DNA from: Sulfolobus sp. S-194
GTDB taxonomy: Archaea; Thermoproteota; Thermoprotei_A; Sulfolobales; Sulfolobaceae
Direction: 5' to 3'
Assembly: GCF_012222305.1 (NCBI RefSeq)
Contig: NZ_CP035730.1
Span: 2,135,501-2,199,500, forward strand
Length of the DNA stretch: 64,000 nt
Part shown: one piece after another, positions 1-64,000 of the stretch
How positions within the stretch are numbered: position 1 is the first letter of the stretch
Layout of the letters: every line of letters starts with the position of its first letter
Position numbers and translations under genes: made by a program
The notes under the pieces: model-generated
What the model was told of the DNA's origin: nothing
What the model saw: only the letters and a program-made list of their open reading frames with translations
Database searches by the model: none

Positions 1-350
1 ATTAGTATTCTCCAAAATTCTTTTCCGTAATATTTGAAACCATCTATTATTATTCCATTATGCTTAGATATTGTATCCATCACACTCCCCTTATACCTCT
101 TCCTGAAATCAAATAGTATTTTTCCATTTTCTGAAAGAGAGAAAGAAACATAATCTATGAAAGTACTAGTTTTTCTAATCTTGCTAATAAGATCTTTATG
201 AGCTTTATCTAATATTATGATGGACCTTATATAATTTTTTTCCGTATCTACAGAAAAATTCAAAGTTTTAACAACGTAATCTCCTACAAGGCTCGTCCAA
301 CAATTTTCATGCTCAATTCCAAGAAGTATCTCTTGTAATTTGTCTTTCAT
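1..350 (-). CDS. Possible HTH_10/Bat-type regulator, N-terminal part (cut by window edge)
   Basis: The ATG lies at 350-348 and the frame stays open to the left edge, giving about 116 residues with no stop. The N-terminus reads MKDKLQEILLGIEHENCWTS, then a mixed alpha/beta stretch. A His-x2-Cys-Trp-Thr motif near residues 14-19 followed by a small sensor-like domain resembles the N-terminal half of crenarchaeal bacterio-opsin-activator (HTH_10) regulators. The DNA-binding C-terminus would lie outside the window, so this assignment is inference. It is transcribed divergently from the monooxygenase cluster, which fits a local regulator. A CAAGTTTCA half-site like that of the alcohol dehydrogenase operator directly follows the start codon on the + strand (351-359). 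Confidence 0.45.
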   Translation of the reverse strand, partial: MKDKLQEILLGIEHENCWTSLVGDYVVKTLNFSVDTEKNYIRSIIILDKAHKDLISKIRKTSTFIDYVSFSLSENGKILFDFRKRYKGSVMDTISKHNGIIIDGFKYYGKEFWRIL

Positions 351-584
351 CAAGTTTCACATGTTAATAATGAGTAATGATAATATTTAAACCTTATTAA
401 ATAACACATAAACTATAATGTTATTAAGTATATATTAACATTGGACTATACTATATAGATATAAAGAAAATAATGATACTTATTATATCTTATGTTAAAA
501 TTATCATAAAACTAATTGTGCTTTTCTTTTTAGTATATGAAGTTTTAAGTATATTTCCATTGTAGAGGTTAATAGGAGTTATGT

Positions 585-598
585 TCAAACTTGTTTGA
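585..598. promoter_or_regulatory. Palindromic operator, site 1 (upstream of alpha N-terminal gene)
   Basis: The sequence is TCAAAC-TT-GTTTGA, a perfect 6-bp inverted repeat with a 2-bp spacer. There are 37 bases between the site and the ATG at 636. The TATA box TTTTATTTATA (606-616) is centred near -26, so the palindrome sits just upstream of the BRE. That is the position expected for an archaeal activator. The identical 14-mer recurs at 1556-1569 with the same spacing. Confidence 0.75.
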
Positions 599-635
599 TA
601 CAAACTTTTATTTATAGTAAGAGAGAAACTATCTA

Positions 636-1442
636 ATGAAGCCTGTTCCTACAGAAGCTAGGTTACCTAGTAGAGATGAATATTATAATCTAGCTAATAG
701 ATTAGAGTGGACTCCTAAATACGTAAGCGAAGAAGAACTATTTCCAGTAGACATGACTGGAGTACCAAATCTACCTATTGACGTTTGGGCAGAATTATAT
801 GATGCACCATATAAGGTAACTTATAGAGAATACGTAAAGAACCAAAGAGATAAAGATCAAAGAGTTTTCGCTATTAGAGAAGCTGGCGTAAGAACCGAAT
901 TAGTCAAAAAATTAGATAAGACCTATCATCAGGGATCCTTCTGCTTCCATATAACAGCAGTTCCGATACCAGAATATACAGCAGCTATAGCAGAGGCTAG
1001 AATGGCTAGATTTGGCAAAGCCGGTGAATGGAGGAATTTAGCTACTTTTGGCTCCATGGACGAAGTAAGACATGCACAAGTGCAAATACTATTATCACAT
1101 GATAGTATATCAGTCAGTCCAAAGTTTGCATTTGCACATAAAATGTTTTGGGTTGATGGATGGTTACCAATAGCAGCTAGATCCTTCTTCGATGATACTA
1201 TTACTGCAACTTCAGCGATAGAGTTTGCATTGATGACTACATTCGCTTTTGAAACGGGCTTCACTAATCTACAATTTGTAGCTTATGCTGCAATGGCAAA
1301 CAAAGCTAATGATTTTGTATTTTCTTCGACAACGCAAAGCATACAGACTGATGAGTCAAGACATGCTCAAATAGGTCACCCAGTCTTAAAGAGCTTTGTA
1401 GATGTAACTAAAGTAGCTGAAGAAGTAAAGAAAAAGATATGA
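636..1442 (+). CDS. tmoA: Diiron monooxygenase alpha subunit, N-terminal part (toluene-4-monooxygenase type)
   Basis: Hydroxylase large subunit piece of a soluble diiron monooxygenase, which inserts one oxygen atom from O2 into a hydrocarbon. The 268 residues hold both E-x2-H motifs (DEVRH at 142-146, DESRH at 239-243) plus Glu113 and Glu206. All six iron ligands are thus present, each offset by nine from my recollection of toluene-4-monooxygenase numbering (E104, E134, H137, E197, E231, H234). The conserved Thr210, Asn211 and Gln237 are also there. The protein ends shortly after the second motif, whereas family members run to about 500 residues; the rest is in the next gene. It is followed by a T-rich terminator. 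The start is supported by a TATA box and operator at the right spacing. Confidence 0.9.
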   Translation: MKPVPTEARLPSRDEYYNLANRLEWTPKYVSEEELFPVDMTGVPNLPIDVWAELYDAPYKVTYREYVKNQRDKDQRVFAIREAGVRTELVKKLDKTYHQGSFCFHITAVPIPEYTAAIAEARMARFGKAGEWRNLATFGSMDEVRHAQVQILLSHDSISVSPKFAFAHKMFWVDGWLPIAARSFFDDTITATSAIEFALMTTFAFETGFTNLQFVAYAAMANKANDFVFSSTTQSIQTDESRHAQIGHPVLKSFVDVTKVAEEVKKKI

Positions 1443-1463
1443 TTTTTATTTTTCTTCTTTTTT
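1443..1463 (+). terminator. T-rich terminator after alpha N-terminal gene
   Basis: Runs of T (TTTTTATTTTTCTTCTTTTTT) directly follow the stop codon, the usual form of archaeal termination signal. With the separate promoter of the next gene, this suggests that the two alpha pieces are made from separate transcripts, at least in part. Confidence 0.5.
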
Positions 1464-1555
1464 ACGGAATTATATATTGTTTAGAATATTTTATTCTTTA
1501 AATAATTAAAATCATTTATGTCTGTATTCAAAATCTTTAAGTAAGATAAAACTCA

Positions 1556-1569
1556 TCAAACTTGTTTGA
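1556..1569. promoter_or_regulatory. Palindromic operator, site 2 (upstream of alpha C-terminal gene)
   Basis: The 14-mer TCAAACTTGTTTGA is identical to site 1, and 37 bases separate it from the ATG at 1607, exactly as at site 1. A TATA box TTTTTAAATAA lies at 1574-1584, centred near -26. The flanks of the two sites are otherwise different, so the spacing looks selected rather than a leftover of duplication. Confidence 0.75.
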
Positions 1570-1606
1570 ACCATTTTTAAATAAGCAAGAAAGCACATTA
1601 TTATTG

Positions 1607-2548
1607 ATGACTGAAACAGAGGGGATAGGTAGTTTAGGTCAAACAAAAGGGGAAGTGAAAGAAGCATTGTCAAATGTTGCTGATATGTTAATGAAACAAT
1701 ATAAAAATACAGTAGAATTCGCCGTAAAAATGAGAGAAAAAGGACCTGCATATAGAGAGGCTGGCGAATATTTAATAGCAAAGGGATTTTGGCTTTCTGT
1801 AAGATTAATAGGAGCTTTAACTGGTGTATCCATGGATTATCTTACACCACTAGATGCCAGAGTAATGTCGTATAAGGAATTTATGACAGAATGGGTTGGA
1901 GCACAGTTCAGAAGACTACTAGAAGATTATGGAATAAATCTACCGTGGTACTGGAAATGGTTTGAGTTAGAATTAGACTACTGGCATCACGACTTTATTA
2001 TTGGTTTATATACGTGGAGGAGAACTCTAAATGTTGCATTTAGAGGACCCACACCAGATGAAAGAAAATGGTTAAATGAAAAATACCCTAATTGGGAGAA
2101 ATTCTTCGGCAGAGTTTGGGATTTATATGTAAAGAAAATTATTGATGGTCAAATTCCATTACCATTGACAGCTGTTCACCTATGTAATGTTTGTCAGGTA
2201 CCTATACAAGCACCCACTAATGGAAAATATTTGAGGATATATCTAAGAGAGTATAAGGGTAAAATATATACACTTGATAGCCCTGCTTGTGTATGGATTT
2301 TTGAACAAGAGCCGGAAAGGTATGCTGGAAGAAGGACCTACACTCAGAGAGTTTTAGAAGGCATGATACAGTTTACAGAGGAAGCTTATAAAAATCCTAA
2401 AAGGTTATTAGAGGAGGTAATATGGAATATGGGACAAACTGAAGATGGTGAAGCTGGTTTAGATCCTACAGATGGTGCCTATGCCTTGTTGTATAAGGAA
2501 AAAGATCCTGATTTCTTTAACAGAATAAAGAAGTACACTGAAGGATGA
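1607..2548 (+). CDS. tmoA: Diiron monooxygenase alpha subunit, C-terminal part
   Basis: Completes the hydroxylase alpha subunit. From about residue 60 onward it matches the family region after the second iron motif: ALTGVSMDYLTPLDAR, then KEFMTEWVGAQF, PWYWKWF, a His-His pair in a helix, the P-x-ER-WL-EKYP-W motif, and the C-terminal CNVCQVP segment. The first roughly 60 residues are extra relative to bacterial alpha subunits and look helical. An upstream TTG (1562) is in frame, but it falls inside the operator; the ATG at 1607 has a TATA box at -26. Gamma follows four bases after the stop, so this gene leads the B-C-D-E operon. No frameshift repair would fuse the two pieces, because 164 bases with terminator and promoter separate them. 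Confidence 0.88.
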   Translation: MTETEGIGSLGQTKGEVKEALSNVADMLMKQYKNTVEFAVKMREKGPAYREAGEYLIAKGFWLSVRLIGALTGVSMDYLTPLDARVMSYKEFMTEWVGAQFRRLLEDYGINLPWYWKWFELELDYWHHDFIIGLYTWRRTLNVAFRGPTPDERKWLNEKYPNWEKFFGRVWDLYVKKIIDGQIPLPLTAVHLCNVCQVPIQAPTNGKYLRIYLREYKGKIYTLDSPACVWIFEQEPERYAGRRTYTQRVLEGMIQFTEEAYKNPKRLLEEVIWNMGQTEDGEAGLDPTDGAYALLYKEKDPDFFNRIKKYTEG

Positions 2549-2552
2549 GAAA

Positions 2553-2984
2553 ATGAGCATGGAAGCTGTACCAATAGTATTCGCTCCAGAAGAAGGTACA
2601 GTTTGGTTACCGGTGGTAATTCCTACGAATATTACAGTAAGAGAAGCCGTGGAAATGCTAAAAAGTTTAACAGCAAATGTGTTAGTATGGGACAAAGGTA
2701 AAGATTTAAGATTAGTCAATTATTTCACCGGACAAGTTTTGGACCCTGATGCAAAGGTTAATGATGTAATAAAGCCGTATGACGTCTTCTGGTTAGTATG
2801 GTGGCCTCCAAAAGAAGAATTCTGGAAACTAGAAAATCAGAATGATGAAATATTTAAGATAATAAGAGAGACAGAGGAGGCAATTAAGAATGCACCCAGA
2901 TCACCATCAGTATTATTCGCAGATGAGATAGAGAAATACAGTATAATTAAAAGATTAGAAAGAGAAGGTAAATTAAGGGTGTGA
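2553..2984 (+). CDS. tmoB: Monooxygenase gamma subunit, TmoB-like
   Basis: Small third subunit of the hydroxylase. The first 85 or so residues have the ubiquitin-like pattern of TmoB/TouB: hydrophobic strands around VWLPVVIP, then a helix (VREAVEMLKSL), then DPDAKVNDVIKPYDVFWLVW. It is 143 residues long, clearly longer than the roughly 85 of bacterial gamma subunits; the extra C-terminal 55 residues are charged and helical. The assignment rests on its position between alpha and the Rieske gene as well as on the pattern. The start is four bases after the alpha stop, so the genes are probably translationally coupled. Confidence 0.75.
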   Translation: MSMEAVPIVFAPEEGTVWLPVVIPTNITVREAVEMLKSLTANVLVWDKGKDLRLVNYFTGQVLDPDAKVNDVIKPYDVFWLVWWPPKEEFWKLENQNDEIFKIIRETEEAIKNAPRSPSVLFADEIEKYSIIKRLEREGKLRV

Positions 2985-2987
2985 GAA

Positions 2988-3392
2988 TTGACATATACTG
3001 GTGAATACGTAAAAATTTGTACATTAGACGATATATATGAAGGAGAGGCAAAACTATTCCAAGTTGGTAAATATGAGATTTTACTGGTAAATGTTAACGG
3101 AAAAATTAGAGCATATTATGCTAGGTGTGCTCATGCATTAGGTTTAATTGAGCCAGAAGGTTTTGATGGTGAAAAAACAATAACTTGCCCAGTTCATAGA
3201 TGGGAGTACGATGCACTTACAGGAGAGAGTATAAATCCCGAAGGGAGTTCGCTTTTTCCTTTTGATGTGAAAATTGAAGGGAATGATATTTTTGTTAAAG
3301 TTCCCTCCGTTCCCATATCCGATTTCAAGGTGAAAATGTTTGGTATATATAGGCAAAAGGGTGTTTTAAATGAGCTTGGATCTAACTCTTGA
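2988..3392 (+). CDS. tmoC: Rieske [2Fe-2S] ferredoxin, TmoC-like
   Basis: Electron carrier between the reductase and the diiron hydroxylase. It has a clear Rieske cluster-binding pair: Cys47-x-His49 and Cys67-x2-His70 (CAH and CPVH). At 134 residues it is slightly longer than bacterial TmoC (about 112), with an extended tail after the beta barrel. Translation starts at TTG 2988, three bases after the gamma stop; no ATG is available near the conserved N-terminus. The 3' end overlaps the effector gene by 23 bases. Confidence 0.9.
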   Translation: MTYTGEYVKICTLDDIYEGEAKLFQVGKYEILLVNVNGKIRAYYARCAHALGLIEPEGFDGEKTITCPVHRWEYDALTGESINPEGSSLFPFDVKIEGNDIFVKVPSVPISDFKVKMFGIYRQKGVLNELGSNS

Positions 3393-3717
3393 ATCAATTT
3401 TAAATAAATATCAAATAACAGATTTAAATAAATTACCAAAAAATATGGTAGGACCGGTGCTAATGAAAGATGAATTTAGTTATGGTATTATTGAAGCTAT
3501 AGCGATTGATAACCCTAAAACTTTTGTAGGAGTTATTGATAGAGGTTCCTACATGAGAGTAGTAGGAGATAAAGAACTTATACTAACTAAGAAAACTTTA
3601 GAAGATGTCGTAGAAAGGGAGATAAGATTTCCCGGAGAAGTTGAAGTTAGAATGAGTGCATATGCAGGTAAGATAATCGTCAGAGGAGAGTATATAAAAT
3701 GGTATTTAGAAATATGA
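3370..3717 (+). CDS. tmoD: Monooxygenase effector/coupling protein, TmoD-like
   Basis: Cofactor-less regulatory protein that binds the hydroxylase and couples electron transfer to oxygen activation. The signature of the TmoD/MmoB family is visible: NMVGPVLM near residue 25, EAIAIDNP, then R-x-YMRV, followed by ELILTKKTLED and a C-terminal beta hairpin. The length of 115 residues is normal. The start overlaps the Rieske gene, and beta begins 12 bases downstream. This is the core of the operon. Confidence 0.88.
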   Translation: MSLDLTLESILNKYQITDLNKLPKNMVGPVLMKDEFSYGIIEAIAIDNPKTFVGVIDRGSYMRVVGDKELILTKKTLEDVVEREIRFPGEVEVRMSAYAGKIIVRGEYIKWYLEI

Positions 3718-3729
3718 GGGGTAAGAAGA

Positions 3730-4863
3730 ATGGCTAAGTCAATTGAAGAATTAGAATGGTACAAAAGATATAAAGAATTGTTTGGTGCATTTAAGAGCGG
3801 TACAGAGGGAGATAGGTTCTTCAGAGATTATGAATATAGGGGGTATAAGAAGGTATGGAACACATGGCCTATGTTAGAGAAAAGACTAGGTAGGAAAAAG
3901 CCATCAGAATATCAAATAGTAACTTATGCATTATCCTACTGGGCTGATCCTAGATCCCCAACTTACATATATGATAAAGGACCATTTGAATTAGGTACAG
4001 ATCATATAACTCAGAAATGGTATAAGCACTTCAGAGACAATTCATCATTCGTAAAACCATTATTTGAGAAAGGACAATGGCATGATTATGAGGATCCATA
4101 TAAACTAACCTACTGGACCTATAATTCAATGGCTGATGATAATGAAACATATCTAGACAAGATTTACGAAGAAATCGTATCAACTAAATACGATTGGAAT
4201 TTAAGTGAAGAAGTTCTTGAAATGTATAAGAATGTATACGACCCATTAAGATATGTATGGCACATACTTCAAATGGAATCTATGTATTTAGCAAGTATGG
4301 CTCCGACGAGTTCAATATCAAACGTGTTTATATTTATGGGCATGGATCACATGAGAAGAGTACAGAGAACAGCGCAAAGAATTAAAATGCTTGATATAGT
4401 GTACCCTTCACTGGGAATAGGAAGTGAAGGAAGAAAGTTGTTCGAAGAGAGTCCAGTATTTCAACCTGCTAGAGAAGTTTTAGAGAAAATGTTAGCGACT
4501 TATGACGTTGGTGAAGCATTAGTGGCATATAATTTAGGTGTAAAGTTCGTACTTGATGAACTACTATTAAAGCATTTACCACAGTTTGCAAGTAAAATGG
4601 GCGACGAAATGATGAGACATATACATATGTCATTTTATAACGATACAATAAGACATAGGCACCAAACTGCTGAATTATTCAAATATGCATTTAGTAAAGA
4701 ACCGGGTTTAAAGGACGTTGTAAGAATGTGGTTAAAAGACTGGGAAGAAAAGGCGTTTAAAACTACAGAAGGGTTTAGAGAAGTATTTAAAGGAGAATAT
4801 GATAACGTTGTATCTCAAATAAAGAAAGTACATAAGGAGTACATAGAGGGAATAGAAATTTGA
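3730..4863 (+). CDS. tmoE: Diiron monooxygenase beta subunit, TmoE-like
   Basis: Structural ferritin-fold subunit of the hydroxylase; in this family it keeps the helix bundle but lacks the iron site. Recognisable features are the N-terminal WNTWPMLEKRLGRKKPSEYQ segment, the QMESMYLASMAPTSSISN helix and a C-terminal WLKDWEEKA segment. At 377 residues it is longer than bacterial TmoE (about 325). It overlaps the next gene by four bases. The order A-B-C-D-E is that of bacterial toluene-4-monooxygenase operons, but the reductase (F) is not adjacent. Confidence 0.88.
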   Translation: MAKSIEELEWYKRYKELFGAFKSGTEGDRFFRDYEYRGYKKVWNTWPMLEKRLGRKKPSEYQIVTYALSYWADPRSPTYIYDKGPFELGTDHITQKWYKHFRDNSSFVKPLFEKGQWHDYEDPYKLTYWTYNSMADDNETYLDKIYEEIVSTKYDWNLSEEVLEMYKNVYDPLRYVWHILQMESMYLASMAPTSSISNVFIFMGMDHMRRVQRTAQRIKMLDIVYPSLGIGSEGRKLFEESPVFQPAREVLEKMLATYDVGEALVAYNLGVKFVLDELLLKHLPQFASKMGDEMMRHIHMSFYNDTIRHRHQTAELFKYAFSKEPGLKDVVRMWLKDWEEKAFKTTEGFREVFKGEYDNVVSQIKKVHKEYIEGIEI

Positions 4864-5324
4864 AGGATAAAATAGTAGAGATTTTAAGAAATATCTACGA
4901 TCCTGAAATTCCTATAAATATTTATGATTTAGGATTAGTTAGAGAAATAAGAATAGAGGATAAGAAAATTTTTATAAGATTAATTTTTACTGCAAATAGA
5001 GGTTGTACATTGGCCGACTTAGTTGCTGTTCAAGTAAAATATAAGCTAATGAAAGCTTTCCCAGATTATACAGTAGAGGTAAAGAGTGACTTTAACGAAG
5101 AATGGGACATAAGTTATGCTACTTATGAAGGAAGATTAATGTTAGAAGAAATATATGGGAAAGAAGCTGTAGAAGCATTAATAAATAAGAAAAAGATTGA
5201 GGAGCTAATTACAGCTAACAATTTTCGAGTTCAAGATTTTAATCCCCAAGAATATATGAGGAGAATTGTAGAAGAAAGATATAATAATTTTAAACAGTGG
5301 TATGAAAAACATAAAATAATTTAA
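4860..5324 (+). CDS. DUF59/MIP18 family protein, PaaD/SufT-like
   Basis: Probable iron-sulfur or diiron maturation factor. The N-terminal domain has the family signature DPEIPINIYDLGLV at about residues 14-27 and a conserved Cys in a NRGCTLADL loop near residue 50. The last 60 residues are a charged helical extension not typical of the short MIP18 fold. It starts at TTG 4860, overlapping the beta stop, so it is co-translated with the monooxygenase. PaaD, in phenylacetyl-CoA epoxidase operons, is the nearest functional parallel. Its role here is inferred from family and position. Confidence 0.8.
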   Translation: MKDKIVEILRNIYDPEIPINIYDLGLVREIRIEDKKIFIRLIFTANRGCTLADLVAVQVKYKLMKAFPDYTVEVKSDFNEEWDISYATYEGRLMLEEIYGKEAVEALINKKKIEELITANNFRVQDFNPQEYMRRIVEERYNNFKQWYEKHKII

Positions 5325-5341
5325 ATATTTTTATTTCTTTT
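5325..5341 (+). terminator. T-rich terminator after the monooxygenase operon
   Basis: The stretch ATATTTTTATTTCTTTT immediately follows the stop of the DUF59 gene, a plausible archaeal termination signal for the operon. Confidence 0.4.
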
Positions 5342-5364
5342 ATACTAAATTCTTATTTCATAAG

Positions 5365-5493
5365 CATAGTGTCGTCATTTGTATATAATTTCATTAATTG
5401 AGGCTAATCTCTACCAAGAGAAGATACTAAGATAAAGTTATTGTATACCTTATTTTAATATAGAAATATAAATAGCTTAATGACTACACTATG
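5365..5493 (+). mobile_element. MITE, copy 1 (129 bp, with 9-bp target duplication)
   Basis: Non-autonomous element with terminal repeats CATAGTGTCGTCATT on the left and AATGACTACACTATG on the right. It is flanked by a perfect 9-bp direct repeat TTTCATAAG (5356-5364 and 5494-5502), a target-site duplication. There is no coding potential inside. It lies between the monooxygenase operon and the TPP-enzyme gene; its right end is 45 bases from that start codon, so it replaced the upstream sequence of that gene. Confidence 0.9.
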
Positions 5494-5538
5494 TTTCATA
5501 AGCAATCATTTTTTAAGAACACATAACATAAAGAAACT

Positions 5539-7158
5539 ATGAAAGGGGCAAAACTTTTACTTAACCTTCTTAAGGAGTATAACGTTACACATATCTTTGG
5601 TTTGCCTGGAGAAACATCATTACCGCTTTATGAAGAGTTAGAAAAGGAAATAACTCATGTATTAGTACGAGATGAAAGAAATTCTGTTTATATGGCTGAT
5701 GCTTATGCAAAGTTATCCTATAAACCTGGAATTGTAGAGGGGCCTAGTGTTGGGTCGGTATATATGTTACCCGGTGTAGCTGAAGCATATAAATCTTCAA
5801 CACCCATGATTGTAATAACTACTGATACATCATTATACGGAGAAAAAACAAATTATTTAACCTCATTAGATCAATCATCCTTATTTAAACCTATAACTAA
5901 GGAATCAATAACAGTATATGATATTGATGATCTACCCCACGCTGTAAGGAGAGCTTTCAGATTGGCAACTAGTGGTAAACCAGGCCCAATACATTTGAGG
6001 ATACCAAACAGTGTATTAGAAAGTGAAGCCAAAGAGATAAGTCTAAATGCACAAAAGGAGTTTTCTCACTTTCCTTCTCAAAGACCCTTAGCAGATTCCG
6101 AAATGATAGAAAAGGCTGCTGATTTAATTATTAATAGTAATTTTCCAGTAATCATATGCGGTCAAGGGGCCCTATATTCTATGGCCTGGGATGAAGTAAT
6201 CGAACTTGCTGAACTTTTAGGAATTCCAGTAGGCACTACCATAACTGGAAAAGGGTGTATGCCAGAAACGCATCCACTTTCCATAGGGGTTGTAGGAGGA
6301 AGAGGAGGTACTATATTTGCTAATCAGATTATAAAGAACTCAGATTTAGTGATACTGGTGGGAAGTAATACTGATTCAGCAAACACTTTCTTATGGAGAA
6401 TCCCGCCAATAGATAAAACAATTATCCATATAGATATAAGTGAGGAAGAAGTTGGAAATAATTATGATAGTTTAAATCTAATAGGCGATGCAAAAGTTAC
6501 TTTAAGAGCAATTATTGAAAGAATAAAACTAAAAGGATTTAAGAGAAAAAAGATAAGTTTAGAGAAAAAAGATCTAATAGAGATAGAGAAAAATAAGGAA
6601 GTAAACCATGTCCGATTTATTAAGGAACTTTGGAATATAACACCAGAAAATTCTATCTTTATCTCTGATCCTGGTATAGGTGCTCTTTACTTGGCAGGAT
6701 TTTATAAGGCAAAGAAATCTGGTAGATATTTTATCTTTAATTATGGTCTTGGTGGACTTGGTTATTCCATCCCCGCCTCTGTCGGTGCACATTTCGCTAG
6801 GCCAAATAGCTTAATATTTTCCCTATCTGGTGATGGAAGCTTTGGTTTTTCTGTAGGAGAATTAGAGACTATTAAGAGGCTTAATGTTAATGTAGTAATT
6901 CTTTTATTTAATAATAGTAGTTTTGGCTGGATAAGGGGAGAAATGAAGAAGAGGGGAAAGATTATTGAAACTGACTTCTTAAGCCTAGATTACATGAAAA
7001 TAGGTGAAGGTTTCGGATTAAGCACATATAAAATTAGTAACGATAATGAAATTTCGGAAACGCTAAAAGATGCTATTAAAAATACTCCAGCATTAGTTGA
7101 AATTGTAATTGAATCAGAAGATAAGATGATCCCTCCTGTAACCCCTTGGAAGTATTAA
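5539..7158 (+). CDS. Thiamine-diphosphate enzyme, acetolactate synthase/benzoylformate decarboxylase family
   Basis: Forms or breaks C-C bonds next to a carbonyl with TPP; the substrate is unknown. Order of domains: PYR domain with the catalytic Glu in RDERNS near residue 47, central nucleotide-like domain with GKG near residue 235, and PP domain with the TPP/Mg motif GDGSFGFS followed by NNSSFGW near 430-457. The 539 residues are normal for the family. No regulatory subunit lies next to it, and it lacks the regulon palindrome, so its link to the monooxygenase is positional only. Alternatives are acetolactate synthase, a 2-oxoacid decarboxylase, or a 2-hydroxyacyl lyase. Confidence 0.85.
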   Translation: MKGAKLLLNLLKEYNVTHIFGLPGETSLPLYEELEKEITHVLVRDERNSVYMADAYAKLSYKPGIVEGPSVGSVYMLPGVAEAYKSSTPMIVITTDTSLYGEKTNYLTSLDQSSLFKPITKESITVYDIDDLPHAVRRAFRLATSGKPGPIHLRIPNSVLESEAKEISLNAQKEFSHFPSQRPLADSEMIEKAADLIINSNFPVIICGQGALYSMAWDEVIELAELLGIPVGTTITGKGCMPETHPLSIGVVGGRGGTIFANQIIKNSDLVILVGSNTDSANTFLWRIPPIDKTIIHIDISEEEVGNNYDSLNLIGDAKVTLRAIIERIKLKGFKRKKISLEKKDLIEIEKNKEVNHVRFIKELWNITPENSIFISDPGIGALYLAGFYKAKKSGRYFIFNYGLGGLGYSIPASVGAHFARPNSLIFSLSGDGSFGFSVGELETIKRLNVNVVILLFNNSSFGWIRGEMKKRGKIIETDFLSLDYMKIGEGFGLSTYKISNDNEISETLKDAIKNTPALVEIVIESEDKMIPPVTPWKY

Positions 7159-7214
7159 GAAAATATTCTGCAAGGCTAATACTTAAAGGAATATTTATAC
7201 AATTTAGCTTTTAC

Positions 7215-7228
7215 TCAAACTTGTAGTA
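7215..7228. promoter_or_regulatory. Palindromic operator, site 3 (reductase promoter)
   Basis: TCAAAC-TT-GTAGTA: the left arm and spacer are identical to sites 1 and 2, while the right arm matches 3 of 6. There are 36 bases between the site and the ATG at 7265, with a TATA-like TTTATA at 7235-7240. The equal spacing makes it a credible weaker copy. Confidence 0.55.
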
Positions 7229-7264
7229 GAAAGATTTATAGTTAGATCTTAAAAATTATAAAAC

Positions 7265-8503
7265 ATGTCAGAAAAATCTTGTGACTATTTAATAATAGGT
7301 AGCGGAATAGCTGGATATCACGCATTAAAGGAATTTGTTAAAGCAAAAGTTAATTCCAGAATAATTCTGGTAACAAGTGATACTGAATACCCTTATGATA
7401 GACCACCATTATCTAAATATTATTTAAGAAACGAAATGCCACGAGAGAAGTTATTCTTCGAACGTCAGGATTTCTATAAGAATATAAATAATCTAGAAAT
7501 CATTTTAAATAAAGGGGTTACAAAGATAGATACAAAAAATCATGTTGCTATACTAGAAAATGGAGACTCAATAAAATTTAATAAAGCCCTAATTGCAACT
7601 GGAGGAAGACCAAGAAAATTAAACCTACATGGAGAAGAACATGGCCATTACTTAAGAACTTTAAGTGATGCTGATAAATTAAAGAGAGATGTTTCAAATG
7701 CTAAAAATGCCGTAATTATAGGTGCTGGCTTTATAGGTGTTGAAGTAGCTTCTAGTTTGGTAACTTTAGGAGTTAATACTACCGTAATTGAAGTAAAACC
7801 CTATATCTGGAATACTTTTGTAGATGAAAAAATATCTAGATTCATACAACAATATTTTGAGAAGAAAGGAGTAAAATTCTTACTTAATGAATCTGTAAAA
7901 GAAATTAAGGTAGAATATAATAAGGTTAAAGGCGTTATAACTTCTTCGGGGAAAAATATAGATGCTGATTTAGTATTAGTAGCCGTGGGCATACAACCAA
8001 ATGTTGAAATTGCTAAAAATAGTGGTATTGAAGCTGATAATGGTATAATTGTAGATGAATATCTACGTACTAGCGTTAAAGATATTTATGCGGCTGGTGA
8101 TGTTGCAAACATTTACGATCCTAGAGAGAAGAAAAGAAAGAGAATTGAACATTGGAATAACGCAGAATATACCGGAAGATTAGCTGCAAGGAATATGCTC
8201 GGAAAAGAAAATACATATAATTTCTTATCAACAGTTTGGTCTGACATCTTCGATTTACATATAGAATCTGCTGGAGAAACCATGAATTATGATGAATATA
8301 TAGTAAGAGGGAAGTTTGACATTAATAGCCCTTCCTTTGCTGTAATATATTTAAAGAATGACTCGGTAAGAGGATATTTGGCTATAAATAGAGACCTCAT
8401 GGAATTAGAAACTTTAAATAATCTTATAAAGAATGGTTCTAATATCTCGAATATAAGAGATAAATTAGCTGATGAGAATTTTGATTTAAGTGACTTAAAA
8501 TAA
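7265..8503 (+). CDS. NAD(P)H:ferredoxin oxidoreductase, FAD-dependent (TodA/BphA4-like)
   Basis: Likely supplies electrons from NADH to the Rieske ferredoxin. An FAD-binding Rossmann motif GSGIAG lies at residues 13-18, followed by [10 protein letters not shown], typical of oxygenase-coupled ferredoxin reductases. A second dinucleotide motif GAGFIG lies near 153-158, with an acidic residue after strand two (VIEVK) favouring NADH. The motif YAAGDVA near 280 binds the flavin. The 412 residues are full length. It differs in type from the bacterial TmoF reductase (ferredoxin plus FNR domains). It carries operator site 3, which ties it to the monooxygenase. Confidence 0.88.
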
Positions 8504-8533
8504 AAAGAAAGGAAAGAAAAAGTAGTAGATAAA

Positions 8534-9619
8534 TTATCCAAATTTATCAATAACAAATCTTCCAACGTTTTTATGCTCACTCATTTCTTTGTATGCATCA
8601 TTAACTTCATATATACTTATACGCCTATATATTATAGGATCTAGGTTAATTTTTCCCTCTTTAAAAAGGTTAAAGATAGTCTCATACTTTTGGGCAGGGA
8701 GCATTAGTACCCCTTGTATTTTTATTTCTCTGGCAACAACTAGATCTGCAGGTAATGGGAATATCTCTTTACCCTTCATCATCAAACCACCTAGTAATAA
8801 AGTTCCTTGAGGCCTAATTATGGGAAGAACTGGGATTATAGCATCAGGATTACCGGTAGTATCATAAACTATATCAACTAATCCATATTTCTTCATAATG
8901 TCTTCAGCAATTTTACTTAATTCGTCTGATTTCCCAGAGTAATGATATATCTCATTACTACCTAATAATTTAGCTTTTTCTAATGAATCCTTGTTAATGT
9001 CAATTACTATAACTTTTGCTCCAATACCATTTGCAATAGCTACGGCACTTAGCCCCATTCCTCCAGCTCCTATAACAACTACTGTATCTCCTGGTTTTAA
9101 GGAGGCTTTCATTGTGAATGCATTCCATGAAGTACCAAAACCGCAACCAGCTAATGCAGCCCATTCTGGTTTAATTTCTGGAGGAACTTTGACAAGATCT
9201 ACTACAGCTCTTTCTGGAACTAACATATATTCTGCAAAACACCCATCAATACCATAGCCAGCAATTAATAAATGTTCACATACATTAGAACTTCCTTCCA
9301 TACAGTATCTACAAGTTCTATTGTCTCCAGTTGAGGAAGCTGGCAATACGACCTTATCTCCCTTCTTGACTCTAATAACATTTTCCCCTACTTCAACCAC
9401 TTCACCGTATACCTCATGTCCTTGAGTTATCGGTAATTTACCACCACTCCATTCCATATAAGCTACTAATGCTGGATCTCCACGCCATAAGTGCCAATCA
9501 GATCTGCATATTCCACAAACCTTTACTTTTAATAAAACATCTCCTTTACCTACCTTTGGAATCTCTATATCCTCGATCTTAAGAGGCTTTTGGAATTCTA
9601 CTAATCTAGCAGCCTTCAT
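8534..9619 (-). CDS. Zinc-dependent alcohol dehydrogenase, medium-chain family
   Basis: Oxidises an alcohol to an aldehyde or ketone with NAD. Catalytic zinc ligands are Cys38 and His43 in GICRSDWH, His68-Glu69 in the GHE motif, and a Cys in AGCGFGTSW. The structural-zinc lobe has only three Cys (103, 106, 114), with Asp/Asn at the fourth position, as in some Sulfolobus ADHs that use an acidic ligand. The NAD motif GAGGMG is followed by VIVIDIN. An upstream in-frame codon exists at 9682, but the ATG at 9619 fits the family N-terminus and has a TATA box at -26 and operator site 4 36 bases upstream. It is convergent with the reductase gene. Confidence 0.88.
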   Translation of the reverse strand: MKAARLVEFQKPLKIEDIEIPKVGKGDVLLKVKVCGICRSDWHLWRGDPALVAYMEWSGGKLPITQGHEVYGEVVEVGENVIRVKKGDKVVLPASSTGDNRTCRYCMEGSSNVCEHLLIAGYGIDGCFAEYMLVPERAVVDLVKVPPEIKPEWAALAGCGFGTSWNAFTMKASLKPGDTVVVIGAGGMGLSAVAIANGIGAKVIVIDINKDSLEKAKLLGSNEIYHYSGKSDELSKIAEDIMKKYGLVDIVYDTTGNPDAIIPVLPIIRPQGTLLLGGLMMKGKEIFPLPADLVVAREIKIQGVLMLPAQKYETIFNLFKEGKINLDPIIYRRISIYEVNDAYKEMSEHKNVGRFVIDKFG

Positions 9620-9655
9620 CATAAGTATTTTTAACATATAATTTAAATTGATTTT

Positions 9656-9669
9656 TCTAACAAGTTTCA
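9656..9669. promoter_or_regulatory. Palindromic operator, site 4 (alcohol dehydrogenase promoter)
   Basis: TCTAAC-AA-GTTTCA on the + strand matches the reverse complement of sites 1 and 2 at 12 of 14 positions. It lies 36 bases upstream of the ATG at 9619 (minus strand), with TATA-like TTTAAAT at 9642-9648, about 26 bases upstream. The geometry is the same as at sites 1-3. Confidence 0.65.
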
Positions 9670-9901
9670 TATATTGATACAAAATTTTTAAAATTTATTT
9701 TAACACGCATATCTACACGAATATCGATTAATTTAATCTATAACTTAATAATATATGATATTTTGCTATTAGCTTTACTTTTCAGATTATTAGACCCAAT
9801 ATGTATCATTATCTTTAATTTAATACAAAATAAATATAGATTATATACTTATCTTTCTATTTATATAAAAGTTTATAAAGAGTATTATCATATTTTTTAG
9901 T

Positions 9902-10939
9902 ATGATTATAAAACCAGAACCTACATTAAAAGATTTACAATTTATTTTAGAAGAGAATAAAATAAAAGCAAGTGATTTACTAGAAATTTACAGAAGAATG
10001 ATATTATCTAGGTATTTTGAAGAAGAAATTAAGAGAATATATAATCAAGATAAAAATCCATTCAACATGTCTGTAGGCTTAATAAGAGGTGAAATGCACC
10101 TATCAATAGGTCAAGAAGCTATAGCTGTAGGGACTTTGTATAATGCTCGTGAGGAAGATGCTGTGATAAGTACTCACAGGCCTCATCACCATGCTATAGC
10201 TAAAGGTGTTAATTTGAAGGGGTTGGCTGCAGAAATATTTGGAAAAGTGACAGGATTATGTAGGGGTAAAGGTGGGCATATGCATTTGTTTGATAAAACT
10301 AAGAATTTTGCCTGTAGTGGTATTGTGGGTGCCTCATTCCCACAAGCTGCAGGAGTAGCATTCGCATTTAAATATCTTGGTAAGGATAATGTGGCATTTG
10401 CATTTGCTGGAGAAGGGGCTTCAAATCACGGAACGTTTTTTGAAACGTTGAATGTTGCTAGTGCGTGGGAGCTTCCATTAATAATTGTTATTGAAGATAA
10501 TAAATATGCTGACTCTACCCCCAAATCACTAACCATGGCTACCACTTTCCATTACCAACAAGGATTAGCAAATAATGTTCCGTCTTATTTAGTTGACGGA
10601 ATGGACGTAATCGATGTCTATATTACAGCTAAAAAAGCTGTTGAAAGAGCACGAAAAGGATTTGGACCAACCTTAATAGAAGCATTAACTTATAGATATG
10701 TTGGCCATTTTGAAGGAGACACAGAAGAATATAGAAGTAAGGAAGAAGTTGAATTCTGGTATAGCGTGGATCCAATTAGGAGGCTTGAGAATAGATTGTT
10801 AAAGTTGAGTTACGCTGATGAAGATAAGCTAAATAAAATTAAGGAAGAAGCTAAGAAAGAAGTAAGTGAGGCAATTAAGTTTGCAGTTGAATCACCTTTG
10901 CCCAATCCTAATGAGGCTTTTATGGGGGTGTTCGCATGA
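9902..10939 (+). CDS. 2-oxoacid/acetoin dehydrogenase E1 component, alpha subunit
   Basis: TPP-binding half of an E1 decarboxylase. The family signature is clear: HLSIGQEAIAVG, the STHRPHHHAIAKG segment, RGKGGHMH, and the TPP/Mg motif GEGASNHGTFFE followed by NKYAD near residues 178-210. Its length of 345 is normal. It overlaps E1 beta by four bases. No E2 or E3 gene lies nearby. An acetoin dehydrogenase (AcoA) is as likely as a pyruvate or branched-chain enzyme. The promoter is AT-rich and lacks the regulon palindrome. Confidence 0.85.
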   Translation: MIIKPEPTLKDLQFILEENKIKASDLLEIYRRMILSRYFEEEIKRIYNQDKNPFNMSVGLIRGEMHLSIGQEAIAVGTLYNAREEDAVISTHRPHHHAIAKGVNLKGLAAEIFGKVTGLCRGKGGHMHLFDKTKNFACSGIVGASFPQAAGVAFAFKYLGKDNVAFAFAGEGASNHGTFFETLNVASAWELPLIIVIEDNKYADSTPKSLTMATTFHYQQGLANNVPSYLVDGMDVIDVYITAKKAVERARKGFGPTLIEALTYRYVGHFEGDTEEYRSKEEVEFWYSVDPIRRLENRLLKLSYADEDKLNKIKEEAKKEVSEAIKFAVESPLPNPNEAFMGVFA

Positions 10940-11931
10940 AGATTAAGGGAATTAGTCAAGCAATAGCTAATGCAATAGCACAAGAAATGGAAAGAAATGA
11001 AAGAATAATAGTTTTGGGAGAGGATGTAACATATTGGGGTGCTGTTTTTGGCTTTACACAAGGTCTTTTTGAGAAGTTTGGAAGAAAGAGAGTAATTGAT
11101 ACCCCAATAACTGAACAGACATTCATGGGAATAAGTGTTGGTGCAGCAACAGTTGGTTTACACCCAGTAGTTTCCTTAATGTTTGTAGATTTCCTTGGTG
11201 CAGGATTTGATCAAATGTTCAATCATATGGCAAAGAACTATTATATGAGTGGTGGTCAATTCCCTATGCCAGTAACAGTAATAACTGCTATTGGTGGTGG
11301 ATATGGGGATTCTGCACAGCATTCTCAAGTACTTTATAGTCTTTTTGCTCATTTACCTGGATTTAAGGTAGTGGTCCCTTCAACGCCTTATGATGCTAAA
11401 GGTTTAACTATAAAAGCATTAAGAGATCCTAACCCTGTAATAATATTTGGTCATAAGCTTCTCACTGGATTACCGTTCCTACCCTTTGAAGGAATTGAAG
11501 AGGAAGTTCCAGATGAGCCTTATGAAATTGAGTTTGGCAAGGCTGCTATAAGAAGAGAAGGAAGTGATATAACTATTATAGCTGTTGGGTTAATGGTACA
11601 TAGAAGTTTAAGAGTTGCTGAGATGCTTCAGAAAGACGGTATTTCCGCTGAGGTTATTGATTTGAGAACTTTAGTGCCATTGGATGAAGAGACAATTACT
11701 AAGTCTGCAAAAAAGACCGGGAGGGTACTGATTGTTGATGAGGATTATATGAGTTATGGAATGAGTGGCGAAATTGCGTTTAGGATACAATCTAAAGCAC
11801 TAAAGAATTTAAAGGTACCAATTGAGAGGTTAACTGTCCCAGATGTTCCCATTCCGTTTTCAAAACCATTAGAAGAAGCAGTAATACCCAGTGTGAACGT
11901 AATATATGAGAAAGCTAAAAAGTTAGTGTAA
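10936..11931 (+). CDS. 2-oxoacid/acetoin dehydrogenase E1 component, beta subunit
   Basis: Partner of the preceding alpha subunit; together they form the alpha2-beta2 E1 that decarboxylates the substrate and passes the acyl group to a lipoyl carrier. Signature segments are VLGEDVTYWG, DTPITEQTFMG, the YGDSAQHSQ loop and VVPSTPYDAKG, and a transketolase C-terminal domain from about residue 200 (IEVIDLRTLVPLDEETI type). The 331 residues are normal. The start overlaps the alpha stop (ATGA). Confidence 0.88.
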   Translation: MKIKGISQAIANAIAQEMERNERIIVLGEDVTYWGAVFGFTQGLFEKFGRKRVIDTPITEQTFMGISVGAATVGLHPVVSLMFVDFLGAGFDQMFNHMAKNYYMSGGQFPMPVTVITAIGGGYGDSAQHSQVLYSLFAHLPGFKVVVPSTPYDAKGLTIKALRDPNPVIIFGHKLLTGLPFLPFEGIEEEVPDEPYEIEFGKAAIRREGSDITIIAVGLMVHRSLRVAEMLQKDGISAEVIDLRTLVPLDEETITKSAKKTGRVLIVDEDYMSYGMSGEIAFRIQSKALKNLKVPIERLTVPDVPIPFSKPLEEAVIPSVNVIYEKAKKLV

Positions 11932-12054
11932 AAATTTAGAATTTCAATTTATTTAGTTTTTGTATTTCCGCCTAGACGTAAAAATATTTTTAACTAAATG
12001 AAAATCTTAATCCATACTCATTATTTAAGTTTATGCCTTCATATATTGTGCGTC

Positions 12055-12184
12055 TATAGTGTCGTCATTTGTATATAATTTCATTAATTGAGGCTAAGCT
12101 CTATGAAGAGAAGATACTAAGATAAAGTTATTGTACACTTTATTTTAAACATAGAAATTTAAGTAGTTAAATGACAACACTATG
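12055..12184 (+). mobile_element. MITE, copy 2 (130 bp)
   Basis: Same family as copy 1, with ends TATAGTGTCGTCATT and AATGACAACACTATG and about 90 percent visible identity through the interior. The flanks share only 5 bp (GCGTC, 12050-12054 and 12185-12189), not a clean 9-bp duplication. It sits exactly against an IS110-like end, suggesting nested insertion. Confidence 0.85.
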
Positions 12185-12185
12185 G

Positions 12186-12350
12186 CGTCCAGTAATAAAT
12201 CTTTCGATTAAACTTCAAGCATAGTATCAGCTAAAATTGCCACGTGGGTTGAAAGGACTCACGTGGCGATTAATGGGGAGGGAGTTCTTCAATCACTTAG
12301 GTTCATAAGGCCTATTATTATACCAAACACTTCAAACAACGCTAACTAAC
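12186..12350 (-). mobile_element. Solo right end of an IS110-like element (possible guide RNA region)
   Basis: About 165 bp align with the non-coding end next to the IS110 transposase remnant at 45.2-45.7 kb, with shared blocks such as CAGTAATAAATCTTTCG and GCATAGTATCAGCTA. A hairpin GCCACGTG (12239-12246) with CACGTGGC (12260-12267) encloses a 13-base loop. The stem is conserved in the other copy with a compensatory change, while the loop differs. No transposase reading frame remains here. Confidence 0.55.
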
Positions 12351-12849
12351 TTCCTATATAAGACACACACCATATATTCAACCGTAAGAATATACTCCAT
12401 AAGTAATGACTAAAATAACGTAGAAAACTATCTAAATTAAACTTGAAAGCGAAAATAAGATTAATAGTTATATTTTTTAAATTTAATTTGATTTCTAAAC
12501 TATTTAAATTAATAATAGAACTTTATATAAAGTTAAATAATATTTTTAGGAAAATTATTATCTTCTAAATCTAAATGATAATTTAGTCAAAATTTATTCT
12601 TCACTAAAGGTAATAGATAAGATGCTAACGATCAAAGATAAAAATTTGCAGTTTACATCACAGTCTCTTTAAAACTATAATCCTGGTATTTTTAATAAAA
12701 TACTATCATGACCAAAATCAACAAAATAATTGATAGACTGAAATATGGAGATACTTTATTTTTATTAACTTATGATATTCCTAACTTTGATTGCCTAAAT
12801 TAAGGAAATGTTTTCATGTCTCATCCTAACAAAATTTAAATTAGCGTAG
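12351..12849. other. AT-rich stretch without recognisable gene
   Basis: Many stop codons in all frames and no repeated or structured segment that I can see. It probably contains the promoter of the small ORF at 12850 near its end. Confidence 0.5.
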
Positions 12850-13068
12850 ATGATAGGTAATTGTGTGATAGATCCAAAATTAATAATAAAGTTATTAGAA
12901 GATAGACAGAGACCTAGAGGTAGTAAGATAAAGGATGAAGACTTAAAGAGACTGGCCAAATTTGGAGAGGAGAATATGAAATTGCTGGAAGTGTTAGGCT
13001 GTTGGAAAATGGAAGGTGATATAATATATTACAAGACTGGTTGCTTAGGGAATTACTTTCAAGAATAA
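12850..13068 (+). CDS. Small hydrophilic protein upstream of nucleotidyltransferase, possible antitoxin
   Basis: 72 residues, not a family I recognise. It is charged and helical (RPRGSKIKDEDLKRLAKFGEE), with two Cys in the second half (LGCWKME and KTGCLGN). It overlaps the next gene by 28 bases, which suggests a co-translated pair. A short partner ahead of a stand-alone nucleotidyltransferase is the layout of toxin-antitoxin modules, but the role is inferred from position only. Confidence 0.5.
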   Translation: MIGNCVIDPKLIIKLLEDRQRPRGSKIKDEDLKRLAKFGEENMKLLEVLGCWKMEGDIIYYKTGCLGNYFQE

Positions 13069-13601
13069 GTGAGCTGAAAGGTAGTGAAACAGATCGCTTT
13101 CTAAAATTTCTAGCAATTTTAAATACTCTTCTAGAAGATAAGGGTCTTGGTAGGATTATTATCGTTGGAGGTTTTGCTGTAGAATTATATTCTGGTAGAA
13201 GCTATAGAACAGGCGATGTGGATGTGATAGTAGAAGGTATAGCGGAAAACTTAGTACGGCAAGTATTAAAGGAGATATCGGATTTTGGGCTAAGAATATA
13301 CTTACCTAAGATAAGGGAAATATCGGAAAAGGGAATTGACATAGTCGATAACGTTTATAATAAACGTAAATCTCCGCTTAAAGTACAAGTTGACTCTTAT
13401 TACATCTATATTACTCCGCCGGAAGAGGTAGTATTAACTTACCTAGAAGCATGGAAATTCTGGAACAGTATTGAGGATAGAAATAAGGCTGTTCTTGTTT
13501 ATTGCGCCCAACGGAACAGAATTGACGTTAATTACATAAATCTCGAAAGTGAGAGAAGAGGAGTAAAAGATTTCCTTGAGAAGTTGAAGGGTTATTGCTG
13601 A
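13041..13601 (+). CDS. Nucleotidyltransferase-fold protein (AbiEii/DUF6036-like)
   Basis: 186 residues with a nucleotidyltransferase-like core: GG-FAVELYSGR near residue 43 and RTGDVDVIVEG near 55-65, giving the paired-Asp motif DVD, then a second strand block. This is the pattern of AbiEii-type and related stand-alone nucleotidyltransferases, some of which act as toxins. Start is TTG 13041 inside the previous gene; no better start precedes the conserved region. Mobile-element debris lies on the left side, which fits a defence or stability module. Confidence 0.6.
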   Translation: MLRELLSRISELKGSETDRFLKFLAILNTLLEDKGLGRIIIVGGFAVELYSGRSYRTGDVDVIVEGIAENLVRQVLKEISDFGLRIYLPKIREISEKGIDIVDNVYNKRKSPLKVQVDSYYIYITPPEEVVLTYLEAWKFWNSIEDRNKAVLVYCAQRNRIDVNYINLESERRGVKDFLEKLKGYC

Positions 13602-14084
13602 GAAGATCTACTGAACTGACAAATGAATGACAGGCCTCGTTCCTTCTATGCGGTAGACACAAAATCATCTCCTTGAAAATAAATCTATTGTATTAATAAG
13701 TGTTTCTAATGAATTAAATATAAAATTTTCTAGGTTGAATAAATCAATAAACAAAATAATTAATAATAGCCTAAACTCTTCTTGCCTCACCTTCCCCTCA
13801 AACACGATATACAAGGAGGTCAGTTTCTATCAACTTGTAAGGATTTTCCACCACTCTTATCTTAGAAAGACTTTCGTCTTCTCTATTAGGTTTCATCAGC
13901 TGAGGAGTTAATACTTTGCCCTCCATATCTAGTTGAGGACATATTCTGTTCCATTAAGCTCTTAAGTGAAACTATCTTATTTGCCTCATAATCTCACTAT
14001 ATACTAAGAGTAATTTTAATCGAACTTACTCTTCCTAAAGTTGAATAGTTGAGATTTTTAACGTTCTTCTCATATTCTACTTTA
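13602..14084. other. Intergenic region with a possible short ORF remnant
   Basis: A minus-strand frame at 13926-13798 could encode 42 residues (MEGKVLTPQLMKPNREDE...). It has a plausible amino-acid mix but no recognisable family, and its upstream frame is broken by a stop, so it is probably a gene remnant. The rest is AT-rich, with a TATA-like TTTTTAA (14054-14060) for the gene at 14085. Confidence 0.3.
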
Positions 14085-14738
14085 ATGAGGAAATTAAGCC
14101 TAGAGGAATATCTTAATGAGTATTTGCCTAAGCTTAATGATGAAGAGACTTATCTATTTTATCTAATTTCAAGGGATAGAGAGGCTAAACAACAGGGGTT
14201 AAAAATAGACAAAGTACTTTATAGGATATGGGACGTTGAGCCTTTAAAGGCAGTAAAAATTCTTTCAGCAATTAGGGATAATGTGGAATTTGAGGTTAAG
14301 GGAATAAAAATAAAGAAGGAGTGGATAAAAATAATGCATGTTTTAAATCCCGTTAATATTTCAAAAGCATCTAAAGAGGCTGTAATAAGATTCTTGCAAG
14401 AATGTGAGAAGAAGCCTGATATTTCAAAAATACTCTTTTCTGAACTTCCCAGATACATAGACTTCAAGATTTTCATGGTAGATGTAGATTCTAAGGAAAG
14501 AAAAATAATTGAGCAAATGAAGGGTTTAAAACCCAGATTAGTTTTAACTACAAGGAGGGGATTTCACATTCACTTCTGGAGGGAAGATTTAGAAGACCCT
14601 CATGCCCTTTTTGCACTTGAGGACGTGGAAATAAAGACCAAGGATTCCATAGAATATGTACCTATTAATCAAGGGGTATTTACTCCAGAAGCTTATGAAA
14701 TAACTGATGTTGAGGAAATATATGGTCTTCTTGATTAA
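14085..14738 (+). CDS. Protein with primase-polymerase (AEP)-like core, unassigned
   Basis: 217 residues from the ATG at 14085, which has a TATA box near -26; an in-frame TTG lies upstream at 14049. The N-terminal 120 residues are helical and charged. The C-terminal part shows strand-D-x-D (FMVDVDS) followed about 25 residues later by [11 protein letters not shown]. That order, Asp pair then Gly-x-His-x-His, is the motif I/motif II layout of archaeo-eukaryotic primases. A motif III Asp is not obvious, and the protein is short. It is not the replicative PriS. Primase-like or a degenerate homologue are both possible. Confidence 0.45.
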
Positions 14739-14869
14739 TCTTATACATAAGAAACTACGAGTAGTTTTAATTAACTAACTATTGAACTGCTTATATTTTA
14801 TTCTCTTCATTAAGAACTTACTCTACTATTTCATGAAAATTTATATAGACATTTTACGTATCATTACTT

Positions 14870-15262
14870 ATGAGAGGGTTAAGCGAAGGTATTGTTCATC
14901 TTATTATCTTAACTGCAGCAGTTGTCATGACTCTTATAGTTATAGCCTTTATCTTCGGAATGTTTGGAGGTTTATCACCGTTAATAGAGGCTTATCAAGT
15001 ATATGATGCAGTGTTATATTCCCATAACGGACATTATTATCTAAATTTCACTATTAGGAATAACTTGCCTATAACTATAACAAACGTGGAAGTTGTTGGC
15101 ACTCCTTTAGTTAATTCCACTACTATACAACTCCAAACTGGTACCCATTCCTTGACTGTTGAATTTCCGCAATCATATACTCTAATTCAAGGAAATATAT
15201 ATACTGTTGTAGTTAGTCTAGGCAATGGAAACAGTATTGATGTTTCTGCCTCATACGAATGA
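14870..15262 (+). CDS. Type IV pilin/archaellin-like protein
   Basis: 130 residues. The N-terminus MRGLSEGIVHLIILTAAVVM is a class III signal: a short basic leader, then an uninterrupted hydrophobic helix to about residue 33, which should be processed by PibD and assembled as a pilus-type subunit. The remaining 95 residues are beta-rich and Thr/Asn/Gly-rich with N-glycosylation sequons (NFT, NST), as in secreted Sulfolobus pilins. It has its own promoter with ATATAGAC-type A/T box upstream. No assembly ATPase or platform gene is adjacent. Confidence 0.65.
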   Translation: MRGLSEGIVHLIILTAAVVMTLIVIAFIFGMFGGLSPLIEAYQVYDAVLYSHNGHYYLNFTIRNNLPITITNVEVVGTPLVNSTTIQLQTGTHSLTVEFPQSYTLIQGNIYTVVVSLGNGNSIDVSASYE

Positions 15263-15291
15263 TTTTTTATCCTACTTTGTAAACTATTCTC

Positions 15292-15882
15292 ATGAAAAAA
15301 GTAATCACAAAAAATTATGTGATTACTACTAACAGTGACGACTTATCTCAATTGCTTTCATTTTTAGAGAAATATAAAATAAGGGCTTACAACTATAAGG
15401 TAAGGTACATTTCTGATAAGATATCTACAAGGATTGTTTTGTCTGAAAATGTTATCCTCTCGATAGAAAATCTTCCTTTAGATGAGGCTGAAAAGCTAAT
15501 TCCTAAAGAGGAAATTCATTCTTCCTCATATTATCTTGAGTTTCATAATGTCCCTCCTTCAAATATCAACTTCTTTAATTCCCTTTCCTTCACAGAGGCA
15601 GAATTTCATGTGTTTTTCTCTAACATCCTTTGTAAAATAGAAGGATTTAGATGCAAGGTTAAAGAATTAGAAGTTTTACAAATTTTATCCCAAATTTTTC
15701 CAGTAGTAAAAAGAATGGTTAAGCCATTTAATATGAATTTCTTGGTAAGTAAGGACAGAGAGTCTTTAATATGTGAGATTTTACTGAAATCAATCGGAGT
15801 AAGAAATATGAGTGAAATAAATAATTGTAGAATAACAGGGAATAAGGTAATGTATAAAGATAGTATTTTATTTCAATGGTAA
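15292..15882 (+). CDS. Conserved-looking hypothetical protein
   Basis: 196 residues, no family recognised. Mixed alpha/beta composition without signal peptide or membrane segment, with three Cys (near residues 115, 121 and 163). It starts 30 bases after the pilin-like gene on the same strand and may share its transcript. It is convergent with the dCTP deaminase-like gene, with only 15 bases between the stops. Confidence 0.5.
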   Translation: MKKVITKNYVITTNSDDLSQLLSFLEKYKIRAYNYKVRYISDKISTRIVLSENVILSIENLPLDEAEKLIPKEEIHSSSYYLEFHNVPPSNINFFNSLSFTEAEFHVFFSNILCKIEGFRCKVKELEVLQILSQIFPVVKRMVKPFNMNFLVSKDRESLICEILLKSIGVRNMSEINNCRITGNKVMYKDSILFQW

Positions 15883-15897
15883 ATCCTTTTAATGCGG

Positions 15898-16380
15898 TTA
15901 AATCAATATACCACCCTGATATTTTCCATTATATAATCTTTCTGTTGGTTTATCAAGTTTGAGGAATATTAAATGGTGTGTTGCCATGCCTTTTTTGAGA
16001 GAAGAGTTATATACAGCTGTAATTGCCACGTTCACTTTACCCTTATAGCCGGCATCAATTACTGTTGGAGGTGCCAAAAAACCATTCCTTGCTAATGTGC
16101 TTTTTAAGGTTATAAGTATTGCTAAATCTGCGGGCATGTCAAATTCTTCACAAGATTCAAATAAATAAGTATGATTTGCATTTAATACAGCTTTATCTTT
16201 AAATTCTATTTCTTTTAGTGTTGCTTTCTTTTCCGGCAACTCTGCACCTTGAATTACCTCGTAATATTTATCGCCGCAAATTCTTAAATCATAACCGTTT
16301 TCTCTAACATTTTCCTCAGAGTAATTTAAAATAACTTTACCTAGTAATTTTTTAATTGACTGGTGAGAGAGAATCATCAA
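15898..16380 (-). CDS. dCTP deaminase / dUTPase family protein
   Basis: Trimeric beta-fold enzyme of dUTP/dCTP metabolism that limits uracil in DNA. The N-terminus ([11 protein letters not shown]) matches Dcd proteins. Other conserved parts are NGYDLRI near residue 28, [10 protein letters not shown] near 92-101, and the [14 protein letters not shown] segment near 107-120 with the Asp expected to contact the sugar. At 160 residues it is slightly short for Dcd (about 180). Whether it deaminates dCTP, hydrolyses dUTP, or both cannot be read from the sequence. Confidence 0.8.
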
Positions 16381-16412
16381 TTTTTCTGTTAGCCTCTTCG
16401 TCTTATAAGGAT

Positions 16413-17489
16413 TTAGAGTATTAAGATTATTGAAAGAAGTTGTAAAATTCCTATGAAGAGTAAAGTTTTATTGAAACCAAGCAATATGTAAAGTAATGGT
16501 ATCACTATACCGGCTATTCCATAACCAGAATCCCTGTAAAGTCTGTAATAACCTAAGGCCTTCCCCCTTACTTTTTCGTTAATTATGTCATTTACAGCAG
16601 CTATTAAATTTGGATAAATCATACCCATTCCTATTCCCTCTATTATTGAAAATAATATTGGATAAGATGAATAGTGGATAAATCCTAAGAACATTAATAT
16701 AAATCCTAAGATTAATATAAATTTCCTATTATATAGATCAGCTAAATATCCAAACAACGGTTGTGAAAATGACCATACGAAAGCATAGCTTGATACTATT
16801 AGTCCCACTAGAGTTAAGGAATAATGCTGTAAGAGTAAGTAAGTTGGAATTAGTATAAAAAATGAGGAATCAACAAATTTCTCTAATAATCCAGTAATAC
16901 TGATTTTTGTTATAGGAATCCATTTTATCTTTATATTTTCATTATTTTCCCTAATTAGTGTTTTAGTTTCCATTACCGTGTATGAAAATATGATTGCTAA
17001 GGTAGATGTGATTAAAAGAATTACAAAGCTTATTTTGAATATATAGCTAGCAAGTAAGCTTCCTATCGAAACTCCTAAGTAACCAGACATTTCGTTAATT
17101 CCAGTAGCTAATCCTGCCCTTGATTTACCAGATATATCAATTTGTGAAGTTACTGTTGTTGTCCATGTTAGTGCTTGATTTATTGCTAACAATATAGAAA
17201 TAACTATAATTGCGTAAATATTGAGTAGAAATAAAAAGGGTAATGAGAATATTGCTATAGCCCAACCTATTATAAGTACCTTTTTTCTTCCTAATTTATC
17301 AGAAAGTCTTCCCGCTATATAATTACAGGATCCTTTTATGAATCCGAAAAAGACTAGTGGCAAGAGAACACTTAATTCTAACGGAATGTGAAGTTGTTTT
17401 TCGAATTCTGGTATATCTATTCTTAAAGTTCCTAAGTATAATCCCGTAAAGAAAACTAAAATTGTGAATAACAAAAAGTGCTTATTCAT
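16413..17489 (-). CDS. Major facilitator superfamily transporter
   Basis: 358 residues with about eleven hydrophobic segments and the MFS loop motif after helix 2 ([14 protein letters not shown] near residue 60), repeated more weakly after helix 8 ([13 protein letters not shown]). It ends shortly after the last hydrophobic segment, so it is near full length. It is divergent from a TrmB-family regulator with only 41 bases between starts. A regulator-transporter pairing is likely. The substrate is unknown. Confidence 0.8.
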
Positions 17490-17530
17490 AATATAGTAAG
17501 ATTTAAAGTAATAAAAATCAATTATTCACT

Positions 17531-18199
17531 ATGAGTGGTGAATTAGAAACAACTTTAATGAAACTGGGATTTTCACTTTATGAGGCTAAAGTATATTCTG
17601 CTTTATTATCCCTATGTAATTCTACTATGAGAGAGCTCTCTGAAAAGTCTGGAGTTCCGTATCAGAAAGTTTATGATGTAGTTAAATCTCTAGAGAATAA
17701 GGGCTTAATTAGGATAATTGAAGGAAGACCTAAAAAGGTAAAAATAATAGATCCGTCTTTTGCATTAAAAATTTACAGAGATAAAATTGTTAACGAGATG
17801 GATAATTATATTAAAATAATAATATCTTTTTGGAATAGGAGAAGAGAAAGTGAGATCGAACGTAGTTTGCATGTTAAAGGTATTAAAACTATTATTCGTA
17901 TAATTAAAGATCTTGCTAATAAGAGTAATAAAATTGATATTGTTTATGATAATTTACCAGATTGGTTATTAAAAATTTTAAAAAATTTTAATGGGAATTT
18001 AACCGTAATTACGTCATCTAATAATTTAAATTTGCATGGAAAGATAAAGATAGATAACGTAATGTCTCGATTTATAATTTTTGATGATTCTCTATTGGTA
18101 ACATTTAACGGTGATAATGAAATAATAATAGACTCTTGTAAAGGGTGTGTTATTCAAGCTAAGGAGCATTTTGAACTATTAACTTATAAAAGTGAATAA
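17531..18199 (+). CDS. TrmB-family transcriptional regulator
   Basis: 222 residues. The N-terminal winged helix matches TrmB proteins: LMKLGFSLYEAKVYSALL, then a recognition-helix region SGVPYQKVYDVVKSLENKGL, and the wing (IRIIEGRPKKVKIIDP). The C-terminal domain resembles the effector/HKD-like part of shorter TrmB relatives. Such proteins repress or activate transporter and sugar genes. The divergent MFS gene is the obvious target through the shared 41-bp promoter region. Confidence 0.85.
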   Translation: MSGELETTLMKLGFSLYEAKVYSALLSLCNSTMRELSEKSGVPYQKVYDVVKSLENKGLIRIIEGRPKKVKIIDPSFALKIYRDKIVNEMDNYIKIIISFWNRRRESEIERSLHVKGIKTIIRIIKDLANKSNKIDIVYDNLPDWLLKILKNFNGNLTVITSSNNLNLHGKIKIDNVMSRFIIFDDSLLVTFNGDNEIIIDSCKGCVIQAKEHFELLTYKSE

Positions 18200-18231
18200 G
18201 TTTTTTATAATTTAGGTAGATATCGTAATTT

Positions 18232-18972
18232 ATGATATTTAGACAAATTATAAGTCCCACAGGAGGATGTATAACATACATTTTTGGTTGTAGTGAAGCT
18301 GGGGAACTTTTTGTTATAGACCCTAAATATGACTATACTAATGAAATTTTAAAATTGGCTGAGGGTCTCGGGGATATGAAAATTGCATATATAATTGATA
18401 CCCACACTCACGCAGATCATATATCTGGAGCAAGAAAATTACAATCCCTTACTAATGCTAATGTATACTATCATGAGGAATCTAAAGTTAGCTTTCAAGT
18501 TGAGAGACTTAAAGACGGTGAAGAAATAAAGGCTGGAAATGTTAAAATAAAGGTACTTCATACTCCCGGACATACTCCAGATAGTATTTCAGTTCTAATA
18601 TATGATAGAAGAAGAGACGAAAGTTGGAATGAACCGTGGGCTATATTAACTGGCGATACGCTTTTTGTGGGCACTGTAGGGAGAATCGATATAGGTGGTG
18701 AAGATTCAGCAGAAAAATTATACTATAGTCTAAGTAAGCTGAAAGAGTTACCAGATTATGTAGAAATCTTTCCGGCACATACTTCTGGATCTGTTTGTGG
18801 GTATGGTATTAGTGGTAAGCCAAGTTCTACAATAGGTTTTGAAAAAAAGTTTAATCAATTGTTTAAAATAAATGATAAGAATGAATTTATAAAAAGAATT
18901 ACTAATATTTCATTAAATAAACCTAAACAGTTTGATGAAAATATTAAAATAAATATAATTGGGGCTTTATAA
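18232..18972 (+). CDS. MBL-fold hydrolase, persulfide dioxygenase (ETHE1)-like
   Basis: Metallo-beta-lactamase fold with the metal motif THTHADH (HxHxDH, near residues 57-63), a second His in HTPGHTPDS, Asp in TGDTLFVG and His in PAHTSG. The VGRIDIGG stretch and the tail SGKPSSTIGFEKKFN resemble persulfide dioxygenases more than glyoxalase II. It would oxidise glutathione-like or other low-molecular-weight persulfides, which suits a sulfur-metabolising host, although the thiol cofactor in Sulfolobales is not glutathione. 246 residues. It starts 32 bases after the TrmB gene and may be co-transcribed. Confidence 0.75.
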   Translation: MIFRQIISPTGGCITYIFGCSEAGELFVIDPKYDYTNEILKLAEGLGDMKIAYIIDTHTHADHISGARKLQSLTNANVYYHEESKVSFQVERLKDGEEIKAGNVKIKVLHTPGHTPDSISVLIYDRRRDESWNEPWAILTGDTLFVGTVGRIDIGGEDSAEKLYYSLSKLKELPDYVEIFPAHTSGSVCGYGISGKPSSTIGFEKKFNQLFKINDKNEFIKRITNISLNKPKQFDENIKINIIGAL

Positions 18973-19011
18973 ATAATTAAAGATTTTTTATTAAATAAGA
19001 GAGTCTATGGA

Positions 19012-19137
19012 TACTGTGTCGTCATTTGTATATAAATTCAATAACTAAGCTAATCTTAGATGGAGAAGATACTAAGAGAAAATTCTTGTATGCCTTATTT
19101 TAATATAGAAATATAAATAGCTTAATGACGTCACTAT
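19012..19137 (+). mobile_element. MITE, copy 3 (about 126 bp, diverged)
   Basis: Left end ACTGTGTCGTCATT and right end AATGACGTCACTAT, with the interior segment TTATTTTAATATAGAAATAT shared with copies 1 and 5. Internal deletions and substitutions, and no clean target duplication, mark it as older. The following 190 bases up to 19328 show no gene. Confidence 0.8.
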
Positions 19138-19328
19138 CTCCAAATTGATTTTTTAGGAGCCAAATGTCAAGGTAAGTGTGTACTATCCAGTGAGATATGG
19201 AGTTATATGGAGTGGAGCTATTAGAAAACTTTAACTATTATAAATAAGCTATACCTAAAAAAGATAAGGAAGATGAACCTTGGTGTTAGTGAGATTTCTG
19301 GACTATTTTATAAGTGAAAAAGATTAAA

Positions 19329-19850
19329 TTACATAATGCTTCTTACTGTAAGAGTGTTAACAGCATTACAAGCTTCTTTTTCTCCCTTTTTACATGCCTC
19401 TATCAATAGGGTAGTTGCATCTCTTTCATCTCCTGCTCTTCTCAATGCGTTAGCAATAGCAACTAAAATAGATGCACTTACCTCGTTATTCTTTAATATC
19501 TCTCTTCCTATTTCTTCTAGTTTATCACGTTTTCCTTGACTTACTAATATATCTAATGCCTTATTAACGTGCTCATTTAAAGTGTTGTTTATCACACCGC
19601 ATTCTACAACGCTCTTTAAGTTTTGGCACTTATCTAAGTCAAAGTAACTTCCTATTTTATCCAATACTTGGAACATGTATCTGCAATCAATGCTTTCAAG
19701 TAAGTTGCAAATGAACCAATTATATTCACTCTTAGTTGATGATTTAGTAATTTCAAGAACAATTTTAACACCCTCATCTATATACCCGTCTAAAAGAAAT
19801 TTCTTTGCATCCATTAGTTTACGAATTATTTCGGATTTAACTATAGTCAT
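19329..19850 (-). CDS. Helical-repeat (TPR-like) protein
   Basis: 173 residues, nearly all alpha-helical, in paired helices resembling tetratricopeptide-type repeats (SAYGAS-like ...SILVAIANALRRAGDERDA). Several Cys are spaced through the middle. No catalytic motif. It follows the DAO-family oxidase on the same strand after 15 bases, so it is probably the last gene of that operon. Function unknown; a protein-protein scaffold is the safest reading. Confidence 0.6.
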   Translation of the reverse strand: MTIVKSEIIRKLMDAKKFLLDGYIDEGVKIVLEITKSSTKSEYNWFICNLLESIDCRYMFQVLDKIGSYFDLDKCQNLKSVVECGVINNTLNEHVNKALDILVSQGKRDKLEEIGREILKNNEVSASILVAIANALRRAGDERDATTLLIEACKKGEKEACNAVNTLTVRSIM

Positions 19851-19865
19851 ATGTTTAGATATTAC

Positions 19866-20984
19866 TCAAAGGCTTAAATTTCTTCCACCTATAAATCGAG
19901 ATAGATAACCTAAGTCATTTTTTCTATCTAAAACTAACTCAGAAGTCATATTCCCCATTGATGGAGCATAACTCCAACCAAGTCTACAAGCACCGGTAGA
20001 TATTACAACGTTTCCTATTTTACCAATAACTGGAAAACCATCTGGAGAGCAAGGTCTATAACCCATATATAAATCGTAAACATAACTTATGTTAACTAGA
20101 GATTTAGCATAGTTTAGAAATATTTCAGCCCTAGAAGAGTCTGCTGAAAAATCACCGTCAAAACCACCAGTAATCTTAATAAAGTCTGAGTTTTTTACTA
20201 CTGCAACGCCTAACTCAGCTAAGACTGAAGGGTAATTAGCTTTCATTTCGCCTTTAACCCTATAACCATAGCCTTTAAATGCGGTTATAGGTAAACCTAT
20301 GTTCCTTAACCACACTCCAGCAGATAAAACAACTTTATCGAATTTCTCCTCTTTTCCAGAGTAATATACTTTTCCATCCTTAGATACTTTATCTACGTTT
20401 ACATTAACTACTTTTGTATTTTTAATCTCCTTTGTAATCCTATCAATAAATTTGTGAGTATCAATTTTTGATAGTTCTGGAAAATAAATACTACCAGCAA
20501 AGCCCTTAACTTCCATAATCTCAAACTTAGGTCTAAATGGACTCTTTTTCTCCTCAATAATTCCTTTCTCGAGCTCCTTTTCATCAGAGTAAATTTCTAA
20601 TAGCCCAGATTCCTCATAATCGAAATCATTCTTTTCTTCAGCTAACCTCTTATATTCCCTTAAAGAAAATAGAGCCATTTCCCTCATAGTATCCCAAGCT
20701 TCTGTAGGAGGTTCTTTATCTAGGTTCTTAAGTAACTCTATTATCCATGCCTTATTTAGACTTTTTAGTGATGTAACTCTTTTACTCACGTACTTGAGCA
20801 TCTTAACAATCATACCAGTAGTATTTATTCTATCAAACCTATATGGTTCAATTAGGCCAGCCGCATGAATTGATCCGCTTCCTAAGAAATCTTTTTCAAA
20901 TATTGTAACCTCTGCTCCTTCCTTCAACAAATAATAAGCTGTAAATAAACCTACAATTCCTCCTCCTACAATTCCGACTTTCAA
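19866..20984 (-). CDS. FAD-dependent amine/amino-acid oxidase (DAO family)
   Basis: Oxidises an amine or amino acid with FAD. Dinucleotide motif GGGIVG is at residues 7-12 with Glu at the end of strand two (VTIFEKD). It is followed by the GSGSIHAAGLI loop typical of the glycine oxidase, sarcosine oxidase and DadA group. The C-terminal PCSPDGFPVIGKIG and STGACRLGWSYAPSMG complete the FAD site. 372 residues, full length. It overlaps the HEAT-repeat gene by four bases in an operon that also holds a ThiS-like carrier, a pairing reminiscent of ThiO with ThiS. Confidence 0.8.
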   Translation of the reverse strand: MKVGIVGGGIVGLFTAYYLLKEGAEVTIFEKDFLGSGSIHAAGLIEPYRFDRINTTGMIVKMLKYVSKRVTSLKSLNKAWIIELLKNLDKEPPTEAWDTMREMALFSLREYKRLAEEKNDFDYEESGLLEIYSDEKELEKGIIEEKKSPFRPKFEIMEVKGFAGSIYFPELSKIDTHKFIDRITKEIKNTKVVNVNVDKVSKDGKVYYSGKEEKFDKVVLSAGVWLRNIGLPITAFKGYGYRVKGEMKANYPSVLAELGVAVVKNSDFIKITGGFDGDFSADSSRAEIFLNYAKSLVNISYVYDLYMGYRPCSPDGFPVIGKIGNVVISTGACRLGWSYAPSMGNMTSELVLDRKNDLGYLSRFIGGRNLSL

Positions 20985-21655
20985 CTTTCTAGCCTTTTTA
21001 ATACTTTCAATGCTCTTTTTTTAACCTTGCTTTCTTTTTGTGTCAGTTCTTGTAGAAATTGAATATTTTGAAGTAATTCCTCTTTTGTAATAAAGTTTAG
21101 ATTGACTAACTGTGGGCTTACTTCCCACGCATAAATTCTAATACTAGCTTTTTTATGTCTTAGAAAATCTAAATATCTTTCCTTATCTTTGGGCCGAAAT
21201 ATTCCTTCTTTGACTAGTTCAACAAATAAATCCCAAGCTTTCTTTCTAATTGTAGCCCATCTGCTTTTTAGTAACCTCCAATAAGAATATCTAACCTCGA
21301 TTACTTTCTCTTTCTCTACTATACCTATTTGAATCATCTCTAAGACGTGAGACCAAGCCGACCATTTAATCCTATCTGAGTCAGCAGTTAATGCCCTATC
21401 TATACCTTGAACTAGAAGAGCTTTATAAACTGGTAAATGAGACCAAGCTTCATCTCTTACTCCTTGTAACTTATTCCATAATAAAGACCTTAAGTAACCT
21501 AATGAATCTTCAAGATACTTTCCGTTTCCAGTATCGATTATATATGTTATAAGCCTCCATGCTTCTTCTCTTATACTCTTATCTGCACTTTTCAAATTTT
21601 TAAGGATTTCATGTTTACGCCTTAAAATATCGTCAATTTTCTCCACTTCATCCAC
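20981..21655 (-). CDS. HEAT-repeat protein
   Basis: 224 residues built of about six helical hairpins with a recurring pattern of EAW or KAW ending a helix (REEAWRLI, RDEAWSHL, KWSAWSHV, RKKAWDLF, IRIYAWEV). This periodic Ala-Trp is an unusual, very regular HEAT variant. No catalytic residues. It overlaps the ThiS-like gene by eight bases and the oxidase gene by four, so the three proteins are made together and may form a complex. Confidence 0.75.
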   Translation of the reverse strand: MDEVEKIDDILRRKHEILKNLKSADKSIREEAWRLITYIIDTGNGKYLEDSLGYLRSLLWNKLQGVRDEAWSHLPVYKALLVQGIDRALTADSDRIKWSAWSHVLEMIQIGIVEKEKVIEVRYSYWRLLKSRWATIRKKAWDLFVELVKEGIFRPKDKERYLDFLRHKKASIRIYAWEVSPQLVNLNFITKEELLQNIQFLQELTQKESKVKKRALKVLKRLES

Positions 21656-21854
21656 CTGAAGCAGCTAAGAAAACCTGAATTCTATCACCATCATTTAATC
21701 TTTCATCTTCAACTATTGGCAAACCATCTTTCACAACAACACTACCTTGGATTCTATATCCGATCTTTTTAAGTAAATCCTTGACAGTAGCCTTCTCTGG
21801 CAGTTCAATAACAATCTCCTTATTTTCTCTTACCAATTGTACAGTTACTTTCAC
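21648..21854 (-). CDS. Ubiquitin-like sulfur carrier, MoaD/ThiS/SAMP family
   Basis: 68 residues with a beta-grasp pattern and a C-terminal Gly-Gly (VFLAASGG), the tail that is adenylated and thiocarboxylated or conjugated to lysines. Length and ending are typical for ThiS, MoaD and archaeal SAMPs. It lies 30 bases after the PurM-fold gene and overlaps the HEAT gene by eight bases. Possible roles are thiamine or molybdopterin sulfur transfer, tRNA thiolation, or protein conjugation. Confidence 0.8.
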   Translation of the reverse strand: MKVTVQLVRENKEIVIELPEKATVKDLLKKIGYRIQGSVVVKDGLPIVEDERLNDGDRIQVFLAASGG

Positions 21855-21884
21855 ATAGAGTTATAAGAGTGAAAAAATTTAACT

Positions 21885-22907
21885 TTAAGCCTTCTTTGCC
21901 AATTCAAAGAATACTCTCCAAAACGGATCCTCTGAGGGTTTTTCTATTTTCCGCTTACTACCATCTTTTTTGACTAGTGTGACTCCTTCACCTTCTTTAA
22001 CTTCACCAACAATAGCACTCTCAATCCCTTCTCTCTTTAGTGCCTCAACAATCTCCTCACCCTTATCACTTATTATGACCATTGTACCTTCGCTTATTGA
22101 AGACCATGGATCTATATTAACTAGTGATGTCACTTCTTTAACAGCTTTATTTATGAAAAGTTTATCCTCATAAATTCTTAATTCTTTCTTCGTAACCATA
22201 GCTATTTCCACTAATGCATTCCATACTCCACCTTCAGTAGCATCATGCATCATGTGAATGCCAATTCTGGACGCTATTAAACCATCTTTCCAACAACTCA
22301 TTTTCCAATACATGTTATAGGCTTCGTTAAATATATCTTGAGGAAGTCTCTCCTTAAAGTACTCAGGGTAAAGATTAACTAAAAGCCCCGTAGCTTCAAT
22401 TGCCGGTCCTTTAGTAATTATAATTGAATCACTAACTCTAACCTTTAAGGGTGTTCCAAGTCTCTCTTTTTCGCCAATACCAATCATACTAAATCCTCCA
22501 ACCATTGGGTAATCTGTCCCTTCATATACACCAGTATGCCCACCTACTACCATTACATTTATCTCATTTAGAGCTTCATGAATTCCTAACCACATTTCTT
22601 TGAATTCTTCATCTCTAATCTTAGGAGGTAAGTTTAAGTCAATTAGTGCATATTTAGGAGGAATTCCAGAAGTCATAACATCGCTTGCTAAAATATGAAC
22701 AGCAAACCAAGCAGCTTTCTTAAACCCAAATTGGGGAACTATAAATACCGGGTCTGATTTTACAACCAAAACTCTGCCATCACCTAAATCAATAGCACCA
22801 GTATCTACACCACTTTGAGGTTCAACAATAACTTCCTTATGCCTTTTGCCTAAATTGGGATAAATTACTTCAGAAAAGATTTTCTCGTCGATCTTTCCTA
22901 GTCTCAT
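21885..22907 (-). CDS. AIR-synthase (PurM/HypE/ThiL) superfamily protein
   Basis: 340 residues from the ATG at 22907, which has a TATA-like TTTTTATAA at about -26 on the minus strand; a TTG seven codons upstream is less likely. Conserved segments of the superfamily are [11 protein letters not shown] near residue 32, the SDPVF strand, [17 protein letters not shown] and MHDATEGG. It binds ATP and makes acyl-phosphate or dehydration steps in purine, thiamine or hydrogenase maturation. No hydrogenase genes are seen. The downstream sulfur carrier suggests a thiamine- or sulfur-related role, by inference. Confidence 0.75.
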
Positions 22908-22939
22908 AAATTTAAGAAATAATAGCAAGTTATAAAAAT

Positions 22940-23530
22940 GTGAGTGAGAAGGAGAAAGTAAAGAACGCCTATGAACTTATTGTACACAGGCGAAAGCCTC
23001 TTCCATATCTCTCATTAATAAAGGGAAAAATAGTCGGTGATATTGGCTGTGGTTCAGGTCAAAACTGTTTAGCATTAAAATCACGTTTTGTTATTTGCCT
23101 AGATATTGCTTTAAGACAGCTAATTGAGGCTAAAAGAAGAGGCTGTGATAATTTAGTCCAAGCAGATATGGAGTATTTGCCATTTAGAGATAACACTTTT
23201 GATTCCTTACTTTATATAGCTTCATTACATCATCTAAAAGATCCCTCATTAGCACTAAAAGAATGTTATCGATGTCTAAAAAGTAAAGGTGAGGTTTTAG
23301 TTACCGTCTGGTTAGTTCAACCAAGGTTCTTTTTTAGACGGAATATATTTCTGAAAAGTAGGATTAATAACCTAGCAGTAGAGAGATATTACCATCTTTA
23401 TTTCCCATGGGAGTTGAGAAGAGTGATGGCAAAGCAAGGTTTTTTCCCAGTTAAAACTTTCCTTTACAGGGTAGACTCTTTATTACCAAACAATGAGCTA
23501 TTTTATGGTATAAAAAGGGTTTTAGTTTAA
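22940..23530 (+). CDS. SAM-dependent methyltransferase, Trm9/ABH8-like
   Basis: 196 residues with motif [10 protein letters not shown] near residue 36, motif II Asp in [15 protein letters not shown], and the [15 protein letters not shown] segment. The last two, together with VTVWLVQ, follow the pattern of Trm9, which methylates 5-carboxymethyluridine in the tRNA wobble position. The start is GTG 22940, and its TATA (22906-22915) overlaps the start of the divergent PurM-fold gene, so the two promoters are interlocked. Confidence 0.75.
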
Positions 23531-24165
23531 CTACCTAAAATTTTATTTATTCTAGCCTTCTTTAGTTCCTCCATTAGATTAACTAGTTCTTCTATTGAAT
23601 ACCCTAGTGGCTCAATTTTCTCTTTTCCTTCCTTAACGATTTGTACTGCTAATGGAAACAATTCTTCAACTCTTTTTACAGCATATTCTTTATCTTCAAT
23701 TAGGGAAAGACCAAAATTTACATGCCTTGCTTCATCTTCTATTATTCTTTTTATACCATCATTAAATTCTAACAAATTATATTTTCTAGAAGTCTCATTA
23801 AGTATCTTTAATCCTATAGTGGCTAATACACCTTCAGTTATCATATGAAATCTTGTTACAACATTTTCTTTCCATCTAGGACTCTGGAAATCTTCTACTA
23901 ATCCATCGAATAATTTTACATAAGAAGAAGGAAGTCTAACAGTAGTTAATGGATCCTCTTTGAAGTATTCATTAAAGAAATCGAAATGCTCTATTTCTTC
24001 AATAACTTGTTGTAAGGAATAATTTGCTATTACTTTTGCTTTTTCGAATGATAACTTCTTCAATATTCTCCATCTATCCATTATGCCTACAGGATAAAAA
24101 TGAGCCGATAGATACTTTATTCCTTCTCTTATCTCTTGTGGGGTTGAAAACCAATTCTTATCCAT
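23527..24165 (-). CDS. Ferritin-like diiron protein
   Basis: 212 residues, all helical. Two ferritin-type iron motifs are visible: [13 protein letters not shown] (E-x2-H) near residue 76 and [11 protein letters not shown] (E-x2-RH) near 146, plus a Glu in MITEGVL between them. This is the R2/AurF-like arrangement. The substrate is unknown. It overlaps the stop of the Trm9-like gene by four bases tail to tail. It is unrelated in sequence to the monooxygenase alpha subunit at the left of the window beyond the shared fold. Confidence 0.7.
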
Positions 24166-24261
24166 ATTTTATATTTAAAAGATAAACTTAATTAACTTTA
24201 TCTTAAAAATGTTTAAAAAGTATGAGTAAGAATTAAAATTTGTTTTTACTCTTATATACAT

Positions 24262-24600
24262 GTGGATATAACACTATTTATTTTGATTCATTTTATTCTT
24301 TTGTTTCTTTTCTTATCCTTAACTACTTCAATTATAACTAAATTGATATCTAATTCGTTTTATATTACTAGAATTTTTATAGCCTCATTATTTAATATTT
24401 TCTTTTTTTATCTTTTTCTCTATATAATTTCATTACCATTGGCGTCTTTAATCCTCAGTTTTCTTATTTCAATTTTAGTATTCAGGATAGCAATCTCGTT
24501 AAGCTGGCAAGACTGTTTAAGTTTGGCCTTTACTTTTATTCTTTCTATCTTAGTCTACTTTAATCTTATCTTCGTACATATTGTACATACCTTATTATAG
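24262..24600 (+). CDS. Small hydrophobic membrane protein
   Basis: 112 residues, four closely spaced hydrophobic segments and almost no charged residues. The start is GTG 24262. Rich in Ile, Leu, Phe and Ser. No family recognised. A low-complexity hydrophobic frame can arise by chance in T-rich DNA, so the gene is only moderately supported; a TATA-like box precedes it. The next 180 bases contain nothing recognisable. Confidence 0.45.
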   Translation: MDITLFILIHFILLFLFLSLTTSIITKLISNSFYITRIFIASLFNIFFFYLFLYIISLPLASLILSFLISILVFRIAISLSWQDCLSLAFTFILSILVYFNLIFVHIVHTLL

Positions 24601-24787
24601 ACCAGGATTTTCATCTTAACTAGCTTCTAATAACTATTATTATCTTATACACTGGTGATATGTGAGTTAGTAAGAAGAATTAAAATGGAGAAACTAAAAT
24701 CAAAGAAAAATTAATCCATTACTAAGTGCCCATAAGAATCTCATAATATAGCAAAAACATTTTTTATTTGATGGTAAATGTAAGATT

Positions 24788-25264
24788 ATGAATGATGAGG
24801 AAATAGAAAAGATTATGAAAGATTTGGGCTTAATGCTCAGAAAACCTCCAGAGGCAAAGGAGTATTTTCATATTGCTACTTCTCCTCCTCAAGGCTTTCC
24901 AGTTGTTGATATTATTAGAATAAATAAGGATTCACCTTTTTATCTCGTTACAATGGGCATACTAATTCATCCTAATCACAAGTCTGCAATAGGAAATATG
25001 AAAGAAGAAGAAAGAAGAGAATTTCTAGGTATTCTTGTGGAAGATCTTCTAAAAATGAGTGTTGATATAGCAATACTACCACCTAATTCTGAAGTGCCAG
25101 AAATTATTCAAGTTTCAAAGATAGTTTATTCGGAAGGATTAACAGCAAATGAATTCTTAGATGCTTACTATACAGTGAGAAATGCTGGAATATTTGTTAT
25201 TAACAGAATAAATAGAAAATTCGGAAATGCAGCATCTAGGAGGGGTACAACGCCTTATGTTTAG
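24788..25264 (+). CDS. Conserved hypothetical protein (DUF2299-like)
   Basis: 158 residues, alpha/beta, with no signal peptide. It resembles small archaeal proteins with a type III chaperone-like fold: FHIATSPPQGFPVVDIIRI, a hydrophobic strand (YLVTMGILI), then a helix KEEERREFLGILVEDLL. Its 3' end overlaps the pyruvate kinase start by eight bases, so the two are co-translated. No reaction can be assigned. Confidence 0.6.
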   Translation: MNDEEIEKIMKDLGLMLRKPPEAKEYFHIATSPPQGFPVVDIIRINKDSPFYLVTMGILIHPNHKSAIGNMKEEERREFLGILVEDLLKMSVDIAILPPNSEVPEIIQVSKIVYSEGLTANEFLDAYYTVRNAGIFVINRINRKFGNAASRRGTTPYV

Positions 25265-26573
25265 AAAGACCAAAATTATCGCGACTTTAGGTCCTAGTAG
25301 TGAAAATCATATCGATGAGTTAGTAAAGTATGTAGACGTAATAAGATTAAATTTTGCACATGGAGATAAAGAACAGCATGAAAAGTACTTTAATCTAGTA
25401 AAAAATAGAGTTCCTATTCTAGTAGATTTGCCTGGGCCAAAGCTCAGGATCGGTGATTTAGGAAAAAATATGGTAATACTTAAACCTGGAGATACCATAG
25501 AATTTGGGACTCAAATTCCCGTAGATGATATTTTATTCTTTAAACTTATTAGAAATGGTTCAGAAGTACTAATATCTGACGGAAGAATTAGAGTAAAAAT
25601 AACGGAGGTTGGAAACAATTACGCTAAGGGATTAGTAGAAGAAGGAGGTATTTTAACATCCAGAAAGGGCATAAACATACCGGATTCTGAAGTACCGGTA
25701 GGATTGTCTGATAGGGATTTAGAGTTACTGAAGCATGCTTTAGAAATGGGCGCAACATTTATCGGTCTTTCATTTGTAACTTCACCAGAAGAGATTAGAA
25801 AAGTTAAAGAAATTGTTAAAGATCAAGCTTGGATAATAGCTAAAATAGAGAAAAAATCTGCGTTAAAGAACTTGAAAGACATAATAAGAGAAGCTGATGG
25901 TGTAATGGTCGCTAGAGGTGATTTAGGAGTAGAAGTAGGTTTAGCTAATTTACCACAAACTCAAAGAAGAATTGTTAGACTGGCTAGATTATATGGTAAG
26001 CCCGTAATTTTAGCTACCCAAGTGCTTGAGTCAATGGTCACTTCTCAAATTCCAACTAGAGCTGAAGTGATTGATGTTGCAAATTCAATAATTCAAGGCG
26101 TTGATGCGATAATGCTTAGTGATGAGACAGCAATGGGACAATATCCTATAGATGCTGTAAGGACTTTACATGAACTAATATTAAGTGTTGAAAGATCTTT
26201 TAAACCTAGACCCCCACCACCATTAAAAAATATAGATGATGCAATAGCGTATTCTGCTGTGTCTGCCTCAAATTTGGCTTCTTCATCTGGTATAGTAGTT
26301 TATACTAGGACTGGAGCTTCAGCAGTAAGAATATCTAGGTTAAGGCCAGTAGTTCCAATAATAGTACTAACTCAAAATCAAAGAGTCTATAAGAGACTAA
26401 AACTTTGCTATGGAATTTACTCTTTTATTTCAGAAGAGTTAAATAGTCTAGATAATATTGTTGAAAAGAGTAAAAATGTAGCTAGACAAGCGGGTTTAAA
26501 GGACACTATAATAATAATTGCTGGTGGAACAGAAGAAGGATCAACTAGATTTTTAAAGGTTGAGGAGATTTAA
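25257..26573 (+). CDS. pyk: Pyruvate kinase
   Basis: Last step of glycolysis: phosphoenolpyruvate plus ADP to pyruvate and ATP. Motifs: TKIIATLGPSS at the N-terminus, VIRLNFAHG, LVDLPGPKLRIG, IIAKIEKKSALKN (with the catalytic Lys region), VMVARGDLGVEV, and AIMLSDETAMGQYP. The ATG at 25257 is chosen because it gives the family N-terminus and has a purine-rich AGGAGGGG ribosome-binding site upstream; an upstream frame-open start at 25227 would add ten unrelated residues. The 438 residues are typical of the shorter archaeal enzyme. Confidence 0.95.
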   Translation: MFRKTKIIATLGPSSENHIDELVKYVDVIRLNFAHGDKEQHEKYFNLVKNRVPILVDLPGPKLRIGDLGKNMVILKPGDTIEFGTQIPVDDILFFKLIRNGSEVLISDGRIRVKITEVGNNYAKGLVEEGGILTSRKGINIPDSEVPVGLSDRDLELLKHALEMGATFIGLSFVTSPEEIRKVKEIVKDQAWIIAKIEKKSALKNLKDIIREADGVMVARGDLGVEVGLANLPQTQRRIVRLARLYGKPVILATQVLESMVTSQIPTRAEVIDVANSIIQGVDAIMLSDETAMGQYPIDAVRTLHELILSVERSFKPRPPPPLKNIDDAIAYSAVSASNLASSSGIVVYTRTGASAVRISRLRPVVPIIVLTQNQRVYKRLKLCYGIYSFISEELNSLDNIVEKSKNVARQAGLKDTIIIIAGGTEEGSTRFLKVEEI

Positions 26574-26810
26574 TTCTGTCTTCCGCTAATATCAAAACTA
26601 AATCATCAAATTTCATAAGAAGGATATATTGTAGACTAACTTAATTAAAGCGGTGCACTACCAGCTCTTCCTTAACCTTTATTATTAATTAACAAACACT
26701 TTAACCAAAAATTGGGAAATGAATTAGTTAAATTTAAAATTTTATTATAAGAAAGTTTTTCTTTGTTGATTTATTTTTGAAAAATAATAACCAAAAAACT
26801 CTAATTATTT

Positions 26811-28067
26811 TTAACTCTGTTGAATCTGTAATAAATATACATTCTGAGGAACAAGAATGTAAAGTGGATAGCTATTTGGAAATACCATACTAGTGACATT
26901 TACATTATAATTTATTACTTCCCATGGTGCAACTTCTTTTTCGATCCATACATAGTATGTATATTTAGTATAATCGTAAGTATAGTTGTAAAGTAACTGC
27001 CATGCGTGGAAACTCTCACTATAACCATATAATAACCACTCACCTTTATATATATTAATGTCGAATTGATATACTTCTATAGGATTTGTATAATATAAAG
27101 TGTTAAAGTAGAAATGTGGAGGCAATTGAGCGTTTGATCCCATATATGGATACTGGATACACATACCGCTAATGTTATACGCTGGAAAATAATCAAGCTC
27201 CGGTCCATAATAATGTGAATTATATGCTGGATTGCTGGGCGGATATACAGACCCTAATTGATAATAATACCAAGTATGAGAACTAACCATCTGTTCGCTA
27301 AACCCTACATATGTATATAGATATTGTATGGTATATCCGTAGTAAGGAGTTCCATGCCCAACTGAAAATGGAAAAGCATACCATGTAATGTTTACAGGGG
27401 TATAGAGACCAATGTTAAGGACTGATGTATTTGCACCATTATCATTTTGTACCGGTGCGTAAAAGGTCATATTTATCCATCCCTTTTGTTGTGTTGAATA
27501 AACAACTACTTCTACACCAGAAACACCATAATTAAACGTTTGACCGTTAACAGAAACATTTAAGGGAACTAAAGCGTAACCTGCTGGGCCGTATACTCCG
27601 CCTAAATAGGTCCAATTAGGATCACTAGATATACTCTTAATAGGACCAGAAAATGGTATACCGTAATTATGATAATATGGGAATACAATTGCCTCGGAAG
27701 AAGAGTCATTACCTATTTTGCTAATATTAAACCAACTTCCTTCAGAAGTCACTATAATAGCCCAAGGATATCCTTGTAAAACCTCAGAAGCTGGAACTTT
27801 TGCTACTATTATTATTGAAGTATTCTCAATATAACCATTAGGATATATTACATGAGTAATTACCATTGGGTTTGGAGAATAAATATAAGCTACACCGTTT
27901 TGCATGAATTCTGTTACTGGTGAATCTTCAGCTAGTGATTGAAGTCTTTGTATAGTGTTTATTGTAACTTGCGTTTCTCCATTCTGTATATGAATTATTA
28001 CAAGTAATGCTAGTAGTAATATCTGAAGAAAAATTAAGGTACCTAAAATACTAGATATACCTTTCAT
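26811..28067 (-). CDS. Secreted surface protein with class III signal
   Basis: 418 residues. N-terminus MKGISSILGTLIFLQILLLA: a two-residue basic leader and a long hydrophobic helix, as in pilin-like or sugar-binding proteins processed by PibD. The rest is extracellular in character: Tyr/Pro/Asn-rich, many N-x-S/T sequons, and beta strands. It lies 41 bases downstream of another secreted protein gene on the same strand. No family recognised; a pilus-tip or cell-surface binding role is inference. Confidence 0.65.
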   Translation of the reverse strand: MKGISSILGTLIFLQILLLALLVIIHIQNGETQVTINTIQRLQSLAEDSPVTEFMQNGVAYIYSPNPMVITHVIYPNGYIENTSIIIVAKVPASEVLQGYPWAIIVTSEGSWFNISKIGNDSSSEAIVFPYYHNYGIPFSGPIKSISSDPNWTYLGGVYGPAGYALVPLNVSVNGQTFNYGVSGVEVVVYSTQQKGWINMTFYAPVQNDNGANTSVLNIGLYTPVNITWYAFPFSVGHGTPYYGYTIQYLYTYVGFSEQMVSSHTWYYYQLGSVYPPSNPAYNSHYYGPELDYFPAYNISGMCIQYPYMGSNAQLPPHFYFNTLYYTNPIEVYQFDINIYKGEWLLYGYSESFHAWQLLYNYTYDYTKYTYYVWIEKEVAPWEVINYNVNVTSMVFPNSYPLYILVPQNVYLLQIQQS

Positions 28068-28108
28068 GTAAGTATTTTTAAAAAATAAGGGGACAGTGTA
28101 CTCTGAAA

Positions 28109-28681
28109 TTAAGTAACATAATATAAGACATAATAACCAGCTAATCCGTTAATCATTGACTTAACTACAGCTGTTCCGTTTAGATAATTAAGAAATACCG
28201 AAGTCACATTAACTGGAGTACCATTATCTAGTGTTAAATAGCCCAATGGAATTATTGTAACTTCTGATACTGGAGTCCCAGATACACTATATAGCGGCCC
28301 AGGAATGTTTAACGTCGTCACTGACACATTTATTGGTTTATCAGAGCTAACATTGACTAAGAATATAACAGAACCTAAAGTTGGATCATAATAAATCCAT
28401 TTAGCTTCAGAAGTGGTAAAATATGCTGTTAATGTTGTGACTTGTTCTTGTGTACTGAAATTAACTATAACTATCTTTACCCATGAGTTAAAAATAACAT
28501 AATATATTGAATTATTAACACTAGTTATACCATTATAAGATGTGTTTACCACATTAAAAACTGTAAATGCTGAGTAAATTGAAAGATATAGAGGTTTTGC
28601 AACTAATGAAGACTGACTATATGCTAGAATCCCCAAAACTCCAATTAGTAGAAACAAAATAGCAAAATATTTCATAATCAC
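28109..28681 (-). CDS. Secreted protein with signal peptide
   Basis: 190 residues. An N-terminal hydrophobic segment (residues 4-22) with a likely cleavage after AYS, then a beta-rich, Thr/Val/Asn-rich exported domain with many glycosylation sequons. No family recognised. It is the first gene of a two-gene unit with the class III signal protein. Upstream (28682-29015) there is no gene; the AT-rich DNA there holds the promoter. Confidence 0.6.
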   Translation of the reverse strand: MIMKYFAILFLLIGVLGILAYSQSSLVAKPLYLSIYSAFTVFNVVNTSYNGITSVNNSIYYVIFNSWVKIVIVNFSTQEQVTTLTAYFTTSEAKWIYYDPTLGSVIFLVNVSSDKPINVSVTTLNIPGPLYSVSGTPVSEVTIIPLGYLTLDNGTPVNVTSVFLNYLNGTAVVKSMINGLAGYYVLYYVT

Positions 28682-29015
28682 TTCTATTAATTAGAGTTTA
28701 ATAAACTTTTCCCAAATTATTCTCTATTCAGAGTTTAATAAAATCTTTAACTTACATACAAGCTCAAAATCCGTTAATAAATTCTCTCTTAAGTTATTCC
28801 TATAATATTCTACATCTTTACTATACCTATATATTTTTTTCAGTAACGAGAAAGTTATAATAAAACTTCAAAGTAGTGTTAAAAAGATATATTCTCTATA
28901 TTAAATATTAAATCTTAATTATGTCTAGTACTAAAAAAGAAACAAACCAACTATTTTTAGATTTTTCTCCTAATTCATTAAACTTTCTTAAAATATTTTA
29001 TTAAAGAGGAAATAA

Positions 29016-29282
29016 TCATAATACTCTTTTTAATGCACTCTTATTTTTTTCCATATACGATTTATACGCATTCTTCTCCATTAATAGAATAGTCACATTA
29101 ATAGAATCAGTATGCTTATAAATTTCATCTAATACTTGAGTAACTATCCTAGCATTTGTTCTACAATCCATATCAGTTATTCCAATTAAATAATAACTTC
29201 CATCTTCATCAACATACGCCTCAACAGTACCATTAATTAATTCTGATAATTTCTTTGCTCCAGCTATAATTGCATCATTCAT
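29016..29282 (-). CDS. Small conserved-looking protein next to bax1
   Basis: 88 residues with an alpha/beta pattern (SELINGTVEAYVDEDGSYYLIGI, then a helix and a strand with NVTILLM). Family not recognised. It lies three bases after the bax1 stop, so it is very probably in the same transcript. A link to DNA repair is therefore possible but unproven. Confidence 0.55.
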   Translation of the reverse strand: MNDAIIAGAKKLSELINGTVEAYVDEDGSYYLIGITDMDCRTNARIVTQVLDEIYKHTDSINVTILLMEKNAYKSYMEKNKSALKRVL

Positions 29283-29285
29283 AAT

Positions 29286-30731
29286 TTAATTTACTTTTTT
29301 GTCCTTTATAACTATTGCGTCTGAGATTCCTTGCCATTTTAATTTATAACCTAAGAATTCTAGCACCTCCACTATATAATCTCCGTAGGCTGATACTAAC
29401 TCTTTCAAACTTTTATTATCGAAATTCTCGCTACGTAGTTTTTCTAGCAATTTCTCACTAACATAATAATTCTTTAAGAATATATAGCCTGGAAAAGTTT
29501 TAATATTTTTTCTAATAACCTCAACCGGTAAAGAAAGTTTATTAGCAATCTCGTTCAGACTTATAATATCTCCAGAAATCGTATAATCAACCTTTACCTC
29601 ATCTAGATATTTATTTTCTAGTTCTCTTAACCACTTATAAACTAAGGAAATATCTACTTTTCTTTTGTAAGTTATCACGTTCATACCACTAAACTTCTCT
29701 TTGCCTAGTTCTTCGTTTAGCAATATAAGAATCGGGTACTTAACTTTCTTTAACTTATCTAACTTCTCTTTTATATATTCCTTAGTCCAAAAACCTACAA
29801 TCTCAATATAAACTTTTAGATCTCCCTTTTCTACAAGAAAATCTGGTATAAACACTCTATTGCCAACAACCAAAGGTTCTGGTTCTCTGATTATTTTCCA
29901 TCCCTTAATTACGTTTGTAAAGTCCTTGTAAAATTTCTCTTCAACACCACTATCAAATCTCTTCTCGTCAATCAATAATTCTTTTAATTCTTTGAAATTA
30001 GCCAGTCTTAGTTTGTATATTCTTTTGAACTTCTTACCTAAAACTAACTCAGCCTCTATTTTCCAATTCTGTGACGAAACAATAAATGGCAAAAGAACGG
30101 CAAGATTTCTTCCGTATTTTTCAGTCAATTTAACTAATGTTGCAGGGCCTAAAAACTCAAACCTTAATGGATTATCATAGGCAAAATACATTAAACCTAA
30201 CCATTTAGCTCTTCTTATTATTTCCTTCCAGTTTGAAGAAACATGAACAGTTAATTTATAAGCCTTGAAAAGAAGGGTTTGTAAAAGAGAGAGATTATAC
30301 CATCTAATTAAATCTTCAGTTGGGATAGTTGGAGCTTTTATTATCTTCTTTTCCTCATCCAAATCAGAAAAAAGAAAACGCATTACATTAACTCCTAGGT
30401 TTTTGCTAACTTTTTGAATAATTTCATCCCTTTCTTTCTCGTTAAGTACCGGTCCATACTTGAATAACTCTCTTCTAATTTGAATTGGAGGTATAGGTGA
30501 CTCTAATTCAAACTCGCAAAGCCTAGTTAATAATTTAACAAAAGCCCTAACAAGTTTATGATCATAAATTTTCTCTAAGTATTCAACCTCTTCATAAATT
30601 TCCCCTAATTTTTTACCAGCTTTAAATAAAGAAATTATCTCATTAGCTAAATCTAAATCCTCGTTAGTAGCAAAGTGAGGTAGTACTTCATCCTTAATTA
30701 TGGAAAATCTTGCTAATTCCCACGGTAACAC
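29286..30731 (-). CDS. bax1: Bax1 nuclease, XPB partner (DUF790)
   Basis: Structure-specific DNA nuclease that forms a complex with archaeal XPB. 481 residues. The N-terminal half is helical; near residues 282-310 is a nuclease-like core with PDFLVEKGDLKVYIEIVGFW (Asp and Glu-x-Val pattern of PD-(D/E)xK-type enzymes), then a Lys-rich helix. The C-terminal part has a small helix-turn-helix-like segment. The start is GTG 30731. The divergent XPB gene 37 bases away confirms the identity, since this pair is widely conserved in Sulfolobales. Confidence 0.88.
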   Translation of the reverse strand: MLPWELARFSIIKDEVLPHFATNEDLDLANEIISLFKAGKKLGEIYEEVEYLEKIYDHKLVRAFVKLLTRLCEFELESPIPPIQIRRELFKYGPVLNEKERDEIIQKVSKNLGVNVMRFLFSDLDEEKKIIKAPTIPTEDLIRWYNLSLLQTLLFKAYKLTVHVSSNWKEIIRRAKWLGLMYFAYDNPLRFEFLGPATLVKLTEKYGRNLAVLLPFIVSSQNWKIEAELVLGKKFKRIYKLRLANFKELKELLIDEKRFDSGVEEKFYKDFTNVIKGWKIIREPEPLVVGNRVFIPDFLVEKGDLKVYIEIVGFWTKEYIKEKLDKLKKVKYPILILLNEELGKEKFSGMNVITYKRKVDISLVYKWLRELENKYLDEVKVDYTISGDIISLNEIANKLSLPVEVIRKNIKTFPGYIFLKNYYVSEKLLEKLRSENFDNKSLKELVSAYGDYIVEVLEFLGYKLKWQGISDAIVIKDKKVN

Positions 30732-30768
30732 ACTAAATTATATTAAGAAGAAATATTAAAAGTATGAT

Positions 30769-32088
30769 GTGGTATACTTAAGGTACTTTAAAGGGTTAAT
30801 ACTCTCTGATGCTTATGCTCCAGGATTAAAATGGAGTGATGAGCTAAAAGCTTATTCTGCATTAGCCTTCAAATATAGAGATGTCAGAAAATATTTCCTT
30901 GAGAAAGGAATAGAAGTCGAGGAGAATGTAATAGACTCCTTACCTTTCCCACTAATTAATGATAAAATTAAGCTAAGAGACTATCAAGCTGAGGCCGTAA
31001 AAGCTTGGTTAAAAGAAAAAAGAGGAATTATAGTTCTTCCTACTGGAGCTGGTAAGACACAAGTGGCATTAAAGATAATCTCGATCATAAAGGTAGCTAC
31101 TCTAATAGTGGTTCCTACAATAGATCTAATAACTCAATGGAAAGAGAGAATAAATAAGTATCTAGACTTTGATCCTGGAATCATTGGAGGTGGCGAAGAC
31201 TCGTTAAAAGGTATAACAGTTATAACTTATGATTCCGCGTATACACGAGCCGAAGAGTTGGGAAATAAGTTTCTTTTATTAATATTTGATGAAGTACACC
31301 ATTTACCTTCAGAAGGATACTCAATAATGGCTCAACTTTTTGCTTCTCCATATAGGCTAGGACTAACAGCTACACCAGAGAGAGATGATGGAAAACATGA
31401 GCTTTATCCTATACTTGTAGGACCAATAGTTTATAGGAAGAGTGTTGAAGAACTATCAGGAAAGTATATTGCTAAATATAAAATTAAAAAAGTCTATGTT
31501 TCTTTAACTGATGAGGAAAAGAAAAGATATGATAAATTAAGAAAGAAGTTGAAAGATTTTCTAAGTTCTAGAGGATTAAAGTTGCAAAGCTTAAATGATT
31601 TCCATAGATTAGTTAAACTAGCTGCAAAAGATAAAGAAGCTAGGGAAGCTTTACTTGCATGGCATGAATCACTTAATATTGCTGTAAACTCACAATCTAA
31701 GATAGAGAAGTTAAGGGAACTTCTACAGGAATATAAAGATGAGAAAACAATAATATTTACTAGAGATACTCAAATGGCATATAGAATTTCAAAGACATTT
31801 CTAATACCAGTTGTAACGTATAAGACTGATAAAGATGAAAGAGAGGAAATTTTACAAAAATTTAGGGATAACGAGTATAAAGTTATTGTTGCTTCTACAG
31901 TTTTTGATGAAGGAGTAGATGTGCCAGATGCAACGTTAGCTATTGTAATGGGTGGTTACGGTACTAAAAGGCAATTTCTTCAAAGGTTGGGAAGAATATT
32001 AAGGAAGAAAGACAAAGAGGCCTTAATGATAGAAATAGTCACCAAGGGAACTGCGGATTATAGGTTAAGTAGGAGAAGAAGAGAATAA
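30769..32088 (+). CDS. xpb: XPB family DNA helicase/translocase
   Basis: SF2 ATPase of nucleotide excision repair type. Motifs: Q-like LRDYQAEAVKAWL, Walker A LPTGAGKTQ, motif Ia VPTIDLITQW, Walker B FDEVHH, motif III GLTATPERDD (with the RED-like ERDDG), motif V STVFDEGVDVP, motif VI QRLGRILRKK. 439 residues, the compact archaeal form. The start is GTG 30769. Only 37 bp separate it from the divergent bax1 start, so both leaderless promoters must fit in that gap. Confidence 0.93.
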   Translation: MVYLRYFKGLILSDAYAPGLKWSDELKAYSALAFKYRDVRKYFLEKGIEVEENVIDSLPFPLINDKIKLRDYQAEAVKAWLKEKRGIIVLPTGAGKTQVALKIISIIKVATLIVVPTIDLITQWKERINKYLDFDPGIIGGGEDSLKGITVITYDSAYTRAEELGNKFLLLIFDEVHHLPSEGYSIMAQLFASPYRLGLTATPERDDGKHELYPILVGPIVYRKSVEELSGKYIAKYKIKKVYVSLTDEEKKRYDKLRKKLKDFLSSRGLKLQSLNDFHRLVKLAAKDKEAREALLAWHESLNIAVNSQSKIEKLRELLQEYKDEKTIIFTRDTQMAYRISKTFLIPVVTYKTDKDEREEILQKFRDNEYKVIVASTVFDEGVDVPDATLAIVMGGYGTKRQFLQRLGRILRKKDKEALMIEIVTKGTADYRLSRRRRE

Positions 32089-32093
32089 AATAA

Positions 32094-32321
32094 ATGAAAA
32101 AGAAAGTTTTTATTTTCATAATCTTATTATTTCTTATGGATGATATTTTTAAAATAATGATTAAGTATGGCCCTATGCAATTAGCAATCGCTATGATAAT
32201 GGTTGGTATTGCTATAAATCTAGAACCATTAACTATAATTGGAAGTGTTTTATTGGCTATAATGATAGGATTTTTAATAAATGATTATAGGAAAAAGAAT
32301 TCAACTAAAAAGAGCATTTAA
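32094..32321 (+). CDS. Small membrane protein
   Basis: 75 residues with two or three hydrophobic segments and a basic tail (RKKNSTKKS). It begins six bases after the XPB stop on the same strand and is probably co-transcribed. Function unknown. Confidence 0.5.
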   Translation: MKKKVFIFIILLFLMDDIFKIMIKYGPMQLAIAMIMVGIAINLEPLTIIGSVLLAIMIGFLINDYRKKNSTKKSI

Positions 32322-32442
32322 TAAAGTCATTCTCAAAACGTCAAATTCAGAAACTCTTTGTAGCAACTATCACTATAGTTCATTTTTGCCGTAAAATATT
32401 TTCTACCAAAAAAATATAAATAAGGTTTCAAAGTAATAACTG

Positions 32443-33276
32443 ATGGATAGCGTAGACAAGAAGATCTTACTATCCCTTTTCAAAGATGGAAGAATTTCAC
32501 AAAGAAAAATTGCTGACGAGGTTAAATTATCAGCTACTTCTCTTAATTATCGTTTTAATAAGCTCATAGAAGATAAAATTATTCGTTCTTTTGTATTATA
32601 CGTAAATCCTAACTTTTACGGAAAATATGTAGGCAGAGTAAGTTTTAAGAACATAAAAGACTTCGATTCAAGCTTTGTTAACGTAAAAGTTAGATGTTTA
32701 GAAGAGACAACGTTCTATGAGATTGAAGGAAACTCGATTAATGATTTACAAGATAAGATTTCTTATATGAGAAAGGAATTAGGAGAATACGACATGATCT
32801 ACCTTTCCCAACAGAATCCTCAAAAGCCTTCAGGAGTAGACATAGAAATTGTTAAGACTCTTATCAAAAACCCTAGAATGGAGATAGGAGAAATTGCTAA
32901 GGAAATTAACATTCCCTCAAAGACCATAATTAGAAGACTTAATGTTCTAATTAATAAGAATCTTATCAAAATAATTCCAGAAATAGATTTAAGTAAAAGC
33001 GATATAGTAGTATTTGGAATATTCTCCTCAATTGTAAACAAAATGGAATTTTTGAAGCAGTGTGAGTTTTTAAGATTTACTGATGGGGATAGAGGAGTAG
33101 TTGTATGTGCAGTCGATAATGTCAAAGTAGCTGAAAACTATGTATCTCAAGTAAAAATGAGCGATCACAATTCTAAAATTATGATAGCTACAGATTATGA
33201 AATTAGAAACGATAATGCAAGAAACGAATTAGAAAGGATCGAGAAAGATGCTATATTAAATAGCATAGATAACTAA
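32443..33276 (+). CDS. Lrp/AsnC-type regulator with two winged helices
   Basis: 277 residues. The N-terminal AsnC-like helix-turn-helix is DKKILLSLFKDGRISQRKIA...LSATSLNYRFNKL. A second HTH near residue 145 reads IVKTLIKNPRMEIGEIAKEI...KTIIRRLNVL. Each is followed by a small beta-rich half. The duplicated HTH layout is known in archaeal Lrp relatives. It overlaps the convergent membrane-protein gene by four bases. Targets are not evident. Confidence 0.75.
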   Translation: MDSVDKKILLSLFKDGRISQRKIADEVKLSATSLNYRFNKLIEDKIIRSFVLYVNPNFYGKYVGRVSFKNIKDFDSSFVNVKVRCLEETTFYEIEGNSINDLQDKISYMRKELGEYDMIYLSQQNPQKPSGVDIEIVKTLIKNPRMEIGEIAKEINIPSKTIIRRLNVLINKNLIKIIPEIDLSKSDIVVFGIFSSIVNKMEFLKQCEFLRFTDGDRGVVVCAVDNVKVAENYVSQVKMSDHNSKIMIATDYEIRNDNARNELERIEKDAILNSIDN

Positions 33277-33794
33277 GTCTTCTTCTTCTCAACTAGTAAA
33301 AATATTATATAAAGTATAACCGGCATTAAAGACAACCAAAATACAAAAGTAGGATATGATTTTATTAGCATCACTATTGTTGCCCCTTGGTATTGCGTTA
33401 TGAGATTTTCTTTCCCAATAATTACTAAGGGATAATTCAGTGGTATACCTAGCGCTTTACCTACTAAAAAGTCTACTACAAAATAAATAATTATAGGATC
33501 TATTATATAGAATATGGGCAACCAAAACATCGTAGAATATTTATATAGTTTTCCTTTTATAGAAATAATAATTCCATAGACTAGGTTTACAGCTACATAA
33601 ATTCTCAATGCATTAAGCAAAATATTTAATATTTCTACAATAAGTAACTTCTCACCTAAGAAGTACAAACTAATTTGAAATGGTGAATCGTAAATTTGGA
33701 ATATTCCACCTACACTATAATACCACCAAGGAGTAGGTATTAATACTATTATGATGGAGGTTATATAATATGCTAACAGTATCAGATATTTCAT
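33273..33794 (-). CDS. Membrane protein, unassigned
   Basis: 173 residues with four hydrophobic segments and an N-terminal signal-anchor. No family recognised. It overlaps the upstream secreted-protein gene by four bases, so the two are coupled. Confidence 0.55.
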   Translation of the reverse strand: MKYLILLAYYITSIIIVLIPTPWWYYSVGGIFQIYDSPFQISLYFLGEKLLIVEILNILLNALRIYVAVNLVYGIIISIKGKLYKYSTMFWLPIFYIIDPIIIYFVVDFLVGKALGIPLNYPLVIIGKENLITQYQGATIVMLIKSYPTFVFWLSLMPVILYIIFLLVEKKKT

Positions 33795-34189
33795 AAAGTA
33801 GTCTCCTCCGATATAACTGTATCAAGAATTTTTATCTTTACTATAATTGTTTCATTCTTTGCATTTACATTATTTACAAATCCAGAAAAATTCGTTATTA
33901 TTAACGTAAAATTTTCACTACTGTAAGGTAATATTATTTTGTTTTTACTTAAATATAAATATTTTCCGCTTATATTACAAATTATAATCGAAATATTAAG
34001 GGGATTTTTAACGTTAATTGTTAGAGTACTTTTATTAAAGGAAACTATAGAAAATTTTAGATTATTGCTGACATTAGAAAAAGAATTAATCTGTTGAATT
34101 CCTTCATAATAGCTATTTTGTATATTAGATATATAAAGAAGAATAAAGGCAATAGCAAGTATAATTCCTACTATTTTTCCCCAATTCAC
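33791..34189 (-). CDS. Exported/membrane-anchored small protein
   Basis: 132 residues. A hydrophobic segment at residues 8-22 is followed by a beta-rich exported domain with many N-x-S/T sequons (NISIIICNISG, NFS). It resembles a single-domain surface or CARDB-like protein, but I cannot assign a family. First gene of a two-gene unit, divergent from the DMT transporter. Confidence 0.55.
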   Translation of the reverse strand: MNWGKIVGIILAIAFILLYISNIQNSYYEGIQQINSFSNVSNNLKFSIVSFNKSTLTINVKNPLNISIIICNISGKYLYLSKNKIILPYSSENFTLIITNFSGFVNNVNAKNETIIVKIKILDTVISEETTL

Positions 34190-34225
34190 GTTAATCTTAT
34201 TACATCATGTAAATAATAAAGTTAG

Positions 34226-35038
34226 ATGATCAAAAGAGGCATCGTAGATTTAGTTACTGCTTCAGCATTATGGGGTACAATTGGAATAGTAACACAGATA
34301 GGCTACGAACATAATGCAAACGTATTTCAAATAATACTATTTAGAAGCTTATCCTCTTCACTGTTAGTTTTCATAATCTTTAAAAATGTAAAGGCGATCT
34401 TGAATAGAATTCCCTTGATAATGGGGATTGTAGCTATCATATTCTATGAAACGTATGTCTATACTGTTAATATCCTAGGGGCTTCCCTTTCAGCCGTGTT
34501 TTTATATACTGCCCCTTTGTGGGTGATCTTAGCTTCAAAAGTTTATCTTAAAGATGAAATAAATGGAAGAAAAATTTTAGCTTCAATACTAGTAATAATA
34601 GGAGTATATCTAATTTACTTTTCAAAAATATCTTTAATTAGCATAGGTTGGGGAATGGCTTCCGGGTTCACTTATGCTATGCTTATTATTTATTCTAGGT
34701 TTATGCAAATAAAAGGATATAAAGACCAAGAAATCCTAGCATCTCAAGCTGTTTGGAGTTTGCCATTTTCCTTACTGTTTTTAATGTTATCACCAAAATT
34801 AACAAGTTCTTCAATACTAACTGGAATATATCTAGGCATTATAGCAACATTTTTAGCTTATATCTTCTTTTATAGAGGAATGAGACTTACAGATTCTATA
34901 ACAGCCTCCGTAATATCCTCCTTAGAACCAGTGTTTACAATAGTTTTTGCAATAATAGTACTTCATCAGATTCTGACTCCACTACAATTTCTTGGATCTG
35001 GAATAATAATATTTAGTTCAATATTTATTTCAATTTAA
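34226..35038 (+). CDS. EamA/DMT superfamily transporter
   Basis: 270 residues, ten hydrophobic segments in two homologous halves. N-terminal SALWGTIGIVTQIG and the second-half GIIATFLAYIFFYRGM...SVISSLEPVFTIVFA are EamA hallmarks. Probably a metabolite or amino-acid exporter; the substrate is unknown. Downstream 35039-35232 has only AT-rich DNA with a short hydrophobic frame. Confidence 0.85.
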   Translation: MIKRGIVDLVTASALWGTIGIVTQIGYEHNANVFQIILFRSLSSSLLVFIIFKNVKAILNRIPLIMGIVAIIFYETYVYTVNILGASLSAVFLYTAPLWVILASKVYLKDEINGRKILASILVIIGVYLIYFSKISLISIGWGMASGFTYAMLIIYSRFMQIKGYKDQEILASQAVWSLPFSLLFLMLSPKLTSSSILTGIYLGIIATFLAYIFFYRGMRLTDSITASVISSLEPVFTIVFAIIVLHQILTPLQFLGSGIIIFSSIFISI

Positions 35039-35232
35039 CTTTAAGATTTGTGATAATACGGAAAAGTCTTTCCATTAGTTTAAATTTAAGACTCTAAGAA
35101 AAACTTAAATGCCTATTGTTAAATCGCATAAGGGGGTTTTATTTTTTCTTAACATAATTATTTTGTTGCTACTAATTCTAGTAATTTCGTCTCATTAATT
35201 AACTTTTTAATTCATAATATACAACATCTCTT

Positions 35233-35844
35233 GTGAATCTAATACTTGAATTAGCAAATTATATTGGTATAATTGCTTTTGCAATCTCTGGATCTATGAA
35301 AGGAATAAAAAAAGGAATGGATTTACTTGGGGTGTTAGTATTAGGATTTTCAACCGCCTTAGGTGGTGGAATCACAGCTGACATACTTCTTGGAATAAAA
35401 CCACCAACAAACTTAATCTACTTGCCTTATCCTCTAACTGCACTACTTACGAGTTTTCTTACATTTCTATTTTATAAAATATTCGCTAATGTTGGAAAAC
35501 CATTACTTTATGCTGATGCAATAGGTCTAGGAGCTTTTACAGCATCTGGTGCATCATTAGCTTACTCAATAGATCCTTCTCCTCTTCTAGTTATACTGAT
35601 TGGGACTATTACAGCCGTAGGAGGTGGAGTAATTAGAGATATACTTTCTAATGAAGTCCCTGTTATTTTAACTAGAGAATTTTATGCTACCGCAGTTATA
35701 ATTGGTTCTGGAATTTATTTCTTGTTAAGATATGAAGGAGAAAATAATTATTATGACATAATTATATCCTTTTTAATTACTACTGTTTTAAGAATTATAG
35801 CAATGAAATTAAAATGGGAATTACCAAAAGTCCCTAATACATAA
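35233..35844 (+). CDS. TRIC-type cation channel (UPF0126)
   Basis: 203 residues with seven hydrophobic segments. Two repeats carry the UPF0126 Gly-rich signature: [15 protein letters not shown] near residue 46 and [15 protein letters not shown] near 131. These proteins are prokaryotic homologues of trimeric intracellular cation channels. The start is GTG 35233, because no ATG precedes the first repeat. Confidence 0.88.
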
Positions 35845-35859
35845 TATATGAAAATTTAC

Positions 35860-36159
35860 TTAATTCTGTTTATTACATACTAGAAAATTATCTGTAGAAA
35901 TTTTATCTGTAAGTAATATTATAACCGAAGCATTTTTGTCATTGGCTATCCTTCTTATAGTGTTCATTAAGACATCTTTATCTTCCCTAGCATATGGTAA
36001 TATTATACTAAGAGATTTTGACCTAGTAAAAAGCATATTAACGAATTTACCAAAATCACTAACCCATTTAAAATTATAAAGCCAACACGTAGTATAACCC
36101 AGTTTATTATTGATCTCCACAATGTTCTCCTCAACTAATCCTTTAAGGCTAACTGTCAT
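35860..36159 (-). CDS. Small hypothetical protein
   Basis: 99 residues, cytoplasmic, alpha/beta. The segment GYTTCWLYNFKW...SLSIILPY...IILLT faintly resembles the N-terminal sensor part of the regulator-like gene at 1-350 (Cys-Trp then two strands), without a DNA-binding domain. This may be a truncated relative or chance. Convergent with the TRIC gene. Confidence 0.45.
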   Translation of the reverse strand: MTVSLKGLVEENIVEINNKLGYTTCWLYNFKWVSDFGKFVNMLFTRSKSLSIILPYAREDKDVLMNTIRRIANDKNASVIILLTDKISTDNFLVCNKQN

Positions 36160-36341
36160 TCAATTTCACTATAATCTTCATATATCTAGTTTTAAAATTT
36201 TTGCTCTCTAAATACTTTAATACTCCAGTTTAAAGTCTGTTAAAGTATTTTCCTAAGATTTTCTGGCTTGAAAGAAAGGGAGCAAAGTTAAAAAATTAAC
36301 TCAAAAGTAAGTTTTAAAATAAAACAATTTTTAGTTTATAC

Positions 36342-37883
36342 ATGGTTGAGAAAAAATCACTTTTCATCAGAGAGAGCTCAGGTTTAATTAAGCAAGTAAA
36401 TCTATTAGATGCTGTTATGTTAAATCTAGGCAATATGTCTGCTGGGGAAGCATTATTCCAATCAATTTCTCCATATGCTAGTAGTGGTGCAGTACTTTGG
36501 TTAGCCAGTATATTAGGATTTTTACTATCAATACCTCAGATTATAGTCTATACTATCATGACCTTGAAAATAAGAAGAACTGGTGGAGATTACGTTTGGA
36601 TTTCTAGAGTTGTAGATGGACGTTTAGGATCAATTCTAGCATTGTCATATTTAATTCAATCAACTGCATTCTTTGCAATAATAGCATTCTTCTCAGCTTC
36701 CTCAGTTAACTCAGTACTTTGTACTATAGGTATAATGAATCATAACCAACAACTTATAAACTTAGCAAATAATGTCTTTGTAAATCCTTACGGAAACGTA
36801 ACACTTTACCAAAGACTAACATTTTATGTAATTTCAGCATTTTTCTTTGGAATAGTTATCGCTCTTAACATTAGAAAAGCAAAATGGGGGTTTACTTTAG
36901 TTACTATATTAGGAATATTTTCCATTATCGCCTTATTGCTAGCAATGATAGTTGTTGGTAGTAACTCTAGTGATTTCTTTACTAAATTACAACCCTTCCT
37001 ATCAGCATACAATATTTCAGCACCAACTGGAAAAAGAATGTTTTTTCCCGGTAGCTTCAGTCTATTAGCAACCCTTTCGTTACTTCCACTATTTGCATTA
37101 TATACTTACCCATGGATAAATGCTGGTCCCTCAGTATCTGCTGAGTTTAAAAATTCTGAAAAAGTTGCAAAACTAAACATTATTATAGCCTCAGTAGTAA
37201 CATTCCTTTTAGTAACACTAGGATTTATGGAAATGGACTTAGTTGCAGGATATAATTTTAATATTTCAGCATATCCTACATTTATTTATAACTTTTGGAC
37301 AGTTGCAATTGCATTAGCTGGAAATCAAGCATTACAATGGATTATAGGGCTTGGACTTATATTATGGAACTTTTACACATTGTCCTATGGCGTTGTTATG
37401 TTTTCTAGATATGTTTTTGCACTATCATTTGATAGAATATTACCAGAAAAATTCACAGAAGTAAATAAATATGGCTCACCGGTATATGCTCACTTACTTG
37501 ATTTAACTATCACACTTCTCCTCCTGCTAATTCCAGTATTTTCAATTAATGCTGCGATCTCGCTATATGGAACTACAATTCTAGGTGCAGTATATTTATT
37601 CTTTGGAGTTTTAGCTGGAACGTTATATGGCTTTAAGAACAATGAGAAAATACTCAAAATTTTCGGAGTTCTAGCAAGTGGCTATTTAGCTTATTTAACA
37701 TACGAAGCCGCAACAAACCCATTAATAGGTTTTACAACAACACAAGGGATTAATATAACAACCCTATTGTTCGTTATATCAGCATATGTATTTGCTATTG
37801 GGGTTTTCTCAGCATCTTACTTAAAGCATAAAAGAGAGGGTGTGGACTTAAACATGCTATTCAAAGAGATACCACCCGAATGA
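36342..37883 (+). CDS. APC-family amino acid permease
   Basis: 513 residues with about twelve transmembrane segments. The first segment has [15 protein letters not shown] (the unwound substrate-binding helix region), with [12 protein letters not shown] after helix 2, characteristic of APC permeases. A long external Asn-rich loop lies at about residues 130-150. The promoter region upstream (36160-36341) is AT-rich. Substrate not determinable. Confidence 0.85.
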
Positions 37884-37944
37884 ATCTGCCATTTGCGTAA
37901 TAACCCGATATTAATTTTTTATAGTTACGTTATTTTTTACTATC

Positions 37945-38571
37945 ATGGACTTAGGAGTATTCTTTGCCTCTTTAGGAATTTCTCTACTTGAATTATCAGA
38001 AGCGGGAGCTGTAGCAGCGATTTATCATAATATCTCAAAGAATAATTTACCCTTTGTTTATGCCATAGCCGGAGTACTCATTGTCTTAGTACCTACGTTT
38101 GCATTAGGGAAATATATTTATCTAGTGCCAATTAACTATTTTCTTCTAGTAGCAGCAATAATATTATTTTACTTCGGTTATAGATTAGTTAGAAGTGCAA
38201 GAAGATATTTTAAAAAACAATTTAAGAGAAAAGAAGAAGAAAAAGAAGAAGGCATTGGAGTAGTATTTACCGTTTCTGCAGTTGAAGGATTAGAAGCTGC
38301 ATTAGTAATTTTAGCGTTAATTCCTCAAAGCTACTTTTCAGCCTTATTAGGGACAACAGTCTCTGGTATTCTAGTGATTATCCTTACAGCACTACTAAAA
38401 GCACAAATAGCTAGAATTAGGTTACCCCACTTAAAATTTGCTCTCTCAGCGCTTCTTTTCAGCCTAGGAAGTATGTGGTTACTAGAGGCTTTTACTGATA
38501 TTAATGAGGGATTTCTAGCTGTTTTCTTTATAATTTACTTGGGCGTAAATTATGTTATTATAAAGAGTTAA
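37945..38571 (+). CDS. Membrane protein with FTR1-like Glu motifs
   Basis: 208 residues with about six hydrophobic segments in two halves, separated by a very charged loop ([13 protein letters not shown]). Each half starts with an acidic motif inside a membrane helix: [13 protein letters not shown] near residue 13 and [12 protein letters not shown] near 108. The second matches the R-E-G-L-E type motif of FTR1 iron permeases. A metal transporter is suggested but not proven; no multicopper oxidase or iron protein is adjacent. Confidence 0.6.
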
Positions 38572-38980
38572 AAAGTAATAATCCATTCGTATCATACAAT
38601 CTTTTTTCTAAATCCTCTTGCTTTATGAGAATAAATAGAAATGCATTAAAGCTGGAAAAAGAATAGAGAGACATATGATCGCTATATATAGATCTAATCT
38701 ATTGAAACAAAACCTAAGTATTCCTCAAATGAGAGAAAAACTCTCAAGAGAACTTATTAATACTATACCCTCTAGTTACTCCTTAATCGCTTAGTATTTT
38801 ACGTAAAATCTCTATGATGAAACAGTTTTTAAATAATAAGTTTTTATAGTATAAAATTTTCATCTAATAGTAATAAACTCCTCTCCTTGAGATGAAATAT
38901 AGTATAAATATCTACGATATCTTTTGAGATGATTACTAATTGTCACGATTTTCCTATAAATGCTGATCGGTTAACGCTTT
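38572..38980. other. Intergenic region with one weak short frame
   Basis: An ATG frame at 38675-38794 (+) would give 39 residues (MIAIYRSNLLKQNLSIPQMR...). No family, no clear promoter; probably not a gene or a remnant. The rest is AT-rich. Confidence 0.3.
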
Positions 38981-39994
38981 TTATAAAACTTTTAAACCGC
39001 TACCCGTTAGCACTAACACATTGACTCCTTCCGTCTTGGCCTTTTTATAAGCAGAATAGACTGTTGCAGAACTATACTCAACTAGAATGCCCTTCCTAGC
39101 TAATTCCTTCCAAGAGTCCAAAATCTCGTCATCATTAACAACTACACAATCACCATATTTCCTTATTACCTCTTCCATTTCTGGCAAAAGAAAAGGATTA
39201 GTGGATACTAATGCATCGGCAATTGACGTCACCTTTTCGGGGGGAATATAGTTAAATCCTTTTACCTTCGAGCATAAGGGCATAACTTGTTCAGTTTGTA
39301 CCGATATTAGTCTCGGAATTTTGCTTATAACACCTTGATTAAACATATGTTTAAATCCTTCAAAAACGCCTAATAGTAAAGTTCCAGCTGACGTAGGTAA
39401 AAACACATTATCTGGAGCCATCCAACCTAGATCTCTTACAATTTCATAAGCTAAAGATCTTATTCCATCCCTAAATTGAGGCTGAAGTACATGTGAGGCA
39501 TAATAGTACGAAGAGTTTTCGGCTGCTTTTGCCACATTTTCCCTACTGCCCTCAACCTTAACGACCTCTGCACCATAACTTTCAATCTGCTTTAATTTAT
39601 TACCTCTAGCAGTTGAAGGAACAAATATCCTAACTCTCATCCCTGCAGCTGCTCCATATGCAGCAATAGAAGCTCCAGCATTTCCAGACGAATCTTCAGA
39701 AATCTGCTTTATTCCTTTTTCTGCTAAATAAGAAATTAAAGTCACAGATCCTCTGTCTTTATAAGAGCCAGTAGGATTGAGAAAATCGAGTTTAAAATAC
39801 ACATAGTTACTCTTTATCATTGGAGTATTCCATTCTCCTAATGAAATCCATCTCTTTATATAAGGAAAATTATCCCTCAAATTTTTAGAGAAAGAAATAT
39901 CTTCAACATCAACCTTAAATGGACCACCACACTTCTTACAACGTAATTCTAAACCTTCCCTTTCTTTGCCACAACGCATACAAACTTGTCTCAT
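38981..39994 (-). CDS. Threonine synthase-like PLP enzyme
   Basis: 337 residues. An N-terminal zinc ribbon (Cys5-x2-Cys8, Cys18-x2-Cys21) is followed by a fold-type II PLP domain: [13 protein letters not shown] with the Schiff-base Lys near residue 79, [14 protein letters not shown] for the phosphate and substrate side, and a C-terminal LVLTGSGLK. This is the usual archaeal threonine synthase layout, converting O-phosphohomoserine to threonine, though related lyases look similar. No other threonine genes are adjacent. Confidence 0.82.
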
Positions 39995-40212
39995 AAATAG
40001 AAACTTGAGGAGAAAAATTAATAGTTAATGAGCAACGAAAGCCATATTAACCTTGATACATGGCTTCAATGAACAGTAAAAGATTATTCATCTATTTGAA
40101 AATATCTTACTTTATTTGAGAAAATTGGGAAAAGAAAATGTGTTAAGGTAAAAATATAATATCAAGAGAATTCCAATAATCAAGTGAAGTAAAATATAGC
40201 TCAAATTATTTA

Positions 40213-40470
40213 TCATATATTACACTTCCTTAGGGATTTTGGCTTCGTTGAATTTTCATGAAATTGTATCCAATTCTCAGCCGTTGGGCTTCACCAGAGT
40301 CACAGGGCAATGCTCTACTCGTCTCCATTTGCCCCTTTACGGTAGACCCTAACCCACATCTAGGGTATTTCACGGGTATGGGGAAACCCACACATCTTAT
40401 GTAATGCCTCTAACCAGGTTAGGTTTGTAACCGTAGAAGGTCACAATAAGCATAAGTTTATTCATAATTT
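40213..40470 (-). pseudogene. GC-rich remnant, possibly the 3' end of an IS605-type tnpB
   Basis: This stretch is much richer in GC than its surroundings. Read on the minus strand it holds one frame ending at 40213 interrupted by several TAG/TGA stops (MCGFPHTREIP, RVYRKGANGDE, SPTAENWIQFHENSTKP). The composition and ending resemble decayed C-termini of archaeal IS605 OrfB/TnpB, whose 3' end also encodes the omega-type guide RNA. A structured non-coding RNA is the alternative. Confidence 0.4.
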
Positions 40471-40699
40471 ATGAACTCAAACGTGGTCAGTCTTGGTTTT
40501 TACCTTACCCTTTTTAGTATTAGTAAGTATAGTTACTCATATTAATTTTAAAATAAAAATATCATTATTTTCTTACTATATTATATTCACTTATTTCCTT
40601 TCTTGATACTAATGTAGATAAGTTTGGGCTTAATTCTTTTTCACGTTAATAGAATTCTTTTTATATTCGTTTATAACAAAAAATTATTGATTAAGGATG

Positions 40700-40882
40700 A
40701 TCTCTCATACCGATGTGGGCCATGCCTAAAAGGGTGAGGGAGATAGCGGAGATGTGAGCCCCGTGCCGTTGGGCTCGAAGGAGTCCCATGACCCACCTAC
40801 CTTAAGTAGGTGGTTGAGGGCTAAGTCCCTACACTCGATCATGAATGAACATAAAATGATTGAAATGAAAGTGTAGGGACAA
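40700..40882 (+). ncRNA. GC-rich structured segment, candidate omega-RNA-like or other ncRNA
   Basis: A GC-rich island in AT-rich DNA. It contains hairpin CCACCTAC/GTAGGTGG (5-base loop) and, at its end, an 11-bp inverted repeat GTCCCTACACT ... AGTGTAGGGAC with a 35-base loop. A + strand frame, interrupted by one stop, reads KGEGDSGDVSPVPLGSKESH..., like a TnpB C-terminus. The likely reading is the 3' end of an IS605-type element with its RNA. It is not a tRNA, and no RNase P or SRP RNA signatures were found. Confidence 0.4.
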
Positions 40883-41044
40883 ACGGAATATAGGTGAATT
40901 GAAATAGTTATAATTTTTTATTAGTCTAAAATTTTAACAAACTACACACATAAATTTTACAATATTGAATTTTACATCAAGAAAATGCTTTGAAAAATCT
41001 TGTCAAAGTACAAATATTTAAGAAATATTTTATTCAAAATAACC

Positions 41045-41875
41045 ATGGAAGACAATTTTACAAGAATTGTTAAAGATAAGACAAGAAGAGAAATACTAAT
41101 TTATCTATATAACAAAAATAAAGCTACATATTCAGATATTTTACATGATTTGAATTTATCAACTGGCAAATTAAATTATCATCTTAAAATTCTCCAACCT
41201 TTAATATCGAAAGAAGGGGAGTATTACATGCTTAACGAAAAGGGAAGACAATTAGTAGAAATAATGCTTAGCTTAGGAGATAATAAAAGAGAATCTGAAT
41301 ATACTAAATATATATCTCAATTCCTAGCCATTATATCGTTAATTTTCTTATTTATAGCCGGTGGGCTCTTATCTCACATACATATATTTTACACTATTTA
41401 TTCAATTTCTATAATACTACTTTTAGTATCAGCGTTTTTTCTATACACTAAAGAGGTGAAAGGCTTAGAGAATACTATGATATTCTTGACAATATTATTC
41501 CCTTATGCGTTTTACCTTAACGGACATATTTTCGTTTATTCAGTTCTGCCAGCTTACTTAATCGTAACATCATCTGTTCGCATTAACTATTATATTTACG
41601 AATTAATACCCACATTAATATATTATTTTGGAATATTGCCTAAATTTATGAACTATAATGAAAAGCTCATGATTACTTTGTGGACTATTATATTGGGAAT
41701 TGATACATTATTGAGCTTTTCATACTCTTATCTAATAGACTTAACACCTTTATTGCTAGGTCTATCCACAATAATCAGTAGAGAATCAATTCAAAGTTAT
41801 AAGATACTCTTCATACTTACGCTCGCAGTAATTATGGGGGGTACTCTATTTAAAATGATAATCATCAAGAGCTAA
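41045..41875 (+). CDS. Membrane-anchored winged-helix regulator
   Basis: 276 residues from the ATG at 41045; an in-frame TTG at 41000 would add 15 residues. An ArsR-like winged helix occupies residues 1-75 (KDKTRREILIYLYNKNKATYSDIL, then LSTGKLNYHLKILQPL). It is followed by about six hydrophobic segments to the C-terminus. A DNA-binding domain fused to a membrane domain suggests a one-component sensor that acts at the membrane. The convergent neighbour is a polytopic membrane protein. Target unknown. Confidence 0.7.
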   Translation: MEDNFTRIVKDKTRREILIYLYNKNKATYSDILHDLNLSTGKLNYHLKILQPLISKEGEYYMLNEKGRQLVEIMLSLGDNKRESEYTKYISQFLAIISLIFLFIAGGLLSHIHIFYTIYSISIILLLVSAFFLYTKEVKGLENTMIFLTILFPYAFYLNGHIFVYSVLPAYLIVTSSVRINYYIYELIPTLIYYFGILPKFMNYNEKLMITLWTIILGIDTLLSFSYSYLIDLTPLLLGLSTIISRESIQSYKILFILTLAVIMGGTLFKMIIIKS

Positions 41876-42051
41876 TGTATTAAGATAACCCTCTCCATAA
41901 AACGGACCCTTGAATATAGTCTCGAAGAAAATGTAAGTAAAAAGGATACACCAGATAAACTTCCTAAAATTACTTAAGGATAGATTACTTCTATTCCTAA
42001 ATCTTTAGCCATCACTTTAACTCTCTCTGGATATCTTTTCTACAACACAGT

Positions 42052-43182
42052 TTAACTGAACCTTGTTAGTATTATTATTATAGGAGATACGAATAACAAA
42101 TAATATAAAGTACCATCAAGAAAAGCGAACTTTATAACGGTTAAATAATATATCATAACTCCAACTAAGTCTAGCCAGAGACCATCCGCTAAGCCTACCC
42201 CACCAATTATTCCAGGCACTTCCTGCCCAGTGTACTGTTTTACAATTTTATTCAACTCTCTTCCTCTAAGATAATCCGCTAAAGTGCTACAAATTACCGT
42301 AGGCGTAAAAACTAAGGGGAATGTGTTTAGAGTTAAAGGAGAAATATACTGAGCATGATTTAGACTTATGGCAATTAAGCGAATGATAAACCATAAGACT
42401 GCTATAATAATAGGTAAAAATAAGGAGAAATATCTTGAACTAACAACACCTATAGGATTAACTTCACCAGTCATTTGGTTCACTATTATAGCTGGCTTCA
42501 TGGATGTCCAAAAGACTAGAAAAGCACCACTGAATATAAGTAAAAGAGTTAGTGGAGTTACATGATATAATGTATTCCCAGTATACTTAATAGCGATAAC
42601 AAACATCGGAATTAAAGATAAGTTTACTAGAGTTTTGTTTGAACCTAACGCTAAGAATGAGAGCAATAATCCTACAAAAGCACCATAAAGGAAGAATGTT
42701 ATTTTTATTCCCGTATAAATTGAAAGTATGATTAGAGATGCAAACATTATAGTAGCCAACCATAATTGGTGTGTAGGCAATGAACTCTCTGCTTTTCCTT
42801 TTTTATATCTTATTGCTGACATGAGTAATGAAGGAGGAATTGAGAAAAATAAGGCTAAGACTGAACCCGTGAAAATACCTAGTTTAAACGGAAAGTTTAA
42901 TGAAATATCGAAGAAGTAGTAACTGATAAAGATTGACCAGAACCATATAATATAATATTTTCCAGGCTCATTACTTGAAAATAGCTTATAAGTAACCAAG
43001 GATATTATCAAAGAGTAAATTAGCAAATTAAATAAGATACCTAGAATCTGATTAGAAATTAAAGATATACTATGAATCCTTGGTAAGTTAATGTGAATAA
43101 TGTCTGAATAATGTATTATAAGGAATGCGAGTATTCCGACTATGAATAGCTTAAATTCATGTGAATAGAACTTTATAGTCAT
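42052..43182 (-). CDS. Polytopic membrane protein (DUF1614-like)
   Basis: 376 residues, about eleven hydrophobic segments. The motif VNQMTGEVNPIGVV near residue 235 and IIGGVGLADGLWLDLVGV near 325 resemble conserved loops of archaeal and bacterial DUF1614 proteins, whose function is not established. Minus strand, own promoter. Confidence 0.6.
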   Translation of the reverse strand: MTIKFYSHEFKLFIVGILAFLIIHYSDIIHINLPRIHSISLISNQILGILFNLLIYSLIISLVTYKLFSSNEPGKYYIIWFWSIFISYYFFDISLNFPFKLGIFTGSVLALFFSIPPSLLMSAIRYKKGKAESSLPTHQLWLATIMFASLIILSIYTGIKITFFLYGAFVGLLLSFLALGSNKTLVNLSLIPMFVIAIKYTGNTLYHVTPLTLLLIFSGAFLVFWTSMKPAIIVNQMTGEVNPIGVVSSRYFSLFLPIIIAVLWFIIRLIAISLNHAQYISPLTLNTFPLVFTPTVICSTLADYLRGRELNKIVKQYTGQEVPGIIGGVGLADGLWLDLVGVMIYYLTVIKFAFLDGTLYYLLFVSPIIIILTRFS

Positions 43183-43437
43183 ATCATGTTATTATTTTTC
43201 ATTAGTATAAAATATTTTATTCATAATTGTTAGATATAAAACAGTTTAATTTTATATTTGATTATGTCTAAAAAGGGCAACAATATCTCCAATATCAAGT
43301 ACTAATCTTTAATATGTTATAGAACTAATTACATCAAAATCCACTAAATAAAATAAATTTAAACTAATATAAATCTGTCTAAGTCCATGTGCATTTATTC
43401 TAAAATTGTTATATTTAATTATTATTATAAAAGACTG

Positions 43438-43551
43438 ATAGTGTCGTCATTTATATATAAATTCATTAGTTGAGACTAATTTCTAGGAGAAGAAGAAAGT
43501 TATTGCACGCCTTGTTTAAATATAGAAATATAGTAGCTTAATAACTATATT
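43438..43551 (+). mobile_element. MITE, copy 4 (degenerate, about 114 bp)
   Basis: Left end ATAGTGTCGTCATTTATATAT matches the family; the interior has lost about 15 bases, and the right end is reduced to TTAATAACTATAT. It lies in the 434-base gap upstream of the surface protein gene at 43617. Confidence 0.7.
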
Positions 43552-43616
43552 AGAGTTAGTAATATTATATATAGTATTAGCAATAAATTTTTAAACTCTT
43601 ACATATTAAGTTATTT

Positions 43617-45029
43617 ATGAAACTAAATATGTGTGCAATATTAGCAATATTTACTATTATATTTATCTTATTCTTCTACATTTATTATTCTGGTGATGTG
43701 CTATCTATTGAACAAGCATTTTACTCAATCTTTCCAGGCAGTTATATTAATATCTTCTTTAAAAAAGATGGTAAATACATAGGTAATGCCACAGTTTACG
43801 CATATGTATTTTACCCTAACCGAGAAGGTATAACAACATTTTCATTAGTTTATTCAGCTAATAAAACTGGAGAGGCTAGAATCCCCCTAGGGAATTTAGT
43901 AAAATTCGCCGAAAGATGGATTAATTACTCAAAATTCTATATAATACCCTCAATACTCGGAATTGCATCATACTACATAAAATTAAACTCTTCAACAATA
44001 CAACTAATAACACAGACTTTCACAATAAATTATAATTTAAGCGAAATATTACAAGGAATAGGGAAAACAATAACAATTCAATTCAATAATACTATAAATA
44101 GAATAGTAAGGTTAAAAGGAAGAAAATCAACAATTGGAGAGGAAACAAAAACTCCAACCATTACTATAATATCAGAGCCTTGTTTCCTTATAATATTAAG
44201 CCCAAAAATAATAGCTTGGTATCCCAATAGTTCATCAGTAGCTCCAATAGCGCTAGCAACATTTATAGGACCAACTGTAAATGAAAGTATGTACGGTGGA
44301 ATCTTAACTGCTGCATTATTAAATGTAGGATTTTATATTTCACAACCTTCACTACCACCACAAAATCCTATAAGAGTGAGTGTTCCCGGCCCATCCCTAA
44401 TAGTAAATGACATAATGTATAACGTTTCAGTTGCTAACTCTGGTCCTATAGGTAGATCTAGTCCTTATAATTACGATGTTGTCCAGTTATATATTCTAGG
44501 TCAAGTAGCCTGGGTTAATTGGACCGAAACTGTCTACTTTGCAGATGACGGTTCTTCTGCTACTTACTTTTACCAGGTAATTTTGACAAGGGTTGTTGTT
44601 AATCAGAAGGGTAATGGAATGACTACAATCGTATACGATTTCAATAGTAATTATGGGGGACTTAGGGCCCCTATTGGATTGGGTAATATGACTTTATATA
44701 GTAATATTCCATATAACGGAAAGGTCACAATTTTTAGTTTAGAACCTAAAGATACTTATATACCTACAGCAGATGGTCTCAATGTTGGAGCGTTATTTTA
44801 TATAGCAGATTATTTAGTTCCTGGTACAGGTTCGTTAGCACCTTTCTTCAGTCTTATTAATATAGTAGTTAAATGGAAAATAGCAACAATAATTTTAGAC
44901 TTAGATAATTATAACCCATATTACAATTTATCATTATATTATTATAATTACAGTAATGTTAAATATTATATTAATGGAAATTATTGCTTGTTGCAGACTT
45001 ATGTTTACTATGCTACATGGAGCCAGTAA
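43617..45029 (+). CDS. Large secreted or membrane-anchored surface protein
   Basis: 470 residues. One N-terminal hydrophobic anchor (residues 8-25), then a beta-rich exterior domain with many glycosylation sequons. The C-terminal 50 residues are very Tyr/Asn-rich (YYYNYSNVKYYINGNY). Segments such as ADGLNVGALFYIADYLVPG recall extracellular Sulfolobus proteins of unknown function, including thermopsin-like families, but no catalytic Asp motif stands out. Preceded by MITE copy 4. Confidence 0.6.
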   Translation: MKLNMCAILAIFTIIFILFFYIYYSGDVLSIEQAFYSIFPGSYINIFFKKDGKYIGNATVYAYVFYPNREGITTFSLVYSANKTGEARIPLGNLVKFAERWINYSKFYIIPSILGIASYYIKLNSSTIQLITQTFTINYNLSEILQGIGKTITIQFNNTINRIVRLKGRKSTIGEETKTPTITIISEPCFLIILSPKIIAWYPNSSSVAPIALATFIGPTVNESMYGGILTAALLNVGFYISQPSLPPQNPIRVSVPGPSLIVNDIMYNVSVANSGPIGRSSPYNYDVVQLYILGQVAWVNWTETVYFADDGSSATYFYQVILTRVVVNQKGNGMTTIVYDFNSNYGGLRAPIGLGNMTLYSNIPYNGKVTIFSLEPKDTYIPTADGLNVGALFYIADYLVPGTGSLAPFFSLINIVVKWKIATIILDLDNYNPYYNLSLYYYNYSNVKYYINGNYCLLQTYVYYATWSQ

Positions 45030-45167
45030 ATATTATATACCTAGTTCTAGCTTATCTAATCCCATAAAGATAAGCCTTAACTATTAATTCAGTCGATTAT
45101 TAAGTTTTGAAACACACACGTCCAATTGCAAAACTCACCGTTTAAATCTTGAATTGCAAAACTTGGG

Positions 45168-45310
45168 GCGTTCAGTAATAAATCTTTCGGTCAAATTTTG
45201 AGCATAGTATCAGCTACTATTGCCACATAGACCCTCTAGACCCATGTGGCGATTAAGGGTGAGGAATCTTCAGTCACTTAGATTCATAAGGCTTATTATA
45301 TCAAACACTC
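45168..45310 (-). mobile_element. Right end of IS110-like element (candidate bridge-RNA region)
   Basis: Non-coding sequence directly downstream of the transposase remnant and homologous to 12186-12350. Hairpin GCCACAT (45222-45228) pairs with ATGTGGC (45244-45250) around a 15-base loop. Compared with the other copy, one stem pair changes from G-C to A-T with pairing kept, while the loop sequence is unrelated. IS110-family elements encode their guiding bridge RNA in a non-coding end, so this is a candidate for such RNA. Confidence 0.5.
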
Positions 45311-45690
45311 CAAATAACCCTTACTTACCACAGCTTTTCCACTCCTCTCAACACCACAATAAGCAACAAAAGACTCTGGTTTAGGAAAACGCTTAACAAC
45401 ACTAATAATACCAGCTGCAAGCCTACCAACACCTGGAATTGTTAGTAAAACGTGATCATATGGGACTTGCTTCCAAAACATTTTCCTAACTCTTTTTCAA
45501 CAGTGGCTGCACATCCTTTTGGATCATTGGCCTTTATATCATGAATAGCATTGTTTAATAAAGTGTTCACATAACCACTTGTTATGGTACTTAATTCCAT
45601 TATATTTACTTTTATAGTGAAATTTATTAACTTTGTTCTAAAGATATTATCTATTATTCTTTTCTGAGCTAAGTCGTTTTTAAAATCCAA
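45296..45690 (-). pseudogene. IS110-family transposase remnant (C-terminal half, frameshifted)
   Basis: Two overlapping minus-strand frames join into one protein fragment. The first ends ...NAIHDIKANDPKGCAATVEK; the second continues FWKQVPYDHVLLTIPGVGRLAAGI...RFPKPESFVAYCGVERSG. The IPGVG helix-hairpin-helix and AYCGV segments are hallmarks of the IS110/IS116/IS902 C-terminal (transposase_20) domain. The RuvC-like N-terminal half and the serine-containing tail are missing, so it is not active. Confidence 0.75.
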
Positions 45691-45858
45691 TTGGAAGGTT
45701 AATAAATATGTCTAACTAACTCGTTTTTCACTGATAGATCTAGAGAGGTTAAAAAACAACTGAGAAGAGTTAGTGGGAAAAGGTTTATTCTAGATGTAGA
45801 GATAAATGAAGGGACCAAACGATGAAATATACTTACAAAGTTAAATTTTTATAAAATC

Positions 45859-46215
45859 TTAATTAATTTTATTATCTTTGTAAATCTTATCAAGAGTATT
45901 TAGTATTTTCTCAGCTAACTCAAATGCTTTAGTTAACTCATCTTCTGTTATACAATCATCAGAATAGTCAGCCTTTTTCCTTAATTCGTAAAGCCTCATA
46001 AACATTCTGCTTTCGTCTGGATAGCCTAAATGTCTTAGGACATTAGCAAGTTTATCATCTCTTCTCGGAAAATCACGTTTTAGTAATTTTAATAAGTCCT
46101 CTAGTCTTTTTCTGACGGCAAAGTAAAGGGATGATACAGATTTATTATAATTATGGATCTCAGCGTCACTTCTAGCTTCCTTTAATAATATCTCGTATTT
46201 TTTCATGCTCCTCAC
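45859..46215 (-). CDS. HEPN domain protein, likely RNase toxin
   Basis: 118 residues, all helical. The HEPN pattern is visible: ARSDAEIHNYNKSVSSLYFAV with helix 2 residues, and the terminal LYELRKKADYSDDCITEDE block, where the R-x-x-A-D-Y variant is common in HEPN proteins paired with minimal nucleotidyltransferases. It overlaps the upstream nucleotidyltransferase-like gene by 44 bases. The pair is laid out as a HEPN-MNT toxin-antitoxin module. Confidence 0.7.
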   Translation of the reverse strand: MRSMKKYEILLKEARSDAEIHNYNKSVSSLYFAVRKRLEDLLKLLKRDFPRRDDKLANVLRHLGYPDESRMFMRLYELRKKADYSDDCITEDELTKAFELAEKILNTLDKIYKDNKIN

Positions 46216-46726
46216 GCGTCATTATATAGTAACTAACTGCACAATCATATTTATCATTTACTTCTATTGCTGCTTCAGCAACCTTTTCCCTTACAAAATC
46301 ATCAACTTTATCAACAACAACAAGAACATTACTATCGTAAACGTTAGCAAATACTACATCTAGCACAAGACCCTTTATTCTATTCTTAAAGTCAATGAAC
46401 GCTTCTTCACAGTCATTTTTTCCATCACTTACTCTAGAAAATAGATTAATAGTATAACTATCATTTTCCGAAGTGATATAATAGCTTATCGTACAATCAT
46501 ATTTATCATTTACTTCTATTGCTGCTTCAGCAACCTTTTCCCTTACAAAATCATCAACTTTATCAACAACAACAAGAACATTACTGTCATATACATACGA
46601 ATCCTCATCCAATCCTATAACCATTTTCAGCCTATCTCCTAAGCACTTTCTTAGGAGTTGAAAAAAATCCAAAATAGCCGAACTCCACTCATTATTAACT
46701 AGCTTATACACAATTAATAATTCCAC
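46172..46726 (-). CDS. Degenerate, internally duplicated nucleotidyltransferase (MNT-like antitoxin)
   Basis: 184 residues. It contains two copies of a half-domain beginning VYDSNVLVVVDKVDDFVREK and ending in a SYYI strand, resembling the second half of minimal nucleotidyltransferases. The canonical GSxARG loop is absent, and the usual DSDID metal-binding pair reads DSNVL in both copies, so AMPylation activity is probably lost. An exact 93-bp DNA repeat (46241-46333 and 46493-46585), spaced 252 bp or 84 codons, underlies the duplication and keeps the frame. Confidence 0.65.
   Translation of the reverse strand: MELLIVYKLVNNEWSSAILDFFQLLRKCLGDRLKMVIGLDEDSYVYDSNVLVVVDKVDDFVREKVAEAAIEVNDKYDCTISYYITSENDSYTINLFSRVSDGKNDCEEAFIDFKNRIKGLVLDVVFANVYDSNVLVVVDKVDDFVREKVAEAAIEVNDKYDCAVSYYIMTREEHEKIRDIIKGS
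46241..46333. repeat. 93-bp direct repeat, unit A
   Basis: Identical base for base to 46493-46585. The next base differs (A against G), marking the limit of identity. It encodes the repeated nucleotidyltransferase half-domain. Confidence 0.95.
46493..46585. repeat. 93-bp direct repeat, unit B
   Basis: Second unit of the exact duplication, 252 bp from the first. Sequences outside the repeats differ, which points to recombination or gene conversion between two related genes rather than a simple tandem copy. Confidence 0.95.
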
Positions 46727-47100
46727 TGAAACTTAAAATACTTTAACTGGATATTTTATAAACTTCTGGATGTATGGGGGCTGTTGATCAAAAAGAAGTT
46801 AGTAATTAATCCTAAACTATCTTTAAACACATGATAAACTAAAACTTTCTGAAAATCTTCAATACAAATATCTTCACCTTAATATATAATAAAGATTATC
46901 AAATTGATTGAGATATGACAGTGGGTAGTAACAGAATATTATAATAATGTACTCATTCATAACTTAAAGCACAACAGTCTCTCTAAGTTTATAAGGATAT
47001 TAAGAAGAATATATTGTCCTCTAAAGTCTGACAAAGTATAATTTGTCATTGCTTTATTATTAAGATACTAAGCTATAACCATTTTTACTTTAGTAAGTTG
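46727..47100. other. Intergenic region without recognisable gene
   Basis: AT-rich DNA with stops in all frames. It contains the likely promoter of the minus-strand toxin-antitoxin unit near 46750. No repeat seen. Confidence 0.5.
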
Positions 47101-48443
47101 TTATAATTTTTTATAACTAAACATTATTATAGAAGGGATTATTGCTAAAAGTGAGAATAAGAATGTGGCTTCAGGAGATATATTTACCCAAATATAAAGA
47201 GCAATTATTGGAGAAGATATTGATAGTAATGTAGATACAGAATCTATTAACGACATGGATAAATTAGCTGTTTTCATCTTAGAGATTACACTGACCTCTG
47301 GTACATTATCCATAGCTATTATGAATCTTCCCACAAAATTTAGTAGTATAAAGATCAGGGGGATTTTACAAAGTAAAGTAGAGCATAAGTTATACCGCCT
47401 AGAATTCTGGTCATTGCTAACGTTGTAACATTACCCAGTCTATCTGAAAGGAACTTTGATGGAAATGAGGCTAAAGTTATTGCAATACTATCAACACTTA
47501 GCATTATCCCTAACTCTAGTAGATTACCCTTAATTATCTCTGTAAAATAGAGTGGAATATATAAAAAACTTGTTCCAAAAATAAACCTAATTATAGCTAA
47601 CAATAAGGGTAAGAGTAATCCGTCTCTATTTTCTTTTATTAACCTAATATATTCCTTAATCTGTATTTTAGGTGTATGTTTTTCAGTTATCGGTGCAATA
47701 GATCTTATTCGCAATATATTTGGAATTAAAGTAATTACAATAATGAATATCACAATTAAGTCAATTGTATAACTTTCTTGGGCAATTAGACTGGAGATCA
47801 GCGGTGATATTATAGTAACTAACGGGGTTAACGTGAAATAGATACTAAGCTCATCTTTACTCATCCTTTTCCCGATTAATACCCTCGTTATTACTCCTCG
47901 TAGGGAGAAGCCGGAGTATATAAGGGTGATTGCAATTAACACTGAGAGAAAATTATCTGATAAAATCATTATAAGAATTCCTAAATCGATCATTGTTATA
48001 AAGAGTGTTAATAAGTTATAAGCGTTAAAGAAATCAGCTAATACTCCTAGGCTTAAAGTTAGAATTCCCTCAACAATCGCTACAATCAAAAAAATTAAAG
48101 AAATCTGGAATATGGTAAATCCTAAATGAATCCCTAAATATGGTTGCATAATAGTTCCGATCATTCTTGCCGCAAAAAATGCCATAGTAGAAGATAGTAT
48201 ATATAGTCTTGCTTCTCTTTTTAAAAGAAAAAATTTACTAATTTTAACCAATTTTCTCCACTTATGTTTTATACTAATTATCTTATATTTTATTTTTCCA
48301 AGTGACTCCGGAAGCAATATCACATACATAATTTTGTCATCATCTTCACTAAATCTTACACATTTAGGTGCATTTAAGCCCGATACTCTAGGAACCCTAA
48401 ACCTTAAATCTATTGGCTCATGCTTGCCTCTAACTACTTTCAA
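47101..48443 (-). pseudogene. MFS transporter split by a one-base frameshift
   Basis: Two minus-strand frames, 48443-47355 and 47334-47101, encode one transporter. At about 47360-47372 the upstream frame stops (YFVKSP-stop), while the +1 shifted frame reads IPLIFILLNFVGRFIIAMD and continues. Adding one A to the AAAA run restores a single frame of about 447 residues with roughly 11-12 membrane segments. The N-terminal 75 residues before helix 1 are an unusual basic, soluble extension. A true pseudogene or a sequencing error are both possible. Confidence 0.75.
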
Positions 48444-48651
48444 TTTCTCTAAACTTATACTTTTAACGTCTCCGCCTTTACTTTCAACTATATATAATTT
48501 CGATCATATGTAGTATAAATCATGTCTATTAGTCGATCAGACCTTTAACGAGAACATTACTTAGCTTTGGGTTAATTAAAATCTCATTTGTGAGAAGCAT
48601 CGTAAAGTTTCCCTAGAAAGCTGTGACTTAACTGCTGCACTTTGATCATAG

Positions 48652-49506
48652 TTACATTAGTTCAGCTAAAGGCTTATACATTAATCTAGGGTTATTGCTT
48701 GCAATATCTAACTTAGCTTTTTCACTAATATTTATTGAAAGAAAATCACTTAAATTCTCACTAATACTTTTTACTCCAGGACCTCCAAAATCACTGCCAT
48801 AAATAGTTTTATAACTTATTTCTTCCAATCTAGGTAAATATTCTAATAATTTCTTAGGAGGTATCGATGAGATTTCTGCGTATATATTCTTTCTTATCCT
48901 AACTAGTTGGAAAGCTGTGGAGACATAATTCGGCCTACCCATATGGGCCATAACAATTTTCAGTCTAGGAAAATCAACAGCAACATCATCTACATAAATT
49001 GGGTCAGAGTATTTATTCCTAGCTTTTAAGAATATACTCGTTCCAGTATGGATTATAACCGGTAAGTCGTGGTCTTGTGCAAACTCATATAAGAGTTCAA
49101 GTTGTTTCAATCCACCTTCTTCTTCCCTATAAGCATTTGGCTTTATGTGAGAATGTACAGGGTGAAGCTTAAAACCAGCTATTCCAGATTCATATTGCTT
49201 TTCTAACCACTCTTTTGCTTCCTGTAAAGTAAGCCTATTCGGCTCTATTCCACCGATAATGGAAAATCTGTTTGAGTAATCCTTTACAACATTTATCATA
49301 TTAATCGGGAAATCTTCCCTAGTATTCCATATCTCTCTACTGGGATAAGCAATTATTACTATATAATCAATATTTGCGTCATCTAGCTCCTTTATAACGT
49401 CTGTGAGATTTGGAGATGTAAAATTATAGCCAGAATTATTATTGAAAAAATCTCTAGGTAAAGCTTCCTTAAACCATACATGCGTATGTGCATCTATATA
49501 GCCCAT
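48652..49506 (-). CDS. Amidohydrolase-family metal-dependent hydrolase (ACMSD-like)
   Basis: 284 residues with a TIM-barrel amidohydrolase pattern: the metal motif DAHTHVW at the N-terminus (HxH), GFKLHPVHSHI near residue 131 with a metal His, VIIHTGTS near 166, MAHMGRPN near 203, and YGSDFGGPG near 255 with the catalytic Asp. This is the amidohydrolase 2 subgroup, which includes decarboxylases of aromatic acids and lactone hydrolases. Substrate unknown. A link to aromatic breakdown is tempting but unsupported by distance. Confidence 0.8.
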   Translation of the reverse strand: MGYIDAHTHVWFKEALPRDFFNNNSGYNFTSPNLTDVIKELDDANIDYIVIIAYPSREIWNTREDFPINMINVVKDYSNRFSIIGGIEPNRLTLQEAKEWLEKQYESGIAGFKLHPVHSHIKPNAYREEEGGLKQLELLYEFAQDHDLPVIIHTGTSIFLKARNKYSDPIYVDDVAVDFPRLKIVMAHMGRPNYVSTAFQLVRIRKNIYAEISSIPPKKLLEYLPRLEEISYKTIYGSDFGGPGVKSISENLSDFLSINISEKAKLDIASNNPRLMYKPLAELM

Positions 49507-50419
49507 AAAAATACTGTTAACTTATAGTTTAAAAGATAATATTTAATCGCACTACATAAAATTAGATTTCTCTTCCTAGACCAATTTAATTTAAATCCCA
49601 AGAGGAAGTAGAAAGCAAAGAAGTAGGATTCCCTAAATATAAATAAAGAAAGTTTTATAGGATGTTAAACCGAATCTTATCTTCAAGTCTAATAATTTTA
49701 CGAGTGTAGTAATTTTGTAAATCAATATAAATTGTATGAATTGTTTTACTTATTTTGAGAAAAGTTGTTTGTTGTAATACTTCTGGGTAATACCACGGAA
49801 AATAGGTGGAATATTCTTATGCTCACCTAGGTTATTATAATTTTATTGATCTCAAGCCTAAATTTTACTCTAGGAAGAGTATAACCCTTGCTTTGGCTTG
49901 TTATCCTCCTGGTTTAGATTCTTGGAAGATCTTTTGCCCCATTCTACTATTTTTTAAGAGATTGAGAAAATGCATATAGTACAAATAATTCAATAAATAT
50001 AACTTTATTGAAATATAATATTATAAGTCAAAGCAACTTTTATTCCTTGTAAACTCACCTAAATACACTTTTAGTGCCCCTAATATTACAAGTCCACTAG
50101 TGATAACTTGACGTAATTAGTGCATTTTCACAAATATTTTATGCCACTTAATACTGTAGAGGTCTTGGAGGTTTCAGTATTCTAACCAAGATGTATAAAA
50201 TTCATCCATTCGTGTTCTCCTTTAAGTATTACTTAAGTTTTTACATTAAGTAAAAATTCAAAATTTCTAAGAACTCAGTTTTCTTTTGAATTATTATCTA
50301 TAAACCTTTACATAGATTTATTCAATTATTGCACTTTGGACAAACTCTTGCCACTATGCTAAAGCTGTAATTTAATTTATATTCCTTTTGTAAACAAGTG
50401 CTTATAGTCATTGTACTGC
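49507..50419. other. Long intergenic region, no gene recognised
   Basis: About 900 bases of AT-rich sequence with short frames only. I see no repeat family member and no structured RNA. It may be a decayed gene. Confidence 0.4.
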
Positions 50420-51028
50420 TTATATAATACCATACAAGAACAGCGACATACCTATGATTTCTGACAAATATAATGCTATTATGAATCCGGCCCCTACCAA
50501 TGTACCTCCAAAACCAAGAATTACTACACCGAGAATTACTGAAATCATTTTCAACTTATTGCCCTTAAAGAGTAGAGCTTTTGCTGCAAAAAATAAAATT
50601 ATGCCGGTTGCAACAATAGTGCCCATTGATGAAGTAGCCATGACTGAGCTTGGAAAGTTCATTGGTAACCCATTTTCCACTACGTTAAATCTCTGAGTTA
50701 CAATTGAAATAATCAGTAATATTGTAGAGACCAAAGAATAGCCATAATAAGCTTTAATCCACTTTTTTGGAGCTTGTTGGATCGAACCTAAGGAGAGAGC
50801 TATAACAAGTTCAGCGACTGTAAATACGTAAATTGCACTAAGTAAATATCCACCTATATTAAATGCGAAAAATTCTTGGCAAATTGAAGCCACAACAAAG
50901 AGAATGAAACCAAGGAACCAGAATAACCACATTGCATTTCTTGTTTTAAAATATCTTATTCCAGCAAAGTATGTAAGTAATACACTTAAAGCAAGTGTTA
51001 TGCTCGCCCAAACTATTGCGTTGTTCAT
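50420..51028 (-). CDS. Seven-helix membrane protein, unassigned
   Basis: 202 residues from the ATG at 51028; a TTG 28 codons upstream is in frame but adds a non-hydrophobic tail. Seven evenly spaced hydrophobic segments, N-terminus outside by charge. No retinal Lys in helix 7 and no other family mark. Possibly a DUF-type sensor or transporter component. Confidence 0.6.
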   Translation of the reverse strand: MNNAIVWASITLALSVLLTYFAGIRYFKTRNAMWLFWFLGFILFVVASICQEFFAFNIGGYLLSAIYVFTVAELVIALSLGSIQQAPKKWIKAYYGYSLVSTILLIISIVTQRFNVVENGLPMNFPSSVMATSSMGTIVATGIILFFAAKALLFKGNKLKMISVILGVVILGFGGTLVGAGFIIALYLSEIIGMSLFLYGII

Positions 51029-51766
51029 ATGAATAACCGTTACTAGGATTGTATAAAAATCTTTAATCGTAGAGTTCTGGGACTGTATGTGATTAATAAT
51101 CACTACGTTCAAGCTTGATTTATTTTATAAAATTCTGAGACAAAAATTTAAATAGAGAAACATATCTAATCATGAATTAATTAAAATTATAGAAACAATA
51201 GAAAAAGAAGATTTCCTAGAAAATAGATCAATAAAGTATATAGTGATACTTATTTAAGAAGTATTAGTTAATGATAGAAAATAATAACTAAAATTAATTA
51301 AAAGTTACCATTATTATTATGGCCTTTAAATACTACTCGTAAGGAGAGAGCTTTATAATAGTATAACTTGCACTGATAGAAAATGAAATACTTCTCGTTG
51401 ATATGAGATCTAATAGATACTCTTATCCTCAATATTCGGTTAAACTTTTAGAAAAACATCATATCTTTATGACGTTAAAAATATTTTAGGAATGTGCATC
51501 ACTCGCTAAACCTTTATTGCTAAAAAGTAAAATTTGACATCCGAGCAAAAAAACTTCTCATATGAATGTTATGATCGTTTAAGGCACAGCATTTAATGTC
51601 TCTAGTTAACATAGTCTGCCATATAGTTAGGTAAGAAAAGCATTTAAAATATATTCTATGCTGAGGTATTTATACTTTTAAGACTTTATATGGAGAATTT
51701 TAAAGAAATTATTATATTAAAATTCATAGATAAATATAAAGAAACTCTTAATTAAGGTTTATCTTA
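51029..51766. other. Intergenic region without recognisable gene
   Basis: AT-rich, stop-dense in all frames. The segment near 51120-51160 holds a TATA-like box for the membrane-protein gene. Nothing else stands out. Confidence 0.4.
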
Positions 51767-52072
51767 TTAAGCTCCTAGCCAACCATGAACATAACCGAAT
51801 ATTTGATACAGGGGATTTAAACCAAGTACTAAGGCTATTGGGATCCACAGTAGGAAGCCATAAAGTAAGTAAAGCGATATTGCGGTTATATCCTTATGTA
51901 TCTTCCGGAATAGTAAATATAATATTATGGAACCGAAGGGACCTAAAAAGAACATTAACCCTAACCACCTAGTCGAGTCCTTCCTCGTAATTAATAAATA
52001 AAATATTCCAATTATGTAACCTATACCAGCTACTAAGCCTCCTAAAAACCATAACAAGTTCTTACGAGACAT
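51767..52072 (-). CDS. Small membrane protein
   Basis: 101 residues, three hydrophobic segments (GGLVAGIGYIIGIFYLL, LMFFLGPFGSIILYLLF, LLYGFLLWIPIALVLGL) separated by basic loops. Overlaps the upstream gene by 11 bases, so the two are coupled. No family recognised. Confidence 0.55.
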   Translation of the reverse strand: MSRKNLLWFLGGLVAGIGYIIGIFYLLITRKDSTRWLGLMFFLGPFGSIILYLLFRKIHKDITAISLYLLYGFLLWIPIALVLGLNPLYQIFGYVHGWLGA

Positions 52073-52532
52073 ATATTACACCCCTCTTTAAATATTCGCT
52101 TAAAAACTCAGAAATTATATTGGTAACTTTTTCACGTAAGTTAATATTTCTACCATCTTTAATTTCAAGTTCTTCTAATAGACCGGGATCAATGTACTTT
52201 CCATTTTTTAAGTTGACTACACATAATAATTTCTTCCCAACTAATATAAATTTTGGCTCAATTTTTATTGAATTGTTTTTATAATCATATGAATATGAGG
52301 CAAGAAGTTTAAAATTGATTTTATTATCTCTTATTAAATTAAACTCCTCTAATTTTTTAAGCACATAATAATAGTAACTTTTACTTATACCTATAAGTTT
52401 GAAATCCGGGCAAGATAAAACTTTAAGAAGAACATCATTTCTACTTATTTTATTAAATATATCTATGCTCAACATAACTATATTGGAGTTACCGTCAAAT
52501 TCTCTTCTTAATTCGTAACACGAGTTCATCAT
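52062..52532 (-). CDS. Possible winged-helix protein
   Basis: 156 residues, soluble. Residues 35-70 (LLKVLSCPDFKLIGISKSYYYYVLKKLEEFNLIRDNKI) look like a winged helix-turn-helix with its wing. The C-terminal half is mixed alpha/beta. It may regulate its own unit or the nearby cytochrome bd-like genes, which are divergent. Moderately supported. Confidence 0.5.
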   Translation of the reverse strand: MMNSCYELRREFDGNSNIVMLSIDIFNKISRNDVLLKVLSCPDFKLIGISKSYYYYVLKKLEEFNLIRDNKINFKLLASYSYDYKNNSIKIEPKFILVGKKLLCVVNLKNGKYIDPGLLEELEIKDGRNINLREKVTNIISEFLSEYLKRGVIYVS

Positions 52533-52801
52533 TATAAATATTGTTATTCAATATTATATTATTTTCTATCATCTGAATGCAGATATAATTACCTCACATA
52601 CATAGTCTAATTTATGTTTTTATATATTATATTCTAATTTATTTTCTTAGCTTGATACATATGATTTTTTTAATAAACTAAGTTACTTTTTAAGATTTAT
52701 TGTAGGACCTAAGACGTGAAAATACCGTAGTTGTTCAACGGTTTACCTTAAGAGGGTTTAATAATTATCATTTTAATCTTATTTAAACATAAGGTGATAA
52801 A

Positions 52802-54289
52802 ATGAGTCTATTCGTATTTGATAGAACCCTCGCAGCATATACTATGGCTGTTCACGTACTCTTCACATATTGGGCTATATCATTACCATTCTTCATAGTA
52901 GCTGCTGAGTACTTAGGATATAGAAAGAATGACCCGTACTATCTAGCCTTAGCAAAAAGGTTTGCAATAGTAATGGCAGTACTATTTGCAGTCGGTTCTG
53001 CGGGTGGAGCTGCTATAGCTGTCGAGTTCATTACAGTATGGTATAAGTGGATGTACTTGGTTAACGAATTAGAGATAATGCCTTTTGTACTTGAGGTTTT
53101 AGCGTTCTTTACTGAAGTAATATTCTTAGCCCTATATTTATATGGCTGGGATAGAATGAGCAGAACAACACATATGATACTAGGATTAATGATAGGTGCT
53201 GGATCTACAGCATCAGCAATTCTTATAATTATAGTTAACTCGTGGATGAATACCCCCTCTGGATTTAACGTTATGAACTACGTAAATAATGGAGTTCTAA
53301 CTGATATTAATCCGGTTTCGGGATTATGGCCTCCAGCTGCGACTGCAGAAGTACCAATGGGAGTTGCAGGAGCTCTCTTCGTAGGATTCGGTAGCTTAAC
53401 CGGATACTTCAGTCTAAGAAAACTTTTTAGTAAGAACCTAACTCATGATGACATAGAATATTACAATAGAGGATTAAAACTTTCAATATACGGAGCAGCA
53501 ATTGATGCAATATTCCTAGCTTGGGCTGGCGATAATGCTGGAAAGACTCTATATTCTATACAACCATTAAAGCTAGCAACACTTGAAGGGTTAATTCACA
53601 CTACTAAATACGCACCAATGGACCTTGGTCCAATCAAAATACCAGGGTTATTAAGCTTACTAGTCTCATGGCCTCCTAACCCAAGCACGTTAGTACTTGG
53701 TTATTCAAGCTTCGTAGAGAATGTTAGAGATCCGATCTGGTGGTTATCTCATGCAGCATATGATGTTCATGCCGCACTAGGCATATTAGGTGCAATAGTT
53801 TTCTGGATATTGGCACTATTTACTTACTACGGACATAAGTTTAATGTGAAATTCTTAGGGCTGAACAATACTCTAGAAAACAAAATCCCGTTAGCTGCAG
53901 CATTCATCATGGGCTGGCTACAGCTAGTAGCCTGGGAGTCTGGATGGGTTGCAGCTGAAACAGGTAGACAGCCTTTCGTAATATGGGGACCCATGGTACA
54001 AACTGCTAATGGGTTATATACAATAGAGGCTGTTATGTGGACAAACGAGGCTTATAACAATAATCCAATGGTATATCCAATTGGTATAGCAATAATGGCT
54101 GCTCTAGCTATTGCTGTAATTGGAACAGTATATATGTTAAAGAAACTCTTCACTGGTAGAGAGATATCTAAAGATATAGCTTCAATTACTCCAACATTTA
54201 GTAGCAGCGGTTTTACAGCTCAAGCTCCCTCAGTTAAGGCTATGAGTACTCATGAAAAAGAACATGTAGGAGGTGGTATGAATGAATGA
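52802..54289 (+). CDS. cydA: Cytochrome bd-type oxidase subunit I (CydA-like)
   Basis: 495 residues, about nine or ten membrane segments. Conserved CydA features: the heme b595 His in MAVHVLF near residue 18, the paired Glu in LEVLAFFTEVIF (E99/E107 of E. coli), FGWDRM-like YGWDRMSRTTHM, and the quinol-side ETGRQPF (GRQPW) motif. The position of the b558 His (H186) reads AATAEV here, and the Met ligand (M393) aligns with His in YDVHAALG, so heme ligation may differ from bacterial enzymes. It overlaps subunit II by eight bases. Confidence 0.82.
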   Translation: MSLFVFDRTLAAYTMAVHVLFTYWAISLPFFIVAAEYLGYRKNDPYYLALAKRFAIVMAVLFAVGSAGGAAIAVEFITVWYKWMYLVNELEIMPFVLEVLAFFTEVIFLALYLYGWDRMSRTTHMILGLMIGAGSTASAILIIIVNSWMNTPSGFNVMNYVNNGVLTDINPVSGLWPPAATAEVPMGVAGALFVGFGSLTGYFSLRKLFSKNLTHDDIEYYNRGLKLSIYGAAIDAIFLAWAGDNAGKTLYSIQPLKLATLEGLIHTTKYAPMDLGPIKIPGLLSLLVSWPPNPSTLVLGYSSFVENVRDPIWWLSHAAYDVHAALGILGAIVFWILALFTYYGHKFNVKFLGLNNTLENKIPLAAAFIMGWLQLVAWESGWVAAETGRQPFVIWGPMVQTANGLYTIEAVMWTNEAYNNNPMVYPIGIAIMAALAIAVIGTVYMLKKLFTGREISKDIASITPTFSSSGFTAQAPSVKAMSTHEKEHVGGGMNE

Positions 54290-55349
54290 ATACGTCCTAT
54301 TTTTCTTCATTCCATTAGCATGGTTCGTAACAATGTTCATGATTGAAGCTGGATCAATAGTAATGTACCCTATATGCAGAATTAGCACTTATAAGGAGAA
54401 GATGAAGCTTGTTCTAGGTTCATTATGGGCTATCATAGCGACATCTTTAGTATGGTTAGTAGTATCTTTAGATTCTATGTTTGCCCCAGTAATGTTTGCT
54501 ACTGGCGAGGCATTATTCGGAATATTAATGACTTTAATTATAATCTTAGCATTTCATCACTATCTAATTGGTTCTGCTGAAGGTGCAGATTCATTGGGCA
54601 AAGAGTCTACTTCAAAGTTATTATTCATTCTCGCAGCACCTTTAGCATTATTAGTGGCTTTCCTTGGGAACACTATATTTACATCAGTGTTCAGTGGCTA
54701 TGGTATTGGATTAAAGCTTCCACTCACTACAGTAGCTACAGTACTAGAAAAACATGAATTACCAGAAGTAATTGAGGCCACTCATGGAAGTATACAAGTA
54801 TTTTACCCTAACTTCACTAGCATGATATTTAATCCGTTTAATTGGGTATTCTTCATTGGCATAGTAATGTACGTAGTATACTTCACTATAGTATTTTACG
54901 GTATAAAAGAAAGGGCTATACTAGGTTTTGCAGGACTTACATTGTCAATAATCCTAGTATTAATCAGCACACATGAATGGTTACCTATAGTATTTAATAA
55001 CGCGATAGGAAATGTTGGATTCTGGATATATATCATAATTCTGTACTTGCTCCTCTATGCATCAACTTACAGAAACTTACCTTGGAAACAAGCATGGATT
55101 TTCTTCTTCACATTTTTAGGTTCGATAATGTTTGGCGTATTTACTAATGGAAATATATTAGTTGACGCAGTACCTCCAACTGGTATACCAGCATCATTAT
55201 TACTAACTAATTCAGTAACTCTATCAGCTTCCGCGCCTATATTGGCTGGGGCTGGCTTCTTAGTAGTTGGTGGAGTTACCGCAGTCTCATATAAAATACT
55301 TTATAAATCTGCATTAGAAAAAGCAGCAAGAAAAGTAGAAACAAAATAA
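54282..55349 (+). CDS. cydB: Cytochrome bd-type oxidase subunit II (CydB-like)
   Basis: 355 residues with about eight membrane segments; forms the second subunit of the quinol oxidase in the cytoplasmic membrane. CydB-like features are the N-terminal WFVTMFMIEAGSIVMYP and a central region rich in membrane helices. Similarity to bacterial CydB is weak, as is usual for archaeal pairs, and the assignment rests partly on the overlap with cydA. T-rich terminator follows. There is no CydX-like or assembly transporter gene nearby. Confidence 0.75.
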   Translation: MNEYVLFFFIPLAWFVTMFMIEAGSIVMYPICRISTYKEKMKLVLGSLWAIIATSLVWLVVSLDSMFAPVMFATGEALFGILMTLIIILAFHHYLIGSAEGADSLGKESTSKLLFILAAPLALLVAFLGNTIFTSVFSGYGIGLKLPLTTVATVLEKHELPEVIEATHGSIQVFYPNFTSMIFNPFNWVFFIGIVMYVVYFTIVFYGIKERAILGFAGLTLSIILVLISTHEWLPIVFNNAIGNVGFWIYIIILYLLLYASTYRNLPWKQAWIFFFTFLGSIMFGVFTNGNILVDAVPPTGIPASLLLTNSVTLSASAPILAGAGFLVVGGVTAVSYKILYKSALEKAARKVETK

Positions 55350-55354
55350 AAGAA

Positions 55355-55377
55355 TTTTTTTAGTTTTAATTTTTTAT
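55355..55377 (+). terminator. T-rich terminator after cydAB
   Basis: Runs of T (TTTTTTT, TTTT, TTTTTT) within 25 bases after the cydB stop codon form a typical archaeal termination signal. Confidence 0.5.
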
Positions 55378-55584
55378 CATTTAATTGCAGTAATAGGAAA
55401 ATCATTACGTAAATTCAAATTCATTCTACCAAAGATAATTTCAAATAATAAAATTCTTTCTAATCAGAAAATTTTATAAATTATAATATCCTTTAGTTAT
55501 CACCTGAGAGATCTAATAACAAATTGAAACTAAATTTACATTTTATATAATTTATATCAAATTTACAAAATTGTTATCATATAG

Positions 55585-55713
55585 CATAGTGTCGTCATTA
55601 AGCTATTTATATTTCTATATTAAAATAAGGCGTACAATAACTTTATCTTAGCATCTTCTCTTTATAGAGATTAGCCTCAATTAATGAAATTATATACAAA
55701 TGACGACACTATG
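55585..55713 (-). mobile_element. MITE, copy 5 (129 bp, inverted, nearly identical to copy 1)
   Basis: Perfect 15-bp terminal inverted repeats CATAGTGTCGTCATT and AATGACGACACTATG. In reverse orientation it differs from copy 1 at only a handful of positions over 129 bp, so both moved recently. The flanks show at most a 3-bp shared TAG. It lies in the 507-base gap between cydB and the primase-like gene. Confidence 0.9.
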
Positions 55714-55856
55714 TAGTTGGTCAATAATAAAATTCAAAAGACTATACCAATTTTGTTAATTACTAAATCTTCTGACTAATTGAATTTATACTTTATGTGA
55801 TTTATTACCAGTAAAATAATTTTCCTTCCTTTGTAAAATCCATTTGAAAAATGATT

Positions 55857-57149
55857 CTAAAGGAAAGCATCAATTCCTCCCTTCTTCCTCTTTATTACTT
55901 TTTCCACAAATTTATCCCTAACTGGAAGATAAACCTTCTCGTAAAATTCCCTCTGGTTAATTAATGTCTGCCTCGAAAAAGACGAGACATAATTTACTGA
56001 AGCTTTCCACGCTTCTTCATATGGTATTATGTGATCTATTTTATCCTTAATCTCCTTATCGTAATCCTCAGGTCTTTGTGGTCTATCGCCTATGACGAAA
56101 TAGCCCGTTTCTACATCTTGGTAAACCTCTTCACCCGCTACGTTAACTAGTTTTCTGTCGCTCTTTGCTTCAATAGGAACTTTATACATACCTTTTGATG
56201 TCTTCGGTACATAACTTTTTCCATAATGTTTAGCCCATGCATAAAATATTGCCCTATTCAAGCCAAAGGATTTAGCCTTATCTAAATCACCAAAGAGGAC
56301 ATAATACCTAGCGGCTTGAAGAATTCCCATCACTTGAAACCTTCCTATCTTTCCCTCTATCTCCTTCTTCTCCTCTATCTTAACACTTTCATGAGTAGGC
56401 TTATACTCCGCTATAGCTTTAATCAACAGATCTTCAGCTTCATTTTCTTCAAACCTCTCATATAGTCCTTCTTCATGGATAAAGGATTCCGGTTTAGCCC
56501 ACTCTGGTGAGAATTTATTTAATTTATCTGGTGAGAAACAAACTGTAACATAATCTAACTCCTTGTGAAATGAGAGTGGAGCAGTAAATATTCGTTTTGC
56601 ATCTATAAGGTCCTCAACTTTCAAAACACCACCAGAGCTTTCAGAAAGCTTTTGAAGCTCATCTCTAGTCTTATTAATGACGTACTGTACTATGGCATGA
56701 GCTGCAGTTAATGGGTCGTAAGTCTTTCCTATGGCCCTTTCGTTTATTCTAACATGTATTCCCTCACCACTCCATACTAAGTAAATTGACTTATCTATGC
56801 CCTCTTTCTCGAGATACGAAACAATCACCTCAGCAGCTTTAGTTGCATATTCCCACTTATCAATCTTAGTGTCGATGTCAAAGAAGGGAGTATAAGCAAT
56901 AAGTTTATCGCTGTTGACGTTCTCTTTATTTACTACCTCATATTTTCCTGCCGTAGCATAAACTGTTCTAGCGTTAAACATAAGGACTTTTTTAGGAACA
57001 TCATCTTTATTCTCAAATATTAAGGGGTTATTCTTTTTATCGTAACGGTACATAGCGTTTCCATAAAGTGCTATCCACCTTTGCCTAGAGAAGTTGTAAA
57101 TTTCCCTTTTGACTAGGTCTTTATTATAGTGAGTGAATAAGGATACCAT
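55857..57149 (-). CDS. Primase-polymerase (AEP)-like protein
   Basis: 430 residues from the ATG at 57149; the frame is open upstream to 57278 but that part is hydrophobic and unlike the rest. AEP-type motifs: FFDIDTK near residue 90 (motif I D-x-D), YLVWSGEGIHVRI near 122 (motif II S-G-x-G-x-H), and RIFTAPLSFHKELDYVTV near 190 (motif III region). It is not the host replicative PriS by context, with no PriL, and is probably of plasmid or viral origin. The C-terminal half has a Lys/Asp-rich domain without helicase motifs. Confidence 0.6.
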   Translation of the reverse strand: MVSLFTHYNKDLVKREIYNFSRQRWIALYGNAMYRYDKKNNPLIFENKDDVPKKVLMFNARTVYATAGKYEVVNKENVNSDKLIAYTPFFDIDTKIDKWEYATKAAEVIVSYLEKEGIDKSIYLVWSGEGIHVRINERAIGKTYDPLTAAHAIVQYVINKTRDELQKLSESSGGVLKVEDLIDAKRIFTAPLSFHKELDYVTVCFSPDKLNKFSPEWAKPESFIHEEGLYERFEENEAEDLLIKAIAEYKPTHESVKIEEKKEIEGKIGRFQVMGILQAARYYVLFGDLDKAKSFGLNRAIFYAWAKHYGKSYVPKTSKGMYKVPIEAKSDRKLVNVAGEEVYQDVETGYFVIGDRPQRPEDYDKEIKDKIDHIIPYEEAWKASVNYVSSFSRQTLINQREFYEKVYLPVRDKFVEKVIKRKKGGIDAFL

Positions 57150-57620
57150 ATATAAATTATTGTGAAATAAAATTAAAGACCATTTTCCTCTTTGTAATAA
57201 GTTAAAGACAAACAGTACTTCGTATTTAGTAAATGAACGCAAAAGGGTTTGATATATTTGTAGTTTAAATAGCAACAATGTATCTTTGAAACTAGAAAGA
57301 GAAGCCTTGCCCTTTTAGGCTAAGGAAAAACAGAAGGAACTCAACCACTTCTATGTATATTTTTAGTATTGCTTGTATTAAAACCGTCATATTTTTACAT
57401 CACGTTAAAAATATATATGAAATATTATCAAATTAGATAAAAACTTTTTAGAAATAACAGTAAAAATAAGTTGATAGATTAAAAGAATAATTTATTTATT
57501 CATGGACAAGCACCACAACTTTTTATAATACTGGAACACACACCTTTAAATCATCTCTTGAGGTATCAGGACCCTTTCATATATTTAACCTCATTTAAAC
57601 CGATAAGTTTATATATTTAC

Positions 57621-57649
57621 TTTACTATACTTTACTTTAGTGTAGTAAA
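57621..57649. promoter_or_regulatory. Inverted-repeat operator upstream of winged-helix operon
   Basis: TTTACTATAC (57621-57630) and GTGTAGTAAA (57640-57649) form 10-bp arms with one mismatch and a 9-base spacer, ending one base before the ATG at 57651. A TATA-like TTTATATATTT lies at 57608-57618. The location over the transcription start suggests repression, possibly by the winged-helix product of the second gene. Confidence 0.55.
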
Positions 57650-57650
57650 T

Positions 57651-58094
57651 ATGAGTACAGAAAACCCGTCCGATAAAATTACACAAATATCACTTGATAA
57701 AGTGAAAGAAATAATGAATAAAGCAAACCCCGAAAAACAAACATCTAATGAAATTGTTGGAAATAACTGGAAAGTAAAAATTACCGATATAAAGATAAGG
57801 AAAGATAATAATGAATTAATATACAAACTATACGGTATTTATCTTGGAGATAAGTCAGTAGCAGTAAACGTTACAAATGATGGAAAACTTAGACATGTAA
57901 TACTGAATGATATTAAAGTACTTGATGAGACAGACCAAAGTGTAAGGAAAAGGGGTACGATGCTATTACTGGATTATGAAAATCAGAAGGTGATGATTAC
58001 AGAAGCTGAGATAGAACTATGGAAAGGAAAGACCGGGTTTGAAGCCATAAAATCGATCAATATTATAAGGAACGAGGTAAGGAACTTGCAATGA
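57651..58094 (+). CDS. Hypothetical beta-rich protein, first gene of winged-helix operon
   Basis: 147 residues from the ATG at 57651 (an upstream open stretch lies across the operator). The body is strand-rich with an OB-like rhythm (WKVKITDIKIRKDNNELIYKLYGIYLG...VMITEAEIELWKG). Family not recognised. It overlaps the next gene by four bases. A nucleic-acid-binding function is possible in view of the primase-like neighbour, but this is inference. Confidence 0.55.
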   Translation: MSTENPSDKITQISLDKVKEIMNKANPEKQTSNEIVGNNWKVKITDIKIRKDNNELIYKLYGIYLGDKSVAVNVTNDGKLRHVILNDIKVLDETDQSVRKRGTMLLLDYENQKVMITEAEIELWKGKTGFEAIKSINIIRNEVRNLQ

Positions 58095-58483
58095 ATATAA
58101 GTAGTCAGAATAAAATTTATACTGTGAAGAGAAATTTAATACTTGAATATTGCAAGACTCCTAAATCCTTCACGGAACTAAGGGATCTAACTGGGATGTC
58201 TGATGCGGGTCTATCTAAGGCACTAAACGACCTTATAAAGAAAGGGTACTTGCAGAAGACTTCGGATGGAAAATATGTGATAACCGATAAGGTAATGCAA
58301 AGCTATAAGGAGAGAATTGTTAATAGGATTTGGTTTAAATATCAAGGAATCTCAGATGAGAAAATTGAAAAAATAGCTGATCTTTTGAAGGACGAGGGAG
58401 AATTTTATATTCTAGCTTCTAAAGGTAATATTGACACAGATGATCTAACGCTTCTATTACAATACCTTTTCTTACTCACGTGA
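58091..58483 (+). CDS. Winged-helix DNA-binding protein
   Basis: 130 residues. Residues 12-75 are a winged helix of the ArsR/MarR-like kind: LILEYCKTPKSFTELRDLTG, recognition helix DAGLSKALNDLIKKGYL, wing KTSDGKYVITDK. The C-terminal 55 residues are helical and may dimerise. Co-translated with the preceding gene. Likely autoregulator through the inverted repeat at 57621. Confidence 0.75.
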   Translation: MNISSQNKIYTVKRNLILEYCKTPKSFTELRDLTGMSDAGLSKALNDLIKKGYLQKTSDGKYVITDKVMQSYKERIVNRIWFKYQGISDEKIEKIADLLKDEGEFYILASKGNIDTDDLTLLLQYLFLLT

Positions 58484-58589
58484 TTTCTTGTGACGTCTTT
58501 ATTTCTGAATATTCTGTTTAAGTAATGCCTTTTTTATTACTAATTGAATTTTTAGTTATTGCTAGAAGAAAAAAGCGATTGGAAACAAT

Positions 58590-58650
58590 CATAATGTCAT
58601 TATTTATATATAAATTTATTGACTAAGATAATCTAGATGCTCCTTCCTAA
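58590..58650 (+). mobile_element. MITE, copy 6 (left-end fragment)
   Basis: CATAATGTCATTATTTATAT continues as AAATTTATTGACTAAG, matching the left 50 bases of the family with changes; no right end follows. The remaining gap (58651-58979) has a short GC-richer stretch near 58660-58700 but no gene. Confidence 0.5.
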
Positions 58651-58979
58651 GTCCTATTAAGCCCATAGTCGAGCTGGGGAAAGAGCGTTGTTAACATCAC
58701 TGAAAGAAATTTTGACAAAGGAGTATTTAAATATAAGGGGGCTATCCATCCCACTGACGAGGCTTTTCACCTCCTTAATCCCTTTTCTGTAATTATTTCG
58801 CATGAAATTATTACGATGAAGATAAATCTTGATGAAAAAGAGTGTTCAAGGAGAAAACACAGACTGATATTTGTGTTCTTTTTATGATCGTATAGAGCCT
58901 CCAAAGAGAGAAAGGAACTATTTACTCGGCACTATAAACGCACGGTATATTTTTATTCTTTTAATAATTGTATATAATT

Positions 58980-59510
58980 ATGAACAGAATAAAAATATCT
59001 GGCTACATGATTCTTGTAGGTATATCACAATTTTTACTATTTATGATAATATCAGAGATTTTATATCCTAATTATTCTATAAAATATAACTATATAAGCG
59101 ACTTAGGTGTTGGTAAAACTGCAATTATATTCAATACTTCAATTATAATGATGGGTATATTAGTCATGATAGGTTCACTACTGCTAAAAGCATACTATTA
59201 CCCCTTGTTATTTTTAATAGGTTTAGGTGCAACAATAGTAGGAATATTCCCCGAAACTACAGGATTACCACACTTAATTGGAGCTCTTTTAGCTTTTCTC
59301 TTTGGCGGAATAAGTGCAATATTAACCTCAATAAGGAGAAATTATTTTTGGACCATACTAGGGTTAATTACTCTGATTTCTCTAATCCTTTATGTGTTAA
59401 AAGATTACGGAACACTCGGACCCGGAGGAATGGAAAGGATGATAGTATATCCAGAAATTATTTGGGGAATCAGTTTCTCTACATATATAACTAATAAAGT
59501 CTCACCGTAA
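58980..59510 (+). CDS. DUF998 family membrane protein
   Basis: 176 residues with six hydrophobic segments; the ATG at 58980 is preferred to a TTG four codons upstream. The family marks are YNYISDLGVG after the first helix, GIFPETTGLPHLIGA near residue 95, and a GxFPE-type turn. Function of the family is not established. Own promoter in AT-rich DNA. Confidence 0.7.
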   Translation: MNRIKISGYMILVGISQFLLFMIISEILYPNYSIKYNYISDLGVGKTAIIFNTSIIMMGILVMIGSLLLKAYYYPLLFLIGLGATIVGIFPETTGLPHLIGALLAFLFGGISAILTSIRRNYFWTILGLITLISLILYVLKDYGTLGPGGMERMIVYPEIIWGISFSTYITNKVSP

Positions 59511-59704
59511 CCAAGTGCACTAACAACTGTGATTCCTAAATTAGCAACTCTGAAAATAATTCTAGGTAATAGTTTTTAAAGTATGATCCTAGGTCTATGA
59601 AGGTCTTATTCCCTAAAACCCATTATATATGTTGCACATCTTTTTCTCACAACCATTAAAAGACATTTCAAAAATATCAGTTTCAGAAAAATATTAGTCT
59701 TTAA

Positions 59705-60148
59705 TCATAAATTTAAGTTGAATTTTATTCTAATGTAATTAAGTTTATTTTCTGGAGCTTCTATGTCGTTTATAACAATATACTTGCCGTCAAAAGTTAT
59801 AATGTACCAATTTCCTAAGTTAACGTAAGATGCTAACAAAACTTTATCAAATCTTTCATTAGTCATAGAAATCATTCTTACTTTATTCCACGGGACTATA
59901 AGATCACTTCTATTGCATAATATATATTTGTTAAGGATTTTCGCTATCTTGTCTTTATATAAGGATAAGGTAGATATTAGCATAAGGACTGTAATTGTAT
60001 ATAATATAATAGACTTATAAACAAAATAGAAAATATAAACCAGAACAATTACTGAAAGAAACACTGATAAAATGTATACAAAGATCAATGTAAGTAGGAT
60101 ATACTTTTTTGGTATTTTGTGAATGCCAGTGGCATCAGCTACATACAA
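59705..60148 (-). CDS. Small membrane protein with PH-like cytoplasmic tail
   Basis: 147 residues: two hydrophobic segments (residues 18-40 and 44-62) followed by a soluble C-terminal region (LIVPWNKVRMISMTNERF ... GNWYIITFDGKYIVINDI) with the strand pattern of bacterial PH-like domains. No adjacent partner. 60149-60475 downstream of Cas6 contains no gene. Confidence 0.5.
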   Translation of the reverse strand: MYVADATGIHKIPKKYILLTLIFVYILSVFLSVIVLVYIFYFVYKSIILYTITVLMLISTLSLYKDKIAKILNKYILCNRSDLIVPWNKVRMISMTNERFDKVLLASYVNLGNWYIITFDGKYIVINDIEAPENKLNYIRIKFNLNL

Positions 60149-60475
60149 TCCTTGTGAGTTAAATGTGATACCTAAAGTCTCTCTATCATTAAATCACTCA
60201 ACATCTAAAAAAGTTGTTAATCTCTTTCCCATAAATAAAATAAAAAGTTTGAAATAAAAATTCACGTTTGTTATTTGTAAATTGCCTCTTGTAAATACAC
60301 TTCAGCTGACGTTAGTGGTCCTAATATATGTTAATCTTTCGCAAATAACTATAATTTACAGCTAAGAGTTTTGATGCCATAGCAGAGATCTTAGATAGTT
60401 TAAATAACTGAAACAGGATAGTAGAGATAATGAACTAACAGTCCACAAATCTACGCATAAAAAATAACTATGGTT

Positions 60476-61261
60476 TCAGTTTTTAATACTCTTTACCATA
60501 ACTTCTCCGAAGCCTATTGCTCTAGATTTACCCACTCCTACATAATTAGCATAAGCCAACAGCTTTCTAATGCCATCTCTTAAAGAGCTATTCCTTCTAG
60601 CTTCCAAGGTAAATAACGCCCAACCTACAAATCCCCTCACCTTACTCTTATCGTAGATTATTGTAACGGGTCTTAAATTGTAATCAACCTCTTTAAAATA
60701 GTATAGCGCCCTACTGTGGCTTATTATTATCTTCTTTTCTTGATACTTATTCCAATGCCTCTGTATTGAGACGAGAAAATAAGGTGAGAAAGGAAATAAC
60801 AGATATCTATTCTTCTTCCTCTTAAAGTTAGGCCTAGGGGGTTGGATAAGGGTAGGAGTCTTAAACTCAATCCTATAAGCCTTAGAATCTTCTATTTCTG
60901 GCTCCTCAAACACCTTAGTCTCTCTCACTTCAACGGAGGCCTCAGTACTGTACACCTTAACATTAAAATAAGGGTTAGAGACCACTTCCTCAAAGAGGTT
61001 AATGTCAAGGCTAGTTAAGTCAAAATAGTAATTAACGCCGGCTTTGAGCTTCAATATCTTATACCCCATGGATTTGAATATGGATCTTCCCTCTTCGTCC
61101 CTAATTACTGTAACTCTAACCGGCTTCAAGGGCTCATTACTCTCCGAGATTTTCACATAAGAAGGGTAATTACTCACCACAATTCTGGAAACTTTAGAGG
61201 TGAAGGGCTGTACTATCACTTCGTCCTTAAACTTAAGCGAGAACCTAATCCAAAATATCAA
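60476..61261 (-). CDS. cas6: CRISPR-associated endoribonuclease Cas6
   Basis: Cuts pre-crRNA within repeats. 261 residues with two RAMP-type ferredoxin folds: N-terminal WIRFSLKFKDE, and the C-terminal glycine-rich loop YANYVGVGKSRAIGFGEVMV that is the Cas6 hallmark. It stands alone: no array, other cas gene or leader is in the window. Most similar in pattern to Sulfolobales Cas6 proteins that serve distant arrays. Confidence 0.85.
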   Translation of the reverse strand: MIFWIRFSLKFKDEVIVQPFTSKVSRIVVSNYPSYVKISESNEPLKPVRVTVIRDEEGRSIFKSMGYKILKLKAGVNYYFDLTSLDINLFEEVVSNPYFNVKVYSTEASVEVRETKVFEEPEIEDSKAYRIEFKTPTLIQPPRPNFKRKKNRYLLFPFSPYFLVSIQRHWNKYQEKKIIISHSRALYYFKEVDYNLRPVTIIYDKSKVRGFVGWALFTLEARRNSSLRDGIRKLLAYANYVGVGKSRAIGFGEVMVKSIKN

Positions 61262-61499
61262 TTTAATATAAATTAGGTAAAGAGTTATATAAGCAAAACC
61301 ATTAGAGAGGACTCTGGAAAGATAGAGATACCGTGGTCAATCTTTCTGAGAGTTAAAAAAGCGGAAGTTTGCCTTATAGTTAATAAGTACTTTATAAGAT
61401 ATGGTAGATATTTATACTATATTTAATCGCAAAGAGAGCAAGTCTATCCGTACTAGATGAAAACTTTATATTATAAAACCGTGTATTTATTTAAAACAG

Positions 61500-62460
61500 T
61501 TCAATGTAAGATTTTTACACAAAACCCTTAGACCCCAAATTCATCACCACAAAAAATAATTCAAGTGAATTAAAAAGTGGATAAAATATTTTAACTAAAT
61601 ATTCTTGAATTATTGTAATATTATCTTGTAAAAACAAGATAATCAAGAGTAAGCGGAAATCTTCCTTGCTCGTTGTCCCCTTGAGGAGCAAGTATAGATT
61701 AACATTGCTAGGACGAAGAGGCGGAATAACCAACTCCTTGATGATGTGAAGATTAGGAAAGACTTAATTAACTTGTATGATGTAGTGGTGTCCTAACCTT
61801 GTTATACCATTTTACAACAATACTCCTATTTACGTCTAGGTTTGTCCCTTTTGCCAAGTACTCCTTGTCTTTACCACGATGTATTATTAGTCTGAATTTT
61901 GCTTTTTTGCCTCTTGATTTTGCAGTGTAATCTCCGTCAAAATTTCTATGTATTCCAACCTTTTTCACGTGTACTCCAATGATGAAGCTGACAAGTAGTT
62001 GATCACGTCTACTGAGTAGAATTCGGCATCTAGTGCTATTAGGCCCAATGCTAGTATTTGTTTTATTAGGTTTTCAACTATCTTTAGTCTAGTCATTCTA
62101 TGTTTGTGAATGCTTATATTAGTGTTTTTCCCTTGTTGTTGCGTAATTCTACGCGTGGCCTTTTTCTGATCCGCTTAGTCCTTCTTCTGGTTTTCCCTTG
62201 TTATTGATGTCCGGTCTATTACTATTTTTACGCGTCTTCTTTCACTTAGTTGCTTGATTGTTTTGGTCACGTTTAGCATTTGTTCTATTACTTGTGGTTG
62301 TTCTTTCACGTAGTTTCTTACTGTTTGTGGTGATATGCTAAACTCTTTTGCCTTGTTTTCCACGGAATCTTTTGTTAGTGCTGCTGTTACAAGTGTTTTC
62401 TTGACTTCTTCCCTTGAAGTTTATGATGGAAAATAATTTTTCCTCGATTTGTACACGTAG
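61500..62460 (-). pseudogene. Decayed DDE transposase (ISC1217/ISH3-like)
   Basis: Minus-strand fragments in several frames line up as one transposase: REEVKKTLVTAALTKDSVENKAKEF...QTVRNYVKEQ at the N-terminus, KIVIDRTSITRENQ (first Asp), KHRMTRLKIVENLIKQILALGLIALDAEFYSVDV (second Asp), VGIHRNFDGDYTAKSRGKKAKFRL, then LLLKGTTSKEDFRLLLIILFLQ at the end. At least three frameshifts and stops interrupt it. Terminal repeats were not identified with confidence. It lies next to Cas6. Confidence 0.7.
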
Positions 62461-62764
62461 TTTAGGGTAGATGTAGTCTGGCTTTGTCAAGTGTTTTTCT
62501 TTTAAAGTAATACCACTCCATCTACCTTAACTTTTTCTCTAATTACAAAATTTTCAAGATAATAGTTAATTATTCCTTGTAATTATTTTTGTAAAATGAA
62601 TTTGGAGTCTAGGGAAAATGCTAAACTCGTTATGCTTGAATGGTAATGATTTCTTTCGGAAAGTGTATAAAACTTATACAATAGTCGAAAAAAGGACCTT
62701 TAGATTACGCATAGGGATTTCTCTTAATAAAAATGCTTTTAATCCACGGATTAAAAGTTAAATC

Positions 62765-63241
62765 ATGCCAAAAGAATTAACCCCACTAGAAAAGTTGCAA
62801 TTAATCGTCCCTGGTTATAGAGGATATAAAGTAAAGGACTTAATAAGGCAAGATGATTTTCTAGTTAGGCAGTCTACAATATCTAAGTTGGAAAGTGCAA
62901 TCAATAATATTGCTCAGCAAGAATCTCAAATAGCCCAAATAGAGCCTTTCTCTCCTCTTTTAAAGAAAATGGAATATTTACAATCTCAGTTGAGATCTAT
63001 AATTGGGCTAATAAGTTCTCAACAGGGTGGCGGAGCAGATGTTTACGCTAGGTATAAGATACAGACTGAACAGCTTGATGAAATAGTAAATAATGACTTA
63101 CAAATGGTTAGTATTGCTAATGATATACTGAATTTATCAACTTCTACAGAGAACGTGGATGTTATACTTTCTATGATAAGTAAGTTGAGGGAAATTATAA
63201 TGAATAGAAATAAACTTCTCTTCCCCCCGGAGGCAAGATAA
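62765..63241 (+). CDS. Coiled-coil protein upstream of SPFH gene
   Basis: 158 residues, helical throughout, with Gln/Ser/Ile heptads (INNIAQQESQIAQIE, LKKMEYLQSQLRSII) predicting coiled coils, and a Gly-rich break (SSQQGGGADVYARYK). Family not recognised. It lies 102 bases upstream of an SPFH-domain gene on the same strand; a partner or membrane-scaffold role is inferred from that. Confidence 0.6.
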   Translation: MPKELTPLEKLQLIVPGYRGYKVKDLIRQDDFLVRQSTISKLESAINNIAQQESQIAQIEPFSPLLKKMEYLQSQLRSIIGLISSQQGGGADVYARYKIQTEQLDEIVNNDLQMVSIANDILNLSTSTENVDVILSMISKLREIIMNRNKLLFPPEAR

Positions 63242-63342
63242 ATAATTTAACACCTATATAGATTATGTAGACAGCTTATTCTCTTTTCTCTCATACACAA
63301 AATCTTTTTATATTCATATAGTTATTAGTTATTAGATTTGAA

Positions 63343-64000
63343 ATGTCACTCAGAGCTCAAGTTATAAGCACAGAGTTGGAGAATGGTACCTCCTTAATGA
63401 CTCAAGACACAATAATTTATCGATTTCCCAAAGAAAATATAACCTCAAAATCATTATTTATTGTTCAACCTACTGAGAGGTGTATAGTCGTAATTCAAGG
63501 ACAAATTGCTGCAGATCTTCCACCTGGAACTCACAATATTCAATCTCCAGCAAATCCGCTTTCGGCATTTCTTTCAAAGTTTAGATATTCGTCTTTACCT
63601 TACGATACCGTAGTTTACTTCGTATCTATGACAAGGCACGAAGTTAGAGTTGCTGGGATTAGCCAAACTGACGATTTAGTCCCCTTAGAATACGAGGTAG
63701 CAGTATATTTCAGAGTTCAGAATCCTTCACTTCTAGTAACTAATGTACAGTTCGGTTCACAGTATTTTAAAGACGCTGATTTAGCCGGTTATATTAATCC
63801 AATAATAGACCAAGAAGTGAGTCAAGTTCTGAATAACGTAAAGCTTGTAGATGTTTATAAGAAATTTTCTGATATATCTACAGCAGTAACTGCGGGACTA
63901 AAGACTTTCCTTAATGAGATAGGGATAGACTTAATTTCTGTAAGAGTGACAAAGCTAATACCACAAGACCCTGAATTAAGGAGAATATTACAATTGAGGG
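63343..64000 (+). CDS. SPFH/band 7 domain protein (cut by window edge)
   Basis: Starts ATG 63343 and stays open to the right edge (219 residues). The SPFH pattern is visible: VISTELENGTSLMTQDTIIY, VQPTERCIVVIQGQI, a proline-rich strand, VAGISQTDDLVPLEYEVAVY, and a helix ISTAVTAGLKTFLNEIGIDLISVRVTKLIPQDP ending the domain. It resembles the virion-core/YdjI type of stomatin relatives rather than flotillin. There is no N-terminal membrane helix. The C-terminus is outside the window. Confidence 0.75.
   Translation, partial: MSLRAQVISTELENGTSLMTQDTIIYRFPKENITSKSLFIVQPTERCIVVIQGQIAADLPPGTHNIQSPANPLSAFLSKFRYSSLPYDTVVYFVSMTRHEVRVAGISQTDDLVPLEYEVAVYFRVQNPSLLVTNVQFGSQYFKDADLAGYINPIIDQEVSQVLNNVKLVDVYKKFSDISTAVTAGLKTFLNEIGIDLISVRVTKLIPQDPELRRILQLR

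Follow-up and report, generated by a model that had tools for sequence, protein, structure and literature searches.

MITE-SMN2 in Sulfolobaceae: a nonautonomous IS607 element with a putative omegaRNA region

Two GC-rich islands in the window

The window (the whole stretch of Sulfolobus sp. S-194 DNA that was analysed, 64,000 nucleotides) has a GC content of 0.318, and its 150-bp windows have a mean of 0.318 and a standard deviation of 0.056. Its top two separate 150-bp GC peaks are the right island, which holds the maximum (0.547 at 40691 and 40701), and the left island (0.50 at 40271); a third peak lies outside both (0.487 at 53881). Between the islands the DNA is AT-rich (20% GC at 40550-40699). 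A preliminary description of the locus had pointed out the islands, the gap and a likeness of each island to a TnpB C-terminus, and all three observations hold. The right island, on the plus strand, matches residues 367-412 of a 412-aa TnpB at 84% identity, and the left island, on the minus strand, has 79-80% DNA identity to the 3' end of a tnpB that encodes 428-430 aa. Comparison with the tnpB 3' ends of related insertion sequences, as that description had proposed, matches both islands to tnpB 3' ends of the IS607 family. The islands contain no tRNA, and Rfam gave no match at or above the gathering cut-off, only matches far below it. The features of the locus are as follows.

40231-40398, minus strand: left island, a decayed RE, the 3' end of tnpB from a second IS607 lineage (79.5% identical to L036, 78.8% to L027)
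40626-40886, plus strand: right island, complete SMN2-type nonautonomous IS607 element, 261 bp (full-length alignment to MITE-SMN2 of SMV1)
40626-40674, plus strand: left end (LE), common with autonomous IS607 elements (83.7-93.9% identity over 49-50 nt to six of them)
40651-40666, plus strand: BRE/TATA-like promoter of archaeal type, AGAATT followed by TTTTATAT (79-97% conservation per column across 103 solo copies)
40700-40744, plus strand: stem S1 with inner hairpin (from the fold and alignment to the parents)
40757-40822, plus strand: core of the putative omegaRNA with helices S2, S2b and S3, among them the 8-bp stem (pair-keeping to pair-breaking transitions 101:38)
40825-40880, plus strand: terminal stem S4, the 11-bp stem (from the fold and an exact stem match)
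40881-40886, plus strand: conserved right-end tip AAACGG (terminal in 63 of 71 newly added copies)
40887-40906, plus strand: site-specific flank, putative guide (60 distinct 20-nt flanks in 61 clean-end copies)

The right element, whose limits had first been drawn slightly off, has both ends and encodes neither a transposase nor a TnpB. Along its whole length of 261 bp it is 88.9% identical to a copy in the virus SMV1, which carries the annotation MITE-SMN2, and 85.9% identical to a copy inside plrA of the plasmid pMGB1. Its identity as SMN2 and its IS607 parentage are near certain. The island is a copy of a known element; the new findings are the IS607 descent and the putative omegaRNA region.

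Relative to its parent, the element has lost ~1.7 kb and kept both a promoter-like box and an RNA scaffold, with ~190 bp retained on the RE side versus ~50 bp of LE. The TATA-like word is present in 88 of 103 solo copies, at a median of 41 nt from its start to stem S1 (90 copies measured). In the parent, the BRE/TATA-like box would drive tnpA; in the solo element, where transcription would start just before S1, it probably serves as the omegaRNA promoter. Stem S1 is the counterpart of a hairpin that the parent has within the zinc-finger codons of tnpB, and its architecture is kept with different stem letters in three copies (L202, L205 and L206). In the main family, some tens of nucleotides between S1 and the core helices of RE are gone relative to the parents. 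The 8-bp and 11-bp stems noted beforehand are both exact: 40793-40800 pairs with 40806-40813 (CCACCTAC/GTAGGTGG), and 40825-40835 pairs with 40870-40880 (GTCCCTACACT/AGTGTAGGGAC). The putative omegaRNA is structured, overlaps the tnpB 3' region, ends at RE and is followed by a flank that varies from site to site; the 20 nt beyond RE may act as the guide.

Other features of the window include a second dispersed repeat of ~175 bp with imperfect 28-nt inverted ends (38791-38968), a MITE-like family with 31 matches in its own genome, one of them at ~61396-61496 of the window. An IS110-type transposase fragment (Transposase_20) lies at 45296-45481 on the minus strand. At 45859-46726, also on the minus strand, a HEPN-domain gene adjoins an ORF in which ~35 residues are duplicated (VYDSNVLVVVDKVDDFVREKVAEAAIEVNDKYDC twice); the two may form a HEPN/MNT pair, with this ORF as the nucleotidyltransferase.

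IS607 parents, ends and insertion target

The ends of the element at 40626-40886 are those of 31 other spanning copies and of six autonomous IS607 elements, with differing flanks; their consensus is GGGCTGAATCCTTTTT on the left and GTGTAGGGACAAACGG on the right. The two termini of the window element form no terminal inverted repeat. The autonomous elements, of ~1.9 kb, carry tnpA and tnpB (broken in one). Used as a DNA query, the right island matches 12 places in its own genome, counting itself, and 11 of 21 genomes contain matches. Two of the copies, G002_1880241 and G003_1893566, have their flanks in common, indicating an old common insertion.

The TnpA of both parents is an IS607 serine recombinase (NF033518, E 3e-73 for the right-island parent and 2e-68 for the left-island parent), which rules out an IS605 origin of either island, since the parental TnpA is not of the Y1 (HUH) type. 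The earlier proposal of solo omegaRNA regions from lost IS605-type elements is therefore kept as to the solo omegaRNA region and changed as to the family. Likewise, "lost" applies to the left island only, whereas the right island is complete as a nonautonomous transposon, with its two ends present and its many copies lying in different surroundings. In the cognate TnpB, the TNB zinc-finger domain (PF07282) is recognised, and a guided-TnpB model falls just short of its cut-off. Among the cognate TnpBs scanned, EDLP and WHRD occur in 26 of 26 and the DxNE motif, by the pattern used, in 20 of 26; we take these to be RuvC-type motifs. No sequence in the PDB matched the cognate TnpB at E 0.01.

SMN2 was described in PMC3839810 as a relative of SMN1 that was likely moved by an IS200 transposase. 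Mobilisation by an IS200/IS605 TnpA, with an incidental similarity to IS607, would fit the IS200/IS605 element that pMGB1 and SMV1 carry according to that account (for pMGB1 it is also seen here). It is nevertheless very improbable, as LE and RE of SMN2 are those of IS607 elements and the plrA insertion lies at GG. Compared with the uninterrupted plrA of pB12E5 and pBEU9E1, this insertion sits in a G run with GG on both sides. A nested copy in G002, lying in another IS607 end, also has GG on both sides (at L035 ~1884-2250 in that genome, an SMN2 copy interrupts RE of an IS607 element of the left-island type). GG is found at both ends of SMN2 copies. Upstream of LE, no 5-nt motif was found among 61 copies, GG alone being common. 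The empty site of the window copy is hidden by a rearrangement in G002, where the two neighbour genes lie at different places and homology ends at 40008 and 40961.

The left island is a decayed remnant of a second IS607 lineage (L027, L036), whose tnpB encodes 428-430 aa, and no LE is recognisable upstream of it. Solo forms with LE, hairpin and RE exist for this family in G010, G008, G002 and G000, and 2 of 8 that were folded have z < -2. In the SMN2 lineage, the solo elements of G034 result from a separate deletion that joined the tnpA start to S1 and left the same arrangement of LE, hairpin and RE; in some S1 and S3 stems both strands carry new letters.

RNA fold and selection in solo copies

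Hairpins had been claimed for both islands, and the claim is borne out for the right one. The RNA of 40690-40886 folds with an MFE of -76.9 (z -5.58, 0 of 200 shuffles as stable), whereas the left island has z -0.38 (69 of 200 shuffles as stable; z -1.90 for a longer stretch). The analysis was extended to 103 solo copies: 71 sequences from 80 fetched loci, the window copy and 31 spanning copies of 6 genomes. The 80 loci were hand-picked among the covariance matches listed, mostly away from tnpB; loci whose match was truncated or fell into two pieces were omitted, as were two duplicates. The 103 solo RNAs have a median z of -4.5, with 89 below -2 (20 shuffles each).

Changes in Watson-Crick pairs were counted on a tree by parsimony, the tested structure being the MFE structure of the window copy, itself one of the 103. 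C>T beside G keeps a G-U pair in the plus-strand RNA, while G>A beside C breaks the pair; without RNA selection the two are expected to be equal. C>T (pair kept) occurs 145 times versus 81 for G>A (pair broken), and with A>G and T>C added, pair-keeping and pair-breaking transitions stand at 219:132. Of the double changes, 20 kept the pair and 5 broke it. The LE columns have an A>G excess of 1.49, which makes the C>T half the cleaner test. When the structure is slid along the alignment, 11 of 12 controls give no significant excess; the +9 slide deviates (97:59). The C>T to G>A ratio is 0.60 in unpaired RNA columns and 1.00 in LE, with no C>T excess.

Taken singly, helices S2, S2b and S3 reach significance (101:38 together, 32:5 on internal branches), and the outer helices do not (S1 32:30, S4 64:51). 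The bias is weaker on terminal branches (156:102) than on internal ones (64:30), which fits selection on copies that go on spreading. Strand-specific RNA-level selection on the core helices of solo SMN2 is well supported. In the right-end tree, solo and autonomous copies are partly intermixed (14 changes versus 23.4 for shuffled labels), so the selection seen on deep branches was possibly inherited from autonomous phases; the tree leaves the number of origins unsettled. Copies from genomes that have an intact tnpB (78) fold with a median z of -4.59, versus -4.14 for those from genomes that lack one (11 copies; p 0.051), a comparison confounded by age. An RNAalifold consensus on a MAFFT alignment of 32 copies gave a different structure, with LE paired to RE, and was not used.

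MITEs are usually viewed as bare transposase substrates. SMN2 might likewise be only a DNA substrate of TnpA, its RE kept for the recombinase and its fold inherited without function. The copies are indeed mobile and their fold is like that of the parents, and covariation in a small set of 32 copies is modest (score reached in 8 of 500 shuffles, pairs with a double change in 43 of 500). Against a passive element speaks the strand-specific surplus of pair-keeping changes among solo copies, which 11 of the 12 slid controls do not show, as does the absence of the C>T over G>A excess from unpaired and LE columns. Stems whose two strands both carry new letters (L206, L201 and L175) and the far longer stretch of DNA retained on the RE side than in LE also argue against it, and we consider it possible but rather unlikely.

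That the retained C-terminal frame of tnpB encodes a short peptide, in line with the small putative ORFs noted for SMN2 in PMC3839810, is a reading we reject as highly unlikely: the frame is open in 64 of 103 solo copies, but closed in the other 39 versus 1 of 25 autonomous copies, and the changes favour base pairing.

RNA-level selection would also be expected if the SMN2 RNA bound TnpB without productive cutting and lowered the nuclease activity, or had been recruited by host or virus to guide the regulation of genes. The old insertion common to two genomes and the copies in a virus and a plasmid could be read in this way. The high copy number and the 60 distinct flanks among 61 copies look selfish, and the guide is not conserved, making a regulatory or decoy RNA improbable.

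Distribution and possible use of TnpB in trans

A covariance model was built on the RNA part of SMN2, and the search suggested in the preliminary description was run on 31 Sulfolobaceae genomes. It gives at least 243 matches in 20 of the 31, autonomous copies included, with at least 85 in G027. Cognate TnpB, called at E 1e-60 or better, is found in 13 of the 31, in some of them in broken form only. RNA matches outnumber tnpB matches in G003 (16 versus 2), G011 (21 versus 2), G002 (11 versus 1) and G027 (at least 85 versus 11). Seven of the 20 match-bearing genomes lack cognate TnpB (G000, which is that of the window, G034, G010, G032, G026, G035 and G007) and together have 49 RNA matches. No TnpB at least 60% identical to the cognate one is present in the virus or the plasmid collection searched. 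An exact 32-base core was found in 30 stretches, 29 of which belong to Metallosphaera yellowstonensis MK1, and in G027 (L219 / L156, C10 ~98441-98986) two SMN2-type copies adjoin on opposite strands.

As its genome has no cognate tnpB, the window copy is probably silent and ageing. Three of the 4 other full-span copies folded from this genome have z > -1; thus 3 of 5 look eroded, and the window copy is among the remaining two, which fold well.

The IS607 parentage, common ends, GG target, mobility and strand-specific selection on the RNA fold are supported by the tests above. On this basis we propose, with a probability of about 0.6, that SMN2 is a guide-RNA-only parasite of IS607, moved by TnpA and using TnpB to cut empty sites. 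The element would be an IS607 derivative cut down to LE, with its archaeal promoter, and an omegaRNA gene ending exactly at RE. The TnpA serine recombinase of a full IS607 would act in trans to move it into GG dinucleotides. From the new site, its promoter would make an omegaRNA whose 3' extension is the DNA adjoining the insertion, and TnpB supplied in trans may load this RNA. The loaded TnpB would then cut copies of the site without the element, which would be copied back and so spread without a protein of its own.

The loading and cutting steps are suggested by the role of TnpB in its own elements, together with the retained promoter-like box and scaffold. That role is described in PMC8612924, PMC10097598, PMC11061315 and PMC11870625, and a Sulfolobus TnpB is reported to cut DNA (PMC10640517). 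The bacterial IS607 TnpBs characterised in PMC11061315 require AGGAG or GAGGG, and the missing longer motif in the LE flank of SMN2 counts against cutting by TnpB in trans with SMN2 RNA.

A broader reading, on which we place even odds, is that SMN2 is a protein-free, guide-RNA-only gene drive, in which a cassette of promoter and omegaRNA is selected and uses TnpA and TnpB of IS607 relatives, reaching dozens of copies in one genome and being carried between hosts by virus and plasmid. It includes, at the same joint odds, at least two origins of the layout of LE, hairpin and RE within one IS607 lineage and a further origin in a second lineage.

Several known systems resemble parts of this proposal. 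MITE-SMN2 of SMV1 and pMGB1 is the same element as the right island; the published account names IS200 as its likely mobiliser, and here we find IS607 descent and a putative omegaRNA region. SMN1 of S. islandicus is likewise a Sulfolobus MITE-type element, a relative of SMN2 according to PMC3839810 and likened here by description, but it depends on ISC1733 (PMC3718332). IS607 TnpB with reRNA of the RAGATH-18 type (PMC11061315) is alike in combining an IS607 TnpB with a right-end RNA whose guide, putative in SMN2, lies in the flank, and in a G-rich target motif; the SMN2 lineage differs in being archaeal and without Rfam match, and in that its RNA gene travels without TnpA and TnpB. For the IS200/605 TnpB gene drive described in plasmids (PMC11870625), the proposed benefit, cutting copies without the element, is the same, but the nuclease is encoded in cis, unlike in SMN2. 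We found no description of TnpB with a MITE or with a nonautonomous or standalone guide RNA in the openly licensed literature.

Standalone omegaRNAs of IscB were reportedly described by Altae-Tran in 2021. They are alike in that the guide RNA gene lies apart from the nuclease gene, and unlike in having IscB instead of TnpB; we know of no description of them as a minimal IS607 transposon.

IS607 is now the probable mobiliser of a named Sulfolobus element for which an IS200 transposase had been proposed, and SMN2 offers a small testable system in thermophiles. If the SMN2 omegaRNA is under selection, a nonautonomous element would parasitise an RNA-guided nuclease as well as a transposase, and guide RNAs could spread apart from their nuclease, resembling the split between guide array and effector in CRISPR.
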